DNA of 64,000 nucleotides from the NCBI RefSeq assembly GCF_900188375.1, contig NZ_FZOO01000003.1, positions 186,001 through 250,000 on the forward strand. The letters are read 5' to 3'. Origin of the DNA: Geodermatophilus pulveris (lineage in GTDB: Bacteria > Actinomycetota > Actinomycetes > Mycobacteriales > Geodermatophilaceae). Of this stretch, positions 1 through 64,000 are shown in pieces; the first letter of the stretch is position 1, and the number at the start of each line of letters is the position of its first letter. A model generated the notes under the pieces. That model saw nothing but the letters and a program-made list of their open reading frames with translations, was not told the DNA's origin and searched no databases. Both the position numbers and the translations under genes were made by a program.

Positions 1-537
1 GGCTGCGAGGGGCTCGACCCCGCCGCGCGCTACGGGCTGCTGGCGCAGGCCGTGGACATCCTCGACCGGCAGCCGGGCACGCGGGTCTACCTGGACGCGG
101 GCAACGCCAGCTGGGTGACCGACCTGCCGGTGCTCGCCGACGCCCTGCGGCGCAGCGGCATCGACCGGACCGACGGGTTCTCCGTCAACGTCAGCAACTA
201 CGAGACCACCGAGGTCAGTGCCGAGTACGGGCTGGCGCTGTCCGAGGAGCTGGCGCCCGGCGCGCCGGAGGGGACGCCACCCGCGCACTTCGTCATCGAC
301 ACCAGCCGCAACGGCGCCGGCCCGCCGGAGGACGCCGCCGGCTCCGAGGGCCGCTGGTGCAACCCGCCGGGACGGGAGCTCGGTCAGCCGCCGACGACCT
401 CGCCGGTCCTGCCGCGGGTCGACGCGCTGCTGTGGGTCAAGCAGCCCGGCGACTCCGACGGCACCTGCGCCGGGGGGCCGCCGGCCGGCCAGTGGTGGCC
501 GGAGATGGCCGAGGACCTGGTGCCGGCCGCCGGCTGA
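1..537 (+). CDS. Glycoside hydrolase family 6 cellulase, C-terminal part
   Basis: The reading frame is open from the first base, so the gene starts upstream of the window and only about 178 residues are present. The segment has GH6 hallmarks in order: YLDAGNASWV, GFSVNVSNY, HFVIDTSRNG, WCNPPGR and a final LLWVKQPGDSDG(T)C loop. GH6 enzymes cut beta-1,4-glucan (endoglucanase or cellobiohydrolase) with inversion and are secreted. The Asp of VIDTSRNG is the one usually discussed as the base region; the catalytic-acid Asp would lie upstream, out of view. The protein ends right after the catalytic domain, so any cellulose-binding module must be N-terminal. Family assignment is firm; endo versus exo mode cannot be told. 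Confidence 0.9.
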   Translation, partial: GCEGLDPAARYGLLAQAVDILDRQPGTRVYLDAGNASWVTDLPVLADALRRSGIDRTDGFSVNVSNYETTEVSAEYGLALSEELAPGAPEGTPPAHFVIDTSRNGAGPPEDAAGSEGRWCNPPGRELGQPPTTSPVLPRVDALLWVKQPGDSDGTCAGGPPAGQWWPEMAEDLVPAAG

Positions 538-544
538 CCCCTGC

Positions 545-1549
545 TCACCCGGCCGCAGCCCCCCGGCAGGCCCGCAGGTACTCCTCCCAGTCCCAGCCGG
601 CCAGGAAGACCCGGGCCGCGGCGGTGCCCGCGGCGACCAGCCGGGCGCGCTCGGCCTCCCCGACGTCGAACTCGGTGAGGCCGGTGCCGGTGGTGTCGAC
701 GGAGAACGCCCGCCGGCGCACGCAGGGCCGGGCCAGGTAGTCGCGGTCGCGGGCGCTGACCGTCGTCGCGACCAGCGAGTCCAGCAGCCGCAGCGGGCCC
801 GGCAGCCGCCGCAGGGCGGGCAGCACCGACACGTCCTCGTCGGACAGGGCGTCCCCGACGCCGACACCGAACGTGGGCCACCGGGGTGCGGCGGCGTCGG
901 TGCGGTCGAAGGTCTCCACCGGGAAGTTGGACAGCACCCCGCCGTCCACCAGGGTGGAGCGGCGCCCGGTGCGGGGGTCGCGCAGCACCCGCGGGGAGAA
1001 GAAGTACGGGATGGCCAGGGAGGCGCGGACGGCGTCGGCGACCGGCTGGGCGTCGGGGTCCAGGCCGTACTCGCGGTAGTCCCACGGCAGCCGCAGCAGC
1101 CGGCCGCGGGTGACGTCGGTCGCGGTGACCACCAGCCGGTAGCGCTGCCACGGCGCGAGGGCCGGGTCGTCGCCCGGGTCGTCGCGGCGCAGGTCGCCGA
1201 AGGTGCGCACCCCCAGGTCGGCCAGCTCGCGGCGGACCCACTCGGTGACCCAGCGCCCCGGGTGCAGCCCCGAGCGGGTCAGCAGCCCGACCGCGGGCGC
1301 CAGCACCGGCACCGGCGCCCACCGGTCGGGCACCCGGTCGTACTCCAGCCGCGCGGTGCGCTCGAGCACGCCGCCGGCGTCCAGCCCGGCCGCGAGGAAG
1401 GCGGCGAGCAGGGCGCCGGCCGAGGAGCCGGCCACCCGCTCGAACCGGTACCGGCCGAGCAGCTCCGCGGCGGCACCGGCCAGCGCGACGCCCTTGACCC
1501 CGCCGCCCTCGAGGACCAGGTCGGCCGGCAGCCGGTCCGCCGGCGTCAC
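545..1549 (-). CDS. Patatin-like phospholipase family protein
   Basis: 334 residues from a GTG start. The N-terminus shows the patatin oxyanion segment (EGGGVKGVALAG), followed by the nucleophile elbow GSSAG (GxSxG) near residue 43 and the DGG dyad motif (LVDGGVLSNFPV) near residue 200, so the Ser-Asp dyad looks intact. Members hydrolyse acyl ester bonds of phospholipids or other lipids; the substrate here is unknown. No signal peptide is visible, suggesting a cytoplasmic or membrane-surface enzyme. It is 28 bp downstream of a 78-residue ORF on the same strand and probably co-transcribed with it. It ends 8 bp from the convergent cellulase gene. Confidence 0.9.
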   Translation of the reverse strand: MTPADRLPADLVLEGGGVKGVALAGAAAELLGRYRFERVAGSSAGALLAAFLAAGLDAGGVLERTARLEYDRVPDRWAPVPVLAPAVGLLTRSGLHPGRWVTEWVRRELADLGVRTFGDLRRDDPGDDPALAPWQRYRLVVTATDVTRGRLLRLPWDYREYGLDPDAQPVADAVRASLAIPYFFSPRVLRDPRTGRRSTLVDGGVLSNFPVETFDRTDAAAPRWPTFGVGVGDALSDEDVSVLPALRRLPGPLRLLDSLVATTVSARDRDYLARPCVRRRAFSVDTTGTGLTEFDVGEAERARLVAAGTAAARVFLAGWDWEEYLRACRGAAAG

Positions 1550-1577
1550 CGGCGCCCCGCCCGGGCGCCCGTCCGGC

Positions 1578-1814
1578 TCACCCGCCGCGCTGCCCCTCCG
1601 CGGCCACCACGCCGCGCAGCGCGGTCAGCAGCGACCCGTCGGAGGCGTCCCCGCGCTCCAGGGCGCCGCGGGCCGCCTCGGGCAGGGTGGCGGCGTCGAC
1701 GTCCTCCAGCCAGGTGGTCTCGCCCCCGACCCGGCGGCCCACGCGCATGCTGCCACCCTCGGGGCGGACCAGGTACTCCTCGCCGTCGACCGTGACGGTC
1801 ATCTCCTCGCTCAT
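1578..1814 (-). CDS. Small hypothetical protein upstream of the patatin gene
   Basis: 78 residues, acidic, no membrane segment, family not recognised. The N-terminal third reads like a short beta-rich segment (TVTVDGEEYLVRPEGG). GGAGG directly abuts the ATG; a second ATG four codons in is an alternative start. It probably forms a two-gene operon with the patatin-like gene 28 bp downstream. No function can be assigned. Confidence 0.6.
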   Translation of the reverse strand: MSEEMTVTVDGEEYLVRPEGGSMRVGRRVGGETTWLEDVDAATLPEAARGALERGDASDGSLLTALRGVVAAEGQRGG

Positions 1815-1865
1815 CCTCCGGCCCTACCCCGCAGCCGTGTCGGTGCACCCCGGCAGGATGGACAC

Positions 1866-2210
1866 GTGGGAGAGGACGTCTGCGAGATCGTCGTCACGGG
1901 GGGTGACGCCGAGTGGTTGAGCGGGTACACACGGACACTGGTAGAGGAGAGGCTGGTGGCCTGCGGCCACCAGTTCGCCGCGATCCGGTCGGTGTACCGC
2001 TGGGAGGGTGCCGTGCACGACGAGCCCGAGGCGCGCGTGGCGCTGCACACCCGCCGGTCCCTGGTGCCGGAGGTCGTGGCACGCACCGCCGAGCTGCACC
2101 CGTACGACGTCCCCTGCGTGATCGCGCTGCCGGTCGTCGGCGGCTCCCCCGAGTACCTGCGGTGGGTGGTCCGGGAGACCAAGGAGCCGGAGGGGGGTGA
2201 TGGGGCATGA
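1866..2210 (+). CDS. cutA: CutA divalent-cation tolerance protein
   Basis: 114 residues from GTG. It matches the CutA1 family: an early beta strand (CEIVVTGG), RLVACGH, Y-RWEGAVHDEPEA (family pattern YxWxGxVxxxxE) and LHPYDVPCVIALPV near the C-terminus. CutA1 is a small trimeric ferredoxin-like protein linked to copper and divalent metal tolerance, exact role uncertain. Upstream in-frame codons give no CutA-like sequence, so the GTG after GGCAGG is preferred. Its stop overlaps the start of the next gene (ATGA), implying translational coupling to the c-di-GMP enzyme; that pairing has no obvious functional logic. Confidence 0.9.
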   Translation: MGEDVCEIVVTGGDAEWLSGYTRTLVEERLVACGHQFAAIRSVYRWEGAVHDEPEARVALHTRRSLVPEVVARTAELHPYDVPCVIALPVVGGSPEYLRWVVRETKEPEGGDGA

Positions 2211-4039
2211 GCGCCATCGACCTGGGCACCGTATCCCCGGGGACCGACGGGGGCTACCACCGGGCAGGAGGGCACGTGGGACGACCGGGCGAGCCCGAGC
2301 TGCCGCTCGACGTCCGCCGCCGGCCCGGTGCGTCCGACCGCTCCGCCGTCGTGGTCGAGGCCGTCCTCGACGCGCTGCCGTCACCGACCCTGCTGATCGA
2401 CGCCGACGGCACCGTGCTGCTGTCCAACACCGCCTGGGACAAGGCCGCCGACGCCCTCGGGGACGACCGGGTGCGCGTCGGGGTGGACGGCGACTACTTC
2501 GCCATGGTCCGCCGGCTGAGCGGCGGCGCCGGCACGTCGGCCCTCATCGACCAGCTCCGGGCGCTGTCCCGCGGCGAGCAGGCCTCGGTGCAGGCCGACT
2601 ACGCCGTCGAGCTGCCCGGCGGCACCCACTGGATCCACCTGCAGGCCTCCCGCGTCGACCAGGCCGGCCAGGTCGTGGTCACCCACACCGACGTCACCTC
2701 CCGCGTCGCCGCCGAGCGCGCCTCGGACTGGCGGGCCCGGCACGACACGCTCACCGAGCTGCCCAACCGCGCCCACCTGCACGAGCTCATCGACGCCGAG
2801 CTGCAGCAGCCCGAGCGCGGCCCGGTCTCGGTCCTCTTCCTCGACGTCGACGGCTTCAAGGACGTCAACGACTCCCTCGGCCACGACGCCGGCGACGCCC
2901 TGCTGCGCCAGATCGCCGCCCGGCTGACCGGCTCCACCCGCGCCGGTGACACCGTGGGGCGGCTGGGCGGCGACGAGTTCGTCGTGCTGTGCCGCGACTG
3001 CGACACCGCCGGCGCGGAGACGCTCGCCGACCGCTGCCGGGCCAGCATCGACCGCCCGTTCGACCTCGGCGGCCGGCTGGTGCGCCTGGGGGTGAGCATC
3101 GGCATCGCCACGGCGGCCGAGTCCGGGTCCGGGGTCGCCCGGCTGCGTTCGACCGACCTCGTCCGCGACGCCGACCTCGCCATGTACGCGGCCAAGGCGG
3201 CCGGCCGCAACCGGGTGCGGCTGTTCACCGCCGACCTGCGCGCCGCCGCGCAGCACAAGGCCACGGTCGCCACCGAGCTGCGCGCGGCTGTCGCCGACGG
3301 GCAGCTGGTGCTGCACTACCACCCGGTGCTGCACCTGCCCTCGGGCCGGTGGACCGGCGTGGAGGCACTGGTCCGCTGGCAGCACCCGCGCCGCGGCCTG
3401 CTCGCGCCGGGGGAGTTCCTGCCCACCGCCGCCCAGCACGACCTCATGACGCCGATCGCCCGCTGGGTGCTGCGCGCGGCCACCCGGCAGGCCGCGGCCT
3501 GGGCGGCGGCCGGGCTGCGCCTGGTGACCTCGGTCAACATCAGCGCCCGCGACGTCGCCGCGGGCACCCTGGTCGCCGACGTGCACGAGGCGCTGACCGA
3601 GTCAGGGCTGCCGCCGGAGCTGCTGGTCGTCGAGCTCGCCGAGCGCTCGGTGGCCGAGGACGTCGAACGCACCGCCGCGCAGTTCGCCGAGCTCCGGCGC
3701 ACCGGCGTGGAGGTGTCCATCGACGACTTCGGCAGCGGCTTCTCCTCGCTGGGCCAGCTGGTCGCCATGCCCGCGGGCCTGCTCAAGATCGACCGCAGCC
3801 TGATCGCCTACCCCGAGGGGCGGCGCAGCCAGGCGGCCGCGGCGATCGCCGCCGTGGTGGCCCTGGCCCAGGCGTGCGGCGTGCGCACCCTGGCCGAGGG
3901 CGTGGAGACCCCTGAGCAGCTGGCGATGGCCGCCGAGCTCGGCTGCACCTTCGCGCAGGGCTTCCACCTCGCCCGCCCGATGCCGGCCGGGGAGCTGGCC
4001 GGCTGGCTGGCCGAGCGGGCGCCGTCCGCCGTCCGCTAG
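2207..4039 (+). CDS. PAS-GGDEF-EAL c-di-GMP cyclase/phosphodiesterase
   Basis: 610 residues. A PAS-like sensor region spans about residues 45-165, a GGDEF domain about 175-345 and an EAL domain about 360-605. The cyclase signature GGDEF is intact and an inhibitory-site RxxD (RAGD) lies five residues before it. The EAL domain retains EAL (GVEALVRW), [20 protein letters not shown] and EGVET, so both making and degrading c-di-GMP look possible. There are no membrane segments, so it is probably cytoplasmic, sensing through PAS. It overlaps cutA by 4 nt. The net activity cannot be read from sequence. Confidence 0.93.
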
Positions 4040-4338
4040 CCCGGCTCGCCGCGCGCCTTGCGGCGGGCCACCACCACCAGGTCGACGGCCGCCACCGCGG
4101 CCAGCGCCAGCAGCACGACACCCGGCCAGGCCGGCAGGTCGGAGGCCAGCCACAGCAGGCCCGCGCCCAGGCAGAAGACCAGCCCGAACGAGGCCAGCCA
4201 CAGGCGCAGGGTCAACGCCGACCGGGCCGGCGCGGCACCGCCGATGCCGGCCGTGGGGTCGTGGTGGTCGGGCAGGCCCTGGGAGTAGTCCACCGGGCCA
4301 CGGTCTGCGCGGGGACGGCGTCGGCGTGGTTCGCTCAC
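4036..4338 (-). CDS. Small two-helix membrane protein
   Basis: 100 residues with a basic, Pro/Arg-rich cytoplasmic N-terminus, then two hydrophobic segments (about residues 43-65 and 69-90) and a short basic tail. The size and hairpin topology resemble small actinobacterial DUF2530-like proteins, but I cannot confirm the family. It converges with the GGDEF-EAL gene (4 nt overlap) and diverges from prfB with only 45 bp between the starts. Function unknown. Confidence 0.7.
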
Positions 4339-4383
4339 CCGCTCCTGCCTACCCCCGGCCGGACGGCACTACCCTGGCCAGAC

Positions 4384-5490
4384 GTGGCCGCTGACTTCTC
4401 CGTCGTGCTCGACGAGCTGAACACCACCCTGGCCTCCATCGAGGCGGTGCTGGACGTGGACCGGCTGCGCCGGGAGGTCGCCGAGCTCGAGCAGCAGGCC
4501 GCCGCGCCCGACCTGTGGAACGACGTCGAGGCCGCGCAGGCGCTCACCTCCAAGCTGTCCTACCTGCAGGGCGACCTGCGGCGGGTGGAGGAGCTGCGCA
4601 GCCGCCTGGACGACGTCGGGCTGCTGCACGAGATGGCCGCCGAGGAGGGCGACGAGGCCACCACGGCCGAGGCGGAGCGGGAGCTCTGGGCGCTGCGCAA
4701 GGTCATCGACGAGCTCGAGGTGCGCACCCTGCTCTCCGGCGACTACGACTCCCGCGAGGCGCTGGTGACCATCCGGTCGGAGGCCGGCGGCGTCGACGCC
4801 GCCGACTTCGCCGAGATGCTCATGCGGATGTACCTGCGCTGGGCCGAGCGGCACAAGTACCCCGTCGAGCTCTACGACGTCAGCTACGCCGAGGAGGCCG
4901 GCATCAAGTCGGCGACCTTCGCGGTCAAGCACCCCTACGCCTACGGCACGCTGTCGGTCGAGCAGGGCACCCACCGGCTGGTGCGCATCTCGCCGTTCGA
5001 CAACCAGGGCCGCCGGCAGACCTCCTTCGCCGGCGTCGAGGTGCTGCCGGTGGTCGAGCAGACCGACCACGTCGACATCCCGGAGAACGAGATCCGGATC
5101 GACGTCTTCCGGTCCTCGGGGCCCGGCGGGCAGAGCGTGAACACCACCGACTCCGCCGTCCGGATCACCCACCTGCCCACGGGCATCGTGGTGTCCTGCC
5201 AGAACGAGAAGAGCCAGATCCAGAACCGGGCGGCCGCGATGCGGGTGCTGCAGGCCCGGCTGCTGGCCCGGCGGCAGGAGGAGCAGCGCGCGGAGATGGA
5301 CGCGCTGAAGGGCGAGGGCGGCAGCAGCTGGGGCAACCAGATGCGCTCCTACGTGCTGCACCCCTACCAGATGGTCAAGGACCTGCGCACCGAGCAGGAG
5401 ACCGGCAACACCAGTGCCGTCCTCGACGGCGACATCGACGGCTTCATCGAGGCCGGCATCCGCTGGCGGCGTCAGCAGGAGGCCGCCTAG
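4384..5490 (+). CDS. prfB: Peptide chain release factor 2
   Basis: 368 residues from a GTG start ([12 protein letters not shown]). RF2 recognises UGA/UAA stop codons and triggers peptidyl-tRNA hydrolysis. The stop-recognition tripeptide SPF (RISPFDNQG) and the catalytic GGQ ([11 protein letters not shown]) are present at the expected positions. The reading frame is uninterrupted, so the autoregulatory +1 frameshift of enterobacterial prfB is absent, as is usual in actinobacteria. A longer in-frame extension upstream is out of line with the family and was not used. prfB followed by ftsE-ftsX and smpB is a common actinobacterial order. Confidence 0.97.
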
Positions 5491-5681
5491 GCACCGGCCG
5501 GCGGCCCTGACCAGGCGTCCCGTTCGTCACACCCGTCGCACGCCGGGACGGCGGATGCGTCACGCTGGGCCACGGGCGTCCTGGGCCTGCGGCGGCGCCG
5601 TCACGCTCCGTCGCGGCCGGACGGCGGACGACCGCGCGTGACACTCCAGTCTCCCGGGTTCGAGAGGTACCGTGGCCCCCC

Positions 5682-6371
5682 GTGATCGAACTGCAACACG
5701 TCACCAAGCTGTACCCGGCCAGCTCCCGGCCGGCCCTCGACGACGTGTCCACGGAGATCGACAAGGGTGAGTTCGTCTTCCTCATCGGCTCCTCGGGCTC
5801 GGGCAAGTCGACCCTCCTGCGGCTGCTGCTGAAGGAGGACGACCCCACGCGGGGCACAGTCGTCGTCAACGGCAAGACGCTGAACACGATGAGCAAGTGG
5901 CAGGTGCCCAAGCTGCGCCGCACCATCGGCTGCGTCTTCCAGGACTTCCGGCTGCTGCGCAACCGCACCGTCGCGCAGAACGTCGCCTTCGCCCTCGAGG
6001 TCATCAACAAGCCGCAGCGGACGATCAAGCGCGTCGTCCCCGAGGTGCTGGAGATGGTCGGCCTGGAGGGCAAGGGCAACCGGCTGCCCGGCGAGCTGTC
6101 CGGCGGCGAGCAGCAGCGCGTGGCCATCGCCCGCGCCTTCGTCAACCGCCCGCTCGTGCTGCTCGCCGACGAGCCCACCGGCAACCTCGACCCGGAGACC
6201 AGCGAGGGCATCATGCTGCTGCTGGAGCGGATCAACCGCACCGGCACCACCGTGGTGATGGCGACGCACGACTACCACATCGTCGACTCGATGCGCCGCC
6301 GCGTGATCGAGCTCAACGGGGGCGCGCTGACCCGCGACCAGTCGCGCGGCGTCTACGGCGTGGGCCGATGA
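5682..6371 (+). CDS. ftsE: Cell division ATP-binding protein FtsE
   Basis: 229 residues from GTG. ABC-type ATPase with Walker [11 protein letters not shown]-loop (VFQDFRLL), signature LSGGEQQR, Walker [12 protein letters not shown] and the switch His (MATHDYHIV). With FtsX it forms the membrane complex that activates peptidoglycan hydrolases at the divisome, in actinobacteria typically through RipC-like enzymes. ftsX follows after 70 bp on the same strand. Confidence 0.97.
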
Positions 6372-6441
6372 CGCGGCCGCGCCGCGGCGGCCGCTGACCC
6401 GGCGTCCCGCCCCTCCTGCCTGACCTCACGACAGGGAACCC

Positions 6442-7326
6442 ATGCGCGTCAACTTCGTGCTCTCCGAGGTGGCCACCGGGCTGCGTCGCAACCTGACCAT
6501 GACGGTCGCGATGGTCCTCACCACCGCCATCTCGCTCGGCCTCATGGGCACCGGCCTGCTGATCGCCGGGATGATCTCCGACATGAAGGAGATCTACTAC
6601 GACAAGGTGCAGGTCTCCGTCTTCCTCGCCGACGACGTCACCGACCAGCAGCGGTCGGCCATCGAGCAGGAGCTGGCCGGCTCGCCGGAGGTGGCCGGCT
6701 ACATCTACGAGTCCAAGGACGAGGCCTACGCCCGCTTCCAGCAGCAGTTCAGCCAGCAGCCGGAGCTGGTGCAGAACACCCCGGCCGACGCGCTGCCGGA
6801 GAGCTTCCGCGTCGAGCTGGTCAACCCCGAGCGCTACGAGGTCATCGCCGCGGCCTTCCCGAACGGGCAGGACGGCGTGGACCAGGTGCGCGACGAGGGC
6901 GACTTCCTCGACCGGCTGTTCAGCCTGCTCAACGGCGCCCGCAACGCCACGATCGCCGTCGCCGTCGTCCAGGCGCTCGCCGCCCTGCTGCTGATCTCCA
7001 ACACCATCCAGCTGGCCGCCTTCAACCGGCGCAACGAGACCAGCATCATGCGGCTGGTCGGCGCCTCGCGCTGGTACACCCAGCTGCCGTTCATCCTCGA
7101 GGCGGCGCTGGCCGGGCTGATCGGCGCGCTGCTGGCCATCGGCGGGCTGGTGGTCACCAAGCTGCTGTTCGTGGACAAGACGCTGGCCGGGCCGATCCGC
7201 GCCGGCATCATCCCGCCGGTCGACTGGGGGGCGATCGCCTTCATCAGCCCGGTCATCGCCGCCGCCGGCGTCGGCCTGGCCGGCATCGCCGCCTACGTCA
7301 CCCTGCGGCTGTACGTAAGGTTGTGA
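6442..7326 (+). CDS. ftsX: Cell division membrane protein FtsX
   Basis: 294 residues. One N-terminal membrane segment (about 20-45), a periplasmic/extracytoplasmic domain (about 50-165, with ...YESKDEAYARF) and three C-terminal membrane segments make the four-helix FtsX topology. The conserved ...NTIQLAAFNRRNETSIMRLVGAS stretch (around residue 185) is the FtsX/MacB-like coupling region. It partners FtsE; together they transmit ATP hydrolysis to extracellular peptidoglycan hydrolases. A clear GGGAA-type site precedes the ATG. Confidence 0.97.
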   Translation: MRVNFVLSEVATGLRRNLTMTVAMVLTTAISLGLMGTGLLIAGMISDMKEIYYDKVQVSVFLADDVTDQQRSAIEQELAGSPEVAGYIYESKDEAYARFQQQFSQQPELVQNTPADALPESFRVELVNPERYEVIAAAFPNGQDGVDQVRDEGDFLDRLFSLLNGARNATIAVAVVQALAALLLISNTIQLAAFNRRNETSIMRLVGASRWYTQLPFILEAALAGLIGALLAIGGLVVTKLLFVDKTLAGPIRAGIIPPVDWGAIAFISPVIAAAGVGLAGIAAYVTLRLYVRL

Positions 7327-7468
7327 GCACAGAGCTGAGGTGAGCCGCCCTGCGAGGCGGTCGGAGGAGTGGGGGCCGGAGGCCTCCGCGACGAGGACCG
7401 GGACGGGCTCAGCGCAACCGGGGACGGCACCTGATCGCGGTGTCGTCCGGTAGGACGACGGAGGAGCT

Positions 7469-7945
7469 GTGCCGCGGGAGCAGGGGCGCAAGTTCATCGC
7501 CCAGAACAAGAAGGCGCGGCACGACTACTCGATCCTCGACACCTACGAGGTGGGCCTGGTCCTCACCGGCACCGAGGTGAAGAGCCTGCGGGCCGGCCGC
7601 GCCTCCCTCGTCGACGGGTTCGCCACGGTGGACGACGGCGAGATCTGGCTGCAGCACGTGCACATCCCGGAGTACACCGAGGGCACGTGGACCAACCACG
7701 CGCCCCGGCGCAAGCGCAAGGTGCTCATGCACCGCGCCGAGATCGACAAGCTCATCGGCAAGACCAAGGAGGGCGGCCTGACCCTCGTGCCGCTCGACCT
7801 GTACTTCAAGGACGGCAAGGTCAAGGCCACCCTGGCGCTGGCCAAGGGCAAGAAGTCCTACGACAAGCGGCACGACCTCGCCGAGCGTGACGCGCGGCGG
7901 GAGATCCAGAAGGTGTTCGGGCGGTACGTGAAGGGACGGCGGTAG
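7469..7945 (+). CDS. smpB: SsrA-binding protein SmpB
   Basis: 158 residues from GTG with AGGAG upstream. SmpB binds tmRNA and carries it into stalled ribosomes. Conserved pieces: [21 protein letters not shown], the W-x-H-x-P segment ([11 protein letters not shown]), the RKRKVLMH strand and the basic C-terminal tail ([15 protein letters not shown]...). The tmRNA itself lies about 10 kb downstream at 17,729. The stop codon overlaps the start of the next gene by one base. Confidence 0.97.
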
Positions 7946-8868
7946 TGCGGGGCGTGGCCCACGACCGGTTCGGGGGCCCGGAGGTCCTGACCCTGCGCGA
8001 GGACCTACCCGACCCGCCGGTCGGCCCGGACACCGTGCTGGTGCGGGTGCACGCCGCCGGGGTCAACCCGGTGGACGTGGCGATCCGCGAGGGCGCGCTC
8101 GCCGGCGCCTATCCGCACCACTTCCCCATCGTGCCCGGCTGGGACGTCGCCGGGGTCGTCGAGGCGGCCGGCCCCGCGGTCACCGCCTTCGCCGCCGGCG
8201 ACGAGGTGCTCGGCTACGTGCGCCGGGACGACGTCCAGTGGGGGACGACGGCCGAGCTCGTGCCGGCGCCGCAGCGGTGCCTGGCGCACAAGCCGGCGTC
8301 GCTGTCCTTCGCCGAGGCGGCCGGGCTGCCGCTGGCCGGGCTGACCGCCTACCAGGCGCTGACCGAGGCCCTGGACGTCGGCGAGGGCGACCGGGTGCTG
8401 GTGCACCGCGCCGCGGGCGGGGTCGGCTTCTGCGCCGTGCAGATCGCCGTCGCGCTCGGCGCGCACGTCATCGGCACCGCCAGCCCGCGCAACCACGGCT
8501 TCCTGCGCGACGCCGGCGTGGCCGAGGTGTTCGACTACTCCGCCGGGCCGCTCAGCGGGCAGCTGTCCGAGCCGGTGGACGCCGTCCTCGACCTGGTCGG
8601 CGGGGACACGCTGGCCGACGCCCCTGAGCAGGTCCGCGACCCGGCCCGCATCGTCTCGGTCGTCGACCCGGCGGTGAACGGGATGGGCGGGCGCTACGTG
8701 TTCGTCCGCCCCGAGCACGAGCACCTCGAGGAGCTGGGCCGGATGGCCGACGCCGGGCAGCTGCGGGTGCCGGTCGCCCGGGCGTTCCCGCTGGAGCAGG
8801 TGCGCGAGGCCCAGGAGCTCGTGGCCGGCGGCCACGTGCGCGGCAAGGTCGTCCTCACGCTGACGTGA
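7945..8868 (+). CDS. MDR-family NADPH:quinone oxidoreductase-like protein
   Basis: 307 residues from GTG, sharing one base with smpB. Typical medium-chain dehydrogenase/reductase layout without the structural zinc lobe: GroES-like N-terminal half (HAAGVNPVDVAIREG; PGWDVAGVVEAAG) and a Rossmann half with a nucleotide-binding segment (VLVHRAAGGVGFCAVQIA). The second glycine motif is AAGGVG. Probably an NADPH-dependent quinone or enone reductase; substrate unknown. Translational coupling to smpB is likely positional rather than functional. Confidence 0.88.
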   Translation: MRGVAHDRFGGPEVLTLREDLPDPPVGPDTVLVRVHAAGVNPVDVAIREGALAGAYPHHFPIVPGWDVAGVVEAAGPAVTAFAAGDEVLGYVRRDDVQWGTTAELVPAPQRCLAHKPASLSFAEAAGLPLAGLTAYQALTEALDVGEGDRVLVHRAAGGVGFCAVQIAVALGAHVIGTASPRNHGFLRDAGVAEVFDYSAGPLSGQLSEPVDAVLDLVGGDTLADAPEQVRDPARIVSVVDPAVNGMGGRYVFVRPEHEHLEELGRMADAGQLRVPVARAFPLEQVREAQELVAGGHVRGKVVLTLT

Positions 8869-9761
8869 GCGCCCTGCAGCCGCCGGCCGACGACGCCGAC
8901 GTCCCCCGGTACTGGCAGGAGCTGGGCCTGCCCGGGCTGGTCGACGTGCACGTGCACTTCCTGCCCCCGCGGGTGCAGGAGAAGGTGTGGGCCTACTTCG
9001 CCGCGGGCGAGCGGAACTACGGCGCGGCCTGGCCGGTGCAGTACCCGCTGCCGGAGGAGGAGCGGCTGGCGGTGCTCGACCGGCTCGGCGTCCGGGCGTT
9101 CCCGACGCTGCCCTACCCGCACAGGCCGGGCATGGCCGCCTGGCTCAACGACTGGTCGCGGCAGTTCGCCGCCGCGCACCCGCAGGTGCTCCAGTCGGCC
9201 ACCTTCTACCCCGAGCCGGGCGCGCCGGCCTACGTCGGGACCGCTCTGGACGCGGGGGTGCGGGTGTTCAAGGTGCACGTCCAGGTCGGCCGGTTCGACC
9301 CGCGCGACGCGCTGCTCGCCCCGGTGTGGGCGCGGCTGGAGGAGGCCGGCACCCCGGTGGTCATCCACTGCGGCTCCGGCCCGCTGCGCGGGGAGCACAC
9401 CGGCCCGGTGCCGATGGGCGGGCTGCTGGAGCGCCACCCCCGGCTGCAGCTGGTCATCGCCCACCTCGGCATGCCGGAGTACGCGGACTTCCTCGACCTG
9501 GCCGAGCGGTACGAGCGGGTGCACCTGGACACCACCATGTTCGCCACCGACTTCGTCGAGCGGCTGATGCCCTTCGACCCCGCGCTGCGGCCCCGGCTCG
9601 GCGCGCTGCGCGACAAGGTGGTGCTCGGCAGCGACTTCCCGTCCATCCCGTACCCCTACGCCCACCAGCTGGCCGCGCTGCACCGGCTGGACCTCGGGGA
9701 GGACTGGCTGCGCGCGGTGCTGTGGCACAACGGCGCCCGGCTGTTCGCCGTGGCCGGCTGA
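8865..9761 (+). CDS. Amidohydrolase family protein (amidohydrolase_2 type)
   Basis: 298 residues, GTG start overlapping the previous stop (GTGA). TIM-barrel metal-dependent hydrolase features: HxH after the first strand (DVHVHF), VIHCGSGP, a His after a later strand (VIAHLGMPEY) and the catalytic Asp segment (VLGSDFPSIPY). These resemble ACMSD/gamma-resorcylate decarboxylase-like amidohydrolases, which act as hydrolases or decarboxylases; the actual substrate cannot be inferred. Operon partner of the MDR enzyme upstream. Confidence 0.88.
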   Translation: MSALQPPADDADVPRYWQELGLPGLVDVHVHFLPPRVQEKVWAYFAAGERNYGAAWPVQYPLPEEERLAVLDRLGVRAFPTLPYPHRPGMAAWLNDWSRQFAAAHPQVLQSATFYPEPGAPAYVGTALDAGVRVFKVHVQVGRFDPRDALLAPVWARLEEAGTPVVIHCGSGPLRGEHTGPVPMGGLLERHPRLQLVIAHLGMPEYADFLDLAERYERVHLDTTMFATDFVERLMPFDPALRPRLGALRDKVVLGSDFPSIPYPYAHQLAALHRLDLGEDWLRAVLWHNGARLFAVAG

Positions 9762-9846
9762 GCCCAGGGTCCTCCGCCACTGGTCACGAGCCCCTCGCCG
9801 GGGTGCCCTCCAGGCGGACCCGCTGTCTGGCCGGGGAGGGCCGGGG

Positions 9847-11241
9847 ATGACCGACGCACCTGCCGTGGGGGCAGCCAGGACCGGTCACGCGGTCGTGGTC
9901 GGCGCCGGCATGGCCGGCCTGCTGGCCGCCGGCGTGCTGGCGGGCCACGTCGACCGTGTGACGGTCGTCGAGCGCGACCGGCTGCCGGACGGCGCGCAGC
10001 CCCGGCGGGGGGTGCCGCAGGGGTGGCAGGTGCACGCCCTGCTCGCCCGGGGACTGGTCGGCCTGGAGCGGCTCTTCCCCGGGTTTGGACGGGACCTGCA
10101 GGGCGCCGGCGCCGTCCCGGTCCGCCTCCCGGGGGACGTGCTCGTCCTCGGCCGGGCCGGGTGGATCGACCGGCGGGCACCCGGGTGGCTGTCGCTGTCG
10201 GCCAGCCGGCCGCTCATCGAGGCGACGGTGCGCCGGCGGCTGCTGGAGCTGCCCGGCGTGACCGTCGTGGACGGCTGCGAGGTCACCGCGCTCCGGGCCT
10301 CGGACGACGGCCGGGGTGTGCGCGGGGTGGTGGTGCGCGGGGACGACGGCCCGGTCCCCATCGAGGCCGACCTGGTCGTCGACGCCTCCGGCCGGGGGAC
10401 GCGGACCCCGACCTGGCTGGCCGGACTCGGCGGTCCGGTCCCGGACCGGACGACGGTCGACGCCCGCATCACCTACGCCAGCCGCTTCTACCGGGTCCCC
10501 GACGGCTTCGCCGCCGACTGGCGGGGGTTGATCCTCTTCGGTGACCAGGTGGACAACCCGCGGACGGGCTACCTCTACCCGGTGGAGGGCGGCCGGTGGG
10601 TCGTCGGGCTCATCGGCGCCCGCGGGGTGCACGCGGCGACCGACGACGCGGGCTTCACGGCCTACGCGCGCCGGCTGCGTTCCCCCGTCCTCGCCGAGGC
10701 CATCGCGGCCGCGGAACCGCTCAGCGACGTGCACCTGCACCGCGGCACGAGCAACCAGCGGTGGCACTACGAGCGCCTGCGTCGCTGGCCCGAGCGCCTG
10801 GTCGTGCTCGGCGACGCGGCCTGCGCGTTCGACCCGGTCTACGGGCAGGGCATGAGCAGCGCCGTCGTCGCGGCCGAGCTCCTGGACGCGTCCCTGCGCG
10901 CCCGGCGGCCCCGGGGCGACCTGAGGGGTCTGGGGAGTCGCTTCCAGCGACGCCTGGCCCGCCGGCTGGCGGAGCCGTGGCTGTTCGCCGTCGGCGAGGA
11001 CCTGCGGTTCCCGGGCACCACCGGCGGCACCGCAGGCCCGCTGCGGCGCACCCTGCAGTGGTACCAGGACCGCCTGGAGGTGGCCGCCACGTACGACCCG
11101 GTGGTGACCGACGTCTACGTCCGGGCGCTGGGCATGCTCGAGCGGCCCACGGCCCTCCTCCGCCCGCACCTCGTCCGGGCCGCCGCGCGGAGCCGGCCGA
11201 GCCGCGGGGACGTCGTCCCCGGCCCGGTCCCGCGCGGCTGA
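9847..11241 (+). CDS. FAD-dependent oxidoreductase/monooxygenase
   Basis: 464 residues from ATG. N-terminal dinucleotide fold VVGAGMAGLLAAGVLA followed by VVERDRL, an internal DG/ATG-like segment (VDASGRGTRTP) and the distal FAD-binding motif GDAACAFDPVYGQGMSSA. The arrangement fits PHBH-type or halogenase-related flavoproteins (geranylgeranyl-reductase-like relatives also fit). No membrane segments or twin-arginine signal. Transcribed alone or with the small VOC gene 43 bp downstream. Substrate unknown. Confidence 0.87.
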   Translation: MTDAPAVGAARTGHAVVVGAGMAGLLAAGVLAGHVDRVTVVERDRLPDGAQPRRGVPQGWQVHALLARGLVGLERLFPGFGRDLQGAGAVPVRLPGDVLVLGRAGWIDRRAPGWLSLSASRPLIEATVRRRLLELPGVTVVDGCEVTALRASDDGRGVRGVVVRGDDGPVPIEADLVVDASGRGTRTPTWLAGLGGPVPDRTTVDARITYASRFYRVPDGFAADWRGLILFGDQVDNPRTGYLYPVEGGRWVVGLIGARGVHAATDDAGFTAYARRLRSPVLAEAIAAAEPLSDVHLHRGTSNQRWHYERLRRWPERLVVLGDAACAFDPVYGQGMSSAVVAAELLDASLRARRPRGDLRGLGSRFQRRLARRLAEPWLFAVGEDLRFPGTTGGTAGPLRRTLQWYQDRLEVAATYDPVVTDVYVRALGMLERPTALLRPHLVRAAARSRPSRGDVVPGPVPRG

Positions 11242-11284
11242 CGGTCCGGTGGCGGGACCTCGGGCGGCCGCGCACGCTGGCGCC

Positions 11285-11650
11285 GTGCGGCTCGCGGCGA
11301 CGGTCCTGGACACCCCCGACCCGCCCGGTCTGGCGCGCTTCTACCAGCGGCTGCTCGGGTGGCCGCTGGTGGAGGACACCCCGCAGTGGGCGAGGGTGCG
11401 GCCGGACGGCGGTGGCCCGGGCCTGTCCTTCCAGCTGGCGGCCGACCACGTCCCGCCGGTGTGGCCGGCCGGTCCCGGCGACCCGCGGATGCAGCTGCAC
11501 CTCGACATCGAGGTCGACGATCTCGACGCCGCCGTCGCGCTGGCCGTGGACGCCGGCGCCACGGTGGCCCGGTTCCAGCCGCAGGAGGGCGTGCGGGTCT
11601 GCCAGGACCCCGCCGGTCACCCGTTCTGCCTGTTCCTCCCGGGCTGGTGA
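11285..11650 (+). CDS. VOC (glyoxalase-like) family protein
   Basis: 121 residues from the GTG at the point where VOC homology begins (LAATVLDTPDPPGLARFYQRLLGW). A GTG 36 nt upstream would add a poorly conserved tail. Two half-modules of the beta-alpha-beta-beta-beta fold are visible; the first ends near residue 60 and the second contains LHLDIEVDDLDAAVALAVDAGA and QDPAGHPFCLF. VOC proteins include dioxygenases, glyoxalases and antibiotic-binding proteins. The metal-ligand pattern is incomplete, so no reaction can be proposed. Confidence 0.85.
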   Translation: MRLAATVLDTPDPPGLARFYQRLLGWPLVEDTPQWARVRPDGGGPGLSFQLAADHVPPVWPAGPGDPRMQLHLDIEVDDLDAAVALAVDAGATVARFQPQEGVRVCQDPAGHPFCLFLPGW

Positions 11651-11775
11651 CCCCGGCCCGTGGGCAGGTGAGGGCGCGGCCGAGGTCCCCCTGACGGCGG
11701 TCTCGCCCGGCGGTGGCCCGCCCGCCCGCGGAACCCGGTCGACCGCGCCGGTCGCCGTCCCTACGCTGCCGACCC

Positions 11776-12759
11776 GTGCACGGACTGCCCGCGGGTCTCA
11801 CCGCCCGGCCGCTGACCGAGGACGACGTCCACGCGGGCGCCGAGCTGATGGCCGCCGCCGAGCCGGCCGACGACACCGGCGAGCACGTGGACGTCGGCGA
11901 CCTCACCGAGTGGTGGGTCAACGACCTGGTCGACCTGCCGCGCGACGGCCGTGCCGTGTGCGCAGACGACGGCACCCTCGTGGCGTGGGCGATGGTGTTC
12001 TCCCTCGGCGGGGCGCGCGAGGACCACCGCATCGCGCTCGACGGCCGCGTGCACCCCGGCTGGCGGGGGCGCGGCATCGGGCGGGCCCTGCTGGACTGGC
12101 AGCTGGGGCGCGCCGCCGAGCTGCACCGGCGCGACCACCCCGACCTGCCCGCGCGGATGACGGTCTCGGTGCCCCCGGGGATGGCGTCGCTGGGGTCCCT
12201 GGCGCGCCGGGCCGGGTTCGCCCCCGAGCGCTGGTACGCCGACATGGAGCGGCCGCTGACCGGGCTGCCGGAGGTCCCGGCCGTGCCCGGCGTGCAGCTG
12301 GTGCCCTACACCCGGGACCGGGACGACGAGGTGCGGCGGGCGCACAACGCGGCCTTCGCCGACCACCACGGCTCCGCCGAGCGCGACCCGACGGCCTGGG
12401 CGAGCTGGTACACCGGCCAGCGGGCCTTCCGCCCGGAGCTCTCCGTGCTCGCCCTGGCCGACGGGGCGGTGGCCGGCTACGTGCTCGCCTACGTCTACGA
12501 CGCGGACACCCGCGCCACCGGCCTGCAGCAGAGCCACCTCGGGCAGCTCGGCGTGCTGCGCGGCGCCCGCGGGCGGGGGATCGCCTCGGCGGCGATCCTC
12601 GCCGCCCTGCACGCCGCCGCGGCCGCCGGTTGCGACACCGCCGGGCTGCAGGTCGACACCGAGAACCCGACCGGGGCGTTCGGTCTCTACCGGCGGCTCG
12701 GGTTCACCGGGATCCGCACCCGCGTCCAGTGGGCGTGCAGCCGCCCGCCCGCGCGGTGA
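11776..12759 (+). CDS. Tandem GNAT acetyltransferase
   Basis: 327 residues from GTG. Two GNAT domains in one chain: the first with the acetyl-CoA loop HPGWRGRGIGRALL (about residue 95), the second with GVLRGARGRGIASAAIL (about residue 260), followed by DTENPTGAFGLYRRLGF. Two-domain GNATs of this size include MshD (mycothiol synthase), but key MshD identity cannot be confirmed and many actinobacteria carry several paralogues. Its stop overlaps the start of the phosphatase-like gene (GTGA), so the two are translationally coupled. Confidence 0.88.
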   Translation: MHGLPAGLTARPLTEDDVHAGAELMAAAEPADDTGEHVDVGDLTEWWVNDLVDLPRDGRAVCADDGTLVAWAMVFSLGGAREDHRIALDGRVHPGWRGRGIGRALLDWQLGRAAELHRRDHPDLPARMTVSVPPGMASLGSLARRAGFAPERWYADMERPLTGLPEVPAVPGVQLVPYTRDRDDEVRRAHNAAFADHHGSAERDPTAWASWYTGQRAFRPELSVLALADGAVAGYVLAYVYDADTRATGLQQSHLGQLGVLRGARGRGIASAAILAALHAAAAAGCDTAGLQVDTENPTGAFGLYRRLGFTGIRTRVQWACSRPPAR

Positions 12760-13163
12760 GCTGGACCGGTCCGGGCGTCGTCGCGCTGCCCTCCGGCGTC
12801 CGGGTCCGCGGCCGCCGGCTGGGTGCCCCGGCCTCCCCGGCCGACCGGGCGGTGGTCCTCGGGCGCGGCCCGCTGCCGCCGTGGCCCGCGCGCCGGGTGC
12901 GCTGGCCGGACTTCTGGGTGCCGCTGGACCGCGACGACGCCCTGGCCGCGCTGACCGAGGCGCTCGGCCGGGCCCGGGCGGGGGAGCGGGTGGAGGTGGC
13001 CTGCCGCGGCGGGGTGGGCCGCACCGGCACCGCGCTGGCCGCGCTCGCGGTCCTGGACGGGGTCCCGCCCGCCGACGCCGTCCGGTGGGTGCGCGAGCGC
13101 CACGCGCCTCGCGCGGTGGAGACGCCCTGGCAGCGCCGGTGGCTGCGCACGCTGCACCGGTAG
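12756..13163 (+). CDS. Small protein-tyrosine-phosphatase-like protein
   Basis: 135 residues. The C-terminal half carries the PTP signature CRGGVGRTG (CxxxxxR(T)G, residues about 87-95), with a helix continuing TALAALAVLDG, as in dual-specificity phosphatases. The N-terminal part has DFWVPLDRDD, with Asp residues positioned where the general-acid loop could lie. It is shorter than most DSPs but has the full active-site loop. Overlaps the GNAT gene by 4 nt and is followed closely by the SCO6745-like gene. Confidence 0.8.
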   Translation: MSWTGPGVVALPSGVRVRGRRLGAPASPADRAVVLGRGPLPPWPARRVRWPDFWVPLDRDDALAALTEALGRARAGERVEVACRGGVGRTGTALAALAVLDGVPPADAVRWVRERHAPRAVETPWQRRWLRTLHR

Positions 13164-13173
13164 GTTGCGGCGC

Positions 13174-14043
13174 ATGGTCAGCGCCGATCAGCCGGCACCC
13201 GACGTCGCCCGCGCGCACCGCGCCGTCGAGCCGCTGCACAACCAGGTCTACTTCTCCCCCGAGCAGGACGAGTACCTCGGCGCGGTCGGGCTGCGGCCGG
13301 GCCGGATGTGCTACTTCGCCGGGCGGGCCGCCGCGATGGGCGCGGTCGGGCCCGGCACGGTGGTCGCCACCTTCGCCAACTTCTCGCCCTCGCTGGTGGC
13401 CCGCCACGTGCCGCGGGCGTGGGCCCTCGCCACCCCCGAGCAGGTGCTGGCCGCCCGGCTCGACGGCGCCCGCGCGTCGCTGACCCGGCTGCTCGGCGGG
13501 CCGGAGGCCGCTGCCGCCCCGGAGGTGGCCGAGCTGGCCGGGCTGCTGCGCGAGGCGTGCGGCGTGCTCACCGCCGAGGGCCGCCCGCTCTACGCCGGGC
13601 ACGCCGACCAGCCCTGGCCCGAGGAGCCGGTGCTGTCGCTGTGGCACGGCGCCACGCTGCTGCGCGAGCACCGCGGCGACGGGCACGTGGCCGGGCTGGT
13701 GCGGGCCGGGCTGACCGGCCTGGAGTCGCTGGTCACGCACACCCTCACCGGCCGCGGGTTCACCGCCGCGGCCGCGCGGGCCACCCGCGGCTGGAGCGAG
13801 GAGGAGTGGGACGCGGCCTGCGCCGGCCTCACCCGGCGCGGCCTGGTCGCCGACGGCGCGCTGACCGAGGAGGGCCGCCGGCTGCGCGCCGAGGTGGAGG
13901 CCGGCACCGACGCGCTGTCCGCGGCGCCGTGGGAACACCTGGGGCCCGAGCGCACCGCCCGCGCGGTGGAGCTCGGCAGGGCGCTGTCGGCCCGGCTGGT
14001 CGCCAACGGGGCCTACCCGGCCGGCTTCTTCCCCGCGCGGTGA
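13174..14043 (+). CDS. SCO6745-like helical protein (HTH_67 type)
   Basis: 289 residues from ATG; a TTG nine bases upstream is possible. Recognised by the N-terminal pattern ...HNQVYFSPE...YFAGRAAAMGAVGPGTVVATFANFSP, characteristic of the actinobacterial SCO6745/SalK-like group, followed by a C-terminal winged-helix-like region (WSEEEWDAACAGLTRRGLV...LTEEGRRL). Function of the group is not established. It overlaps the downstream gene by 4 nt (GTGA). Confidence 0.75.
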   Translation: MVSADQPAPDVARAHRAVEPLHNQVYFSPEQDEYLGAVGLRPGRMCYFAGRAAAMGAVGPGTVVATFANFSPSLVARHVPRAWALATPEQVLAARLDGARASLTRLLGGPEAAAAPEVAELAGLLREACGVLTAEGRPLYAGHADQPWPEEPVLSLWHGATLLREHRGDGHVAGLVRAGLTGLESLVTHTLTGRGFTAAAARATRGWSEEEWDAACAGLTRRGLVADGALTEEGRRLRAEVEAGTDALSAAPWEHLGPERTARAVELGRALSARLVANGAYPAGFFPAR

Positions 14044-14576
14044 GCGCGCCCCGGGTCCCCGAGACCGACGGCGAGGGCCCCACGGCCGAACTGCTGCGCG
14101 CCCGCCGCGGCGGGCAGCTGTCCGCGCTGGACCGGCTGCTGCTGCACAGCCCGCCGGTCGCCGAGGGGTGGAACGCACTCCTCGGCGCGCTGCGCGGCGG
14201 CACGACGCTGGCCGCGGACCTGCGCGAGCTCGTCGTCCTGCGGGTCGCCGTCCTCAACGACGCCGCGTTCGAGTGGGCCGCGCACGAGCCGATCGCCCGC
14301 CGCGCCGGGCTGGCCGGCCCGCAGCTGCAGGCGCTGCGCCGGCCCGACGCCGGCCGGGAGCCGGTGTGGACGCCGGTGCAGGCCGCCGTCCTCGCCTACA
14401 CCGACGCCTCCACGCGCGCGGTCACCGTGCCGGAGGAGGTGTTCGCCGGCGTCCGCGCGCACCTGGACGACCGGCAGGTCGTCGAGCTGACCGCGCTGGT
14501 GGGCGGGTACGCGATGGTGTCCCGCTTCCTCGTCGCGCTGCAGGTGCCCCCGCCGCCCGGGGAGGTCGCCGGATAG
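14040..14576 (+). CDS. Carboxymuconolactone decarboxylase-like protein
   Basis: 178 residues from the GTG overlapping the upstream stop. All-helical AhpD/CMD fold; ELVVLRVAVLNDAAFEWAAHEPIARRAG is the core pattern, with Glu and His but without the CxxC of AhpD-type peroxidases. It is therefore more like the CMD branch or an uncharacterised hydroperoxidase-like protein. Second core helix: VVELTALVGGYAMVSRFL. Coupled to the SCO6745-like gene. Confidence 0.85.
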   Translation: MSAPRVPETDGEGPTAELLRARRGGQLSALDRLLLHSPPVAEGWNALLGALRGGTTLAADLRELVVLRVAVLNDAAFEWAAHEPIARRAGLAGPQLQALRRPDAGREPVWTPVQAAVLAYTDASTRAVTVPEEVFAGVRAHLDDRQVVELTALVGGYAMVSRFLVALQVPPPPGEVAG

Positions 14577-14624
14577 GTCCGGGGTCCCTATGGTCTGGGT
14601 CACACCCGAGTGGGGAGGGGCGCC

Positions 14625-16241
14625 ATGACCGCGACCGAACGAGGGCGGGGGCCCGGCCCGCGGACCGACGTGGACGCCGCGTTCCGCGGCTCGGCCACCT
14701 ACCGGAGCCTGGGCGAGCAGCAGCTCAGCCCGGCGGAGGAGAGGTTCGAGAAGGGCCGCCGCACCGTCGGGCTGTTCCTGGCCCCGGCGGTGACGGTCGT
14801 CTTCGCGCTGCTGCCCCTGGACCTGCCGCGTGACCAGCACCTGCTGGCCGCGGTGCTGCTCGGCGTCATCGTGCTGTGGATCACCGAGCCGGTGCCGATC
14901 CCGATCGGTGGCCTGATCGGGGTCGGCGCGATCGCCGTCCTCGGGGTGGTGACCGGCGACGAGGTCGTCGCCCCGCTGGGGTCGACGACGGTGTTCACCT
15001 TCATCGGCGCGTTCATCCTCGCCCAGGCGATGCTCAAGCACGGCGTGGCCCGGCGGTTCGCCATGACGATCCTGTCGCTGCGTTGGGTCGGCGGCTCGAC
15101 CGCTCGGCTGATCATCGCCTTCGGGCTGATCACCTGCCTGCTCTCGGCGTTCGTGTCGAACACCGCCACCGTCGCGATGCTGCTGCCCACCGCGATCGGC
15201 ATCCTGTCGGTGATCGCCAAGCTGCTGCAGCAGAAGGAGATGGTGGCGCCGGACTTCGACCCGCTGCGGTTGCGGGTCGGCGTCGCGCTGATGCTCATGC
15301 TGGCCTACGGCGCGAGCGTCGGCGGGCTGCTCACCCCCGTCGGCAGCCCGCCCAACCTGATCGGCCGCGGGCTGATCGAGGAGGCCACCGGCGAACGCAT
15401 CGGCTTCCTGTCCTGGATGCTCATGGCCCTGCCCATCTGCGCGCTGATGTTCGTCGCACTGGCCCTCGTCCTGCTGCTGCTCAACCGCCCGGAGATCAAG
15501 CGGATCGAGGGCGTGCACGAGTACGTCGAGCGCGAGCGCGCGGCGCTCGGGCCGATGTCCCGGGCCGAGAAGAACACGCTCATCGCCTTCGGCGTCACCG
15601 TGGCCTTCTGGGTCTTCCCCGGCGTCGTCGCGCTCACCGCCGGCACCGACTCCGACCTCTACACGGCCGTCGGCGACCGGCTCGACGAGGGCATCGTCGC
15701 CGTCCTCGGCGCGTCGCTGCTGTTCCTGCTGCCCACCGACTGGGGGAGCCGGGAGTTCACCCTCAACTGGTCGGACGCCGCGCAGATCGACTGGGGCACC
15801 ATCCTGCTGTTCGGCACCGGCATCATCTTCGGCTCGCTGCTCGCCGACACCGGCCTGGCCGAGACCATCGGCAACGGCTCGGCCGACGCGCTCGGCCTGA
15901 CCAGCCTCTTCCTGATCACCGTCTTCGCGGTGATCCTGGCGATCATCATCTCCGAGACGACGTCGAACACCGCCTCGGCCGCGGTCGTCGTGCCGATCAT
16001 CATCCCGGTGGCGGTGGCCGCGGGGGTCAACCCGTTCGTGCCCGCGCTGGCGGCGACGTTCGCCGCGTCCTTCGGGTTCATGCTGCCGGTGTCCACGCCG
16101 CAGAACGCCATCGTGTACGGCTCCGGCGTGGTGCCGATCACCAAGATGATCCGCTCCGGCATCTCCTTCGACGTCCTCGGCGCCATCCTCATCGTGCTGC
16201 TGCTGCCGCTGCTGATCGGCCTGGTGCTCGACGTGGGCTGA
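14625..16241 (+). CDS. SLC13/DASS family permease
   Basis: 538 residues from the ATG preceded by GGGGAGGGG; an in-frame GTG 15 nt upstream overlaps that site and is less likely. About eleven to twelve hydrophobic segments. The two SNT substrate/sodium-binding motifs of the divalent anion:sodium symporters are present (FVSNTATVAML near residue 180 and TTSNTASAAVVVPI near 450), together with the re-entrant GSPPNLIG region. Likely imports dicarboxylates or sulfate with sodium; which anion is unknown. Confidence 0.92.
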   Translation: MTATERGRGPGPRTDVDAAFRGSATYRSLGEQQLSPAEERFEKGRRTVGLFLAPAVTVVFALLPLDLPRDQHLLAAVLLGVIVLWITEPVPIPIGGLIGVGAIAVLGVVTGDEVVAPLGSTTVFTFIGAFILAQAMLKHGVARRFAMTILSLRWVGGSTARLIIAFGLITCLLSAFVSNTATVAMLLPTAIGILSVIAKLLQQKEMVAPDFDPLRLRVGVALMLMLAYGASVGGLLTPVGSPPNLIGRGLIEEATGERIGFLSWMLMALPICALMFVALALVLLLLNRPEIKRIEGVHEYVERERAALGPMSRAEKNTLIAFGVTVAFWVFPGVVALTAGTDSDLYTAVGDRLDEGIVAVLGASLLFLLPTDWGSREFTLNWSDAAQIDWGTILLFGTGIIFGSLLADTGLAETIGNGSADALGLTSLFLITVFAVILAIIISETTSNTASAAVVVPIIIPVAVAAGVNPFVPALAATFAASFGFMLPVSTPQNAIVYGSGVVPITKMIRSGISFDVLGAILIVLLLPLLIGLVLDVG

Positions 16242-16261
16242 CCGCGCAGCGGTCGCCTCCT

Positions 16262-16281
16262 CGCCCCGGGACGGCGGGGCG
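16262..16281 (+). terminator. Terminator-like hairpin after the SLC13 gene
   Basis: A 7-bp GC stem (CGCCCCG / CGGGGCG, loop of six) begins 20 bp after the permease stop. There is no T-run, as is usual for high-GC actinobacterial terminators. Confidence 0.4.
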
Positions 16282-16333
16282 CGGACGTGTCATCATGGAC
16301 GACGGCCCGCGGACGGGCCGGCCTGCGGACGAC

Positions 16334-16441
16334 GGGAGGTGCTGAGCGATGCGCAGCGAACCGCCCAGTACCGGCACCGGGGTCCACCCCGCCTGACGGA
16401 GGACCCCGTCCTCCCCACCCTCGCATGCTCGGGGTGGGACC
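16334..16441 (+). promoter_or_regulatory. corA leader: small upstream ORF and alternative hairpins
   Basis: A GGGAGGT site (16,334-16,340) is correctly spaced before an ATG at 16,349 that opens a 15-codon ORF rich in Pro/Ser/Thr/Gly and stops at 16,396. GGGGTCC (16,379-16,385) can pair with GGACCCC (16,401-16,407), but the overlapping GGTCCACCCC (16,381-16,390) can instead pair with GGGGTGGGACC (16,431-16,441). The two folds are mutually exclusive and the small ORF ends inside the first. Control of corA by translation of this leader is an inference. Confidence 0.4.
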
Positions 16442-16506
16442 CGGGACGGGGCCGAGGGCGGGCCCCGACGAGGTCCCCCGTCCCCACGCCTGCCCAGGAG
16501 ACCGCC

Positions 16507-17646
16507 GTGGTCGACCGCCGTCGTGCGCCCCTCACCGCCCTGACCACCCTGACCCGCCGCCCCCGGCCGGCGGTCACCCTCGCCCCCGTGCCGCCGCCGG
16601 CCCCGGAGCCGGCCCCGGTGCGGCCCGCGGTGATCGTCGACAACGCCGTCTACTCCGCCGGCCGCCGGGTGGCCACGCCCGAGTCGCCGCTCGAGAGTCA
16701 CGAGTGCCTCGTCGAGGACGACGAGCGGCTGGCGTGGCTGGGCCTCTACCGGCCCGAGCCGCGCGAGCTCGGCGAGCTGGCCGAGCTGTTCGACCTGCCC
16801 GAGCTGGCCGTCGAGGACGCGATCACCGCCCACCAGCGGCCCAAGTTCGAGCGCTACGGCAGCACGCTGTTCGTCGTCCTCAAGGCCGCGCGGTACCTGG
16901 ACGCGGCCGAGGAGGTCGAGTTCGGCGAGCTGCACCTGTTCCTCGGCCCCAACTTCGCCATCACCGTGCGGCACAGCGAGTCCCCGGACCTCTCCCGGGT
17001 GCGCCGGCGGCTGGAGAGCGAGCCGGACCTGCTGGCCAAGGGCAGCGAGGCGGTGCTCTACGCCATCCTGGACGCCGTCGTCGACGGGTACTCGCCGGTC
17101 GTCGCGGGCCTGGCCAACGACATCGACGAGATCGAGACCCAGGTGTTCGGCGGGGACCCGCGGGTGTCGCGGCGCATCTACGAGCTGTCGCAGGAGGTGC
17201 TGGAGTTCCAGCGCGCCGCCCGGCCGCTGGGCGGCATCCTGGCGGCCATCACCGCCGGCTTCGACAAGTACGGCGTCGACGAGGAGCTGCGCAGCTACCT
17301 GCGCGACGTCGAGGACCACGTCGTGCAGGTCAACGAGCGGGTGGAGGCCTTCCGGCTGCAGCTGCGCGACATCCTCACCGTGAACGCCACGCTCGTCGCC
17401 CAGCGGCAGAACGAGGAGATCCGCGAGCTCACCGAGGCCTCGATCGGGCAGGGCGAGGAGGTCAAGAAGATCTCCGCCTGGGCGGCCATCCTGTTCGCCC
17501 CGACGCTGGTGGGCACCGTGTACGGGATGAACTTCGAGGTGATGCCCGAGCTGGGCTGGACCCTCGGCTACCCGATGGCGCTGGTGCTGATGCTGGGGGT
17601 CAGCCTCGTGCTCTACGCCGTCTTCAAGCGGCGCGACTGGATCTAG
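16507..17646 (+). CDS. corA: Magnesium/cobalt transporter CorA-like
   Basis: 379 residues from the GTG preceded by CAGGAGA; about 165 nt more is open upstream but lies in the leader. Long cytoplasmic N-terminal domain with helical stalk (...EDHVVQVNERVEAFRLQLRDIL...) and two C-terminal membrane helices. The pore signature GMNF is present (TVYGMNFEVMPELGW) and the tail ends in basic KRRDWI. CorA forms a pentameric channel for Mg2+ (also Co2+/Ni2+). Confidence 0.93.
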   Translation: MVDRRRAPLTALTTLTRRPRPAVTLAPVPPPAPEPAPVRPAVIVDNAVYSAGRRVATPESPLESHECLVEDDERLAWLGLYRPEPRELGELAELFDLPELAVEDAITAHQRPKFERYGSTLFVVLKAARYLDAAEEVEFGELHLFLGPNFAITVRHSESPDLSRVRRRLESEPDLLAKGSEAVLYAILDAVVDGYSPVVAGLANDIDEIETQVFGGDPRVSRRIYELSQEVLEFQRAARPLGGILAAITAGFDKYGVDEELRSYLRDVEDHVVQVNERVEAFRLQLRDILTVNATLVAQRQNEEIRELTEASIGQGEEVKKISAWAAILFAPTLVGTVYGMNFEVMPELGWTLGYPMALVLMLGVSLVLYAVFKRRDWI

Positions 17647-17728
17647 CGGGAGGACCGCGGCGCGCCCTGCAGCGGGGCCGGAACAACGCGGCCTGCCGAC
17701 CCGTTACGCTCACCAGCACAACTACACA

Positions 17729-18103
17729 GGGGGTGAATGGTCTCGACTGCGGTCGTGTGACCAGGGGAAGCGAGCCGAGGAAGCCGACGATGAGCTCGTT
17801 AACCACGCGTCGGAAACCACACAAGCGCCGACCTCAGTCAGCGCGACGTGGCCCTCGCTGCCTGACGCAGCGTAGGTCCGTCTGTCAGCCCGGGTTCGTC
17901 ATCGGCCCGGATCCTGGCATCAGCTAGATGACTCACCGTGCGCGCCGGTCGCGGGCGCGCGCGGGACACCCAACAGTGACTGGGCCCGTCATCCCGTCTC
18001 GTCCGTGAGATCGGGAGGGCCGAGCAGAGACGCAGCGGACTGCGCTCGGAGAAGCCCTGGTGATGCGTCGTAGGACGCGGGTTCGATTCCCGCCACCTCC
18101 ACC
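17729..18103 (+). ncRNA. ssrA: Transfer-messenger RNA (tmRNA)
   Basis: The 5' end GGGGGTG pairs over 7 bp with CACCTCC at 18,094-18,100, and the 3' part contains a T-arm with GGTTCGATTCC, giving the tRNA-like end. Only CC of the terminal CCA is encoded. The mRNA-like part starts at the GCC at 17,827 and encodes the tag ADLSQRDVALAA followed by TGA (stop at 17,863-17,865), very close to tags of other actinobacteria. It acts with SmpB (7,469) to rescue stalled ribosomes and mark products for proteolysis. Confidence 0.96.
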
Positions 18104-18106
18104 CCT

Positions 18107-18147
18107 GCGAGAGCCCCGTGCGGACGTCGTCCGCACGGGGCTCTCGC
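18107..18147 (+). terminator. Strong hairpin terminator of ssrA
   Basis: A perfect 19-bp stem (18,107-18,125 with 18,129-18,147) and a 3-base loop begin a few bases after the tmRNA 3' end. Its position and strength make it the transcription terminator. Confidence 0.85.
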
Positions 18148-18246
18148 GCGTCCGGGGTCGGACGAGACCCGTGCGTCCCGCTCCGGCCCGCGGGGTAGCC
18201 CCGCCGGAGCGCGCCCGCCAGCAGGCGCAGCGGAGGGGTGGGCGTC

Positions 18247-19254
18247 GTGCGTGCTGTCCGGCTGCAGGGCTCCGGGGACGACACCGTGCCGGTGGTGGTG
18301 GACGTCGCCGAGCCGGGTGCTCCGGCCGGTGACCACCTGCTGGTGCGGGTCGAGGCCTCGAGCATCAACGGCACCGACCTCGGCATGTTCGGCACGGGCC
18401 TGACCGCCGCCGTCGTCCGCCGCGTCGGCCGGCCCGGCTTCGACGTCGCGGGCGAGGTCCTCGCCTGCGGCCCGGAGGTGACCGCCTTCTCACCCGGCGA
18501 CCGGGTGATGGCCCTGCTCGGGCACGCGGGCGGGGGACAGGCCGAGCGGGTGGTGTTCCGGCAGGAGCAGGCCGCCCGCGTCCCGGTCTCGTGCTCGGTG
18601 GCGGAGGCCGCCTCGCTGCCCCTGGCCGGGCTCACCGCGCTGCAGGCGCTGTACGGGCGGGCGGCGCTGCGCGCCCGCCGATCCCCCCGGGTGCTGGTGA
18701 TCGGCGCCTCGGGCGGCATCGGTGCCGCCGCCGTGCAGCTGGCCCGCCTGGCCGGCGCGCACGTCACCGGCGTGGCCAGCGGCCCGAAGCTGGCGTTCGT
18801 CGCCGGGCTCGGCGCCGACGACCTCGTCGACCGGCACGAGGAGGACGTCACCGCCCTGGGACGCCGCTTCGACGTCGTCCTCGACACCCCGGGGCGGCTG
18901 CCGGCCGCCGCCGCCCGCCCGCTGCTGGCGGACGACGGAGTGTTCGTCACCACCCGCGGCCTGGGCCCGGACAGCGCCCGCGAGCTGGTCCCCGGCCGGC
19001 TGCGGCGCGGGCCCGGCTTCGCCGCGGTGCGCACCACCCCCCGGTCGGCCGACCTCGCCCACCTGGCCGCCCTGGTCGACGGCGGGCTGCTGCGGCCGGT
19101 GGTGGACCGCGTGTTCGCCCTCGACCGGATCGAGGAGGCCTACCGGCACGCCCGCGGACCGGTCACCGGCAAGGTCGTCGTCGCGACGGCGGCCGCACCG
19201 GCCGGCCGGACGGCGGCGGCCCGTGCCGGTGTGTCGTCCACCCCCTCCGGGTGA
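18247..19254 (+). CDS. MDR-family NAD(P)-dependent alcohol dehydrogenase/quinone reductase
   Basis: 335 residues from the GTG ten bases after GGAGG; a GTG at 18,238 sits too close to that site. GroES-like half with VEASSINGTDLGMFG and PGFDVAGEVLACG, then Rossmann motif VIGASGGIGAAAVQLARLAGAHV. No zinc-binding cysteine cluster, so the quinone-reductase/zeta-crystallin side is likely. The C-terminal tail is Ala/Arg-rich and degenerate. A distant paralogue of the gene at 7,945. Confidence 0.87.
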   Translation: MRAVRLQGSGDDTVPVVVDVAEPGAPAGDHLLVRVEASSINGTDLGMFGTGLTAAVVRRVGRPGFDVAGEVLACGPEVTAFSPGDRVMALLGHAGGGQAERVVFRQEQAARVPVSCSVAEAASLPLAGLTALQALYGRAALRARRSPRVLVIGASGGIGAAAVQLARLAGAHVTGVASGPKLAFVAGLGADDLVDRHEEDVTALGRRFDVVLDTPGRLPAAAARPLLADDGVFVTTRGLGPDSARELVPGRLRRGPGFAAVRTTPRSADLAHLAALVDGGLLRPVVDRVFALDRIEEAYRHARGPVTGKVVVATAAAPAGRTAAARAGVSSTPSG

Positions 19255-19327
19255 CGTCCGTGTGTCACGGCTGGATCCCCCGCCCATCGGTGCCGACCGT
19301 CCAGGTACCCGATGGAAGGAGCCCGTC

Positions 19328-19492
19328 ATGCGGAACACGGCGTGCAGGGCCGTGGCACAGGCCTCGCTGGTCGCGACGACGGCCTCGCTGGACGACGAGC
19401 AGCCCTGGCCGCTGCTGCTGGTGGCCGGCTGGCTGACCACCGCGGCCGACCTGGTTCAGCAGGCCGACGCGATGGAGGCCGCCCTCGTCTAG
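19328..19492 (+). CDS. Small hypothetical protein, 54 residues
   Basis: Short ORF with a good site (GGAAGGAG) eight bases before ATG. The sequence has a hydrophobic centre (PWPLLLVAGWLTTAADLV) flanked by acidic residues, probably one amphipathic or membrane-associated helix. Its stop overlaps by 4 nt the stop of the convergent potassium-channel gene. Not recognised. Confidence 0.55.
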   Translation: MRNTACRAVAQASLVATTASLDDEQPWPLLLVAGWLTTAADLVQQADAMEAALV

Positions 19493-20562
19493 CGGGGCCG
19501 GCTGCCCTGCTCGGCGGGAGCGGCAGAGCGGCCGCCCGGCCGGTTGGAGCGGACGACGACGAGCACGTCCTCGGCCTCCAGCGTGCCGATGAGCGGGTCG
19601 TCGAAGCGCAGCGTGCGGCCGCCGCGGGTCACCGACAGGACGACGTCGCGCAGCTGCCGCGGGCTCAGGCCGACCTCGCCCGCGGTGACCCGCCGCTGGT
19701 GCAGGTCGAGGCCCTGCCCGCCGGTGACCAGGTCCTCGACGGTGGCCACGACCCGGGGCGCGTCGGTGGACAGGCCCAGCAGCCGGCCGGCCGTGGCCGA
19801 CGTGGTGATCACGGTGTCGGCGCCGGACTGGCGCAGCAGCTGCGCGTTCTCCTCCTCGCGCACCGACGTCGTGATCGGCACGCCGGGGTTGAGCTGGCGG
19901 ACGGTCAGCGTGATGAGCACCGACGCGTCGTCCCGGTTGGCCGCCACGATGACCGCCCGGGCCCGCTCGATCGACGCCCGGCGCAGCACGTCGGTGCGGC
20001 TCGCGTCGCCGACGATGCCGGTGAGCCCGATCGAGTTGGCCTCCTCGACCGCCCGCGGGTCGGGGTCGACCACGACGATCTGGTCCAGCGGCGTCCCGCT
20101 GGCCTGCAGCGAGCGGATGGCGCTGCGGCCCTTGGTGCCGTAGCCGCACACGATGACGTGCTGGCGCACGGTGGACCTCCAGCGTCGGATGCGGAACTCC
20201 TCGCGGGTGCGCGTGGTCAGCGCCTCGAGGGTGGTCCCGATGAGGACGATCAGGAACATCACGCGCAGCGGCGTGATGATCAGGATGTTGACCAGCCGCG
20301 AGCCGGGCGTGATCGGCGTGATGTCGCCGTAGCCGGTCGTGGAGAGGCTGACCGTGGCGTAGTAGAAGGCGTCCAGCAGGGTGATGCCGACCTCGTCGCC
20401 GTCCCGGTAGGCGTCCCGGTCCAGCCAGACGATGAGGACCGTGGCCAGCAGCACGGCCGCGGCGATGACCACCCGGCGCCACACCTGGCGGAACGGGGAG
20501 AGCTCGACGTGCGCCAGGCGCACCCCGGTGTGCTCGGTCACCGCGTCCCTGTTGCCGTCCAC
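19489..20562 (-). CDS. Potassium channel with TrkA-N (RCK) domain
   Basis: 357 residues from GTG. Two membrane helices (about 30-50 and 85-110) flank a pore loop with the K+ selectivity filter TTGYGD. An RCK/TrkA-N Rossmann domain follows (VIVCGYGTKGRSAIRSL, then VVVDPDP) plus a TrkA-C-like tail (about 270-340). It resembles MthK/YugO-type two-TM ligand-gated K+ channels. Confidence 0.92.
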   Translation of the reverse strand: MDGNRDAVTEHTGVRLAHVELSPFRQVWRRVVIAAAVLLATVLIVWLDRDAYRDGDEVGITLLDAFYYATVSLSTTGYGDITPITPGSRLVNILIITPLRVMFLIVLIGTTLEALTTRTREEFRIRRWRSTVRQHVIVCGYGTKGRSAIRSLQASGTPLDQIVVVDPDPRAVEEANSIGLTGIVGDASRTDVLRRASIERARAVIVAANRDDASVLITLTVRQLNPGVPITTSVREEENAQLLRQSGADTVITTSATAGRLLGLSTDAPRVVATVEDLVTGGQGLDLHQRRVTAGEVGLSPRQLRDVVLSVTRGGRTLRFDDPLIGTLEAEDVLVVVRSNRPGGRSAAPAEQGSRPR

Positions 20563-20809
20563 CGTCGGGACGATAGTGAGACCCTCCCGGACCCGCGTGG
20601 CGCCGCACCCCTCTCGGGTGAGGGCCCCGGCCGGCAGCCCCCGGGGAGGTCACGCGACGCGCCTGCGGCGTGACGCAGCGCGTCGGCGGGCGGTCGGGGC
20701 CGGTCACTTCACCTCCTGTTCGCCTGCGGGTCTCGACACCGCCCCCCGCGTCGGAGTGGATCGGCCGGGGCCGACGGCGACGGACGCCGCCCGAGCCCCG
20801 GGAGATCCC

Positions 20810-21967
20810 ATGCGACGAGCCCACCGCCGTCCCGCCGTCCTCACCGCCGCCGTGCTCGCGGTGCCGGTGCTGCTCGCCGGTCCCGCCGTGGCCACCGGCC
20901 CGGAGGACCGCGCCGGTCGCGACCACGGGCACGACCGGGGCGACGAGGCCGCCGCCGAGCTGCTGGTCATCGGCCACCGCGGCGCGTCGGGCTACCGGCC
21001 CGAGCACACGCTGGCGTCCTACGAGCTGGCCGCCCGCATGGGCGCGGACTACATCGAGCCCGACGTGGTGAGCACGTCGGACGGCGTGCTGGTCGCCCGG
21101 CACGAGAACGAGATCTCCGGGACGACCGACGTCGCCGACCGGCCCGAGTTCGCCGACCGGCAGACCACCAAGGTCATCGACGGCGTGGAGCTGACCGGCT
21201 GGTTCACCGAGGACTTCACCTTCGAGGAGCTGCGCACGCTGCGCGCGGTGGAGCGGCTGCCCGAGCTGCGCGAGGAGAACACCCTCTACGACGGGCTCTA
21301 CCAGGTGCCCACCCTCGACGAGGTGTTCGCGCTGCGCGCGGAGCTGTCGGAGGAGCTGGGCCGCGAGATCGGCGTCTACCCCGAGACCAAGCACCCGACC
21401 TACTTCGACTCCATCGGGCTGTCGCTGGAGGAGCCGCTGGTCGAGGACCTGACCGAGGCCGGGCTGACCGGCGAGGACGCGCCGGTGTTCGTCCAGTCCT
21501 TCGAGACGGCGAACCTGCAGGAGCTGGACGGCGTCGTCGACGTGCCGCTGGTGCAGCTGCTGTCGGCGAGCGGCGCCCCGGCCGACCTGGTGGCCGCCGG
21601 CGACGAGCGCACCTACGCCGACCTGTCCACCGCCGAGGGGCTGGCGGGGATCGGGGAGTACGCCGACGGCGTCGGGCCGGAGAAGAGCCAGGTCATCCCG
21701 CGGGAGGACGACGGCACGCTGGGCGAGCCGACGTCCTTCGTCGACGACGCGCACGCCGCCGACCTGCTGGTGCACCCGTACACCTTCCGCAACGAGAACG
21801 AGTTCCTGCCCACCGACCTGCGCGACGCGGGCGAGGAGCCGGGCGACTACGGCCAGGCGCTCGAGGAGCACCTGGCGTTCTGGGCGACCGGCATCGACGG
21901 CATGTTCACCGACAACCCCGACACCGGCCTGGTCTCCCGGGAGCTGTTCGAGGACGAGGAGGACTGA
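20810..21967 (+). CDS. Secreted glycerophosphodiester phosphodiesterase
   Basis: 385 residues from ATG. Sec signal peptide (RR...VLAVPVLLAGPAVATG, cleavage about residue 30). GDPD catalytic start IGHRGASGYRPEHTLASY with the His and Glu, then EPDVVSTSDGVLVARHENEI, where E/D coordinate Ca2+. Central part has YPETKHP and VQSFE, C-terminus GMFTDNPDTG, all typical of periplasmic GlpQ. It hydrolyses glycerophosphodiesters to sn-glycerol-3-phosphate and alcohol outside the cell. Confidence 0.95.
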   Translation: MRRAHRRPAVLTAAVLAVPVLLAGPAVATGPEDRAGRDHGHDRGDEAAAELLVIGHRGASGYRPEHTLASYELAARMGADYIEPDVVSTSDGVLVARHENEISGTTDVADRPEFADRQTTKVIDGVELTGWFTEDFTFEELRTLRAVERLPELREENTLYDGLYQVPTLDEVFALRAELSEELGREIGVYPETKHPTYFDSIGLSLEEPLVEDLTEAGLTGEDAPVFVQSFETANLQELDGVVDVPLVQLLSASGAPADLVAAGDERTYADLSTAEGLAGIGEYADGVGPEKSQVIPREDDGTLGEPTSFVDDAHAADLLVHPYTFRNENEFLPTDLRDAGEEPGDYGQALEEHLAFWATGIDGMFTDNPDTGLVSRELFEDEED

Positions 21968-21978
21968 CCCCCTCTCCG

Positions 21979-22044
21979 GCGGGTGATCACGGCGCCGTGA
22001 CCGGTTCCCGCCCCCGCGGGGCGGTCACGGCGCCATGATCGCGG
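21979..22044. repeat. Imperfect inverted repeat between GDPD and frnE-like genes
   Basis: Arms around GTGATCACGGCGCCGTGACC (21,983-22,002) and CGGTCACGGCGCCATGATCG (22,022-22,041) face each other across a C/G-rich 19-base loop. It may act as a terminator, or be a copy of a dispersed palindromic repeat built on GATCACGGCGCC. Confidence 0.55.
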
Positions 22045-22111
22045 GGGAGGACCCGCAGGCGGGGACGCCCCGGCCGGGATGGGGATGGCCGGCCGGGGCG
22101 TTCACCGGGGC

Positions 22112-22831
22112 GTGAAGGTGGAGATCTGGTCCGACGTCGTCTGTCCCTGGTGCCACATCGGCAAGCGCCGGTTCGAGGCCGCCCTGGCGCGGTTCCCGCA
22201 CCGCGACGCCGTCGACGTGCGGTGGCGGGCCTTCGAGCTCGACCCCGGCGCGCGCTCCGCGCCCGCGGGCGAGCCGGTGCGGCCCACGGACTACGCCGAG
22301 CGGCTGGCCCGCAAGTACGGGACCTCGGTGCCCGGCGCGCAGCAGATGATCGACACGATGACGCAGCAGGCCGCGGCCGAGGGCCTGGACTTCCGGTTCG
22401 ACCGGGCGGTGCGGGCCAACACGTTCGACGCCCACCAGGTGATCCACCTGGCCGGCGAGCGCGGGCTGCAGGACGCGGTGGAGGAGCGGCTGCTGACCGC
22501 GTACTTCAGCGAGGGCGAGGCCGTCGGCGACCGGGAGGTGCTCGTCCGGCTGGCCGCGGAGGCCGGGCTGGACGCCGACGAGGTGCGCGCGGCCCTGGCC
22601 GACCAGCGGCACGCCGGGGCGGTGCGGGCCGACGAGGCCGAGGCGTCGGCGCTGGGCATCAGCGGGGTGCCGTTCTTCGTGGTCGACCGGCGGTACGGCG
22701 TCAACGGCGCCCAGCCCGCCGAGGCGCTGCTGCAGGTGCTCGAGCGCGCCTGGGCGGACCGGGCGCCGCTCATCCCGGTGGCCGGCGGTGGGGACGGCGC
22801 CGCCTGCGGCCCGGACGGCTGCACCGTGTGA
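22112..22831 (+). CDS. DsbA-family oxidoreductase, FrnE-like
   Basis: 239 residues from GTG. Thioredoxin-fold N-terminus with EIWSDVVCPWCHIGKRRFE: the CPWC active site near residue 11 is typical of FrnE/2-hydroxychromene isomerase-like DsbA proteins. Helical insertion follows (MIDTMTQQAAAEGLDF), then the cis-Pro loop GISGVPFFVVDRRYGVNGAQ. No signal peptide, so cytoplasmic. The C-terminus has two extra cysteines (ACGPDGCTV), possibly a second metal or redox site. Confidence 0.9.
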   Translation: MKVEIWSDVVCPWCHIGKRRFEAALARFPHRDAVDVRWRAFELDPGARSAPAGEPVRPTDYAERLARKYGTSVPGAQQMIDTMTQQAAAEGLDFRFDRAVRANTFDAHQVIHLAGERGLQDAVEERLLTAYFSEGEAVGDREVLVRLAAEAGLDADEVRAALADQRHAGAVRADEAEASALGISGVPFFVVDRRYGVNGAQPAEALLQVLERAWADRAPLIPVAGGGDGAACGPDGCTV

Positions 22832-22841
22832 CGGGGGGCCC

Positions 22842-23345
22842 TCAGCGGGGGCCGAGGTGGCGCAGCAGGGTCTCGCCGAGGTCGCGCATCGCCTCGACCT
22901 GCCGAGGGGTGAGCTGGTCGAACAGGTGCCGCCGCACGCTCTCCACGTGCACCGGGGCGGCGGCCTCCAGCGCGGCGAACCCCTCGTCGGTGAGCACGGC
23001 GAGCTGGCCGCGGCCGTCCTCGGCGCACACCTGCCGGCGCACCCAGCCGCGCTCCTCCAGCCGCGAGACGGCGTGCGACAGCCGGCTGCGGGAGGACAGG
23101 CAGCGGTCGGCCAGCTCGCTCATCCGCATCATCCGGCCCTCGGTCTCCGACAGGGCGACGAGGATCTCGTAGTAGGCGTGCGAGATGCCGGTCCCGTGGG
23201 TGAGCTCGCGGTCGAGCCGGTCGGCCAGCAGCTGGTTGCTGTACAGCCAGGCGCGCCACGCCCGCTGCTCCTCGGCGTCGAGCCAGCGTGGCCCGCCGCC
23301 ACCCGCGCCGGCGTCCCGGGCGGACTGCGACACGTCGGAGGTCAT
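22842..23345 (-). CDS. MarR-family transcriptional regulator
   Basis: 167 residues from ATG. Winged helix with YYEILVALSETEGRMMRMSELADRC then SRSRLSHAVSRLEERGWVRR and the wing CAEDGRGQLAVLTDEG, matching MarR. It is divergent from the yceI-like gene with an 87-bp shared region, so it may regulate both genes. No cysteine-based sensor stands out; the ligand is unknown. Confidence 0.92.
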   Translation of the reverse strand: MTSDVSQSARDAGAGGGGPRWLDAEEQRAWRAWLYSNQLLADRLDRELTHGTGISHAYYEILVALSETEGRMMRMSELADRCLSSRSRLSHAVSRLEERGWVRRQVCAEDGRGQLAVLTDEGFAALEAAAPVHVESVRRHLFDQLTPRQVEAMRDLGETLLRHLGPR

Positions 23346-23432
23346 CCGGTGAGGATACGTCCGGAATGGATGAGTGCTCAACCAGTGTTGGCGACAGCAC
23401 TTGGTACAACGCTCAACCACCTGGAGGACACC
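23346..23432. promoter_or_regulatory. Divergent marR-yceI intergenic region with direct repeats
   Basis: GCTCAACCA occurs at 23,376-23,384 and again at 23,411-23,419 (35 bp apart), the second overlapping the approach to the yceI ribosome site GGAGGA. Between them are GTGTTGG and TTGGTACAAC. These are candidates for MarR operators and the yceI promoter; no binding-site model was applied. Confidence 0.45.
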
Positions 23433-23987
23433 ATGACCGCCACGACACTCGTCCCCGGCTACCTCGTCGGCACCTGGGACGTCGACGCGACGCACTCCAC
23501 CGTCGGCTTCTCCGTCCGACACATGATGGTCAGCAAGGTCCGCGGGTACTTCACCCGCTTCACCGGCGAGCTGCACACCGCCGAGGACCCGGCGCAGTCC
23601 GCCGTGACCGCCACGATCGACATGGACTCGATCGACACCCGGCAGGAGCAGCGCGACGCGCACATCCGCTCCGCGGACTTCTTCGACGTCGCCACCCACC
23701 CGGTCATGACCTTCCGCTCGACCGGCGTCCGCGCCGACGGCGCCGACTGGGTCGTCACCGGTGACCTCACCGTCAAGGGCACCACCCGGCCGGTCGAGCT
23801 GGCCCTGGAGGTCAACGGCTTCGGCCCGGACGCCTACGGCGGCACCCGCGCCGGCTTCTCCGCGCGCACCGAGATCTCCCGCAAGGAGTTCGGCGTCGAC
23901 ATCGACCTGCCGATGGACGGCGGCGTCGTGGTCGGGGACAGGATCACCGTGGAGCTCGAGATCGAGGCCGTCCTGCGCACCGCCTGA
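23433..23987 (+). CDS. YceI-family lipocalin-like protein
   Basis: 184 residues from ATG, GGAGGA seven bases upstream. YceI pattern: GTWDVDATHSTVGFSVRHMMVSKVRGYF, SIDTRQEQRDAHIRSADFFD, HPVMTFRSTGV and DLTVKGTTRPVELALE. The fold is a beta-barrel that binds isoprenoid-like lipids in TT1927b. There is no signal peptide, so cytoplasmic here. Divergent marR-like gene may control it. Confidence 0.95.
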   Translation: MTATTLVPGYLVGTWDVDATHSTVGFSVRHMMVSKVRGYFTRFTGELHTAEDPAQSAVTATIDMDSIDTRQEQRDAHIRSADFFDVATHPVMTFRSTGVRADGADWVVTGDLTVKGTTRPVELALEVNGFGPDAYGGTRAGFSARTEISRKEFGVDIDLPMDGGVVVGDRITVELEIEAVLRTA

Positions 23988-24031
23988 AGCACGGCGGTCG
24001 GGGGCCGGCCGGGCGGGGGAGACTGGGGCCC

Positions 24032-24364
24032 ATGACGAGCTCCACCCTCGCCCGCGCCGGCACCCGCACCCCCTCCGCCGTCCTGGTCGCCCTGGGCCTC
24101 GCGGCCGGCTTCGGCGTCGCGCAGGGCACCGGCGTCCGGGCGCTCGGCGGCGTGCTGTTCGCCGGTGCCGGGCTGGCCGCCGGGTGGCTGTGGCAGCGGC
24201 GCCGCGGCTGGGCGGTCGCCCTGGGTCTGGGTGCGCTGTACGTCGGCGCCTTCGTGCTGGCCCACGTGCTGGCCATCGGCGTCGGGATGGCCTCCTGGCT
24301 GGCGGTCGGCCTGGTGACCGTCGCCGCCGCCGGGGTCACCTACGTGGTGGCCGACCGCCCCTGA
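24032..24364 (+). CDS. Small integral membrane protein
   Basis: 110 residues with three to four hydrophobic segments (about 16-32, 36-50, 57-77, 82-104) and the basic loop WQRRRG after the second. No family recognised. About 290 bp without a gene follow before typA, with only a short stem CTCCGC/GCGGAG at 24,601-24,619 just before the typA start. Confidence 0.7.
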   Translation: MTSSTLARAGTRTPSAVLVALGLAAGFGVAQGTGVRALGGVLFAGAGLAAGWLWQRRRGWAVALGLGALYVGAFVLAHVLAIGVGMASWLAVGLVTVAAAGVTYVVADRP

Positions 24365-24656
24365 GGTGCCTCCCGCGCCCGAGAGGCACGGTGCGCCCGG
24401 AGGGGCCGGGCGGGGCGGCGTGGGCGTGCGCGGCTGTCGGCCGAGCTCGCCGAGCGCCTGGCCCGCCCGAGGGGGTGAGCCTGCTCACGGATCGCCGTTC
24501 GGGCGCCGGCCGGCGGCCCGCGACGGCCGGAGGGCGCCCTCCGGGCGCCTATCATGGGAAGGTCGCCGGGCCGGCGGCCGTTGACCGTGGTGTCGAGGCG
24601 CTCCGCAACACAGGCGGAGGTGCCCACCCCCGAACCCCTCTGAGGTGCCGTCCCGC

Positions 24657-26546
<1,890 letters not shown>

Positions 26547-26558
26547 CCACGGCCCAGG

Positions 26559-26586
26559 GGCCCCGTCCGGCGTGTCGGACGGGGCC
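26559..26586 (+). terminator. Hairpin terminator of typA
   Basis: A perfect 11-bp stem GGCCCCGTCCG / CGGACGGGGCC with a six-base loop starts 13 bp after the typA stop. Confidence 0.8.
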
Positions 26587-26769
26587 TCCGGCATGTCGCC
26601 GTCGGGGGGCACCCGCCGCGTTGACACCACCGGAGGGGTCTCCCTAGCGTCGGGCGGCGTTCCGGGGCCGCACCACGGGGGCCGGGCGCACGTCGTCCAG
26701 GGCGCGCCCGGCCGTGGCCCCGCCACCGCGCGACGACGCCGGTGGACCGCCACCGACCCCGGAGGCACC

Positions 26770-28002
26770 GTGCCCGGACAGCTGCCCCTCCCCTTCCGCA
26801 CCGCGCGCCGCCGCACGCTGGCCGCCGTCCTCGGAGCCGGCCTGCTGGCCGCCGCCCTCGCCGCACCGGCGGGCGCAACCGGCGGCGACGGGCGGCGCGG
26901 TGGCGGCGGTGGGGGTCCGACCACGAGCGTCGAGCCGTTCGGTGCCACCCCCGACGGCACGGCGGTCGAGCGCTGGACCCTGAGCCACGGCGACACCACG
27001 ATGCGGGTGCTCACCTACGGCGGCGTCATCCAGACCCTCGAGGTGCCGGACGGCGCCGGCGAGGTGGGCAACGTCGTCCTGGGCTTCGCCGACCTCGCCG
27101 GCTACCTCTCCGAGGACGACCCCTACTTCGGGTCGCTCATCGGCCGCTACGGCAACCGCATCGCCGAGGGCCGCTTCACCCTCGACGGCACGACCCACCA
27201 GCTGCCGGTCAACGACGGCCCCAACACCCTGCACGGCGGGCCCGGCGGCTTCTCCGAGCGGGTCTGGACCGCCACCGACGTCAGTGACGACGAGGCGGCC
27301 GCCCTGCAGCTGGTGCTGGTCAGCGCGGACGGCGACCAGGGCTTCCCCGGCACGCTGACCACGACGGTGACCTACCGGCTGGAGGCACCGTCGCGGCTGA
27401 CCGTGCACTACCAGGCCACCACCGACGCGCCGACGGTCGTCAACCTGACCCAGCACACCTACTGGAACCTGGCCGGCGAGGGCTCCGGCGACGTCTACGA
27501 CCACGAGCTGCGGCTCGACGCCAGCGGCTACACGCCGGTCGACGAGACGCTGATCCCGACCGGCGAGGTCGCCCCGGTGGACGGCACCCCGTTCGACTTC
27601 CGCGAGCCCACGCCGATCGGCGAGCGCATCCGCCAGGCCGACCAGCAGATCCTGTTCGGGCAGGGCTACGACCACAACTGGGCGCTGGACCGCGCCGACG
27701 ACGGCGCCCGGGAGGGCTCCGACAGCGAGGACGCCCTCGAGCAGGCCGCGGTCCTGCACGACCCGGCCAGCGGCCGGACCCTCACCATCTCCACCACCGA
27801 GCCGGGCATCCAGTTCTACTCGGGCAACTTCCTCGACGGCACGCTCGTGGGCACCGGCGGCGGGGTCTACCGGCAGGGCGACGGGCTGGCGCTGGAGACC
27901 CAGCACTTCCCGGACTCGCCGAACCAGCCCGACTTCCCGTCGACGGAGCTGCGCCCGGGCGAGGTGTACGACAGCACCACGGTCTTCGAGATCACGTCCT
28001 GA
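26770..28002 (+). CDS. Secreted aldose 1-epimerase (galactose mutarotase)
   Basis: 410 residues from GTG with GGAGG upstream. A signal peptide is visible (RTARRRTLAAVLGAGLLAAALAAPAGA; AxA cleavage near residue 36). GALM hallmarks: RYGNRIAEGRF, NTLHGG (His), LTQHTYWNL (catalytic His), YDHNW and the C-terminal ALETQHFPDSPN with catalytic Glu. Interconverts alpha and beta anomers of hexoses. A Gly-rich linker follows the signal sequence. About 200 bp without a gene precede it after the typA terminator. Confidence 0.94.
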   Translation: MPGQLPLPFRTARRRTLAAVLGAGLLAAALAAPAGATGGDGRRGGGGGGPTTSVEPFGATPDGTAVERWTLSHGDTTMRVLTYGGVIQTLEVPDGAGEVGNVVLGFADLAGYLSEDDPYFGSLIGRYGNRIAEGRFTLDGTTHQLPVNDGPNTLHGGPGGFSERVWTATDVSDDEAAALQLVLVSADGDQGFPGTLTTTVTYRLEAPSRLTVHYQATTDAPTVVNLTQHTYWNLAGEGSGDVYDHELRLDASGYTPVDETLIPTGEVAPVDGTPFDFREPTPIGERIRQADQQILFGQGYDHNWALDRADDGAREGSDSEDALEQAAVLHDPASGRTLTISTTEPGIQFYSGNFLDGTLVGTGGGVYRQGDGLALETQHFPDSPNQPDFPSTELRPGEVYDSTTVFEITS

Positions 28003-28162
28003 GCCGGAGGTGCCGTGACCGGTCCATGACCAGCGGTGACGGCGAGCCGGGGGACGCCGACCCGCCCGCGACGCGCGCAGCGGGCCCGGCCCGCCCGGCT
28101 GCCTACGTTGTCCTCGGGGCCGTGTGGGCCGGCCCCGGGACCGAGGGAGAGGCACGACGCCG

Positions 28163-28660
28163 ATGAGGACCACCCTGCAGACGCTGGCCGCCGAGGGACA
28201 CCGGGGCGGGATCGACGTCAGGGTCAGCCTGCGCAGCGACGCGGGGTCCGGTGACGCGGCCTTCGACGGCGCCTGGTTCCCGCGCAGCCGCGACCTCGCC
28301 GTCGAGTTGCCCGAGCTGGTGGCCGCGCTGGACAGGCGGGGCCTGCACATCGAGCGCTTCACCTACTCCCTCGACGCCTGGTCCCCGGCGCCGCGCAAGG
28401 TCGTCGTCGGCGGGCGGGTGGTGCGCACCGGCGGCTTCCGCAGCATGGACGCCGGCGTGGTGTGCCTGACCTGGGCCGGCGGCACCCGCCGCGCCGACCT
28501 GCTCGTCGTCCCCCCGGAGACCGACGTCATCACCGGCGCGCGGGCCCTGCGGCTGTGCACCCGCCGCGGCCTGCCGCGCTCGCCGCAGATGGTGCTGGCC
28601 GCCGCCCGGTCGGTCCCGCTGCCGCAGGTGCCGGGCCTGCCCTACACCCGGGCGGTCTGA
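28163..28660 (+). CDS. DUF5994 family protein
   Basis: 165 residues from ATG. The family pattern is clear: DGAWFPRSRDLAVELPELVAAL, FTYSLDAWSPAPRKVVVGGRVVRTGGFRSMD and LLVVPPETD. DUF5994 proteins are common in Geodermatophilus, Streptomyces and relatives, often in several copies; no activity is known. The C-terminal 40 residues (from GARALRLCTRRG) are basic and may bind nucleic acid. Confidence 0.85.
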   Translation: MRTTLQTLAAEGHRGGIDVRVSLRSDAGSGDAAFDGAWFPRSRDLAVELPELVAALDRRGLHIERFTYSLDAWSPAPRKVVVGGRVVRTGGFRSMDAGVVCLTWAGGTRRADLLVVPPETDVITGARALRLCTRRGLPRSPQMVLAAARSVPLPQVPGLPYTRAV

Positions 28661-28702
28661 CAGCGGGTCGGACACCGGTCGCCGCGTTCTTCGACCGTCG
28701 CG

Positions 28703-28769
28703 GCGGGCGAGATCGGCGATCTGGTCGCCATACGGCCCGCATGACGGCCAGATTGCCGATCTCGCCCGC
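28703..28769. repeat. 22-bp inverted repeat downstream of the DUF5994 gene
   Basis: Arms 28,703-28,724 and 28,748-28,769 are complementary at 21 of 22 positions, with GGGCGAGATCGG at the core and a 23-base loop. It could be a terminator for the DUF5994 gene, but the arms are much longer than needed, so a REP-like dispersed element is also possible. Confidence 0.7.
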
Positions 28770-28874
28770 TGGCATCGACCCGCCGACCGACTCGGCAACC
28801 GCCGTGGAACAGCGCGCGCTGCGCTGACAGTGAACCGGCGGACGGCGGGGGAGCCGACCGGCTGGGCTGAGCGC

Positions 28875-29577
28875 GTGCGACTGCTCGCCTACGCGACCTG
28901 GCCGCCGGGCCCGGTCGGCCCCGAGGACGGCGAGCGGACCTGGTAGACCGACGACGAGGAGTACGGGCCGGTCAAGGCGTACGCCGAGCGGGTGCTCGCC
29001 GCGGCGGTGCCCGGCCGGTTCCTCACCGCGCGGGCCGGGCTGATCGTCGGCCCGCACGACCCGCTGCACCGGCTCGGCTGTACGAGGACCCGGCTGCCCC
29101 CCACGCCTCGCAGGCTCGGCGTGGGTCCCTGCAGCCGGGCCGGCGCTGGTCGACGCGCGCGACCTCGCCGGCTGGCTGGTGGACGCGGCCGGTCGCGGTG
29201 TCACCGGGGCCGTCGACGCCACCGGCCCAGCGGGCATGAGCACCCTGGGCGGCCTGCTCGACGCCTGCCGCGAGGTGACCGGCGGCGACGCGGAGTGGGT
29301 GCCGGTGCCGGAGGCCGAGCTGCTCGCGGCCGGCGTCCAGCCGTGGCAGCACCTGCCCCCGTGGCTGCCGGCCGACGTGGCGCGGACGGCGTGGGACGTC
29401 GACACCGCCCGCGCCCGCGAGCTGGGCCTGCCCAGCCGACCGCTGCGCGAGTCGGTCGCCGACACCTGGGCGTGGCTGCGCTCCGCGCCGCGGCCCCCGG
29501 TGCCGGCGGGCCGTCCCGCCCCCGGGCTGCCGCCGGAGCTGGAGGCCACTCTGCTGGCCGGCCCGGGCGCGCCCTGA
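28875..29577 (+). pseudogene. NAD-dependent epimerase/reductase remnant
   Basis: The C-terminal half of an extended-SDR protein can be followed across two frames. Frame 1 gives YGPVKAYAERVL and RFLTARAGLIVGPHDPLHRLG but has an in-frame TAG at about 28,944. After a frameshift or small deletion at about 29,080-29,140, a second frame gives ALVDARDLAGWLVDAAG and continues to 29,577. The NAD-binding half is missing. It looks like a decayed SDR gene; sequencing error cannot account for all three lesions. Confidence 0.75.
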
Positions 29578-29632
29578 TGACCAGGTGAGCTGGTCATCGG
29601 GGGTCCTGGCTCACCGCCAGCAGTGAGCCAGG
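29576..29632 (+). terminator. Two successive hairpins after the epimerase remnant
   Basis: GATGACCAG (29,576-29,584) pairs with CTGGTCATC (29,590-29,598). CCTGGCTCAC (29,605-29,614) pairs with GTGAGCCAGG (29,623-29,632). Both stems are perfect with loops of five and eight bases. Their position between genes suggests transcription termination. Confidence 0.6.
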
Positions 29633-29683
29633 GCCCGCAACGGTGAGCCCGGACGGCGCGGGGCACGGGGGCAGACTGCCCGG

Positions 29684-30778
29684 GTGACCCGCCGCGCCGA
29701 CGACCTGCTGTCCGGGCCACGCGGCCGGAGGGTGTGCCTGGAGGTCGTGCTCGACGCCGTGGGGGGCGACTGGCGCCGGCTGGTGTGGACGAGGGGGTCG
29801 GGCGGCCGGTACGACCCCGAGCAGACCCGGCGGTCGCTGGCCGCCTCCATCGCCGCGCTGGACCTGGCGGCGGTGCGCGCCACCGCTCGGCCGGACGACT
29901 GGATGCCCGCCCTGCTGGCAGCCGTCGACGCCGCGAGGTACTGGCAGGAACCCGGCGACGAGGACCGGGCGCTGGCCGGACCGGCGATGGCCGCGGTGCT
30001 CGCTCCGCTCGCGGCGGCCGTCGCCCGGGCGCCCGCGTCCCAGTGGTGGGCCGAGCCGATGGCCGCGGACGACCAGCACGCCGTCGCCTTCCGGGACGAC
30101 GACGAGGCGACACCGGGTGCCCCGCTCCTCACGGGGGCCGGCCCGGCGCTGCGGGAGTGGCGGGAGCAGGCCGCCGCCGAGGAGGACCGGGCCCGCCGGG
30201 AGCGGCCGGCGGACCCCCGGGCGGACTGGAGCGGTGAGTGGTGGTCCACGCCCGCGCTGACCGGGCGGGTCGTCACCACCCGGTCCCTGCCCGGCACCAC
30301 GCCGGCGGAGCCCCGCGCTCCGGTGCGGCTGCCACTCGTCGAGGACGGGATGGGGTGGACCACGGCGCGCAGCTGGCCGGTGCACGTCCCCGGTGACGCC
30401 TGCGTGCTGGAGCTGACCGGTCCGGCGGACTGGGTGGCGCTGATCGAGCGGTACCCGCGGGAGGTCACCGCGTCCCGCCGGCACGACTGGTGGCGGGTCG
30501 CCGGGTGGGACGGCACCTGGGTCGTCCCGGACTGGGCGGCCGTCGCCGAGGACGTGGACGGCGTGCACCTCACCGTCGACGGCTACCTGTCCACCGCCGG
30601 CCGGGCACTGCCGGTCGACGTCCCCGCGCTCGCCGGCCCGGCCCGCACCCTGCTGGCCGGCTGGGACCCGGACGCGACGTGGTGGCTCACGGACGCACCG
30701 GCCGGGCTGGGCGCGGCGACCGACTGGCGACGCCGGGACGAGGCCCCGTACTCGACCTGGGTGGCCGCCGGTGCCTGA
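29684..30778 (+). CDS. Hypothetical protein, 364 residues
   Basis: GTG start, strongly GC3-biased and evidently coding. No signal peptide or membrane segment. Contains several Trp-rich patches (SQWWAEPMAA, SGEWWSTPAL, RHDWWRVAGWDGTWVVPDW) and an acidic, Ala-rich centre with charged helix (EWREQAAAEEDRARRERPA). C-terminus has VHLTVDGYLSTAGRAL followed by WDPDATWWL. No family is recognised. It may correspond to an uncharacterised actinobacterial protein family; no function offered. Confidence 0.75.
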   Translation: MTRRADDLLSGPRGRRVCLEVVLDAVGGDWRRLVWTRGSGGRYDPEQTRRSLAASIAALDLAAVRATARPDDWMPALLAAVDAARYWQEPGDEDRALAGPAMAAVLAPLAAAVARAPASQWWAEPMAADDQHAVAFRDDDEATPGAPLLTGAGPALREWREQAAAEEDRARRERPADPRADWSGEWWSTPALTGRVVTTRSLPGTTPAEPRAPVRLPLVEDGMGWTTARSWPVHVPGDACVLELTGPADWVALIERYPREVTASRRHDWWRVAGWDGTWVVPDWAAVAEDVDGVHLTVDGYLSTAGRALPVDVPALAGPARTLLAGWDPDATWWLTDAPAGLGAATDWRRRDEAPYSTWVAAGA

Positions 30779-30832
30779 CCCGTCCCCTGGCCGGTGCCCC
30801 CGGCCAGCCGGTGGACCCGGACGGCGTGGGGG

Positions 30833-31810
30833 TCAGTCGCGGGGGTCGGCGGGGCGGCCGGCGGCCACGGTGCGGTCGCGCCCGTCCGCAGGCTCCCCGC
30901 GCAGCCGGGCGGCCTGCGCGGCGAGGGCGTCGGCCGACTCGCGGACCCGGTCGCGCCGGTACTCGCGGAGGGAGTGGACGACGGCCGCGGCCCAGACGGC
31001 GACGAGGAGCACGTAGACCGCGGAGCGCACCGCGTCGGAGGCGTCGACCCAGTCGCTGCGGAGCAGCGTGCGGGTGTTGGTCAGGACGATGACGCCGCCG
31101 ACCAGCGAGCCGAGCATCCGCGGTGGGACGTGCCGCACCAGCCACGCCGCGATGGGGGCGGCGACCAGGCCGCCGGCGAGGAGGCCCAGCACCCACAGGA
31201 CGTCGATGCCCTGCGAGCCGAGGGCGAGCACGAAGCCGAGGCTGGCGGCCACGGCGACGAGGAACTCCGAGGTGTCGATCGAGCCGATGACCGTGCGTGG
31301 CTCCATCCGGCCACTGGCCAGCAGCGCCGGCGTGCCGACCGGGCCCCAGCCACCGCCACCGGTCGCGTCGACGAAACCGGCCACCATGCCCAGCGGGCCG
31401 AGGAAGCGCTTGCGGACCGGCTTGCCGAGGTGCCGGCGGTCGACACCGCGGAGGGTGAAGCGCACCAGCAGGTAGACACCCAGCGAGAGCAGGACCAGCG
31501 ACATGACCGGGGCGGCGACCTCGGTCGAGAGATGGGACAGCACGGTGGCCCCGAGGAAGGCGCCGACCGCGCCGGGGATGCCGACCTTGGCGACGACCCT
31601 CCAGTCGACGTTGCCGAACTTCCAGTGCGCGAGGCCGGACGCGAGTGTCGTGCCGATCTCGGCGAGGTGGATGGTGGCCGACGCGGCAGCCGGGTTGGTG
31701 CCGATGGCGAGCAGCAAGGTGGTCGACGTCACGCCGTAGGCCATGCCGAGGCTGCCGTCCACGAGCTGCGCACCGAGGCCCACGAGGGCGAGCAGGACCA
31801 GTGTCTTCAC
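30833..31810 (-). CDS. TauE/SafE family sulfite exporter-like permease
   Basis: 325 residues from GTG (GGAGA eight bases upstream). About eight hydrophobic segments in two halves with the family motifs QLVDGSLGMAYGVTSTTLL at the N-terminus and GFVDATGGGGWGP in the middle. Family members move sulfite, sulfoacetate or related organosulfur anions. The upstream cysteine-codon leader peptide supports a sulfur role. The C-terminal 60 residues are charged and cytoplasmic. Confidence 0.92.
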   Translation of the reverse strand: MKTLVLLALVGLGAQLVDGSLGMAYGVTSTTLLLAIGTNPAAASATIHLAEIGTTLASGLAHWKFGNVDWRVVAKVGIPGAVGAFLGATVLSHLSTEVAAPVMSLVLLSLGVYLLVRFTLRGVDRRHLGKPVRKRFLGPLGMVAGFVDATGGGGWGPVGTPALLASGRMEPRTVIGSIDTSEFLVAVAASLGFVLALGSQGIDVLWVLGLLAGGLVAAPIAAWLVRHVPPRMLGSLVGGVIVLTNTRTLLRSDWVDASDAVRSAVYVLLVAVWAAAVVHSLREYRRDRVRESADALAAQAARLRGEPADGRDRTVAAGRPADPRD

Positions 31811-31900
31811 GGGCTGGTTCTCCGGATCCGGGGAGTCCGCGGGCCCGCAGAGAGGCGTGGCGCAGCGCGGGACGTGCGAGGGGAGCGCGGGACGCGAGGG

Positions 31901-31984
31901 TCAGCAGCCCGGACAGCGCGCGGTGCACACGCGCAGCAGGTCGACGTGGATCCGCCCCACGAGGAGCACCGCCGTCGCCGCCAC
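31901..31984 (-). CDS. Cysteine-responsive leader peptide upstream of the TauE/SafE gene
   Basis: 27 residues from GTG. The core GRIHVDLLRVC is the pattern of the actinobacterial leader peptides found before sulfate- and cysteine-metabolism genes, and three Cys codons lie in the last nine residues (C20, C24, C27). A -10-like TAGACAT ends seven bases before the GTG, so the mRNA may be leaderless or nearly so. The TauE gene begins about 90 bp further on. In mycobacteria similar poly-Cys ORFs attenuate the downstream operon according to cysteine supply; that mechanism here is inference. Confidence 0.8.
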   Translation of the reverse strand: MAATAVLLVGRIHVDLLRVCTARCPGC

Positions 31985-32051
31985 GGGAAATGTCTACCAG
32001 GTCGGTCGGGATAGGCGCCCGGTGCGTCCCGCTGACTGGGACGCCGGCCGC

Positions 32052-32609
32052 TCAGCCGCGCGCGGCCGCCGCGTCGTCCCCGCCGAGGGCGGCCACCAGG
32101 TCCGCCCGCGCCCGCGCCACCCGCGACCGGACGGTGCCCACCGGGCAGCCGGTGACCTCCGCGGCCTCGGCGTAGGACAGCCCGAGCAGCTGGGTGAGCG
32201 CGAAGGCCTCGCGCCGGTCGGGGGACAGCCGGGCCAGCAGGTCGGCGACCGCGGCGCCCTCGCCCACCCGGTCGGCGCGGTCGTCCGGGCGGAGGGCCTC
32301 GAGGTCGGCGTCCTCCCGGACCAGGGTGAGCCGGCGGCGCCGGCGGGAGCGGACGGCGTCGGCACAGACCCGCCGGGCGATCGACAGCAGCCAGGTGCGC
32401 AGGGAGGAGCGGCCCTCGAAGCGGTGCAGCGACCCGAAGGCGCGCAGGTAGGTCTCCTGGGTCAGGTCGTCGGCGGCCTGCCGGTCGCCGAGGGCCGCGC
32501 ACAGCCGCCAGACCTCGGACTGGGTGGCGCGCACCAGCGCCGCCGCGGCGAGCGGGTCCCCGTCGACGGCGGCGGCCGCCAACCGCTCCAGCTCGTCCAC
32601 GCCGTCCAT
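32052..32609 (-). CDS. ECF RNA polymerase sigma factor
   Basis: 185 residues. Sigma region 2 with DLTQETYLRAFGSLHRFEGRSSLRTWLLSIARRVCADAVR and region 4 with LLGLSYAEAAEVTGCPVGTVRSRVARAR; no region 3, hence an ECF factor. The gene is divergent (77 bp) from a zf-HC2 membrane protein, its likely anti-sigma factor, which leads a copper-protein operon. The sigma factor therefore probably controls that operon, in the manner of SigC-type ECFs in other actinobacteria. Confidence 0.93.
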   Translation of the reverse strand: MDGVDELERLAAAAVDGDPLAAAALVRATQSEVWRLCAALGDRQAADDLTQETYLRAFGSLHRFEGRSSLRTWLLSIARRVCADAVRSRRRRRLTLVREDADLEALRPDDRADRVGEGAAVADLLARLSPDRREAFALTQLLGLSYAEAAEVTGCPVGTVRSRVARARADLVAALGGDDAAAARG

Positions 32610-32686
32610 CCTCCCCGGTGGCCCGCCGTCCGGGCTGTTGCGCAGCTCACGGGAACCAACCGGGGCGCGGCGACGACCACTCCCTC

Positions 32687-33331
32687 GTGCAGTGCACCCC
32701 GTACCGCGAGGCGGTCTCCGCCCGGCTCGACGGCGAGGCGCCCGGCCTGCCCCCCGGCGAGCTGGACGCCCACCTGGACGCCTGCCCCGGCTGCGCGGCC
32801 TGGGCCCGGCAGGCCGAGCTGGTCACCCGCCGCGCCCGGCTGGCCGCCGCCCCGGCCGTGCCCGACCTCACCGCCGCCGTGCTGACCGCGCTGCCCCGCG
32901 AGCTGCCCGGTACCGCGGCCGCCGCCCGGGCCCGGCTGGTCACGGCAGCGCTCCGCCTGGCCCTGCTGGCCGTCGGCGTGGCCCAGGCGGCGGCCGCCTG
33001 GCCCGCCCTCGTCGCGGGCACCGGGGCGATGAGCGCGCCGGTGCACATGGCCCACGAGACCGGTGCCTGGGGGCTGGCCACGGCCGCGGCGCTGCTCGCC
33101 GTCGCCGCCGCCCCGCGGCTGGCCACCGGCGCGCTGCCCTTCCTCGGCACCCTCGTGGCGACGCTCGCCGTCCTCACCGTCGCCGACCTGCGCGCCGGGC
33201 ACGTGGACGCCGGCCGCGCGGCCGCGCACCTGCTGCTGCTCGCCGGCGCGGCGCTGGTCGCCGCGCTCGCCTGGCGGGGCCGCCGCCGCCGGGCGCTGCC
33301 CGCGCTCGGCCGCGAGCGGGTGCCGGCGTGA
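32687..33331 (+). CDS. Zinc-finger anti-sigma-like membrane protein
   Basis: 214 residues from GTG. The N-terminus has a ZAS-type motif (AHLDACPGC; His-x3-Cys-x2-Cys) preceded by YREAVSARLDGEAPG, as in zf-HC2 anti-sigma factors. Three to four membrane segments (about 85-105, 125-145, 150-170, 185-205) follow. Likely sequesters the divergent ECF factor at the membrane until a signal arrives. Stop overlaps the copCD start (GTGA). Confidence 0.85.
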   Translation: MQCTPYREAVSARLDGEAPGLPPGELDAHLDACPGCAAWARQAELVTRRARLAAAPAVPDLTAAVLTALPRELPGTAAAARARLVTAALRLALLAVGVAQAAAAWPALVAGTGAMSAPVHMAHETGAWGLATAAALLAVAAAPRLATGALPFLGTLVATLAVLTVADLRAGHVDAGRAAAHLLLLAGAALVAALAWRGRRRRALPALGRERVPA

Positions 33332-35121
33332 GGCGCTGGGCAGCGGCGACGCTGGCCCTGCTCGGGCTGTGGCTCGCGGCCGGGGTGGCGACCGCGCCGC
33401 CGGCCGCCGCGCACGCCGAGCTGGTGTCGACCGACCCGGCCGAGGGCGCCCGCCTGGAGCAGGCCCCGGCGCAGGTGACCCTCACCTTCACCGAAGGCGT
33501 CTCCCTGGGCGCCGGGTACGCCCGCGTCCTGGACGCGGCGGGGGAGCGGGTGGACACCGGCTCGGCCTCGGTCGAGGGCGACGCCGTGGTCGTCCCGCTG
33601 CGCGGCGACCTGGCCGACGACGGCTACCTCGTCACCTACCGGGTCGTCTCGGCCGACTCCCACCCCGTCTCGGGCGCCTTCTCCTTCGTCGTGGGTGACG
33701 GCGAGCTGGTGCCCGCCGGCGCCGCCTCGGGTGCCGGGGACACCGACCCCGTGGTGGGCGCGGCGCTCCCGGCCGCCCGGTGGCTGGGCTTCGCCGGGTT
33801 GTCACTCGCCGTCGGCGTCCCGGTGCTGCTGCTGACCGCCTGGCCGGCCGGGTGGGCCTCCTCCCGGCTGCGCCGCATGGTCACCGGCGGGCTGGCCGCC
33901 GTGGTCGCGGGCGCGGTGCTGTCCCTCCTGCTGCAGGGGCCCTACGCGGCCGGCAGCGGGCCCACCTCGATCGCCGACCCGGCCCTGCTGCAGGCGACGG
34001 CGGGCTCGGCCACCGGCGCGGCGCACCTGCTGCGCGCCGTCCTGGTCGCCGCGCTGGCCGTCGTGCTGGCCCGGGTGTGGCGGCGGGGGAGCCCGGCACG
34101 GCCGGACGTCGTCGCGGGCGGCGTCCTCGCCGCCGCGCTCGTCGGCACCTTCGCCGCGGTCGGTCACCCGGTCGCCGGCCCGCTGCCGGGCCTGGCCGTC
34201 GCCGCCGCGGCCGTGCACGTCGCGGCGATGGCCGTCTGGCTGGGGGGCCTGGCCGGGCTGCTCGGCGGCGTGCTGCGCGAGGAGGCCCCCGCCGCGGACC
34301 TCGCGCAGGCGCTGCCGCCGTTCTCCCGGCTGGCCGCCGGGTCGGTGACCGCGCTGGTGGTCACCGGGGTGGTGCAGTCCGTGCGCGAGGTCGGCTCGCC
34401 CACCGCGCTGGTGACGACCAGCTACGGCTGGCTGCTGCTGGCCAAGCTGGTGCTCGTCCTGCTGCTGCTGGCCGCCGCCGGCGTCTCCCGGGTCTGGGTG
34501 CAGCAGCACCTGGGCGTGCGGCGGTCCCGGCCCGCGCCGCGCCGGCGGGTCACCGCGCACGCGTTCTCCGCGGCCTCCGGCGCCGCGGCCGCCGACGAGC
34601 CCGGGCCGCACCCGGCGGTGACCTCGGCCGCCGGTGCCCGCGCCGGGGTGCTGGCCGCCGCGGCCGCCGCGGAGCGTCCCGCGCTGCGCCGGGCGGTGCT
34701 CGTCGAGCTCGCCGTCGGCCTCGTCGTCCTCGCCGTCTCGGCGGTGCTCGTCGGCACGCCCCCGGCGCGGGCGGACGTGGCCCGGCCGGTCGACGTCACC
34801 CTGCCCGTGCAGACCGCCGCGGGGGAGGCCGGCAGCGTGCAGATCTCGGTCGACCCGGCGGCGACCGGCCCGAACACCCTGCACGTGTACCTGCTCGACC
34901 CGCAGGGGCAGTTCACCCAGCCCGCCGACATCCGGGTGACGCTGACCGAGCCCGCCCAGGAGCTCGGCCCGATCGACGTCGCCCTGCAGCCGGCCGGGCC
35001 CGGCCACTACGTCGGCGACGGCATGGCGATCCCCGGCGCCGGCACCTGGACCCTCGCGGTGAGCGTCCGGCTCGACGAGTTCACCGCCGGCACCGCCAGC
35101 ACCACCTTCCCCGTGCGCTGA
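33328..35121 (+). CDS. Copper resistance CopC-CopD fusion protein
   Basis: 597 residues from GTG. Signal peptide then CopC domain: mature start predicted at HAELVSTDPAEGARLE (N-terminal His) and DSHPVSGAF around residue 113, which supply Cu ligands. A CopD-like region with eight or nine membrane helices (about 150-485) contains GHPVAG and HVAAMAVWLGGLAGLL. A C-terminal YcnJ-like extracellular domain follows (about 490-597; FTQPADIRVTL). Probably imports or distributes copper across the membrane. Confidence 0.93.
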   Translation: MRRWAAATLALLGLWLAAGVATAPPAAAHAELVSTDPAEGARLEQAPAQVTLTFTEGVSLGAGYARVLDAAGERVDTGSASVEGDAVVVPLRGDLADDGYLVTYRVVSADSHPVSGAFSFVVGDGELVPAGAASGAGDTDPVVGAALPAARWLGFAGLSLAVGVPVLLLTAWPAGWASSRLRRMVTGGLAAVVAGAVLSLLLQGPYAAGSGPTSIADPALLQATAGSATGAAHLLRAVLVAALAVVLARVWRRGSPARPDVVAGGVLAAALVGTFAAVGHPVAGPLPGLAVAAAAVHVAAMAVWLGGLAGLLGGVLREEAPAADLAQALPPFSRLAAGSVTALVVTGVVQSVREVGSPTALVTTSYGWLLLAKLVLVLLLLAAAGVSRVWVQQHLGVRRSRPAPRRRVTAHAFSAASGAAAADEPGPHPAVTSAAGARAGVLAAAAAAERPALRRAVLVELAVGLVVLAVSAVLVGTPPARADVARPVDVTLPVQTAAGEAGSVQISVDPAATGPNTLHVYLLDPQGQFTQPADIRVTLTEPAQELGPIDVALQPAGPGHYVGDGMAIPGAGTWTLAVSVRLDEFTAGTASTTFPVR

Positions 35122-35153
35122 GGTCCCCGGCGCCCCCGACCGACAGGAGAACC

Positions 35154-35900
35154 GTGCCCACCCCCCCGCCCCGACCGCTCGCCCGGCTCGGCGTCGTCGT
35201 CCTGGCCCTGCTCACCGCGCTGGCCGCCGCCGTCGCCGCAGCCGGTGCCGCCGCCGCGCACGTCACCGTCTCCTCCTCCGACGCGACCGCGGGCGGCTAC
35301 GGCAAGCTCACCTTCCGGGTGCCCAACGAGAGCGACACCGCCAGCACCGTGGCACTGCGCATCTCCATCCCGGAGGAGTCCGCGCTGGCCTCGCTGCGGG
35401 CCCAGCCGGTACCCGGCTGGACGGTCACGATGACCACCGCCGACCTGGCCACGCCGTTGCAGGCCCACGGCGAGCAGGTCACCAGCCACGTCTCGGTCGT
35501 GGAGTTCCGGGCGGTGGACGGCGGGGGCATCCGGCCCGGCGAGTTCCAGGAGTTCGCGCTGTCCGGCGGCCCGTTCCCGGACGCCGACCGGCTGACCTTC
35601 CCCGCGGTGCAGACCTACAGCGACGGCACCGAGGCGGCGTGGATCGAGCCGACCGTCGCGGGCCAGGCCGAGCCGCAGCGCCCCGCCCCGCTGCTCACGC
35701 TCACCGCGGCCGCCGACGCCGGGCACGGCACGGCGGGGACGGCGACGACCGACACCGACACCGCCGCCGCGGCGGGGACCGCCCACGGCGACGCCGGCCC
35801 GGGCGCGCTGGCCCTGTTCGTGGCCGTCCTCGCGCTGCTCACCGGCCTGGCCGGCGTCGTCCTCGGCTGGCGGGCCGGCCGTCGTACCGTGTCCTCGTGA
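35154..35900 (+). CDS. YcnI family copper-associated protein (DUF1775)
   Basis: 248 residues from GTG after AGGAGA. Signal peptide (VVLALLTALAAAVAAAGAAAA), then mature start HVTVSSSDATAGGYGKLTFRVPNE with the N-terminal His expected to bind Cu(II). LRAQPVPGWTV and the conserved PGEFQEFAL segment follow. The Thr/Ala-rich linker (about 190-215) leads to a C-terminal membrane anchor. YcnI-type proteins act with YcnJ/CopCD in copper acquisition. Confidence 0.93.
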   Translation: MPTPPPRPLARLGVVVLALLTALAAAVAAAGAAAAHVTVSSSDATAGGYGKLTFRVPNESDTASTVALRISIPEESALASLRAQPVPGWTVTMTTADLATPLQAHGEQVTSHVSVVEFRAVDGGGIRPGEFQEFALSGGPFPDADRLTFPAVQTYSDGTEAAWIEPTVAGQAEPQRPAPLLTLTAAADAGHGTAGTATTDTDTAAAAGTAHGDAGPGALALFVAVLALLTGLAGVVLGWRAGRRTVSS

Positions 35901-36544
35901 GCCCGTTCCCCCGCGGCCGGCTGGCCGCCGCCATGCTCTGTGCCTGGCTCGTGCTGGCCGGCTGCGGAGGCGGCGCGGCCGACGAGGCCCACGAGGGCCA
36001 CGGTGCCGTCGCGCAGGTCGAGGGCCCCGAGGACCGCTACGCCGGGCTGGACCTGCCCGACCCCTACCAGCGGCCGTCGTTCACCCTCACCGGCCCCGGC
36101 GGGCAGCCCTACGACTTCGCCGCGGAGACCGACGGGGAGCCCACGCTGCTGTTCTTCGGCTTCACCAACTGCCCGGACATCTGCCCGACGACGATGGCCG
36201 ACGTCGCCCTCGCGCTGCGCGGCGTCGACCCGGCGCTGGCCGAGCAGGTGCAGGTGGTGTTCGTCACCACCGACCCGGCGTTCGACACCCCGGACGTGCT
36301 CGCCGAGTACCTGTCCCGCTTCGACGCCGACCTGCCCACCCGCTTCGTCGGGCTGACCGGCACCCAGGAGCAGATCGACCAGGCCCAGCTGGCCGCCGGG
36401 GTGCCGCAGGCGGAGGACAACGGCCGGCTGCACTCCTCGCTGCTGCTGCTGTACGGCACCGACGACCTGGCCGACGTCGCCTTCGACGCGGGCAACACCA
36501 GCCGCGACATCGCCGAGGACCTCGCGCTGGTGACCCGGGCGTGA
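35897..36544 (+). CDS. SCO1/SenC family copper chaperone lipoprotein
   Basis: 215 residues from GTG. Lipobox LVLAGCGGG (lipidated Cys near residue 23). Thioredoxin-like fold with copper-binding CxxxC: TNCPDICPTTM, and a downstream His (GRLHSSLLLLYG). SCO1 proteins load CuA of cytochrome c oxidase. It overlaps ycnI by 4 nt; the operon thus joins copper uptake with delivery to respiratory oxidase. Confidence 0.93.
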   Translation: MSPFPRGRLAAAMLCAWLVLAGCGGGAADEAHEGHGAVAQVEGPEDRYAGLDLPDPYQRPSFTLTGPGGQPYDFAAETDGEPTLLFFGFTNCPDICPTTMADVALALRGVDPALAEQVQVVFVTTDPAFDTPDVLAEYLSRFDADLPTRFVGLTGTQEQIDQAQLAAGVPQAEDNGRLHSSLLLLYGTDDLADVAFDAGNTSRDIAEDLALVTRA

Positions 36545-37632
36545 CCCGGCGGGCCGCCCGCCCGCTCGTCGTCGTCCTCGGGGTCCTGGCCCTCGTGCTG
36601 CCGGCCGTCGTGCTGCTCGCCGCCCCGGCGCGGGCGCACGTCGGCGGCGGGGCCGCCGGCAGCGACTTCGACGCGCGGGTGCTGGCCGTGGAGCCGGCGC
36701 TGCCCGGCGTCGCGGTGCGGGTGCTCTCCTTCGGCGACGAGCTCGAGCTGCTCAACGCGACGGCGACCGACGTCGAGGTGCCCGGCTACTCCGGCGAGCC
36801 CTACCTGCGCATCGGGCCGGACGGCGTCTGGCGCAACGCCAACAGCCCGGCCACCTACGTCAACCTCGACCGCTTCGGCCGCACCGCGCTGCCCGCGCAC
36901 GCCGACCCGGCTGCCGAGCCGGACTGGGTGCAGGTGTCCACCGAGCCCGGCTACGTCTGGCACGACCACCGGACGCACTGGATGAGCGAGGGGCTGCTGC
37001 CGCCCGCGGTGGCCGCCGACCCGACCCGGGCGCACCGGGTGTCGGCGTGGGCGGTGCCGGTGGTGCACGGCGGCGTGGCGGCGCAGGTGCGCGGCGAGCT
37101 CACCTGGAGCCCGCCGCCCCGGGCCCGGGCGGTGTGGCCGGTGTCCGTGCTCCTGGCGCTCGCGCCGGTCGCCGCCGCGCTGCTGGCCCGCGGGCCGCGG
37201 CCGCTGGGTGCCCTCATGGCGGTGGGCGGGGTCGCCGCGCTGTACCACGCGGCCACCACGCCGGAGCCCGCGACCACCGTCTCCTCGCACGCCGGCGCGC
37301 TGGTGTCCGCCCTGCTGCCGGGGCTGCTCGCGGCCGCCGTCGCGGCCGGTGGCCTGCTGGCCGCCCGCCGGGGTCGCGGCGGGCCGACCGCCCTGCTGGC
37401 CGTCGTGCTCGGCTGGCTGCTGCTGGTGCAGGGGCTGCCCGACGTCGACGTGCTCTGGACGGCGAACGTGCTGGCCACCGGGCCGGTGCTGCTCACCCGC
37501 GCGACGGTGGCCGTGCTGGTCGCCCTGGGCGCCGGGAGCGTCGTCGGCGGCCTGGTGGCCACCCGGCGCTCCCGGCAGCCCGCGGGCTCCCTCGCCGGTC
37601 AGGCCGGGTCGCCGGTGACCGGCTGCAGGTGA
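36541..37632 (+). CDS. Secreted-domain membrane protein of the copper operon
   Basis: 363 residues from GTG. Signal peptide ends ...LLAAPARA, giving a predicted mature N-terminus HVGGG. An extracellular domain (about 35-195) has WVQVSTEPGYVWHDHRTHWMSEG, rich in His. Five to six membrane helices follow (about 198-350). Known as a conserved hypothetical at the end of CopCD/SCO1 operons in actinobacteria. Overlaps SCO1 gene by 4 nt and the convergent nucleotidyltransferase by 34 nt. Confidence 0.8.
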   Translation: MTRRAARPLVVVLGVLALVLPAVVLLAAPARAHVGGGAAGSDFDARVLAVEPALPGVAVRVLSFGDELELLNATATDVEVPGYSGEPYLRIGPDGVWRNANSPATYVNLDRFGRTALPAHADPAAEPDWVQVSTEPGYVWHDHRTHWMSEGLLPPAVAADPTRAHRVSAWAVPVVHGGVAAQVRGELTWSPPPRARAVWPVSVLLALAPVAAALLARGPRPLGALMAVGGVAALYHAATTPEPATTVSSHAGALVSALLPGLLAAAVAAGGLLAARRGRGGPTALLAVVLGWLLLVQGLPDVDVLWTANVLATGPVLLTRATVAVLVALGAGSVVGGLVATRRSRQPAGSLAGQAGSPVTGCR

Positions 37633-38411
37633 CCCCGGCCGGCGAACAGCGCGTTGGCGCGCTCCAGGTCGGCCTCGAAGTCCACCTCGACGGCGGCGTG
37701 CCGGGAGATGTCCAGCGGCCGGACGTGCAGCCCGGCGGCGGCGATCGCGGTCTCGATGCCGCGCTCGAAGTAGTCCTGCTCCGCGCACGCGGCCAGGTGC
37801 TCGACCAGCACCGGCTTGTCCGCAGACGACACGTGGTTGATGCCCACGGCCTCGCCGAGGCCACCGACCACGGTCTTGGACAACTCGGCGATCCAGCCCT
37901 CGGCGTCGACGGTGTACTTGACCTCCTCGTCGGCGACGGCGGAGGTGTCGACGCAGACGAAGCTCTCGTCGGCCCGCAGCGCCGGCAGGGCGGTCTCCAG
38001 CACCGCCGGGTCGAAGACGACGTCGCCGTTGAGCCACAGCACGCCGCCCGCCGGGGTGACGCGCAGCGCCCGCAGCAGGCTCTGCGAGGTGTTGGTGACC
38101 CGGTAGTCGGGGTTGTAGGCGAACCGCACGTCGGGTACCGCCCGCATGACCCGCTCGGCCTCGAACCCGACGACCACGGTGACGTCGACGGCGGGCCCGA
38201 GCACCGAGCGCAGCGCGTCGAGCTGGCGCTGCAGGATGGTGCGCCCGTCGTGCAGCGGGGTCAGCGGCTTGGGCCAGGGCCGGCCCAGCCGGGTGCCCAT
38301 CCCGGCGGCCAGGATGACCACCTGCACCGGGAGGTCGCCCAGGCGCGGGCCCGGGGCGGCGTCCGCCGGCCCGGTCAGATCAGCGGCGGTGGTGGCGCGG
38401 TCAGCGAGCAC
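37599..38411 (-). CDS. Sugar/polyol-phosphate nucleotidyltransferase
   Basis: 270 residues. Glycosyltransferase-A-like NTP transferase: VILAAGMGTRLGRPWPKPLTPL (nucleotide-binding G-x-G-T-R-x6-PK), GDVVFD around residue 130 for the metal-binding Asp, and a C-terminal acceptor region (VEVDFEADLERANAL). Resembles LicC-type choline-phosphate cytidylyltransferases. It overlaps by 11 nt the CDP-glycerol glycerophosphotransferase upstream, suggesting it supplies a CDP-activated polyol or choline for the same polymer. Confidence 0.85.
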   Translation of the reverse strand: MLADRATTAADLTGPADAAPGPRLGDLPVQVVILAAGMGTRLGRPWPKPLTPLHDGRTILQRQLDALRSVLGPAVDVTVVVGFEAERVMRAVPDVRFAYNPDYRVTNTSQSLLRALRVTPAGGVLWLNGDVVFDPAVLETALPALRADESFVCVDTSAVADEEVKYTVDAEGWIAELSKTVVGGLGEAVGINHVSSADKPVLVEHLAACAEQDYFERGIETAIAAAGLHVRPLDISRHAAVEVDFEADLERANALFAGRGHLQPVTGDPA

Positions 38412-39576
38412 GGTCGTCCCCTCCTCGGGTGGTGGTTCCGGCGGCTGCTGCCGACGGGGTGAGCAGGTCGAGGACGCGCCCGGTGGCGTGCCCGTCCTCG
38501 AGGTGGCAGAAGGTCTCCCGGAAGCGGGCGTACCGCGCCGCGTGCGGCGCCGTCGTTGCGTCCAGGTCGGCGAGTGCGTCGACGAGCTCGGCGCTGGTGG
38601 CCAGCACCGGCCCCGGTGCGACCTCCTCCAGGTCGACGTAGAAGCCGCGCAGGTCGTTCCGGTAGTGGTCGAGGTCGTAGGCGAACAGCAGCACCGGCTT
38701 GCCCGTGACGGCGAAGTCGAACATCACCGAGGAGTAGTCGGTGACCAGCACGTCGGCGGCCAGGTACAGCCCCGCCGGGTCCGGCTCGGCGGAGACGTCG
38801 AGCACCGGGATGCCGGCGGGCAGGTCGAGCCGGTCGACCACGATGTTGTGCAGCCGGACCAGCAGGACGTGGTCGGCGCCCAGCCGCGCAGCGAAGGCGT
38901 CGAGGTCGATCCGCAGGTCGGCGCCGGAGCCGCCGGTGCCGTCGAGCACCTGGTCGTCGCGCCAGGTGGGGGCGTAGAGCACCGCCGTCGTCCCCTCGGC
39001 GAGGCCCAGCCGCGCGCGCACCCGGGCCCGGACGGCGTCGCGGTCCGGGCTGCTCAGGACGTCGTTGCGCGGGTAGCCGGTCTCGTGCACCGGCCCCCGG
39101 AAGCCGAAGGCGCCGCGCAGCCGCTCGGTGCTCCAGGCGTTGGGGGACAGCAGGTGGTCCCACCGGGCGACGTCACGGTCGGCGGCGTCCAGCCAGCCCG
39201 GCCGGAACGGGGCGTCGTGGTGGATGCGCTTGAGCGGGGTGCCGTGCCAGGTCTGCAGGTAGGTGGTGCCGGGGGACTTGTCCCACGGCAGGGACAGGCA
39301 GTCGTTGGCGACGACGACGTCGGCGGCCTCCAGCGCCGCTCGGGCGTCCGGGGTGCCGTGCTGGACGGTGTGGACGCCGGCCGGGAAGGCGTCGTGGGTG
39401 GCGGGGGTGCACAGCCAGGTGTGCGTGTCGGTGCCGGCGCCCCGCGCGAGGACACCCTCGTAGAGGGCGCGGGGGTTGTCGGCGTAGAGGCCGCGGAAGC
39501 AGGACCAGACGAACCTCACCGCCGGCGGCCCTGGCGGGGGCCGCCCAGCAGGCGTCCACGTGTGGTCATGCAGCAT
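38401..39576 (-). CDS. CDP-glycerol glycerophosphotransferase-like protein
   Basis: 391 residues from the ATG after GAAGGA; a longer open frame upstream has no similarity. Family features: VWSCFRGLYADNPRALYE, YLQTWHGTPLKRI, VLYAPTWRDDQV, VLVTDYSSVMFDFAVTGKPVLLFAYD. This is the TagF/TagB-like fold that adds glycerol-phosphate (or ribitol-phosphate) to make teichoic-acid-type wall polymers. Operon partner of the nucleotidyltransferase. Confidence 0.93.
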   Translation of the reverse strand: MLHDHTWTPAGRPPPGPPAVRFVWSCFRGLYADNPRALYEGVLARGAGTDTHTWLCTPATHDAFPAGVHTVQHGTPDARAALEAADVVVANDCLSLPWDKSPGTTYLQTWHGTPLKRIHHDAPFRPGWLDAADRDVARWDHLLSPNAWSTERLRGAFGFRGPVHETGYPRNDVLSSPDRDAVRARVRARLGLAEGTTAVLYAPTWRDDQVLDGTGGSGADLRIDLDAFAARLGADHVLLVRLHNIVVDRLDLPAGIPVLDVSAEPDPAGLYLAADVLVTDYSSVMFDFAVTGKPVLLFAYDLDHYRNDLRGFYVDLEEVAPGPVLATSAELVDALADLDATTAPHAARYARFRETFCHLEDGHATGRVLDLLTPSAAAAGTTTRGGDDRAR

Positions 39577-39920
39577 CCGGTCCTTCTCGTGGCGAGCGGT
39601 CTGCCCCCTTCGGCGGTCCTGGCCGGGCCGGCGGTCTCTGCCGCAGGTGAACAGGAGCCCTCGACCGGGTGGTGCAGCAGCGACAACAACTACACGCACA
39701 GGGGGCCGGCCGTCGAGTCCGCAGCTCGGGACCGATACCCGATCGAGGCCCGCCCGGCCGGCGACCGGCGTCCGGCGCGGGTGTGCCCGACGTCACGCCC
39801 GGCGAGTCCCGAGCCGACACGCCGTACGCATGGTCACGGACTCATCACGGGGTGTTTGGATGCCTCCCTACCCACTCGGGCCCGGCGACGGGCGTTCTCC
39901 CCCCACGAACGGGCAGGTGC
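39577..39920. other. Intergenic region between glycerophosphotransferase and M23 genes
   Basis: 344 bp without a convincing gene. It holds divergent promoters for the two neighbours. I looked for a c-di-AMP (ydaO-type) riboswitch, common before cell-wall hydrolases in actinobacteria, and saw no recognisable core. Some inverted GC-rich stretches only. Confidence 0.4.
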
Positions 39921-40676
39921 ATGGCTGGTCGGCGTTCCGCGGCGCGCCCCCGGGACCTCCGGGTCCCCCGGACCCCCCGGTCCTCCCGGGCGGTCCCGGC
40001 CCCGCGCCGCGGCCCGATGCTGCTGGCGGCGCTGGTGCTCGGCGGCCTGGTGGCCGGCGTCACGGGTGTGTCCAACGCCTCGGACGCGCCGGCCGGCCCG
40101 ACGTCGGTGCTCGCCGCGCAGATGGAGCTGGTCACCGCGGGCGACGACGTCGAGACGATGCCCATGGCCTCGATCACCGTCGCGGAGGCCGAGGCCCGGC
40201 TGGCGGAGGTCGCCGCCTCCCGCGCCGAGCGGGCCGCCGCCGAGGCGGCCGCGGCCGAGGCGGCCCGGGAGGCCGCGCGGCCCAAGGCGGTGCTGCCAGT
40301 GGCGGGCGCCCGCTTCACCAGCGGCTACGGCGCCCGGTGGGGCACCTTCCACCACGGGATCGACCTGGCCGCGCCGATGCGCACGCCGGAGTACGCGGCC
40401 ATGGACGGCGTCGTGCTGCGGGCCGGCTCGGCCAGCGGCTTCGGACTGGCCGTCTACGTGCTCCACGAGAACGGCGACGTCACCGTCTACGGCCACATGG
40501 ACTCCATCCTGGTGGAGCCCGGCCAGTACGTGGAGGCCGGCGAGACGATCGCCCTGCTCGGCAACCGCGGGCAGTCGACCGGACCGCACCTGCACTTCGA
40601 GGTGCACCAGGGCGGGATGGACGGCAAGCGCATCGACCCGGTGCCGTGGCTGGCCGCGCGCGGCGTCGACATCTGA
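39921..40676 (+). CDS. M23 family peptidoglycan endopeptidase-like protein
   Basis: 251 residues from ATG. Basic N-terminus and membrane/signal segment (PMLLAALVLGGLVAGVTG), an Ala/Glu coiled-coil-like stretch (about 90-120), then the M23 LytM domain: FTSGYGARWGTFHHGIDLAAP (HxxxD), VYGHMDSIL and HLHFEV (HxH). All zinc ligands are present, so it should cut peptidoglycan cross-links outside the cell. The antisense tail of the island integrase reading frame overlaps its last 197 bp. Confidence 0.92.
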   Translation: MAGRRSAARPRDLRVPRTPRSSRAVPAPRRGPMLLAALVLGGLVAGVTGVSNASDAPAGPTSVLAAQMELVTAGDDVETMPMASITVAEAEARLAEVAASRAERAAAEAAAAEAAREAARPKAVLPVAGARFTSGYGARWGTFHHGIDLAAPMRTPEYAAMDGVVLRAGSASGFGLAVYVLHENGDVTVYGHMDSILVEPGQYVEAGETIALLGNRGQSTGPHLHFEVHQGGMDGKRIDPVPWLAARGVDI

Positions 40677-42048
40677 GCCGACCCCTGCACGGGCCACCGG
40701 GCCGGGGCCTGTACAGTCGTCCCCGGTCCGGACGCACCGGAACGGGCCGCGCGGGGCTGTGGCGCAGCTGGTAGCGCACCACACTGGCAGTGTGGGGGTC
40801 AGGGGTTCGAGTCCCCTCAGCTCCACCCCGATGACCAGGCCGTTCTCCTTCGGGGGAGCGGCCTGAGTCGTCTCTGGTTGCAGTTGTGGTTGCAGTTTGC
40901 CCACCCTTACCTGGCAGCAGCAGGGCGCTCATCCGATCGGCCGCTTCGCGGGCCAGGGCCGGCATGACGTGGCTGTAGATGTCCATCGTGGTGCGCATCT
41001 GGCTGTGGCCGAGCAGCTCCATGACGACCCGCGGGTGCACGTTCTCGCTGAGCAGGAGAGTGGCGGCGGTGTGCCGGCCGTCGTGCAGGCGGACGTGGCG
41101 GACGCCGGCTTTGTGGAGCAGGCGGGTCCAGTCGTCGTAGTCGGTCTTCTTGTCGATCGGCCGGCCGTTGGGCTGGGCGAAGACCAGGTCCTCGTCGTGC
41201 CACTCGGAGCCGGCCAGCATCCGCTCGCCGAGCTGGCGGGCCCTGTGCTCGTGCAGGGCACCGACGAGCGGCAGCGGGAGAGCAAGGGTGCGCTGGCTGC
41301 GGCGGGTCTTGGGCTCCTCGTAGATCAGCCCGCCGCGGACCCGGTGGATGCTCCGCCGGACCGTCAGCGTGCCGGTGAGCAGGTCGATGTCCTTCCACTG
41401 CAGCGCGAGGGCCTCGGACTGCCGCAGACCGAGTGCGAGGGCCACCGTCCAGCGCGCGGAGTTGCGCACGTGAGCCGCGGCGCCCAGGACGGCCCGGGCC
41501 TCGCCGAGGTCGAGGGCGGTGGCGAGGTCGCTCTGCTTCTGAGCGGGTGGATCGACGAGCCCGGCCACGTTGCGGGCGACGTGGCCACGTTGCATGGCGA
41601 CGGTGAGCGCTCTGGACAGGAGGCGGTGATGGCGCAGCACGGTGGCGGGGGAGTAGCCGGCATCGAGGAGCGCTGTGTAGAGCTGGTCGAGGTGCTCGGG
41701 GCGCAGCCGGTCGAGGCGGTGCCGTCCGACTCCGGGGATCAGGTGCTTGCGGACGGCGGACTCGTAGCTCTCCAGCGTCCGCTGCCGCACCCGGCGCGGG
41801 GCGATGGTGGTGAGCCAGTGCTCGAGCCACCACGCGACCGTCGGGGTGGACGTCTCGCTGACCGTCCCGGTGTCGCGCTGGCGTTCGAGCTCTCGGACCT
41901 TCGTGACCACGACGCCGCGGCTCTTGCTGCTGACGTGCCGGCGGTCGAGCTTGCCGGCGAGCGTGAACCCGACGGAGACGTAGCCGTGCCAGCGCCCGTC
42001 GGCGCCCTTGTAGATCGTCGACTCGCCGTTCGACGCGCGTGTCGCCAT
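40480..42048 (-). CDS. Tyrosine recombinase (integrase) of the island
   Basis: Open frame of 522 codons. The first ~390 are a phage-type integrase: SAM-like N-terminal domain (ESYESAVRKHLIPGVGRHRLDRL) and a catalytic domain with R (GLRQSEALALQWKDID), H-x-x-R (RLHDGRHTAATLLL), H (ELLGHSQMRTTMDIYSHV) and the nucleophile Tyr in DIYSHV. From about residue 408 the frame runs antisense through the whole tRNA-Ala and on into the M23 gene, so the last ~115 residues are host-derived and probably not the native C-terminus. Confidence 0.9.
   Translation of the reverse strand: MATRASNGESTIYKGADGRWHGYVSVGFTLAGKLDRRHVSSKSRGVVVTKVRELERQRDTGTVSETSTPTVAWWLEHWLTTIAPRRVRQRTLESYESAVRKHLIPGVGRHRLDRLRPEHLDQLYTALLDAGYSPATVLRHHRLLSRALTVAMQRGHVARNVAGLVDPPAQKQSDLATALDLGEARAVLGAAAHVRNSARWTVALALGLRQSEALALQWKDIDLLTGTLTVRRSIHRVRGGLIYEEPKTRRSQRTLALPLPLVGALHEHRARQLGERMLAGSEWHDEDLVFAQPNGRPIDKKTDYDDWTRLLHKAGVRHVRLHDGRHTAATLLLSENVHPRVVMELLGHSQMRTTMDIYSHVMPALAREAADRMSALLLPGKGGQTATTTATRDDSGRSPEGERPGHRGGAEGTRTPDPHTASVVRYQLRHSPARPVPVRPDRGRLYRPRPGGPCRGRLRCRRRARPATAPGRCACRPSRPGAPRSAGAVRSTARGCRAGRSSRRPPRTGRAPPGWSPCGRRR
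40753..40825 (+). tRNA. tRNA-Ala (GGC)
   Basis: Full cloverleaf: acceptor GGGGCTG pairs with CAGCTCC (one G-U), D-stem GCGC/GCGC, anticodon stem CCACA/TGTGG with loop CTGGCAG (anticodon GGC), T-stem AGGGG/CCCCT with loop TTCGAGT. The 3' CCA is not fully encoded (CCC). A TACAGT -10-like box lies 40 bp upstream. It is the likely integration site of the downstream mobile element. Confidence 0.96.
40795..40865. other. Putative left attachment site (attL) at tRNA-Ala 3' end
   Basis: A tyrosine integrase reads toward and through the 3' half of the tRNA gene, the usual layout for tRNA-targeting elements, which preserve the tRNA 3' end. The exact crossover core cannot be set because I find no second copy of the tRNA 3' end down to 64,000. 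The hairpin GGCCGTTCTCC/GGGGGAGCGGCC at 40,838-40,863 follows directly and may terminate the tRNA transcript. Confidence 0.55.
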
Positions 42049-42121
42049 CGGTCACCTCTGGGTCGTGGGCTGGAGGTTCAGTCTCGTCGAGCGCTCGGCT
42101 GCGGGCGGGAGCCCTGGGGAG

Positions 42122-42409
42122 TCACGCCGCGTCTGGGGACTCCGGGCCGAGCTCGAAGAGTCCCCGCTGGTCCGTGCTGGCCCGGGTCCGTCGCCGCGCG
42201 CGAGGGGCTTCCAGGCCGCGGACGTAGCGCTCGAGCTCGGCCCGGGACAGCCGGCAGCTGCGGCCGATGTGCACCGGGCGCAGGTCGCCTGCCTTCATGA
42301 GGGCGTAGATCGTGGTGCGGCCGACGCGGAGCACCTCGGCGGCCTCCTCGGGCGTGAGCAGCAGCGAGTCGCTGGACACCGGCTCCCGATGTCGCTGCAC
42401 GTCGCCCAT
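42122..42409 (-). CDS. Excisionase/HTH_17 DNA-binding protein
   Basis: 95 residues from the ATG preceded by GAGGAGG six bases upstream. Helix-turn-helix of the MerR-like excisionase type: LLLTPEEAAEVLRVGRTTIYALMKAGDLRPVHIGRSCRLSRAELERYVRGL. Located 73 bp upstream of the integrase on the same strand, the normal xis-int order. Directs excision versus integration and may regulate the int promoter. Confidence 0.88.
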   Translation of the reverse strand: MGDVQRHREPVSSDSLLLTPEEAAEVLRVGRTTIYALMKAGDLRPVHIGRSCRLSRAELERYVRGLEAPRARRRTRASTDQRGLFELGPESPDAA

Positions 42410-42777
42410 GTCGCCCTCCTCGTCGGCCGACCTCGTGCGCCGGCGTTCGTCGCGGCAGCCCGCCTGGAGAAGGCGCCACCTTCGGCCGATTGGTGACACT
42501 GCACGGCGAAGTTCCTGTCTTTCTCCGGTTCTCCTGCAGTTCGGGCCTTCGATCACCGGGGGCGGCGTCCTTCGAGTCCCTCGTCCTCCCGGCTTGCTCC
42601 GGTGTGTCTCCGGTATTCCTCCGGTACGTCGAGGGGCGCGGGCGGTGTCATGCGATCGCTGGCGTTCGGGCGGTCACCGGTCGCAGCGCAAGCATCGAGG
42701 GTCCGGCTCGACGAGGCCCGCACGGTCCGGGGCTCGGCGTGCTGAGCTTGGTTGGCGGGCACGGGCACACTGGGCGC
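42410..42777. other. Non-coding gap between xis and the toxin-antitoxin pair
   Basis: 368 bp with lower coding bias than its neighbours. It should carry the xis-int promoter (minus) and the antitoxin promoter (plus). I see no conserved gene or clear repeat in it. Confidence 0.35.
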
Positions 42778-43014
42778 ATGAGTTCCGACCGGCTGGGGTT
42801 GATCAGCACCGATCCGGCCGTGCTGAGCGGCCAGGCGGTGATCGCCGGCACCCGCGTGCCGGTCAGCGTGGTGCTCGACTGCCTTGCCGCCGGGATGAGC
42901 ACCGAACAGATCGTCGAGGAGTACCCGACCCTGACCTCCGAAGGCGTGCAGGCCGCCGCCGCTTACGGGGCGCTGCTGGCCCGCGAGGAATTGGTCCCGC
43001 TGGGCCCCGAGTGA
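42778..43014 (+). CDS. DUF433 antitoxin
   Basis: 78 residues from ATG. DUF433 pattern: GLISTDPAVLSGQAVIAGTRVPVSVVLDCLAAGMSTEQIVEEYPTLT read in pieces, with a winged-helix DNA-binding fold. The stop overlaps the start of a DUF5615 gene (GTGA), the typical VapBC-like antitoxin-toxin order. It would bind the toxin and its own promoter. Confidence 0.87.
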   Translation: MSSDRLGLISTDPAVLSGQAVIAGTRVPVSVVLDCLAAGMSTEQIVEEYPTLTSEGVQAAAAYGALLAREELVPLGPE

Positions 43015-43370
43015 AGGTCAAGCTCGACGAGAACATCCCTCGTTCAGCCCGCCAGGTTCTCATCGCCGCCGGACACGATGTCGACACCGTCGTCGACGAG
43101 GACCTCGCAGGTGCAACTGATCCGCAGGTCGTGGCCGCTGCGGCGGCTGTCGGACGCCTGTTGATCACGTTGGATCGGGGACTGGGCGACATCCGGGCGT
43201 ACCCGCCGGGTAGCCATGCCGGCATCCTGGTGCTTCGCCCGTCTGACCAGTCGGTGCAAACCGTGGCCGCTGCGCTCGCGGAGGTGGTCGCGGGTCACGA
43301 CCTGACCACGCTGGCCGGCACGGTCACCGTCGCGCAACGCGGCCTGCTGCGTATCCGCCGTCTCCAATAG
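43011..43370 (+). CDS. DUF5615 PIN-like toxin
   Basis: 119 residues from the GTG in the 4-nt overlap. PIN-like fold: VKLDENIPRSARQVLIAAGHDVDTVVDEDLAG (first acidic residues), LLITLDRGLGDIRAYPPGSHAGILVLRP. Asp residues needed for an RNase-type site are present. Members are toxins paired with DUF433; the target RNA is unknown. Probably stabilises the integrated element. Confidence 0.87.
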   Translation: MKVKLDENIPRSARQVLIAAGHDVDTVVDEDLAGATDPQVVAAAAAVGRLLITLDRGLGDIRAYPPGSHAGILVLRPSDQSVQTVAAALAEVVAGHDLTTLAGTVTVAQRGLLRIRRLQ

Positions 43371-44012
43371 CGGCCGAACCGCGCTTGGTCCGGCCACACG
43401 CATCGTGTCCGGCGTCCACGGGCCTGTTGGTGTCGTCGATCGGCTGGGAATCTCGGACACGTCCTGGTCCACGGTTGCTGACACGTCCTCGGCGAGTCGC
43501 CTCCGCGGCAGCGCAATCTGAAACCGGCCACGGGCCTCCGCAGCGCCGCACGCCTCGGCCAGCGTGTTCGATCCTTGCCTGGAACCCCTTCTTCCGCTCC
43601 CCTCTCGGCTGCCCAACCGGACAAGATCACGAGCCGACACACCTCATGCACCCAGGACTGCGCAATCCGTTGTGACGAGTGGCTGACGACGGGGGTGGTG
43701 ACAGAGGTGCCGTCAGCTGCCGGACGGCATGCCGCGCGGGCGTAAGCGGGGCGCGTTACCGCTCGCGCCGGGATCGGTGCGCTTCCTGGCGGGGCGTGTG
43801 CTCGGCCAGAGGGCCGGCCGTCCAGCAGGGCCGGGAGGCACGTCGCCAGCGACGGCCAGTGGCGCCGATCGGGGTACGTCGAACCGGTCGGGTCGTACCG
43901 CCCCCCTCATCTACGTCACCCCGTTGGCTTCCCGCTCAACGACTCCTGTCCCGACGTCACCGTCGACGCCTGTGCCCTACAGGAGCAGTACGGCAGCTCC
44001 GGCTCCGGGCAC
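43371..44012. other. Gap without a supported gene
   Basis: About 640 bp. Open frames exist in several phases but none shows a family match, a good ribosome site and coherent codon use together. It probably contains decayed sequence. Confidence 0.35.
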
Positions 44013-44594
44013 TCACGGGAGGTCGGGCGCGCCGCTCCAGCGGGCCCGCCGCCGGTAGGACTGCAGGACCGGGTTCAGTGCCCGGCCGAGGGCGGGCAGG
44101 TCTCGGTCGTAGACGCGGCCGTCGTCCAGTTGACCGGCGAGCTCACCGAGCAACCTCGGCCAGTCCCGGCGGGTCGGATCGAGGGGGACGCGGACTTCGA
44201 CCCACCGCTCGACCACCCGTACCGCCGTACGGCCCGAGGTCGTCGCGCGGCTCTGTTCCCAGGCTCTATGCCGGCATGTGGCCGAGCACCACTTCGGGAT
44301 CGGGCCCCGGCTGCGCGGAGTGATCGGTCCGCCGCACCATCCGCACGTCGTCGCGGCGGTGCGTCGTTCCGGCCCGTCCGCCGCTGGGGCGGCCCGGTCC
44401 GAACGGGGGCGGTCCACCGGGGCGTGCTGGCGTTGCTGGCGGTGTTGTTGCTCGCGCGCCCGCCGTCGGGCCCGGTACTCGGAGTGCCGCTGGTTCCCAT
44501 GTCCCTGAGGGTGCAGGCGTTTCCCCGGTAACCCGTCACCACGAGTTCCCGAGCCCGAGATGCAAGACGTGTGTGGCACATGATCTTGGTTCAT
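44013..44594 (-). CDS. Zinc-ribbon-like hypothetical protein of mobile elements
   Basis: 193 codons, though the true start may be up to about 60 codons later. The recognisable part holds CGWCGG and, 16 residues on, KWCSATCRHRAWEQ: a four-cysteine zinc site of the kind seen in small proteins of actinobacterial integrated elements. The tail (WVEVRVPLDPTRRDWPRLLGELAGQL...DRDLPALGRALNPVL) is helical. Could bind nucleic acid. Function unknown. Confidence 0.6.
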   Translation of the reverse strand: MNQDHVPHTSCISGSGTRGDGLPGKRLHPQGHGNQRHSEYRARRRAREQQHRQQRQHAPVDRPRSDRAAPAADGPERRTAATTCGWCGGPITPRSRGPIPKWCSATCRHRAWEQSRATTSGRTAVRVVERWVEVRVPLDPTRRDWPRLLGELAGQLDDGRVYDRDLPALGRALNPVLQSYRRRARWSGAPDLP

Positions 44595-44624
44595 CTCCAG
44601 AAGCGACCAGGAGAGGATGGCCCG

Positions 44625-45035
44625 GTGGAGCAGCGCACGAGGATCGACGTGGAGGCCCGGGTCGAGCGGGTCTGGGAGGTGCTGCGCGAGGTCGAGCGGC
44701 GCCGACGGTGACCTCGGTGCGACGTCTGGATGACGGGCCGCTGGCCGTCAGGTCGCGGGTCTGGGTGAAGCAGCCGCGGATCTCCCGACCGAGTACGTGG
44801 TGGCCGAGCTTGAGCCGAGCCGCTCGTCCATCTGCGCGGCCGCCGGCCCAAGCGTCCGCACGACCGCTCGACACCTGCTCGAGGAACTCAACACCGGTGG
44901 CATGCGCGTGACGCTGCGGTGGAGCAGGCCGGGCCCGTGGGCGTGGTGAGGGGTCGGTGCTACCGCCGGCTCACCTATCGCTCGCTCACCACCGAGGCCG
45001 AGGGGATTAAGGCGGGGAGCGAGGGACGGGGGTGA
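44625..45035 (+). pseudogene. SRPBCC (START-like) family protein remnant
   Basis: Pieces of one SRPBCC protein occur in consecutive frames. VEQRTRIDVEARVERVWEVLREVE begins at 44,625; TVTSVRRLDDGPLAVRSRVWVKQPRIS follows in another frame; then VVAELEPS; finally RRLTYRSLTTEAEGIKAGSEG ends at about 45,035. At least three frameshifts are needed, so the gene is dead. Confidence 0.65.
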
Positions 45036-45171
45036 CGTCCGGCCGTGCGTGGGTCGCGGGGGCGGGTGATTACCTGCGAGGAGTCCTTCGACCTCCCGGA
45101 GGCAAGGTCTATGCACAGGTTGTGTCTGCAGCTTGACGAGTGTGCTGTAGGTGACCAGCGCATTGAGCTAG

Positions 45172-45510
45172 CTAGGGCTGTCGGTCCTCCGTCCGAGGTC
45201 GTCGCTCGATGGCAGCTCCAGCGATTCCAAGAGCGACCTGGAACACCGTCGCCAGCAGGAGCAGGATCCGCATGAGGCTCGCGTCTTCGGCAAAGCCCCC
45301 GAGCGCCATGAGAGCGAGGGTGATTGAGGTAAGAGCTAAGACGGATGCCGAGATGAGTCCGCCCCTCGTGGCCATACGGTCAAGCCGCCGCATCCGCTCG
45401 GTGCCTGCTCGAATTTCCAGGCGCAGCACCAAGAACTGCCCGGCGAGAACGATCGGCACGATGGTCAGGACCGCGACGTAGAAGTCCGGGTATTCCGGCG
45501 GCGGGTGCAC
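45172..45510 (-). CDS. Small membrane protein, three helices
   Basis: 112 residues from GTG. Hydrophobic segments at about 10-30, 50-72 and 80-100, separated by a charged loop (LEIRAGTERMRRLDRMATRGG). The ending ERRPRTEDRQP is hydrophilic. No family recognised. Lower GC3 than the core genes, in line with its island location. Confidence 0.6.
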   Translation of the reverse strand: MHPPPEYPDFYVAVLTIVPIVLAGQFLVLRLEIRAGTERMRRLDRMATRGGLISASVLALTSITLALMALGGFAEDASLMRILLLLATVFQVALGIAGAAIERRPRTEDRQP

Positions 45511-45567
45511 GCTCGTCAGCGTCCCCGACGCTCGCCCCGCCCCCAGACGACAGGCCGACCGGTGGGG

Positions 45568-45729
45568 TCAGCGCCCATGGAGCACCGTCCCCATCAGGGC
45601 GGCCAGGTCAAGCGAGTCCGTAAAGATGGCAGTCACGGTCACTGCCGTCGCGGTGATGGCCAGCTTCACCACCGGCTGCCAGCCACCCCCCTCCGGTGAC
45701 TTGCTCGGGTTCCGGTCCCGGTGTTTCAT
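45568..45729 (-). CDS. Small single-helix membrane protein, 53 residues
   Basis: ATG with GAGGAG nine bases upstream. Charged N-terminus (MKHRDRNPSKSPEGGG), then one hydrophobic helix (about 18-37, VVKLAITATAVTVTAIF). Function unknown. Together with the gene at 45,172 it may form a two-gene minus-strand transcript (57 bp apart). Confidence 0.55.
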   Translation of the reverse strand: MKHRDRNPSKSPEGGGWQPVVKLAITATAVTVTAIFTDSLDLAALMGTVLHGR

Positions 45730-45774
45730 CGACCGCGTCTCCTCGTGTCTAGTCCTGATCGGTGGGAGACAAGG

Positions 45775-45804
45775 ACGGGTCTCCTGTTGCAGCAGGAGGC
45801 CCGT
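45775..45804. terminator. Hairpin upstream of the 53-residue gene
   Basis: ACGGG-t-CTCCTG pairs with CAGGAG-g-CCCGT around a six-base loop. It sits about 45 bp upstream of the minus-strand start, so it may be a leader hairpin or the terminator of a lost gene. Confidence 0.4.
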
Positions 45805-46308
45805 TCGCGTGTGCGAGCGGACCCGTCGACCCGTCCTCACCCTCTGTCGATCGGTAAATGCGGGGGCACGTACCGCTGAGGACGTTAGGAAGAGCGGACG
45901 GACCCGTCCAACGCTGGTGTGGGCCCGCTTCTGCACAACTTATGGACAAGTTGGTGGACACAGACGTGTCGACATGTGGAGACGGCGGGGGGCCCGCCCC
46001 GCGTCATTCGCATCGGGCCGCTGAACTGCGCGGAGGCCGCGCACCGGGTGTGGACGAGAAAAATCCCGAAAAGTCCGGTGTCTTCGCCTCGGCGTGTCGC
46101 TGGGGACAGCGGATCTGGGGACAACTAACCGGCGGGACAGTGCCCCAGGGGCAAGGCCTGGCGCAGTGAGACAGGGAAGACCATGGGCGACTCTGACCGC
46201 AGATCAAGGTCGCGCCCTGCTACGTCAGGCCCGGCGTGAAGTCGCCGTCACCTTGCCGGGGCGTCATCCCTTGACGACGCTCAGGCCCGGAGCGGAGCGT
46301 CCCGGACC
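45805..46308. other. Gap without a supported gene
   Basis: About 500 bp. Locally AT-richer than the flanks and with short open frames only. Nothing recognisable; it probably contains the promoter of the gene at 46,309. Confidence 0.3.
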
Positions 46309-46554
46309 ATGCCTGAGCCGTCCCCGGACCTCACCTCAGCACCCACGTACTTCGAGCTGGTTGAACCGTCCCTGACCGCTGCCGACGGCCGCCGCATGTG
46401 GCGGCTGACCGAGGACGTCCGGCTGAAGATCCACCCGAACGGCCGCATCGAGATCACCGACAGCACCCGGCGGAGTTCGACGTCCGGAACCGGTCCACCC
46501 GCTGGGGGACGGCGGTCCACCTGGTACCCCGGCCGGACGCGGCCTGACGACTGA
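46309..46554 (+). CDS. Small hypothetical protein, possibly frameshifted
   Basis: 81 residues as read. The first two-thirds look coding (APTYFELVEPSLTAADGRRMWRLTEDVRLKIHPNGRIEITDST). After DST a different frame gives a more natural ending (PAEFDVRNRSTRWGTAVHLVPRPDAA, stop at 46,546), so a one-base indel near 46,470 is likely. As annotated its stop overlaps the next start (TGATG). Confidence 0.5.
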   Translation: MPEPSPDLTSAPTYFELVEPSLTAADGRRMWRLTEDVRLKIHPNGRIEITDSTRRSSTSGTGPPAGGRRSTWYPGRTRPDD

Positions 46555-46679
46555 TGACCACCCCAGAACAGCCTGAGCGGCCGTGGTGGCGCAGCTGGCG
46601 CACCTGGTGGGGCTTCACCATCGGGCTGGGCGTGTCCTGGCTCGTCTCGCTGACGCCGGACTCGTGGTGGGGCGGCTGA
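46554..46679 (+). CDS. Trp-rich small membrane peptide, 41 residues
   Basis: ATG shares a base with the preceding stop. Sequence has RPWWRSWRTWWG then a hydrophobic helix FTIGLGVSWLVSL and WW near the end. A single-span membrane peptide; function unknown. Too short to be certain of translation. Confidence 0.45.
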   Translation: MTTPEQPERPWWRSWRTWWGFTIGLGVSWLVSLTPDSWWGG

Positions 46680-46785
46680 CCTCCGAGCCCCATCTACACC
46701 GGGCCCGCTGTCGTACTGACGGCGGGGCCCGGTGCTGTCCCGCACCCTGGCGGGCATGGCCGCCGACCCGCTGCCGGACGCGGCA

Positions 46786-47304
46786 CTAGTCGATGCTGCC
46801 GTCCTCCCTGCGAACGGGCATCGAGGGGAGCGGGAACTCGCTGTATCGCCCATCCTCGCCGACTCGCCTCGGCAGCAGCGACCCTCCGAGCCACTTGAAG
46901 CCAGCTTGCTGACCCGCAGCCACCAGCCCTGCCGCCAGCGCCTGACTCACCGCCGCATGCATCTGCTCATTCTGGTTCGAGTAGGGCATCATCCCGGGCT
47001 CGCCAGCCTCGTCACGGCCCCAGTCCATGGTGTAAGCGGCTGCCTGGGTCGGGTCAGTGACCTCGACCTCGAAGTCGTAGACAAGGCGCAGGAACCGCCG
47101 GGGTTCGGCTCCGTGGATTTCTTCAACAGGGTCCATGGGTTGAGCTTGCACGCTCCGTCGGGCAGTCGCCGGAGGCCGACTCTGGCGTGTCCAGAGCCCG
47201 GCGGGGGCGCTATACCTGTCCTCCAGCTCGCGGAGGACCCGGCGCTCCTCGGCCGCGACGCGCATGTCCAGCCGGTCGGCATCGGTGTACCAGCGGATGG
47301 TCAC
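46786..47304 (-). CDS. Hypothetical protein, 172 residues
   Basis: GTG start chosen because GAGGAG lies nine bases upstream; the frame is open for 60 more codons but those look non-coding. Helical N-terminus with RLDMRVAAEERRVLRELEDRY, a strand-rich middle (RRFLRLVYDFEVEVTDP), and MHAAVSQALAAGLVAAGQQAGF. No family recognised. Codon use is coherent, so I accept it as a gene. Confidence 0.6.
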   Translation of the reverse strand: MTIRWYTDADRLDMRVAAEERRVLRELEDRYSAPAGLWTRQSRPPATARRSVQAQPMDPVEEIHGAEPRRFLRLVYDFEVEVTDPTQAAAYTMDWGRDEAGEPGMMPYSNQNEQMHAAVSQALAAGLVAAGQQAGFKWLGGSLLPRRVGEDGRYSEFPLPSMPVRREDGSID

Positions 47305-47773
47305 GCCGGGAGGCTCCTCGGGTCGGATGTCTGGACTCAAGCTCGATGAGGCCGCATCCGTGTTTCTGAATGGCCCGCTTAGCGACGCGACGGGCGACGG
47401 ACCGCCGGACATTGCTGGCTCATCATTGATGTGGGACCGCGGTCCCTCTGGGGCAGGGAGATTGGACCGGGGGCCGACCCTCACCTGCCCTGGAACACAA
47501 CGCCGCTACTCTGGCGTCCTCGCCGTAGGGTCCTCCGATGGCGAGAAAGCTACTCAGGTGCATTCTGGGCACCCCTTCCCACGTGCGGCAGCACCCGGCC
47601 GGTGAGCGGCTGCAGGGACCTCGCCCTGAAGTCTGTAGCCGATGTAGCAAGCGCCGCGGCAGCCCCCTGAGCGTGCGGGTTGCACAACCCACGCTCCTAC
47701 CTAGATTGTGACCGGGCAACTACGCGCCAGGCGACCCCAACGGGTGCCGCACAACTTGAGCCGCGAGGTGAGG
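47305..47773. other. Gap upstream of the pentapeptide-repeat gene
   Basis: About 470 bp without a supported gene. GC falls toward the pentapeptide-repeat gene, marking the border of a separately acquired segment. Confidence 0.3.
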
Positions 47774-48679
47774 ATGAGCCGTCCCGAGAGCTACGCCGAC
47801 CATGTCATGGCGACCCCTCGAAGAGATAGCTCGTATATGGCCAGTGCTACGAACAAGGGCCAGTCCAGGCTGGGGTTGCATGGTCGGGATCTTGTGATCG
47901 CCCTCTTAGTCGCGCTACTAGGCGTCGGCCTGACGTTTCTACTAGACAATTTGATAGCACGTCGACAGGCGGACTTGGACAACCGCATCGCCGAGCGGCA
48001 AGAGAAGTTGGACAGTGAGATCGCCAATAGACAAGAGGTGCTTGAGAATCTGCGCTTTGTCAGAGAAAGGGCTGGGGATCCGAACAGCTTCAAGCCATTC
48101 TCTGGCCTTAATTTGGCTGGAGCCAATCTCAGAGGGCTCAGACTTGACTGCCCCACACCTGAAGGACCCACATGCGCCGACTTCTCAGGGGCGATTCTGA
48201 CAGATGTTGACTTCGAGGGTGCTAATGTATCGAACGCCACTTTCGAGGGCGCCAGGCTTCAACGTGCTCGCTTCTTCGCAGCCACCGCCATCGGGGTTGA
48301 GTTCTGGAGGGCCGACCTGCGAGAAGCGAGTTTGGATAGAACCTCATTCAGCGACGCAAGCTTCGCTAACGCCAACCTCACCGGCGCGGCCATCGTCGCA
48401 GCCTCTATGAATTCAGTTAGCTTTGAAGAGGCGAACCTGACGGGTGTGTTTCAGAGTCGCAGCTCCTTTGCTGGGGCCAACATGAGAAACGCGACGCTAG
48501 TCGGAGTGGACTTCGCTCGCCGCTCCGTGCTCAATGGCGTGGACCTGAGTGGAGCAAATCTCAACGGCGCAATTCTTACCGGCGATTACCTGCCTCCGGA
48601 TCTCACCAACATCTGCTACTCGCCGGACACTCTTTGGCCCGAGGGTTTCACACCTCCAGCCCCTGTTTGTCACGACTGA
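47774..48679 (+). CDS. Membrane-anchored pentapeptide-repeat protein
   Basis: 301 residues from the ATG preceded by GAGGTGAGG. One membrane helix (about 40-60, DLVIALLVALLGVGLTFLL) followed by a charged coiled-coil (about 62-100, RQADLDNRIAERQEKLDSEI). Then roughly 25 pentapeptide repeats A(D/N)LxX type (about 115-275: LNLAGANLRGL, ANVSNATFEGA, ANLNGAIL). The repeats form a right-handed beta-helix. GC is visibly lower than the chromosome, indicating transfer. Role unknown; Qnr/MfpA-like gyrase protection is possible for soluble relatives but not evident for an anchored one. Confidence 0.88.
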   Translation: MSRPESYADHVMATPRRDSSYMASATNKGQSRLGLHGRDLVIALLVALLGVGLTFLLDNLIARRQADLDNRIAERQEKLDSEIANRQEVLENLRFVRERAGDPNSFKPFSGLNLAGANLRGLRLDCPTPEGPTCADFSGAILTDVDFEGANVSNATFEGARLQRARFFAATAIGVEFWRADLREASLDRTSFSDASFANANLTGAAIVAASMNSVSFEEANLTGVFQSRSSFAGANMRNATLVGVDFARRSVLNGVDLSGANLNGAILTGDYLPPDLTNICYSPDTLWPEGFTPPAPVCHD

Positions 48680-48723
48680 GACCTACCGGGCTTTAGGGCC
48701 ACCGCCCGACCTAGTTCGGTCCG

Positions 48724-49345
48724 TCAGCTTGCGACCAGCCGGATGCGGACCAGAGCGGCCGTGTGTGGGAAGCCGCAGCCGACCCGGCAAGTGGCCCGGA
48801 CGGCGACCCCGGTCGGAGGTGAAGGACACCAACCGGTCGGCCCTCACCTCGGCGTCGCGCCGGACGGCGGTGACCACCCGCTCGGCGGGCAGCCCCACAC
48901 CATGCCGACCCGGCCCTCCGAGGGGGGCAGCGGCACCCCGAAGACCGCCCGGCGGATCGGCTGGGTCGGGTCGGGCTGGAGCAGTGGCCTACCCGACCCG
49001 GTGGCCTCCATCTGAGCCAACACCAGGGCGGTGGCCGGGTTGGTGACGAAGGCGGTGATCTGCGCGCCCACGTTGGCGGCGAGCATCTGCGCCTCAGCGA
49101 AGGCATCCAGGTCGGTCGGGGCGGTCCCGGTGGCGATGTCTTGGACATTGCCCGCGCCGATGGTGAGGCTGGCCAGCCCGTCGGGCTGCTCCCGGCCGTT
49201 GGCGGTTCCGTCACCGAAGAAGGCGGCGTCGACCTTGCGAGCGATGTCGCGGGCCAGGCCCCGCCCGACCTCGGCGGTGGCCTCGGGCGAGCTGTCCTCG
49301 GCCAGCTTGCTGTGGGTGAGTTGGTCTCACTCCGGGCGGATCCGA
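48724..49345 (-). pseudogene. HK97-type phage major capsid protein remnant
   Basis: On the minus strand one frame gives KLAEDSSPEATAEVGRGLARDIARKVDAAFFGDGTANG (in pieces), then DAFAEAQMLAANVGAQITAFVTNPATALVLAQME, TGSGRPLLQPDPTQPIRRAVFGVPL. After a shift near 48,900 another frame gives GLPAERVVTAVRRDAEVRADRLVSFTSD, and a third near 48,810 gives VAVRATCRVGCGFPHTAALVRIRL to the stop at 48,724. The N-terminal scaffold/delta part is missing. Two frameshifts and truncation show a dead prophage gene. Confidence 0.8.
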
Positions 49346-49481
49346 TCCGAAGCAGCGTTCGCCGCTCTTGACCAGCAGGACCTCACGACCTCGACTCCGA
49401 CGACAGCCGGGCAGGGTTCGTGACCGTGCTCGTCTTCGACCCGGATCAGGTCGGATCGGTGCCGAGGCCCCTGCATTGATG

Positions 49482-49510
49482 GTGCCGTGACATCTCGGTG
49501 ACGTCGGCAC
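49482..49510 (+). promoter_or_regulatory. Candidate control site upstream of the subtilase cassette
   Basis: GTGCCG (49,482-49,487) and CGGCAC (49,505-49,510) form an inverted repeat enclosing TGACATCTCGGTGACG (49,488-49,503). The enclosed 16-mer recurs with one change at 58,500-58,515, upstream of an orphan small gene. It lies 42 bp before the subtilase start. Confidence 0.35.
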
Positions 49511-49544
49511 GGCATCGTTTCCTATCACGGTGAAGGGAGCAGCG

Positions 49545-51434
49545 ATGGAGCGCGAGTACTTCGTCCGTGGACAACGCAGGACCGTGGAGGCGCTCGACGA
49601 CATCGTCGCGGTGAAACTGACTCCGACCGACCGCGCCGATGCCGGTGCTGCGGTCGAAGCTCTGGGCACCGAGGCAAGGGTGGAAGACGAGGGCATGCCC
49701 TCGGACGAGGTCGATGCCTTCCGCAATGCTCAGTGGGTCTTTGTGGCGCGCTCGCCGGAAGCCGAGCGCGCGCTGGAGGATCCTTCGGCCGTCGACTACG
49801 CGGAAATGGCCGGCAAACTCGTCAAGCGGCCGAACGGACGGTTCGGCGTCGTCACGAAACGGCTTACCGTGCAGCTCCGGGAGGACATGTCTGAGGAGGA
49901 CGCCGATCAGGCGCTCGCTGAGCGCGGTCTGCAGCAGCTGAAGCGGCTGCGCTTCGCTCCCAATCTGTTCGAGGTGGACACGACCGTTCACGAGGACGCG
50001 CTCTCGGCTTCGGTGGACCTGACCGGGGACCCCCGGTTCACACTGGCCGAACCGAGCCTCATCGAGCATGTGCCAGGGCGCGTGACCCCGACCGATCCCA
50101 GGTACGGGGAACAGTGGCAATGGTCCAACACGGGGCAGGACGGGGGGACACCCGGCGCGGACGTGCACGCCGAAGGTGCTTGGGACCGCACTCTCGGCGC
50201 AGGTATCCGCGTGGCGGTGATCGACAACGGCTTCAACGCGGCTCACGAGGACCTCCAGGCTGGTGTCGTCGCTGAGTCCGGGTTCTTCCAAGAGGCGGGC
50301 CCGGGCCCGGCCGTCTTCGTGCAGGGCACCGCTGGCATGCCCGGCAGCAACCACGGAACCTTCTGTGCGGGTATGGCCGGCGCCCGCCACAACAACGGCC
50401 GCGGCGGGTGTGGCGCGGCTCCTGAGTGCGGATTGATGGTCATCGCTTGCCTGAACGACCAGGTGGGGACCCAAACCACACTGGCCGAGGCGGTCGCCTA
50501 CGCGGCCAATCCCGCGACCGAGATTCCCGGAGCCGATCCCGCCACGGGGGCAGACATCCTCGTGTCGAGTCTTGGGCCGAACGGCGCGGCATGGGACTTG
50601 ACCGTCGCCCTCCAACTCGCCGTGGAGGGAGCTGCCGCCCAGGGCCGTAATGGGCGTGGCCTGGCCATCTTCTGGGCCGCCAGCAACGGCAACAACGTGG
50701 ACATCCTCCAGGACGAGGTCGTCTCGCATCCGGACGTCATCGCCGTCGTTCGATCGACCAGGCAGGACCTGGAAGACAACGCGGCACGCGGCCCGGAGGT
50801 CGAACTCATCGCGCCGGGTGTCCAGGTCGTGAGCACGACCGGCAATGGCGGCTACGGACCCGGGACGGGGACGAGTTATGCCGCGCCGGCCGCGGCTGGG
50901 TGCGCTGCGCTCGCGCTCGCGGTGAACCCCGACCTCACCCGCGATGAGCTGCGCCAGATCATGCACGACTCTGCCGACAAGATCGGAGGCGTCGTCTACG
51001 ACGGGAACGGCCACAATGACGACTACGGCTTCGGTAGGGTGAACGCCCAACGGGCCGTGGCGCTGGCCGAGAGCTCGCTGCCCGCTGCGCAGGCCAATGC
51101 GGTCGCCCTGGTGCGGCAGACGCCGGGGTGGGGCACGATCCCGGTGGCGTTCGCCACCGGCGACGGCGGCTGGACGATCACCAACGGCGCGGCGCCGAAC
51201 TTCATCCCCGACTGGGCGCACCAGCCCGGGGTGCGGCTGGTGGCCGGGGACTTCAACGGCAACGGGCTGACCGACATCGCGCTGGTGCGGCAGACGCCGG
51301 GGTGGGGCACGATCCCGGTGGCGTTCGCCACCGGCGACGGCGGCTGGACGATCACCAACGGCGCGGCGCCGAACTTCATCCCCGACTGGGCGCACCAGCC
51401 CGGCGTCCGGCTCGCGCCGGGGGCCTACAAGTGA
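49545..51434 (+). CDS. S8 subtilisin-like peptidase with C-terminal tandem repeats
   Basis: 629 residues from the ATG preceded by AGGGAG. Residues 1-185 are a propeptide-like region. The S8 domain (about 190-505) has the full triad: D (VAVIDNGFN), H (SNHGTFCAGM), S (GTGTSYAAPAAAG), plus oxyanion AASNGNN. The C-terminus has two tandem 58-residue repeats (VRQTPGWGTIPVAFATGDGGW...VRLVAGDFNGNGLTDIA), a VCBS/FG-GAP-like beta-propeller blade sequence. No signal peptide is visible, which is unusual for such repeats. First gene of a three-gene cassette. Confidence 0.9.
   Translation: MEREYFVRGQRRTVEALDDIVAVKLTPTDRADAGAAVEALGTEARVEDEGMPSDEVDAFRNAQWVFVARSPEAERALEDPSAVDYAEMAGKLVKRPNGRFGVVTKRLTVQLREDMSEEDADQALAERGLQQLKRLRFAPNLFEVDTTVHEDALSASVDLTGDPRFTLAEPSLIEHVPGRVTPTDPRYGEQWQWSNTGQDGGTPGADVHAEGAWDRTLGAGIRVAVIDNGFNAAHEDLQAGVVAESGFFQEAGPGPAVFVQGTAGMPGSNHGTFCAGMAGARHNNGRGGCGAAPECGLMVIACLNDQVGTQTTLAEAVAYAANPATEIPGADPATGADILVSSLGPNGAAWDLTVALQLAVEGAAAQGRNGRGLAIFWAASNGNNVDILQDEVVSHPDVIAVVRSTRQDLEDNAARGPEVELIAPGVQVVSTTGNGGYGPGTGTSYAAPAAAGCAALALAVNPDLTRDELRQIMHDSADKIGGVVYDGNGHNDDYGFGRVNAQRAVALAESSLPAAQANAVALVRQTPGWGTIPVAFATGDGGWTITNGAAPNFIPDWAHQPGVRLVAGDFNGNGLTDIALVRQTPGWGTIPVAFATGDGGWTITNGAAPNFIPDWAHQPGVRLAPGAYK
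51111..51422 (+). repeat. Two tandem 174-bp repeats in the S8 peptidase gene
   Basis: Units start at 51,111 and 51,285 (period 174 bp, 58 codons); the second is incomplete. Over about 125 compared bases they show no differences until near the end of the second. Such identity at synonymous sites indicates recent duplication or gene conversion. Confidence 0.9.
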
Positions 51435-51500
51435 CGGGCGTCGGCCGGCGGGGTCAGGGGTGCCAGCTCGCCACCGCGCTCGACGCCGGAGGGGAACCCG

Positions 51501-51845
51501 GTGACCGATGACATGACCGGCGACGAGTGGACGGCCGAGCCGGTGTTCCGAGTGCGGCTGGAGGCCGAGAGCCCGTCCGCCCTACGCGCCTTCCTCGACG
51601 AGGTCCAACCCGACGTGGGCTGTCGGCCCGTGGCCAGCCGATCGGCCTCCGGATTCGTCATGGACGTCTACTTGCCGGAGTCGCGGCTGGAGAGCGCGCG
51701 ATCCAGCCGTGCGGCTCCGCGGGTGTCGATGACCGTCCTGGAGAACGCGACCGAGGTGGGACGCGAACGCCAGGCCGACGTCGGTGAGGGCAATCGATTC
51801 GCCGCCAGGAGCGAGGTCCCTCGAGGACTGGGCCGGAAGGAGTGA
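51501..51845 (+). CDS. Small protein of the protease cassette, 114 residues
   Basis: GTG start with GGAGGGG upstream. N-terminal two-thirds has an alternating strand/helix pattern (EPVFRVRLEAESPSALRAFLDEVQPDVG, SGFVMDVYLPESRLESA, VSMTVLENATEVGRERQ), compatible with a beta-alpha-beta ferredoxin-like fold as in subtilase propeptides/I9 inhibitors; that is inference. The C-terminus (GNRFAARSEVPRGLGRKE) is basic. Sits between the two protease genes, with the M14 start 7 bp after its stop, so it is almost certainly co-transcribed. Confidence 0.75.
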   Translation: MTDDMTGDEWTAEPVFRVRLEAESPSALRAFLDEVQPDVGCRPVASRSASGFVMDVYLPESRLESARSSRAAPRVSMTVLENATEVGRERQADVGEGNRFAARSEVPRGLGRKE

Positions 51846-51852
51846 GTGACTC

Positions 51853-53463
51853 GTGGCCTACCTGAACGCCGTGGAGATCGAGTCCGCGCTGCAGAACCTC
51901 GCCGCCGCGTACCCCGATGCAGCAGAGCTGGTTCCGTGTCCTCACCTCACTCATGAGGGGCGGCGGACCCACGTCCTGCGGGTGGGGACGTCGGATGCCA
52001 CGGACGTGGACGCCGTCCTCCTCCTCGGTGGCGTCCACGCCCGTGAGTGGGTGCCGCCGGACGCGTTGGTCTCCTTGGCCGCGGACCTGCTCGAGGCGTT
52101 CAGCCTGGGCACGGGGCTGGGCTACGGCGGCCAGAAATTCTCCTCCGCCGAGATCCAGCAGATCATGGGGACCATCAACCTCCTCATCTACCCGTGCGTG
52201 AACCCGGACGGGCGCCAGCACAGCCAAACCGTGGATGCGCTCTGGCGCAAGAACCGTCGCCCGCATCTGGGCGGAGGCAACTGCATCGGCGTGGACCTGA
52301 ATCGCAATTTCGACTTCCTGTGGGACCATCTCGCCAAGTTTGCGGGGGACTCCGGGGTCAACACCTCCGCGAACCCCTGTGACCGGTTCGTCTTCCGCGG
52401 TCCACACCCCGCCTCGGAGCCGGAAACGCGCAACGTCGTCTGGGTCTTGGACAATCATCCCCGTATCCGCTGGTTGGTCGACGTGCACAGCGCCGTCCCG
52501 GTGATCTTGCACTCCTGGGGCAGCGATGAGAACCAGACGGCGCGACCGGAGCAGACCTTCCTGGCCGCCGCATTCGACAGCGTGCGAGGCCGTCGGGGCG
52601 ACACCGCGTATGGGGAGTACATCACCCAGGCCGACCTGGACGTGATCACCGCTCTCTCGGCTGGGGTGAACGACGCAATTCTAATGGTGCGCGGCGATGA
52701 CTACGGCTTTGAACAGGCCTACGGGCTCTACCCGACGTCCGGCGCCAGCGACGACTACGCGTTCAGTCGTCATTTCGTCGACCCCGCCAAGGGGAAGGTC
52801 TACGGCTTCACCATCGAATGCGGCCGCGTCTTCCAGCCAGACCTGACTGAGGCCGAGGGTGTCATTCGTGAGGTCAGTGCGGGACTGTTGGCGTTGGGCC
52901 TTGCCGTGGCGGCCAATGCTCCCAGCTCCCTGTCTTCAGCGGAGAAGGCCACCGACATCGCGCTGGTGCGGCAGACGCCGGGGTGGGCGACGATTCCGGT
53001 GGCGTTCGCCACCGGCGACGGCGGGTGGCGCGTGACCAATGGTGCGGCGCCGGCGTTCATCCCCGACTGGGCGCACCAGCCCGGGGTGCGGCTGGTGGCC
53101 GGGGACTTCAACGGTGACGGGCTGACCGACATCGCGCTGGTGCGGCAGACGCCGGGGTGGGCGACGATTCCGGTGGCGTTCGCCACCGGCGACGGCGGGT
53201 GGCGCGTGACCAATGGTGCGGCGCCGGCGTTCATCACCGACTGGGCGCACCAGCCCGGGGTGCGGCTGGTGGCCGGGGACTTCAACGGTGACGGGCTGAC
53301 CGACATCGCGCTGGTGCGGCAGACGCCGGGGTGGGCGACGATTCCGGTGGCGTTCGCCACCGGCGACGGCGGGTGGCGCGTGACCAATGGTGCCGCGCCG
53401 GCGTTCATCACCGACTGGGCGCACCAGCCCGACGTCAGGCTCGCGCCTGGGGCCTACACGTGA
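51853..53463 (+). CDS. M14 zinc carboxypeptidase with C-terminal tandem repeats
   Basis: 536 residues from GTG. M14 domain about 1-365: zinc ligands in GGVHAREWVPP (H, E) and VDVHSA (H), substrate-binding DLNRNFDF, and catalytic Glu in GFTIECG. Cys residues flank the fold. Three tandem copies of the same 58-residue repeat as in the S8 peptidase (WATIPVAFATGDGGWRVTNGAAPAFI...DFNGDGLTDIALVRQ) end the protein. No signal peptide. Removes C-terminal residues from peptides, presumably downstream of the S8 enzyme. Confidence 0.9.
   Translation: MAYLNAVEIESALQNLAAAYPDAAELVPCPHLTHEGRRTHVLRVGTSDATDVDAVLLLGGVHAREWVPPDALVSLAADLLEAFSLGTGLGYGGQKFSSAEIQQIMGTINLLIYPCVNPDGRQHSQTVDALWRKNRRPHLGGGNCIGVDLNRNFDFLWDHLAKFAGDSGVNTSANPCDRFVFRGPHPASEPETRNVVWVLDNHPRIRWLVDVHSAVPVILHSWGSDENQTARPEQTFLAAAFDSVRGRRGDTAYGEYITQADLDVITALSAGVNDAILMVRGDDYGFEQAYGLYPTSGASDDYAFSRHFVDPAKGKVYGFTIECGRVFQPDLTEAEGVIREVSAGLLALGLAVAANAPSSLSSAEKATDIALVRQTPGWATIPVAFATGDGGWRVTNGAAPAFIPDWAHQPGVRLVAGDFNGDGLTDIALVRQTPGWATIPVAFATGDGGWRVTNGAAPAFITDWAHQPGVRLVAGDFNGDGLTDIALVRQTPGWATIPVAFATGDGGWRVTNGAAPAFITDWAHQPDVRLAPGAYT
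52966..53451 (+). repeat. Three tandem 174-bp repeats in the M14 gene
   Basis: Units start at 52,966, 53,140 and 53,314. They are nearly identical to each other but differ from the S8 units at the same codons in both (WATIP versus WGTIP; RVTNGAAPAF versus TITNGAAPNF), so units have been homogenised within each gene. Confidence 0.9.
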
Positions 53464-53686
53464 TCCGGCAGGCGACCCAATGCGGGTGAGACGGGCGGCG
53501 CGGCGCTCACCGGGTCGATGGCGCCTCCCGCAGGGGTGAGGTTGGCGCACCGACATCGCTGCGGCTTGGTCGCGCTGGCGAGGATGTTGCGCACGGCCAA
53601 GAACAAGTGAATGTAGGCAACAGCAAGGTGCCTATAAGCAAGGAGGGGTGAGCCATGCCTTACGACCCGCCAGGACAGGCCCTAGT

Positions 53687-54768
53687 TGTACCCGGCCATC
53701 AGGTTGGTGCCAGGCGGCTGATCGGAGGACGACCGCCGAGTGCACTGTGGCGGCGCTGAGTGTTGTAGTGCTCGATCCAGGGGGCAAGGGCTGCGGCGCG
53801 CTCGTCGTTGCTGGTGAAGACCTGGCGGTAGGCCCACTCGCTGACCAGGGTGCGGTTGAGGCGTTCGACCTTGCCGTTCTGCCAGGGGCAGTGCGGCTTG
53901 ATGAACTTCTGCCGGGCTCCCAGCGCGGTGATGACCTCGCGCAGCGACCACCGGTAGGCCCAGGCGTTGTCGGTCATCACCCGCTCGATCCGGTCGATGC
54001 CGTGGGTGGCGAAGTAGGCCGCGGCGCGGGTCAGGAAGCCGGCGCAGGACACGCCCTTCTCGTCGGGCAAGATCTCGGAGTAGGCCAGCCGGGAGTGGTC
54101 ATCGACCAGCGAGTGGACGTAGTCGTAGCCGACGGTGGTGGCCCGGTCGCGGCTGGTACTGCCGGCGGCGCGGCCGTGCGCGCGCCAGCCGCCGCCGTCG
54201 GGGATGCGGGCCAGCTTCTTGACGTCCATGTGCACCAGCTCGCCGGGCCGGGACCGCTCGTAGCGGACCGCGGTCGTCTTCGAGGACCGGATCACGTGTC
54301 CGGTCATCGGGTCCAGGGCGGCCAGCCGGGGCTGTCCGCGGCGGACCAGGACGCGGGAGACCGTGCGGGCCGGCACCCCGAGCTCGGCGCCGATCCAGGC
54401 CGGCCCGCGACGCTCACGGCGGCGTAGCTCGACGATGCGGTCCTCCACCTCCGCGGCGGTGCGCCGTGGGCTGGTGTGCGGGCGGCTGGACCGGTCGGCC
54501 AGCCCGGCCTCGCCCTCGGCCTCGTATCGGCCGATCCAGGTCCGCACGCACTTGCGGGAGATCCCCATCGCCGCGGCGATGTGCGCCTGCTGCCACCCGG
54601 CCCGGTGATGGGCGACGATCAGCTTCCGGCCGTGCACGGTCAGCCGGGCATTACCGTGGGACACGAGAACCTCCGAGCGGATGTGGGCCTTCGACAAGCC
54701 ACACCCCACTCGGAGGTTCTCCTTCATTCAAGCCAGCCCGCCGTCACCAACGTCCTGGCTCGGTACAC
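53687..54768. mobile_element. IS481-family insertion sequence
   Basis: 1,082 bp bounded by inverted ends starting TGTACC (left TGTACCCGGCCATCAGGTTG, right complement TGTACCGAGCCAGGACGTTG). Flanked by 6-bp direct repeats CCTAGT at 53,681-53,686 and 54,769-54,774. The transposase is intact, so the copy may be active. It abuts the IS701-type element. Confidence 0.92.
53699..54664 (-). CDS. IS481-family transposase
   Basis: 321 residues from the GTG preceded by GGAGGT; an ATG 63 nt further upstream is possible. N-terminal helix-turn-helix pair (QAHIAAAMGISRKCVRTWIGRYEAEG), then an integrase core with DDE residues: HMDVKKLARI, DDHSRLAYSEI, MTDNAWAYRW...VERLNRTL. DDE catalysis mobilises the element. 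Confidence 0.93.
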   Translation of the reverse strand: MSHGNARLTVHGRKLIVAHHRAGWQQAHIAAAMGISRKCVRTWIGRYEAEGEAGLADRSSRPHTSPRRTAAEVEDRIVELRRRERRGPAWIGAELGVPARTVSRVLVRRGQPRLAALDPMTGHVIRSSKTTAVRYERSRPGELVHMDVKKLARIPDGGGWRAHGRAAGSTSRDRATTVGYDYVHSLVDDHSRLAYSEILPDEKGVSCAGFLTRAAAYFATHGIDRIERVMTDNAWAYRWSLREVITALGARQKFIKPHCPWQNGKVERLNRTLVSEWAYRQVFTSNDERAAALAPWIEHYNTQRRHSALGGRPPISRLAPT

Positions 54769-54773
54769 CTAGT

Positions 54774-56166
54774 ACTGCTTCGTTAGGTCGGCGCTCTCGG
54801 TCGGTGTCCGACGGGTTGGCCGCAGACGGTGCAGCGAGCAGTGCCTTCAGATGGCGCAGGACCGCATACAGGCTCAGGCCGGCGCAGCCGCTCTTGGGTC
54901 GGTGCGCAGCCGGGTGAGGAACAGCTGGGCGGCGGTGACCAGGGTGACGTGCCGATGCCACCCGGCGAAGGTGCGGCTCTCAAAGTGGTTCAGCCCGAGG
55001 GCGGTCTTCAGTTCGCGGTAGTCGTGTTCGATCAGCCAGCGGATCTTGGCCAGCCGGACCAGCTCGGCCAGGGGAATGTCCTTCGGCAGGGACGAGAGCC
55101 AGTAGTCGGTGGGCTCGGCGGCCGCGGGTGGCCATTCGGCCAGCAACCACACCGCCGGCAGCGAGCCGTCCTCGGCCAGCCGCCCGGTCGGTCGGCGGCC
55201 GGCCGGCCGCACCCGTAAGGCAAGAAAATGCGAGCTCATCGGCCCGCGTGAACCCTCCCGCCAGGTCAGCTCGACGGCCGAGTCGCGGCCGGCGGCCAGC
55301 ACGTGGGCGCGCAGGCCGACCGGTTTGGTGCGGTAGCGCGGCAGGAGGTGTCGGCCCCGCCCGGAATAGGGATTGACCTCCGGCACCGCCTCGGCCGGAA
55401 AGGCGGTCAGGTCACCGTTGACCCCCATGATGTAGGCCCAGCCGCGGGCGTCGATCCCGGCGCGGAAGTCGGCGTTGTTGCCGTACCCGGCGTCGGCGAC
55501 CGCCACCGGCGGGGCCAGCCCCCAGCCGGCCAGCTCATCGAGCATGTCCAGCGCCAGCCGCCACTTGGCCCGGTGCCGCTGCTCATCAGCAATGACCGCG
55601 CGGGCCCGCCGGGACCGGATTGCCGCTGCGTCCTGCGGGGTGGCCGCCTCTCGGTCATCCCAGCTGGGCGGCAGGAACAACCGCCAGTTCAGCGGGCAGG
55701 AGGCGAAGTCGGTCACCGCGGAGATCGACACCCCGATCTGGCAGTTGCCGACCTTGCCCAGCGTGCCGGAGTACTGCCGGGCCACCCCGGCGAGGCGGTG
55801 CCGTCCTTGACGAACCCGGTGTCATCGACCACCCACGCCTCCGGCGCGATCACCGCCACCGCCCGGCCGGCCAGCCGCTCCCGCACCGGCTCCACCGCCC
55901 AGGTCGACGACGTGACGAACTGCTGCAACCCCTGCTCGTCCACGCCGAGCCGCGCGGCCATCGGCTGCATCGACTTGCGCCGCCCGTCCAGCAGCAACCC
56001 GCGCACATACGTCGCACCCTTGTCCCGCTGATCACGGCGGGCCAGCGGCGCGAACATCTCCGCCGCGAACTCCTCCAACCGCCCCCGAACGGCGGGCCAG
56101 CTCCCCCGGAGTCATGCCTCTATCGCAGCGCCCGAGCCCGGTCAGACAAGACCTAACGAAGCACTA
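54774..56166. mobile_element. IS701-family insertion sequence
   Basis: About 1,393 bp. Inverted ends share TGCTTCGTTAGGTC (left 54,777-54,790). CTAG flanks it on both sides (54,770-54,773 and 56,167-56,170), matching the YTAG target of the family. The left CTAG is inside the IS481 target repeat and the right one is shared with the IS5 element. Its transposase is frameshifted. Confidence 0.85.
54874..56115 (-). pseudogene. IS701-family transposase, frameshifted
   Basis: Pieces in order from ATG at 56,115: MTPGELA; after a one-base insertion near 56,095, RLEEFAAEMFAPLARRDQ up to VVDDTGFVKDGTASPG; then, after a missing base in a G run at 55,785-55,788, VARQYSGTLGKVGNCQIGVS to 54,874. The IS701 pattern (DDTGF...KDG, VADAGYGN, WLIEHDYRELKTALGLNHFE) is complete otherwise. 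Two indels in GC homopolymer-like runs: decay or sequencing error. Confidence 0.85.
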
Positions 56167-56170
56167 CTAG

Positions 56171-57191
56171 GCCGTGTTTGAGAAGTCGCTCGGCGCGCTG
56201 ATCGGGCGTGTTGGTGCCGGGACGTAGGCGAGGTCTCCGGTAGAGGGATCAACGACCAAGAAGACCCTCACCACGGAGACCTCGTGGACGGCACCCTACC
56301 GGCCGGTGCCCGCCACGACCTGACCGACGAGCAGTGGCTGATCCTGGCGGCACTGCTCCCGAGCAGGCCACGGACGGGCCGACCTCGCCGCTGGACGCTG
56401 CGGCAGTTGATCAATGGCATCCGCTTCCGCACCCGCACCGGGTGCCCGTGGCGGGATGTGCCCGAGCGCTACGGCACCTGGCAGTGCGTCTACGGGCTGT
56501 TCCGGGCCTGGCAGCTGGCCGGGCGCTGGGCAGGCATCGAGACCGCGCTGCAGGCTCTGGCCGACGAGCTCGGGTTGATCGACTGGACGGTGTCGGTGGA
56601 CTCCACCGTCAACCGAGCTCACCAGCACGCCGCTGGTGCCCGCCGCCGTCCCGAGGTGCAGGTCCAGCCGCCGGTCGGCGAACCGGCCGACCATGCGCTG
56701 GGCCGCTCCCGCGGCGGCCTGACGACCAAGGTGCACCTGGCCGTCGAGGCCGGCCGCAAACCGTTGGCCACGGCGCTCACCGCCGGGCAGGCCGCCGACA
56801 GTCCGCAGTTCATGGTGGTGCTGGGCCGCATCCGGGTGCCGCGACGATCCAGGCCCGGACGGCCTCGGTCCCGGCCGGATCGGGTGCTGGCCGACCGGGC
56901 CTACTCCAGCCGCGGCAACCGCGCCTACCTACGTCGACGCGGTATCCCGGCGACCATCCCGAACAAGCTCGACCAGCTGGCCCACCGCCGCGCGAAGGGC
57001 TCGGCCGGTGGCCGGCCACCGGCCTTCGACCGGGACCGCTACCGGCAGCGGCACGCCGTGGAGTGCGGCATCAACCGGCACAAGCAGAACCGCGCCTTCG
57101 CCACGCGGTACGACAAGCTCGCCGTCCGCTACGACGCCACCGTCGAGATCACCAACATCAACATCTATCTCCGCGACTTATCAAACAGGGC
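56171..57191. mobile_element. IS5-family insertion sequence
   Basis: 1,021 bp. Ends GCCGTGTTTGAGAAGTCGC (left) and complement GCCCTGTTTGATAAGTCGC (right), 17 of 19 identical. 4-bp target repeats CTAG at 56,167-56,170 and 57,192-57,195, matching the YTAR preference of IS5. The left CTAG is also the right repeat of the IS701 element. Confidence 0.92.
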
Positions 57192-57195
57192 CTAG
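56284..57195 (+). CDS. IS5-family transposase
   Basis: 303 residues, single frame. Winged HTH (LTDEQWLILAALLP; RLINGIRFRTRTGCPWRDVPE region) and DDE core: VDSTVNRAHQHAAG (D), LADRAYSSRGNRAYLRRRG (D), RHAVECGINRHKQNRAFATRYDKLA (E). The frame leaves the element: its stop TAG (57,193-57,195) lies in the CTAG target repeat, so target choice supplies the stop codon. Confidence 0.93.
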   Translation: MDGTLPAGARHDLTDEQWLILAALLPSRPRTGRPRRWTLRQLINGIRFRTRTGCPWRDVPERYGTWQCVYGLFRAWQLAGRWAGIETALQALADELGLIDWTVSVDSTVNRAHQHAAGARRRPEVQVQPPVGEPADHALGRSRGGLTTKVHLAVEAGRKPLATALTAGQAADSPQFMVVLGRIRVPRRSRPGRPRSRPDRVLADRAYSSRGNRAYLRRRGIPATIPNKLDQLAHRRAKGSAGGRPPAFDRDRYRQRHAVECGINRHKQNRAFATRYDKLAVRYDATVEITNINIYLRDLSNRA

Positions 57196-57607
57196 TCGCC
57201 CAACCCGAACGCCTCGGCCACACCGTAGTCCTCGACCCGGTCGCCTGACCGAAGCTGCAGGCCGGGCTCCGCCTGGCCCGCGCCGACGCGCCTGGAACAT
57301 TCCTGTTCACGGAACTGTAATAGCTCGCGATCTTGGCGCCTCCGGTGGGGAGAGCCGCCCCGCGCAGGATCAGCATACCTTTGCTCGTTACGCCTGTGTA
57401 CGGCATCGCGGCGTAGAGCGCGGCCTTGCGGGGAGACCGGCGGGGATTCATGTCCATGACGTGCGCCGCGGGGCCGTCAAGCACCGATGACATCGCCGTA
57501 GGCCCGGGCGTCACATCAGGGGCGCAACCGGCTGCGTGTTCGAGCCCGCGGCACCCCGTACATAATTTGCAAGCTCTCGATTATACGGACAGCCCTGCGC
57601 GTGGTCG
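57196..57607. other. Gap between IS5 element and the Cys-rich peptide gene
   Basis: About 410 bp without a supported gene; GC drops toward 57,600. Some similarity to transposase-like GC-rich sequence at the left only. Nothing else recognised. Confidence 0.3.
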
Positions 57608-58003
57608 TTAACACGCCCCTGGCACTACCGTGCAGTTGTTCCCAAATGCAGGTGTTTGCGCGATACATTTTGTCCACGCCCAGGCGAACCAGGTTTTGTA
57701 GGTTACACTCCTGCGCAGAGTCCCATCTTGGTATATGCGACAGCAATAGTAGCCATCAGCTTGGTCTTCACCGCTTCCCTCGGCAGCTTCAAGTGGTCCT
57801 CGCTCGCTTCCCTCCAGTTCTTCTGTCTCAAGAAAGCTCTTCAATTCATTCCATGGACGCTGCCATTCTGTTCCGAGCGAGTGAGTTGCCTCCAGCTCTT
57901 GAAAGCGCTCCGTTAGCTTCTCGAATTGCTGGAGGTGTCGCATAACCATCTGCATTTCCTCCGCACTTAAGACTGCCGTGTTATTCTCTTTGTCTATCTT
58001 CAT
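57608..58003 (-). CDS. Orphan 131-residue protein with Cys-rich C-terminus
   Basis: ATG with AGAGGT five bases upstream; GC clearly lower than the genome. The N-terminal ~85 residues are helical and charged (AEEMQMVMRHLQQFEKLTERFQELEA; LKSFLETEELEG). The last ~45 (from DGYYCCRIYQDG) are Gly/Trp/aromatic-rich with five Cys (YYCC, KCIAQ, NNCTVV, GAC at the end). A leader-core architecture like a ribosomal peptide precursor is possible; no relative recognised. Confidence 0.65.
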   Translation of the reverse strand: MKIDKENNTAVLSAEEMQMVMRHLQQFEKLTERFQELEATHSLGTEWQRPWNELKSFLETEELEGSERGPLEAAEGSGEDQADGYYCCRIYQDGTLRRSVTYKTWFAWAWTKCIAQTPAFGNNCTVVPGAC

Positions 58004-58586
58004 GTCAACCTCTCATTCATGCCGTTAAGGCAAGCCTCATCGGCATCGGTGTCATCTTCGGTCGTTATGCATGCGAGCCTCACCCGGCGTGCTTCAGCAG
58101 TCATCGCAACTCCCGGTCTGCGCCGCTGATGGACGCAATAGGACTCGAAGGCAGTCCGGAGGGATTAGAATGCTCCTCCATGAGCCACTTCCAGTGCTAC
58201 ATCGGGCCCGCTCCCCGGACGCTACGGCACCAGGAGTCACTGAATCATCACCGCCGCATCACCAGCGCCTGTCCCACCATGGCCCCAGTTTGAGTCAAGG
58301 AATCCCGCCGGCAAGTAGCGCGCAGACAGGGCCGAGGAAACAAGCGCTGGCCCGCTGCACGGTCGAGCAGGCTACGTAGCGGCGGCGTGGGGTGCGGGCT
58401 AGGCGCGCGACCGAATCAGCTTCGCCGCTCCTTCCGGATGGCCTCTAGGCCAGCCAACCCCAGATCACCAAGTCGGTGACAGATCGGTGACAATATCTTT
58501 GACATCGCGGTGACGCGACCTTGGGACCCTGGTTGCGGCGGACCGGCCGGTCCGCCGCAACCAGGCGACAAGGGAAGTGACGACCC
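58004..58586. promoter_or_regulatory. Divergent control region with tandem heptads and a 38-bp palindrome
   Basis: Heptad CGGTGAC occurs at 58,474, 58,485 (period 11 bp) and 58,508. TTGACA (58,499-58,504) overlaps the 16-mer TGACATCGCGGTGACG (58,500-58,515). A perfect 38-bp palindrome with 19-base arms (half CCTGGTTGCGGCGGACCGG) spans 58,528-58,565 and ends 21 bp before the ATG at 58,587. The rest of the ~580 bp holds no supported gene. Confidence 0.6.
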
Positions 58587-58940
58587 ATGCCCAAGCACGC
58601 AACATTCGACGACGACGCCATCCGCAAGGCTGTGGAGTCCCGGCGTGCATTGTTCGCCGGGGACTATGGCCGCCGCTCCCTCACGCAGACTGTCAGGAGA
58701 GGCACTGCGGAGACCCGCGCCGCCGTCTGCGCGGAGGTGGAGGTGGAGGGTGGGTCGATCGTCGTGGACCTACCGTGGCCACTGCCAGACGTCGCCATCC
58801 CGCTGCCGATTCCCCTCCCCGACGCCACCCTCGTGCGTGTCTGCTTCGACATCATCTGGGATGGGTGGTGGCCCGATGGTGCGTGCATCCGCGTGTACTT
58901 CGGGGGCGAGCAAATCGTCAGCGAGTGCTTCTACTTCTAG
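58587..58940 (+). CDS. Orphan 117-residue protein
   Basis: ATG with AAGGGAAG upstream. Basic helical N-terminus (DDDAIRKAVESRRALFAGDYGRRSLTQTV), then a Pro-rich hydrophobic centre (VVDLPWPLPDVAIPLPIPLPDATLV) and a beta-like Cys/aromatic tail (CFDIIWDGWWPDGACIRVYFGGEQIVSECFYF read in parts). No signal peptide. Has its own palindromic leader and strong terminator. Function unknown; it may be a small structural or precursor protein. Confidence 0.65.
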   Translation: MPKHATFDDDAIRKAVESRRALFAGDYGRRSLTQTVRRGTAETRAAVCAEVEVEGGSIVVDLPWPLPDVAIPLPIPLPDATLVRVCFDIIWDGWWPDGACIRVYFGGEQIVSECFYF

Positions 58941-58949
58941 CTGATCCAC

Positions 58950-58986
58950 CGGTGCTGGCACCCCCTAGCGAGGGGTGCCAGCACCG
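58950..58986 (+). terminator. Strong hairpin terminator of the 117-residue gene
   Basis: A perfect 15-bp stem (CGGTGCTGGCACCCC / GGGGTGCCAGCACCG) with a seven-base loop starts nine bases after the stop and is followed by TCCTCCTT. Confidence 0.85.
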
Positions 58987-59130
58987 TCCTCCTTGCCCGT
59001 GCACTGAGAGCAGCAGCCTTGCCAATCCGCACGGCCGTGTGGCGTGTCGTCCCAAGTGACGAGTGACGAGTGACGATGATCAGGACCCCGTGCTGCGGCC
59101 GGTCAGGCTCCACCGTCGCCACATCGTCAA

Positions 59131-59487
59131 ATGTGGTCGGATTGGTGCCGAGGCCCTGCAGGCACCCGCACCATCGGCGGTGTCGACGCGCTGCTCGGCG
59201 AGGTCGCCGATGATCTCGGCGTGGAGCATCCGGTGTCGCTTTACCTCAGGGCGGCGCGGACTGTGCCGCTCGCCCAGCCCTTCAAGGTGCTGACCGCCGA
59301 CTCGGCGGCGGTTGAGGTGCTCGACCCCGAACCCGACATGGTCGAACGGGGGCTGGGCCCGGTCGTGCGGTGGTTCGAGGCGGCGGCCGACGCTCTGGGC
59401 CACATCCAGTATGCAGGCCCGGAGCGTCGGTTTCAGGCGCCCTCGACAGGGCGTGACCGACCGGTGACGCCAATGTCACGATACTGA
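59131..59487 (+). CDS. Possible gene fragment
   Basis: 118 codons. The central part has good codon bias (DALLGEVADDLGVEHPVSLYLRAARTVPLAQPFKVL; GPVVRWFEAAADALGHI) but the start region and tail look non-coding. May be a remnant of a larger gene. No family recognised. Confidence 0.35.
   Translation: MWSDWCRGPAGTRTIGGVDALLGEVADDLGVEHPVSLYLRAARTVPLAQPFKVLTADSAAVEVLDPEPDMVERGLGPVVRWFEAAADALGHIQYAGPERRFQAPSTGRDRPVTPMSRY
59462..59479 (+). promoter_or_regulatory. Inverted repeat upstream of the LuxR-type gene
   Basis: GTGAC (59,464-59,468) and GTCAC (59,475-59,479) separated by six bases; the first half belongs to another CGGTGAC heptad as seen at 58,474. It lies about 85 bp before the regulator start and is a candidate autoregulatory site. 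Confidence 0.35.
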
Positions 59488-59564
59488 GTCTTCCGTCCCG
59501 CATCAGCCGAAGTGAAGGCCCCGACGGGCGGTGCAGCTGCCCCGTTCCGCCTGGGAGGAACAAG

Positions 59565-60245
59565 ATGACTCTGTGGTCATCGCAGCCACGCGCGTCGCCC
59601 ATCCCCCTTCGCGGTAGTCGACCCCTGGTGACGAAGGACGTCACCACTGCTCGGCTCCTGCATCACACCCTCCACTGTGCCCACGTGGCCATCGTGATGA
59701 TCAACTCAGGCGTCACCACAGGCTGGTTCATAACGTGGCAGAGGGAGGCCTGGGAGGTCAACGACCGGATCTCTGGCTACTCATCGCTTGACACCGCACT
59801 TGCCCGGCGACAACCGTCGAAGCCGGGCACAGCATTTCTGTGGTCGAGCTCGCCGGGGGAGACGCTAAGAGCTGTTTCCCCTCCCGACCTCGTCATACCC
59901 ATCCTTCAGGAGCGGGATCGATCGATTGCTTGGGTGCTCGGACGCTTGAAAGGTCACTTCTCAAACGAGGAGGTGGGACTGGCGACGCTGCTCATCCCCG
60001 GCCTCCTGACGCGGGTCCGCTGCGTCAGCACCGAGGCGCCAACAGCGACGCGCAGCGAGTTGACCGCCCGTGAGAACGCGGTGCTAGACCTCATGGCCGC
60101 GGGGCTCACCAACCGTGTAATCGCTCGGCAGTTAGGCATCAGCGAGCGGACAGTGCATAAGCACGTCCAGCACATATACCAGAAATTGGGGTGCCACGAC
60201 CGACTTTCGGCCGTCCTCTTGTCCACGCGTACATCGGTTCCCTGA
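59565..60245 (+). CDS. LuxR-type transcriptional regulator
   Basis: 226 residues from ATG with GGAGGA six bases upstream. C-terminal GerE/LuxR helix-turn-helix: LTARENAVLDLMAAGLTNRVIARQLGISERTVHKHVQHIYQKLG read in parts. N-terminal ~150 residues may be a GAF-like sensor (SLDTALARRQPSKPGTAF; PILQERDRSIAWVLGRLKGHFSNEEVGLATLL). No response-regulator Asp pocket evident. Converges with the peptide operon (43 bp apart) and is its likely activator. Confidence 0.9.
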   Translation: MTLWSSQPRASPIPLRGSRPLVTKDVTTARLLHHTLHCAHVAIVMINSGVTTGWFITWQREAWEVNDRISGYSSLDTALARRQPSKPGTAFLWSSSPGETLRAVSPPDLVIPILQERDRSIAWVLGRLKGHFSNEEVGLATLLIPGLLTRVRCVSTEAPTATRSELTARENAVLDLMAAGLTNRVIARQLGISERTVHKHVQHIYQKLGCHDRLSAVLLSTRTSVP

Positions 60246-60287
60246 GGTGAACCGCACACGACGAAGCTGCGACCGTACTGGCGCTCG

Positions 60288-61190
60288 TCAGGCAACAGGT
60301 GTGGAGAAGTCTCGGAACACGTTACTTCCAGGGCGCAGGACCTCCTTCAACGCCCACAGGACCCCCACGGTCGTCGGCAGCGACAACTGGTGAGCCGGAC
60401 AGAGCGCCTCACCGCGCTGAGCAATCTTGGCTGCCTCGATACCGAAAAAGCCGATACTCCCGTCCTCGCACTGCTGATCGGCAAGGAATTGGGCGATCAC
60501 GCCCATTCGCGTGGGATCCCCTGCCCCGAGGTATGTGACCGTCCTCAACACGGTGGCTCCAAACTCCAGGTCGTACGCGGACAGAGACTGCATGCTGACG
60601 GCAAGGAGGAGATCGGACAGCCGCGGGTAGGTTCGCGCGCACGGGACAGCACCCCAGGCGGTCGCGGAAGCGATCTGCGAGCACATCCGACGTATGCGTT
60701 CCCGGGACGCGGAGAGAATCTCCATCGGTCGCAGGCCGGCAGCGTCCACCGGAGCGGGGGCTACGAGCCAGGAGCCGGTCCCGTACCCCAGTCGATCGAG
60801 CAGCACAGCATAGGCCACGAAGTTGTGCGGCACCCGCTCCCCGGCCGGTATCGCTGCGGCAACCTGTCGCGCCAGCAGCACCATGGCCGGATCCGCCTCA
60901 TGACCGTGCGCCGTGAGGATGCCGTGTGTGAGAAGGGCAAGTTCGACGTTCAGCCCGCCCCGCTCCACCAGGTCACCCATGTGTCGCTGTGACTGGCTGG
61001 CGACCCGATGGAGAGTTCGACGCAACGCCTGCCCACTGTCCGCGGTAGGGGCAGTTGAGTGGCATATCCACGTACCCAGGGATGCCTGCATCAAGAAGAG
61101 CAGGTCGTCGGGACCGTCGCACTTGTCGGCCGTACCCGCCAACCAACTCGTCGCGGATTCCCACGAGGGTACGGCCACAGCGCTCCTCAC
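60288..61190 (-). CDS. All-helical protein B of the peptide operon
   Basis: 300 residues from the GTG overlapping gene A (GTGA). Helical repeats without membrane segments. The C-terminal part QFLADQQCEDGSIGFFG resembles the QW-type motif of terpene cyclases/prenyltransferases, and CPAHQLSLPTTVGVLWALKEVL the matching helix, so an alpha/alpha toroid is likely. Catalytic DDxD or HExxH motifs are not visible. Possibly a modifying cyclase; family not certain. Confidence 0.75.
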   Translation of the reverse strand: MRSAVAVPSWESATSWLAGTADKCDGPDDLLFLMQASLGTWICHSTAPTADSGQALRRTLHRVASQSQRHMGDLVERGGLNVELALLTHGILTAHGHEADPAMVLLARQVAAAIPAGERVPHNFVAYAVLLDRLGYGTGSWLVAPAPVDAAGLRPMEILSASRERIRRMCSQIASATAWGAVPCARTYPRLSDLLLAVSMQSLSAYDLEFGATVLRTVTYLGAGDPTRMGVIAQFLADQQCEDGSIGFFGIEAAKIAQRGEALCPAHQLSLPTTVGVLWALKEVLRPGSNVFRDFSTPVA

Positions 61191-62116
61191 GACGCATCAC
61201 TGCTTGGATCGGACCCGCGAGGCGGTGGGCATAAAGCTCCCACGAGTGCCGCAACGAGAGTGGTGTGGTAACAATTTCCAAAGACGTAGGAATCGCCCTC
61301 TTCTTCACCCGACTTGAGCGCAGTACGGTGTGCCTCCTCGCGGTAATTCGGCCCCGGAACAACACCCTCGCGCCATTGTACCGCCTGCAGAGTCTCCCAG
61401 CCGGCAACGTAGAAGTCGGAGTCGACGCCGTCGAGACAGTACGCGGACAGCAGCAATTCACCCACCATGTCGTAATTGCCCCGGTGAATCTGCATGCCCA
61501 GGAGTTGATGGACGGTCGCGCAGGCGAGCCGCCTCCTGGCGCTTGTCAGACCCCGTGGCACGAGGCGCCCGAAGTCGGTCAGAAAAAACAGTGTGTGTGT
61601 GATGCTGTAAATGTCATAGTTGGTGAGCCGTATCGGATCCACGTCTCGCCCCAGATTGCTCATCCTCGCCAGTGTTGTGTACGAAGGAAGTCGATGCCGA
61701 AGACCGACGCTATCCAGCATGCGTCTCAGTTCCAAGAGGCGATGAGGTGGTCGCTCCGCGAACAATGCATTGCTGCGATCGCACATACTCTGGAGCACCT
61801 CAATGTCGACGCGGGACGACAGTCCGGCCTCTTGTAGCGCACTGACCACGAGGACGTGCGGAAGTAGGGCGTCGTTGACCCTCCTCAAACGGTGGGTGAA
61901 GAGCTGGTGGCTCTCGACAGACTGCAGGACCGCGAGGAGTGGCTCGACGTCAACCTGGTCACAGGCTCGTCGGAGTACCAGCTGCCGGCACAAGAGGGCC
62001 AGCTCGCCGAGCGCCTGATCCTCTTCCGGCGGCGGATCCGGATCGATACGGAATATGTCGAACCGGTCACGGTTGACGTCCAGCCACTCCAATGCCCCGC
62101 ACAGCAACTGGTTCAC
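61187..62116 (-). CDS. All-helical protein A of the peptide operon (DUF6895-like)
   Basis: 309 residues from GTG (30 bp after the peptide stop). Mostly helical. The C-terminal half has NYDMVGELLLSAYCLDGVDSDFYVAG and GNCYHTTLVAALVGALC, which recall DUF6895 proteins (recollection only). A and B appear to be distant paralogues: both have an 'xxHTTLVxxL / LPTTVGVLWAL' helix near the C-terminus. Function unknown; the toroid could clamp or cyclise a short peptide. Confidence 0.75.
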   Translation of the reverse strand: MNQLLCGALEWLDVNRDRFDIFRIDPDPPPEEDQALGELALLCRQLVLRRACDQVDVEPLLAVLQSVESHQLFTHRLRRVNDALLPHVLVVSALQEAGLSSRVDIEVLQSMCDRSNALFAERPPHRLLELRRMLDSVGLRHRLPSYTTLARMSNLGRDVDPIRLTNYDIYSITHTLFFLTDFGRLVPRGLTSARRRLACATVHQLLGMQIHRGNYDMVGELLLSAYCLDGVDSDFYVAGWETLQAVQWREGVVPGPNYREEAHRTALKSGEEEGDSYVFGNCYHTTLVAALVGALCPPPRGSDPSSDAS

Positions 62117-62146
62117 GCGTCGGCGCAGTCAGGGCTGTCTGTGCAC

Positions 62147-62338
62147 CTACTGCTCCTTTACTACGACGCAGTAGTTGTTGGTGCAGACAAAGATCCGCTG
62201 CTCAGCTGCCCGCGGCTGGACTTCCGACACGAGCCTCTGTACCAGGCTGTCGATGTCCGTGATCCCGTTCTCGGTGAGCTGTCGCTTCAGACCCTCGGTG
62301 TCGGAGGCAGCTGCCTGTCCTCCTGAATACTCGGTCAT
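62147..62338 (-). CDS. Candidate precursor peptide, 63 residues
   Basis: ATG with GAGAGGA seven bases upstream, first gene of the three-gene operon. N-terminal ~45 residues look like a leader (DTEGLKRQLTENGITDIDSLVQRLVSEVQ, amphipathic helix). The last 14 are FVCTNNYCVVVKEQ, with two Cys four residues apart and no Asp/Glu between. Size, position and leader-core shape fit a RiPP precursor; no family recognised. Confidence 0.7.
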   Translation of the reverse strand: MTEYSGGQAAASDTEGLKRQLTENGITDIDSLVQRLVSEVQPRAAEQRIFVCTNNYCVVVKEQ

Positions 62339-62465
62339 CGTGCGTCCTCTCTGCCTGTGGGAGTGACACGTTCAGCTCCGTAGGTCGGAATGGTCAGTCC
62401 TGTCCCGATCTACTTCTGTCACTGGAGCACCCGTGGCAAATTAAGCGTGGCAGGCAGAGTACGGA

Positions 62466-62504
62466 TGTCAAGGCACTGGGCGCCGGGTACGCAAAAATGC
62501 GTAC
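62466..62504 (-). promoter_or_regulatory. Putative promoter and operator of the peptide operon
   Basis: Perfect inverted repeat GTACGCA-AAAA-TGCGTAC (62,487-62,504). On the minus strand it is followed, 15 bp on, by TTGACA (complement 62,471-62,466), with TTAATT about 20 bp further. The operator thus sits just upstream of a -35 box, an activator position, about 150 bp before the peptide ATG. A second IR CCCTCGGG/CCCGAGGG (62,555-62,562; 62,586-62,593) lies further upstream. Confidence 0.5.
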
Positions 62505-62625
62505 TGGGCAAGCGCAGGCCCCAAATGTCGGAGGCCCAGCAGACAAACCGGCAGCCCTCGGGCGGGGTAGAATAAGTGGGTCTTTCCCGAGGGTCGATGT
62601 TGTCGCTTGCATTTGATCATGGAAC

Positions 62626-62946
62626 TCACCTGGCGCTGGCGGCCACGGTCTGGCGGCCGACGTGCGGTTCCGGCGGAGTCGGTCGGCCAGGTGGTACTGC
62701 TCGGCGAGCTCGGGCTCAAGGGCTCCGTGGGCATCGTCCGGGGTGTGCTGCCGCCCGTGCTGGCCACGGCCACGGGTACGGGCACAGGCGGGACACCGGA
62801 CGGTGGTAGTTGTGCCCGCGGCTAACGCGGGGGAGGCAGCCCTGGAGGGGAGCGTCGAGGTGCTCGCCGCCGGCCCCCTGGCCGAGCAGATCGCTCACCT
62901 CAGGGGCCGGGCGGCGTTGCCCCGCCACGCCCGGCGGCCGCTACGG
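62626..62946 (+). pseudogene. YifB/ComM Mg-chelatase-like ATPase fragment
   Basis: Pieces LALAATV, then AVPAESVGQVVLLGELGLKGSVGIVRGVLPPVLAT in another frame, then VVVPAANAGEAALEGSVEVLAAGPLAEQIAHLRG in a third: the ChlI-like N-terminal domain of YifB. At least two frameshifts, and the ATPase domain is gone. Normally a chromosomal gene; here a fragment. Confidence 0.8.
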
Positions 62947-63127
62947 CCGGTGCTGCGCGAGTCCGACCTGGAGACCGTCGGCCATCTCATCGCAGGCATG
63001 AACGGAAAACGGCTTGGGCACGATGCTGATCCTTCCAGCGAGGCCGCAGCCTCACAGGCAAGGAGTCAACCGAATCGGGGGCAGTCCCGTCCGGCCTGGG
63101 CTCACTGTGACGTGCGCCGGACAGCGC

Positions 63128-63394
63128 TCAACGCTCATGCGGGTGCACAGGTTCGCCCGCCTGAACGGTGGCGGACCACTCGAACCAGGCCCGGCCGCGC
63201 AGGTCGGGAACCTCAACGGGGCCCTCCACGATCAGGGTGGACCAATCGGGGTAGGCCCCGTCGGCCAGGGCCATGATGCGCAGCCGTCCACGAAGCCCGG
63301 CTGTCGCTCGTGCAGTGTCGGAGGACGGCAGCGCGGCGGCCGCTCGGTATCTCATGGTTGGCAGGGTCTTGGAGGCCGACGATGTGTTGGTCAC
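63128..63394 (-). CDS. Possible small gene or gene 3' fragment
   Basis: 88 codons. Only the last ~50 have convincing codon bias (RGRLRIMALADGAYPDWSTLIVEGPVEVPDLRGRAWFEWSATVQ in parts). The first part is poor, so this is likely a truncated gene. Not recognised. Confidence 0.4.
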   Translation of the reverse strand: MTNTSSASKTLPTMRYRAAAALPSSDTARATAGLRGRLRIMALADGAYPDWSTLIVEGPVEVPDLRGRAWFEWSATVQAGEPVHPHER

Positions 63395-63456
63395 GGTGTG
63401 TCACTCGGCCGAGTCGCTGACCGTGTCGGATCACTCCACCGGGCGACACCAACGAC

Positions 63457-63684
63457 GTGATGCCCCGCGTGCGCCTGCGCAAGGAGCGCCGCTACGACTC
63501 GCCGCGAGAGGTCGAAGTTGAGCAAGACGGTCGATGGTGCCGCCGGCTTCCCGTTCCGGTGGCTCCTGTGCGACGGCGGCCGGGGATGGAGGCCCAGGTC
63601 GGGTACACGCGGCAGCACGACTGGGGCTTCGGTAAGCACCCGGAATCCGTGCCGCCGGAGCGGCTACGAGTGCACTCGCCATGA
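63457..63684 (+). CDS. Small hypothetical protein, possibly frameshifted
   Basis: 75 codons. Start region VRLRKERRYDSPREVEVEQDGRWCR and end YTRQHDWGFGKHPESVPPERLR look like parts of an actinobacterial small protein; the middle is Pro/Arg-rich and may be out of frame. Weak ribosome site. Confidence 0.4.
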   Translation: MMPRVRLRKERRYDSPREVEVEQDGRWCRRLPVPVAPVRRRPGMEAQVGYTRQHDWGFGKHPESVPPERLRVHSP

Positions 63685-63809
63685 TTCTCCCGCCCGCCAG
63701 GAACCCGGCCTAGCCTGGTTCCGCCACGGCTTCTTCCCCATGAGGCGGACGCAGGTTCGGCTCCATGCCCGAGGCCACCAGCCCCCATGGGGAGGGAGGA
63801 CCGAGAGCC

Positions 63810-64000
63810 GTGAGCCTCGAGAACCGGCTCACCGCCGCCCAGCTTGCCGCTCTGACGCCTGGCGACACCGTGACGATCGAGTCGGCCCCGGACGTTCGTG
63901 GCACCCGCTGGGCCGTCGGGACCGTCATCCGCGTCGGCGCCGCTGAGATTGTGGTCAAGAGTCGGGGCCGGCGCGGCACTTTCGTCGAGCGCTACGGGCG
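63810..64000 (+). CDS. Hypothetical protein, N-terminal part
   Basis: GTG start with GGGAGGGAGGA upstream; the frame is open to the window end (63 codons seen). Reads LTAAQLAALTPGDTVTIESAPDVRG then strand-rich WAVGTVIRVGAAEIVVKSRG, like a small SH3-type barrel. The gene runs off the window; function unknown. Confidence 0.6.
   Translation, partial: MSLENRLTAAQLAALTPGDTVTIESAPDVRGTRWAVGTVIRVGAAEIVVKSRGRRGTFVERYG

Follow-up and report, generated by a model that had tools for sequence, protein, structure and literature searches.

Short open reading frames that end in cysteine codons raise the question of what they sense and which gene they govern. This question is posed by a locus of Geodermatophilus pulveris in which such a frame stands immediately before a transporter gene of a family whose substrate is often guessed. 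The locus lies in a window of 64,000 nucleotides, the term denoting the whole stretch of DNA that was analyzed. Comparison of the locus with its relatives indicates that the short frame is very probably a cysteine-sensing leader peptide controlling the permease gene in cis. The features on which the argument relies are the following.

30833..31810, minus strand: TauE/SafE family permease, 325 aa, GTG start (PF01925, E 3.5e-42)
31811..31900, minus strand: untranslated C-rich spacer from leader stop to permease start (composition: C 0.52, G 0.27)
31820..31823, minus strand: putative Shine-Dalgarno sequence GGAG of the permease, 13 nt upstream of its GTG (locus alignment, folding)
31901..31984, minus strand: leader ORF, 27 codons, GTG start, MAATAVLLVGRIHVDLLRVCTARCPGC (ORF call, profile match, conservation)
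31904..31906, minus strand: Cys codon 27, TGC, the last codon and a variable one in relatives (Cys in 19 of 26 aligned leaders)
31913..31915, minus strand: Cys codon 24, TGT, the motif Cys (D+9) (TGT count in distinct leaders)
31925..31927, minus strand: Cys codon 20, TGC (TGC in 26 of 26 aligned leaders)
31994..32008, minus strand: CGACC-N5-GGTAG, putative -10 region and possible remains of a regulator site (conserved element, palindrome scan)
32052..32609, minus strand: ECF sigma factor gene, upstream of the leader (ORF list and family match)

A sequence-only reading of this DNA had described a 27-codon ORF with three late Cys codons, about 90 bp before the permease. Both points are confirmed: the ORF occupies 31901..31984 of the minus strand with Cys at codons 20, 24 and 27, and its stop lies 90 bp upstream of the permease GTG at 31810. 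On its other side, a gap of 67 bp (31985-32051) separates it from the ECF sigma factor gene. The leader does not extend the permease at its N-terminus, since the spacer, which is 90 nt here and thus a multiple of three, ranges from 69 to 129 nt in orthologues and is often not a multiple of three. Beyond the permease, the next long frame (29684-30778) runs on the opposite, plus strand, so the permease is probably transcribed alone.

Leader family and conservation

Judged by its sequence, the window ORF is a leader of the known actinobacterial cysteine kind. It possesses the R-x-H/A/T-V/I-D-L-x-R core followed by a Cys at D+9, and it matches the NCBIfam model NF042934 (cis_reg_atten, 'putative leader peptide') with an E value of 3.3e-05, positions 1-19 of the model aligning with leader residues 6-24. 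Its score of 23.4 bits is just below the curated cut-off of 27 bits, a diagnostic threshold and no biological feature, so that the leader is not filed there by score; two orthologous leaders at the same locus exceed the threshold (G030:C1:747451, 30.8 bits; G028:C5:97251, 29.1 bits). Against NF042936, the Ms4527A leader, the score is 21.3 bits for a cut-off of 45, and nothing in Rfam matched within 31600-32200. A leader search of the whole genome gave three matches at E <= 0.01 and six at E <= 10, and the same search of 14 control genomes gave matches in 10 at E <= 10 and in none at E <= 0.01. A second, weak DNA match of the leader region in this genome (C5, E 7.8e-4) was set aside because by eye it resembled coding sequence.

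Conservation of the small ORF upstream of orthologous permeases had been named beforehand as a point on which the proposal should stand or fall. The comparison was made and the leader withstood it, being present at 30 of 34 loci, that is, at 29 of the 30 automatically fetched loci (the window's own, L003, included) and at one of four evaluated further. The sole automatically fetched locus without a leader, L032, comes from another family. Among the further fetched loci, L085 has a leader, L083, L086 and L089 are without one, and L084, L087 and L088 were left out, their permease start not having been located by motif. Permease relatives occur in 35 of the 61 genomes searched, this one included.

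A permease search in a collection of genome contigs matched at least 574 relatives. The best 80 were taken, and all of them except L138 and L164 could be placed, which makes 78. In this set of the best 80 of at least 574, a regular expression detected the leader at 32 of the 78 placed loci: 29 of the 30 from Geodermatophilus, Blastococcus, Modestobacter and Klenkia (the exception being L109), two loci of Gordonia and one of Piscicoccus. A third Gordonia leader, L130, escaped the expression and was found by eye. The four genera, which belong to the Geodermatophilaceae, account for most of the leaders, and most permease loci outside them, within the same best 80 of at least 574, have no recognizable leader. 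The fetched-loci count and the 78-locus count overlap, several contigs representing the same strains; merging leaves 42 distinct permease leaders, and the number of Cys residues per leader among orthologues varies from 1 to 4. The leader of L085 (G013) is almost unchanged while the TauE permease that follows it has clearly diverged (67% identity), as if the permease had been exchanged behind a retained leader.

Constraint on the leader is seen at both the amino acid and the silent-site level. In an alignment of 26 leaders, which includes that of the window and omits three of 29 (L029-L031) with differing N-termini, the amino acids at codons 7-9, 11, 13-18, 20, 22, 24 and 25 are invariant in all 26, and codon 19 encodes Val in 25 and Ile in one. 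The leaders L030 and L031, both outside this count, have no Cys at position 20. The pN/pS ratio over leader codons 2-26 is 0.60, a weak indication alone. For codons 7-25, pN is 0.051 and pS 0.16, against 0.062 and 0.27 for the first 100 permease codons (compared without gaps), meaning that the leader core is about as constrained as the permease and that its silent sites are more so.

The cysteine-linked role that the sequence-only reading had assigned to the ORF is supported, on comparative grounds, by the company that similar leaders keep. This genome contains two more cysteine leaders, one before a NIR_SIR gene followed by cysH and the other before a rhodanese gene; the NIR_SIR gene would encode a reductase of either sulfite or nitrite, and the NCBIfam models for both types score below cut-off. 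Leaders of this kind were detected in 58 of 61 genomes searched, own included (E <= 0.01), and in 144 of the 197 genomes of a class sample (E <= 0.001). Downstream frames were placed for 29 newly fetched, best-scoring loci (L072 was misplaced) and 16 of them were scanned with Pfam. Sulfur, cysteine or methionine genes follow the leader in 11 of these 16: NIR_SIR (3), rhodanese (2), APS kinase, a siroheme-synthase-like domain pair, serine acetyltransferase, CbiX, cysteine dioxygenase and a NIL-domain ABC ATPase, presumably a methionine importer. The other five are two DUF4395 proteins, an NMT1-like binding protein, an ABC permease and a FAD-NAD protein.

The UGU codon at D+9

Like the residue itself, the codon of the motif Cys is highly constant. 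Among distinct sequences it is TGT in 41 of 42 leaders of permeases and in 53 of 56 leaders of other genes, kinship among leaders being ignored in both counts; the 56 derive from 59 examined, of which L072 and L189 could not be parsed and one was a duplicate. By origin, TGT is found at D+9 in 28 of 31 leaders taken from this genome and relatives, and in all 28 that were newly fetched from the class sample (best-scoring matches). Elsewhere TGT is a minority codon, with 6 of the 62 Cys codons of the genes called in the window, 25 of 141 in the frames flanking the class-sample leaders and 18 of the 70 remaining Cys codons inside those leaders. At two other leader positions the Cys codon is mostly TGC (28 of 30 at D+2; 20 of 27 at D+7), and the codons beside D+9 are mostly GC-rich, as usual. 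The UGU at D+9 thus looks like a codon-level rule, set against the TGC preference of these genomes. A literature search, narrow and therefore no proof of novelty, found no earlier report of this rule.

Some leaders depart from the common pattern. Three of the 31 leaders from relatives and this genome use TGC for the motif Cys; two of them, L066 and L067, precede similar FAD-NAD(P)-binding protein frames (PF13454; scanned for L066 only). The leaders L054, L185, L188 and L212 contain Cys runs of five or six with mixed TGT and TGC, and the gene after the L054 leader encodes a DUF4395 protein.

The simplest idea for the rule is wobble decoding. There is a single tRNA-Cys, of anticodon GCA, and UGU is readable only through G-U wobble. 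Slower decoding of UGU would make D+9 the first step to stall as Cys-tRNA falls, and the stall site would then be common to the leaders of quite different sulfur genes, the window permease included. A role of the codon in RNA pairing is the alternative idea. If functional, the rule would identify the sensing codon of cysteine leaders.

From leader to permease

The leader is preceded by a conserved GATCTGGTAGACAT-type element, which ends 5-7 nt upstream of the leader GTG or ATG in the aligned loci. No Shine-Dalgarno sequence is seen before the leader start in these loci, and together with the position of the element this agrees with leaderless transcription of the leader. In the window, the conserved GACCTGGTAGACAT at 31990-32003 overlaps CGACC-N5-GGTAG; a generic sigma-70 scan found nothing. 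A search of the genome for GAYCTGGTAGACAT returned one exact site, before the leader, and two-mismatch sites too numerous to use, while the sole TGGTAGGAAT site (C9) has no sulfur gene recognized nearby by eye.

The ORF, its conserved place, its sulfur-gene company and this promoter-like element are observed, and a model of stalling on Cys-tRNA is proposed by analogy with mycobacterial leaders. Transcription would start at the leader GTG or immediately beside it, and the leader would be translated at once. With plentiful Cys-tRNA the leader would be completed, and the C-rich spacer would then act against permease expression, through pairing with the permease Shine-Dalgarno sequence or through Rho loading. 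With scarce Cys-tRNA the ribosome would stall at codons 20 and 24 and cover the 3' end of the leader, so that the permease would be made; the presumed direction of control is therefore on at low cysteine. The classical attenuator with terminator and antiterminator was rejected, as there are 0 sites resembling an intrinsic (Rho-independent) terminator between leader and permease and no covarying structure. RNAalifold on 29 spacers revealed no covariation (9 pairs, 0 with compensatory change), and hairpins drawn by eye were abandoned.

The readout may be translational, a prospect we place slightly below even, with the spacer and the leader 3' end masking the permease Shine-Dalgarno sequence and a stalled ribosome freeing it. 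Folding predicts that this sequence is mostly paired (mean unpaired probability 0.15), as it is in most of the 29 loci (median 0.07). In 11 of the 29 it pairs mainly with bases at the leader stop or just downstream of it. Masking of the ribosome-binding site is also what Canestrari 2020 reportedly argues for in M. smegmatis. Against this, the predicted pairing is no stronger than in dinucleotide shuffles (unpaired 0.15 versus 0.17), the partners vary among loci, and the lack of covariation weighs on the same side. A ribosome modeled at codon 24 raises the mean accessibility of the Shine-Dalgarno sequence from 0.15 to 0.23, while at codon 20 it leaves it at 0.15. At the stop codon it gives 0.22, so the model cannot separate a stall from normal termination.

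Readout by Rho is a tentative option, conceivable and somewhat doubtful: completion of the leader would expose the C-rich spacer, upon which Rho would stop transcription, and a stalled ribosome would shield it. The C content of the spacer is the highest among 27 upstream regions of heuristically called window genes (mean C/G 0.36/0.39). Orthologous spacers are of the same composition (mean C 0.55 and G 0.27 in 29, own included), those of the two other leaders of this genome have C contents of 0.47 and 0.57, and the missing terminator speaks for Rho too. However, C-richness would equally provide an anti-Shine-Dalgarno sequence, so that it fits Rho loading as well as masking, and it is masking that is said to be favored in M. 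smegmatis. Rho has been suggested for mycobacterial cys leaders, in a prediction that its authors call rather weak (PMC1262725).

Control of the permease by a transcription factor bound at the element before the leader, with the leader as a relic or a tuner of level, is unlikely. The GATCTGGTAGACAT-type element resembles the right half of a palindrome, CTACY-N5-RGTAG, which with at most one mismatch was found upstream at 10 of the 32 loci with a leader and at 24 of the remaining 46 (best 80 of at least 574 relatives), against 0.5% and 1.4%, respectively, in shuffles. The whole palindrome precedes the leader in some Modestobacter (L106, L129, L162), taking the form CTACC-N5-GGTAG in L106 and L129, and TTCCTACT-N5-AGTAGGAAT precedes the permease in L116, L126, L136 and L149. 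At L089 (G005), a second permease copy retains CGATCTGGTAGGAAT without a leader, a point in favor of a factor. In the window and many Geodermatophilus, on the other hand, the left half misfits, with 2-3 mismatches, whereas the leader core retains its amino acids, and the element may simply be a -10 region. The strict palindrome, with at most two mismatches, occurs in four leaderless genomes (L116, L136, L149, L150) at one place each, the permease, with one additional place in G062 and one match of the reversed control, in G064; being nearly unique per genome, it marks a local rather than a global site.

A candidate for such a factor is found beside the leaderless permeases. An Rrf2 gene lies within 2 kb of 18 of the 46 permease loci without a leader (L116, L120, L124, L136, L155 and 13 others) and of 0 of the 32 leader loci, again in the best 80 of at least 574 relatives; the leader loci are mostly of one family, and the comparison does not amount to 32 independent cases. 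The profile behind this search was built from six Rrf2 proteins, all but one taken from these loci, and L130 was counted as leaderless. For five Rrf2 proteins, four beside permeases and one from this genome, CymR is the second-best model after general Rrf2, all five scoring under the CymR cut-off. A single Rrf2 gene scores over cut-off in this genome; it lies about 2.7 kb from the leader of the NIR_SIR gene and favors a factor, and the absence of any such gene within 2 kb of the leader loci counts against one. The CymR-like genes near leaderless permeases are an independent pointer to sulfur control, and alongside the 11 of 16 sulfur-type genes downstream of leaders in relatives they lend support to the sulfur link which had been proposed for this transporter. 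The element can be read as the trace of an earlier local repressor site, which may function as a -10 region here. Related permeases lie near a CymR-like regulator gene in some actinobacteria and follow a cysteine leader in others, and the exchange of a protein sensor for a ribosomal one can now be studied.

That the peptide itself is functional, as a nascent chain in the ribosome tunnel or as a small membrane-associated peptide with incidental Cys codons, is highly improbable: the HVDL-x-R core is kept although attenuation needs only Cys codons, and Cys 27 is replaceable in relatives, but the D+9 Cys, codon included, is among the most constant residues.

Possible sulfur import and known systems

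The preferred reading, a cysteine-sensing leader acting in cis, bears on the task of the permease. Membership in the family is clear from a PF01925 TauE score of 145.1 bits, over the Pfam gathering score of 32.6; a search of the PDB with the permease alignment gave two weak matches to RibD chains (E 0.008), which were taken as chance. The genome has cysH (NCBIfam, over cut-off) and 0 matches to SulP, and the strongest candidate under the sulfate ABC permease model, at 201 bits for a cut-off of 240, was rejected as a molybdate permease beside modA. No match over this cut-off exists in any of 37 family genomes. With cysH, and no recognized SulP or CysTW, the permease may import sulfur, and we tentatively regard it as a candidate importer of inorganic sulfur. 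If, as proposed, the permease is induced on cysteine shortage, it more likely takes up a sulfur source than exports sulfite, the activity implied by the family name. Complementarity is of no help to this idea: SulP occurs in 17 of 31 family genomes with the permease and in 3 of 6 without it (37 genomes), so the two are not mutually exclusive. A member of a transporter family with often guessed substrates thereby receives a testable job, that of a candidate sulfur importer probably induced by cysteine shortage. It is a speculative, rather unlikely step further that a UGU at the invariant D+9, tuned by wobble, is the class-wide sensor, and that here it replaces a neighboring CymR-like repressor at the inorganic-sulfur importer of the cell.

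Among known systems, a limited search of the literature found no leader of this kind before a TauE permease, and within the literature searched the TauE/SafE permease appears as a leader target without earlier report. A CymR-type regulator has been predicted in Rhodococcus (PMC8557817). At related leaderless permeases, CymR/Rrf2 proteins (NF047409) would respond, as the leader would, to cysteine or sulfur status; unlike the window leader, they are DNA-binding proteins, and the local Rrf2 proteins score below the CymR cut-off.

Ribosome-mediated attenuation has also been proposed for the uORFC-8-2 motif upstream of cysS in Rhodobacterales (PMC8632094). In both systems the proposal of attenuation is based on Cys codons in an upstream ORF. 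They differ in that uORFC-8-2 belongs to alphaproteobacteria, has tandem Cys codons that are mostly UGC and possesses an intrinsic terminator.

Closer parallels come from actinobacteria. Candidate cys leader peptides of Mycobacterium, Propionibacterium acnes and Bifidobacterium longum (Seliverstov 2005, PMC1262725) resemble the window leader, in the passages available, by the lack of a terminator, by pyrimidine stretches in the spacer and by the suggestion of Rho. In contrast to it, they precede cys operons or cbs and contain runs of Cys codons, and those passages name no TauE permease among their targets.

A Cys-rich ORF before cysA2 has been described in mycobacteria (Shell 2015, PMC4633059), and for cysteine-responsive regulation by such ORFs PMC9094748 cites Canestrari 2020. 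The window leader differs from the mycobacterial ORFs by its scattered Cys codons (20, 24 and 27), which form no run, by its TauE/SafE permease target and by a score just under the NF042934 cut-off. It shares with the leaderless Cys-rich ORFs of mycobacteria (PMC4633059; NF042936; NF042934) a short frame with a putative leaderless start, the R-x-H/A-V-D-L-x-R core of the NCBIfam models, terminal Cys codons, a locus in which no intrinsic terminator was found and a sulfur gene downstream, the last provided that the permease is one.
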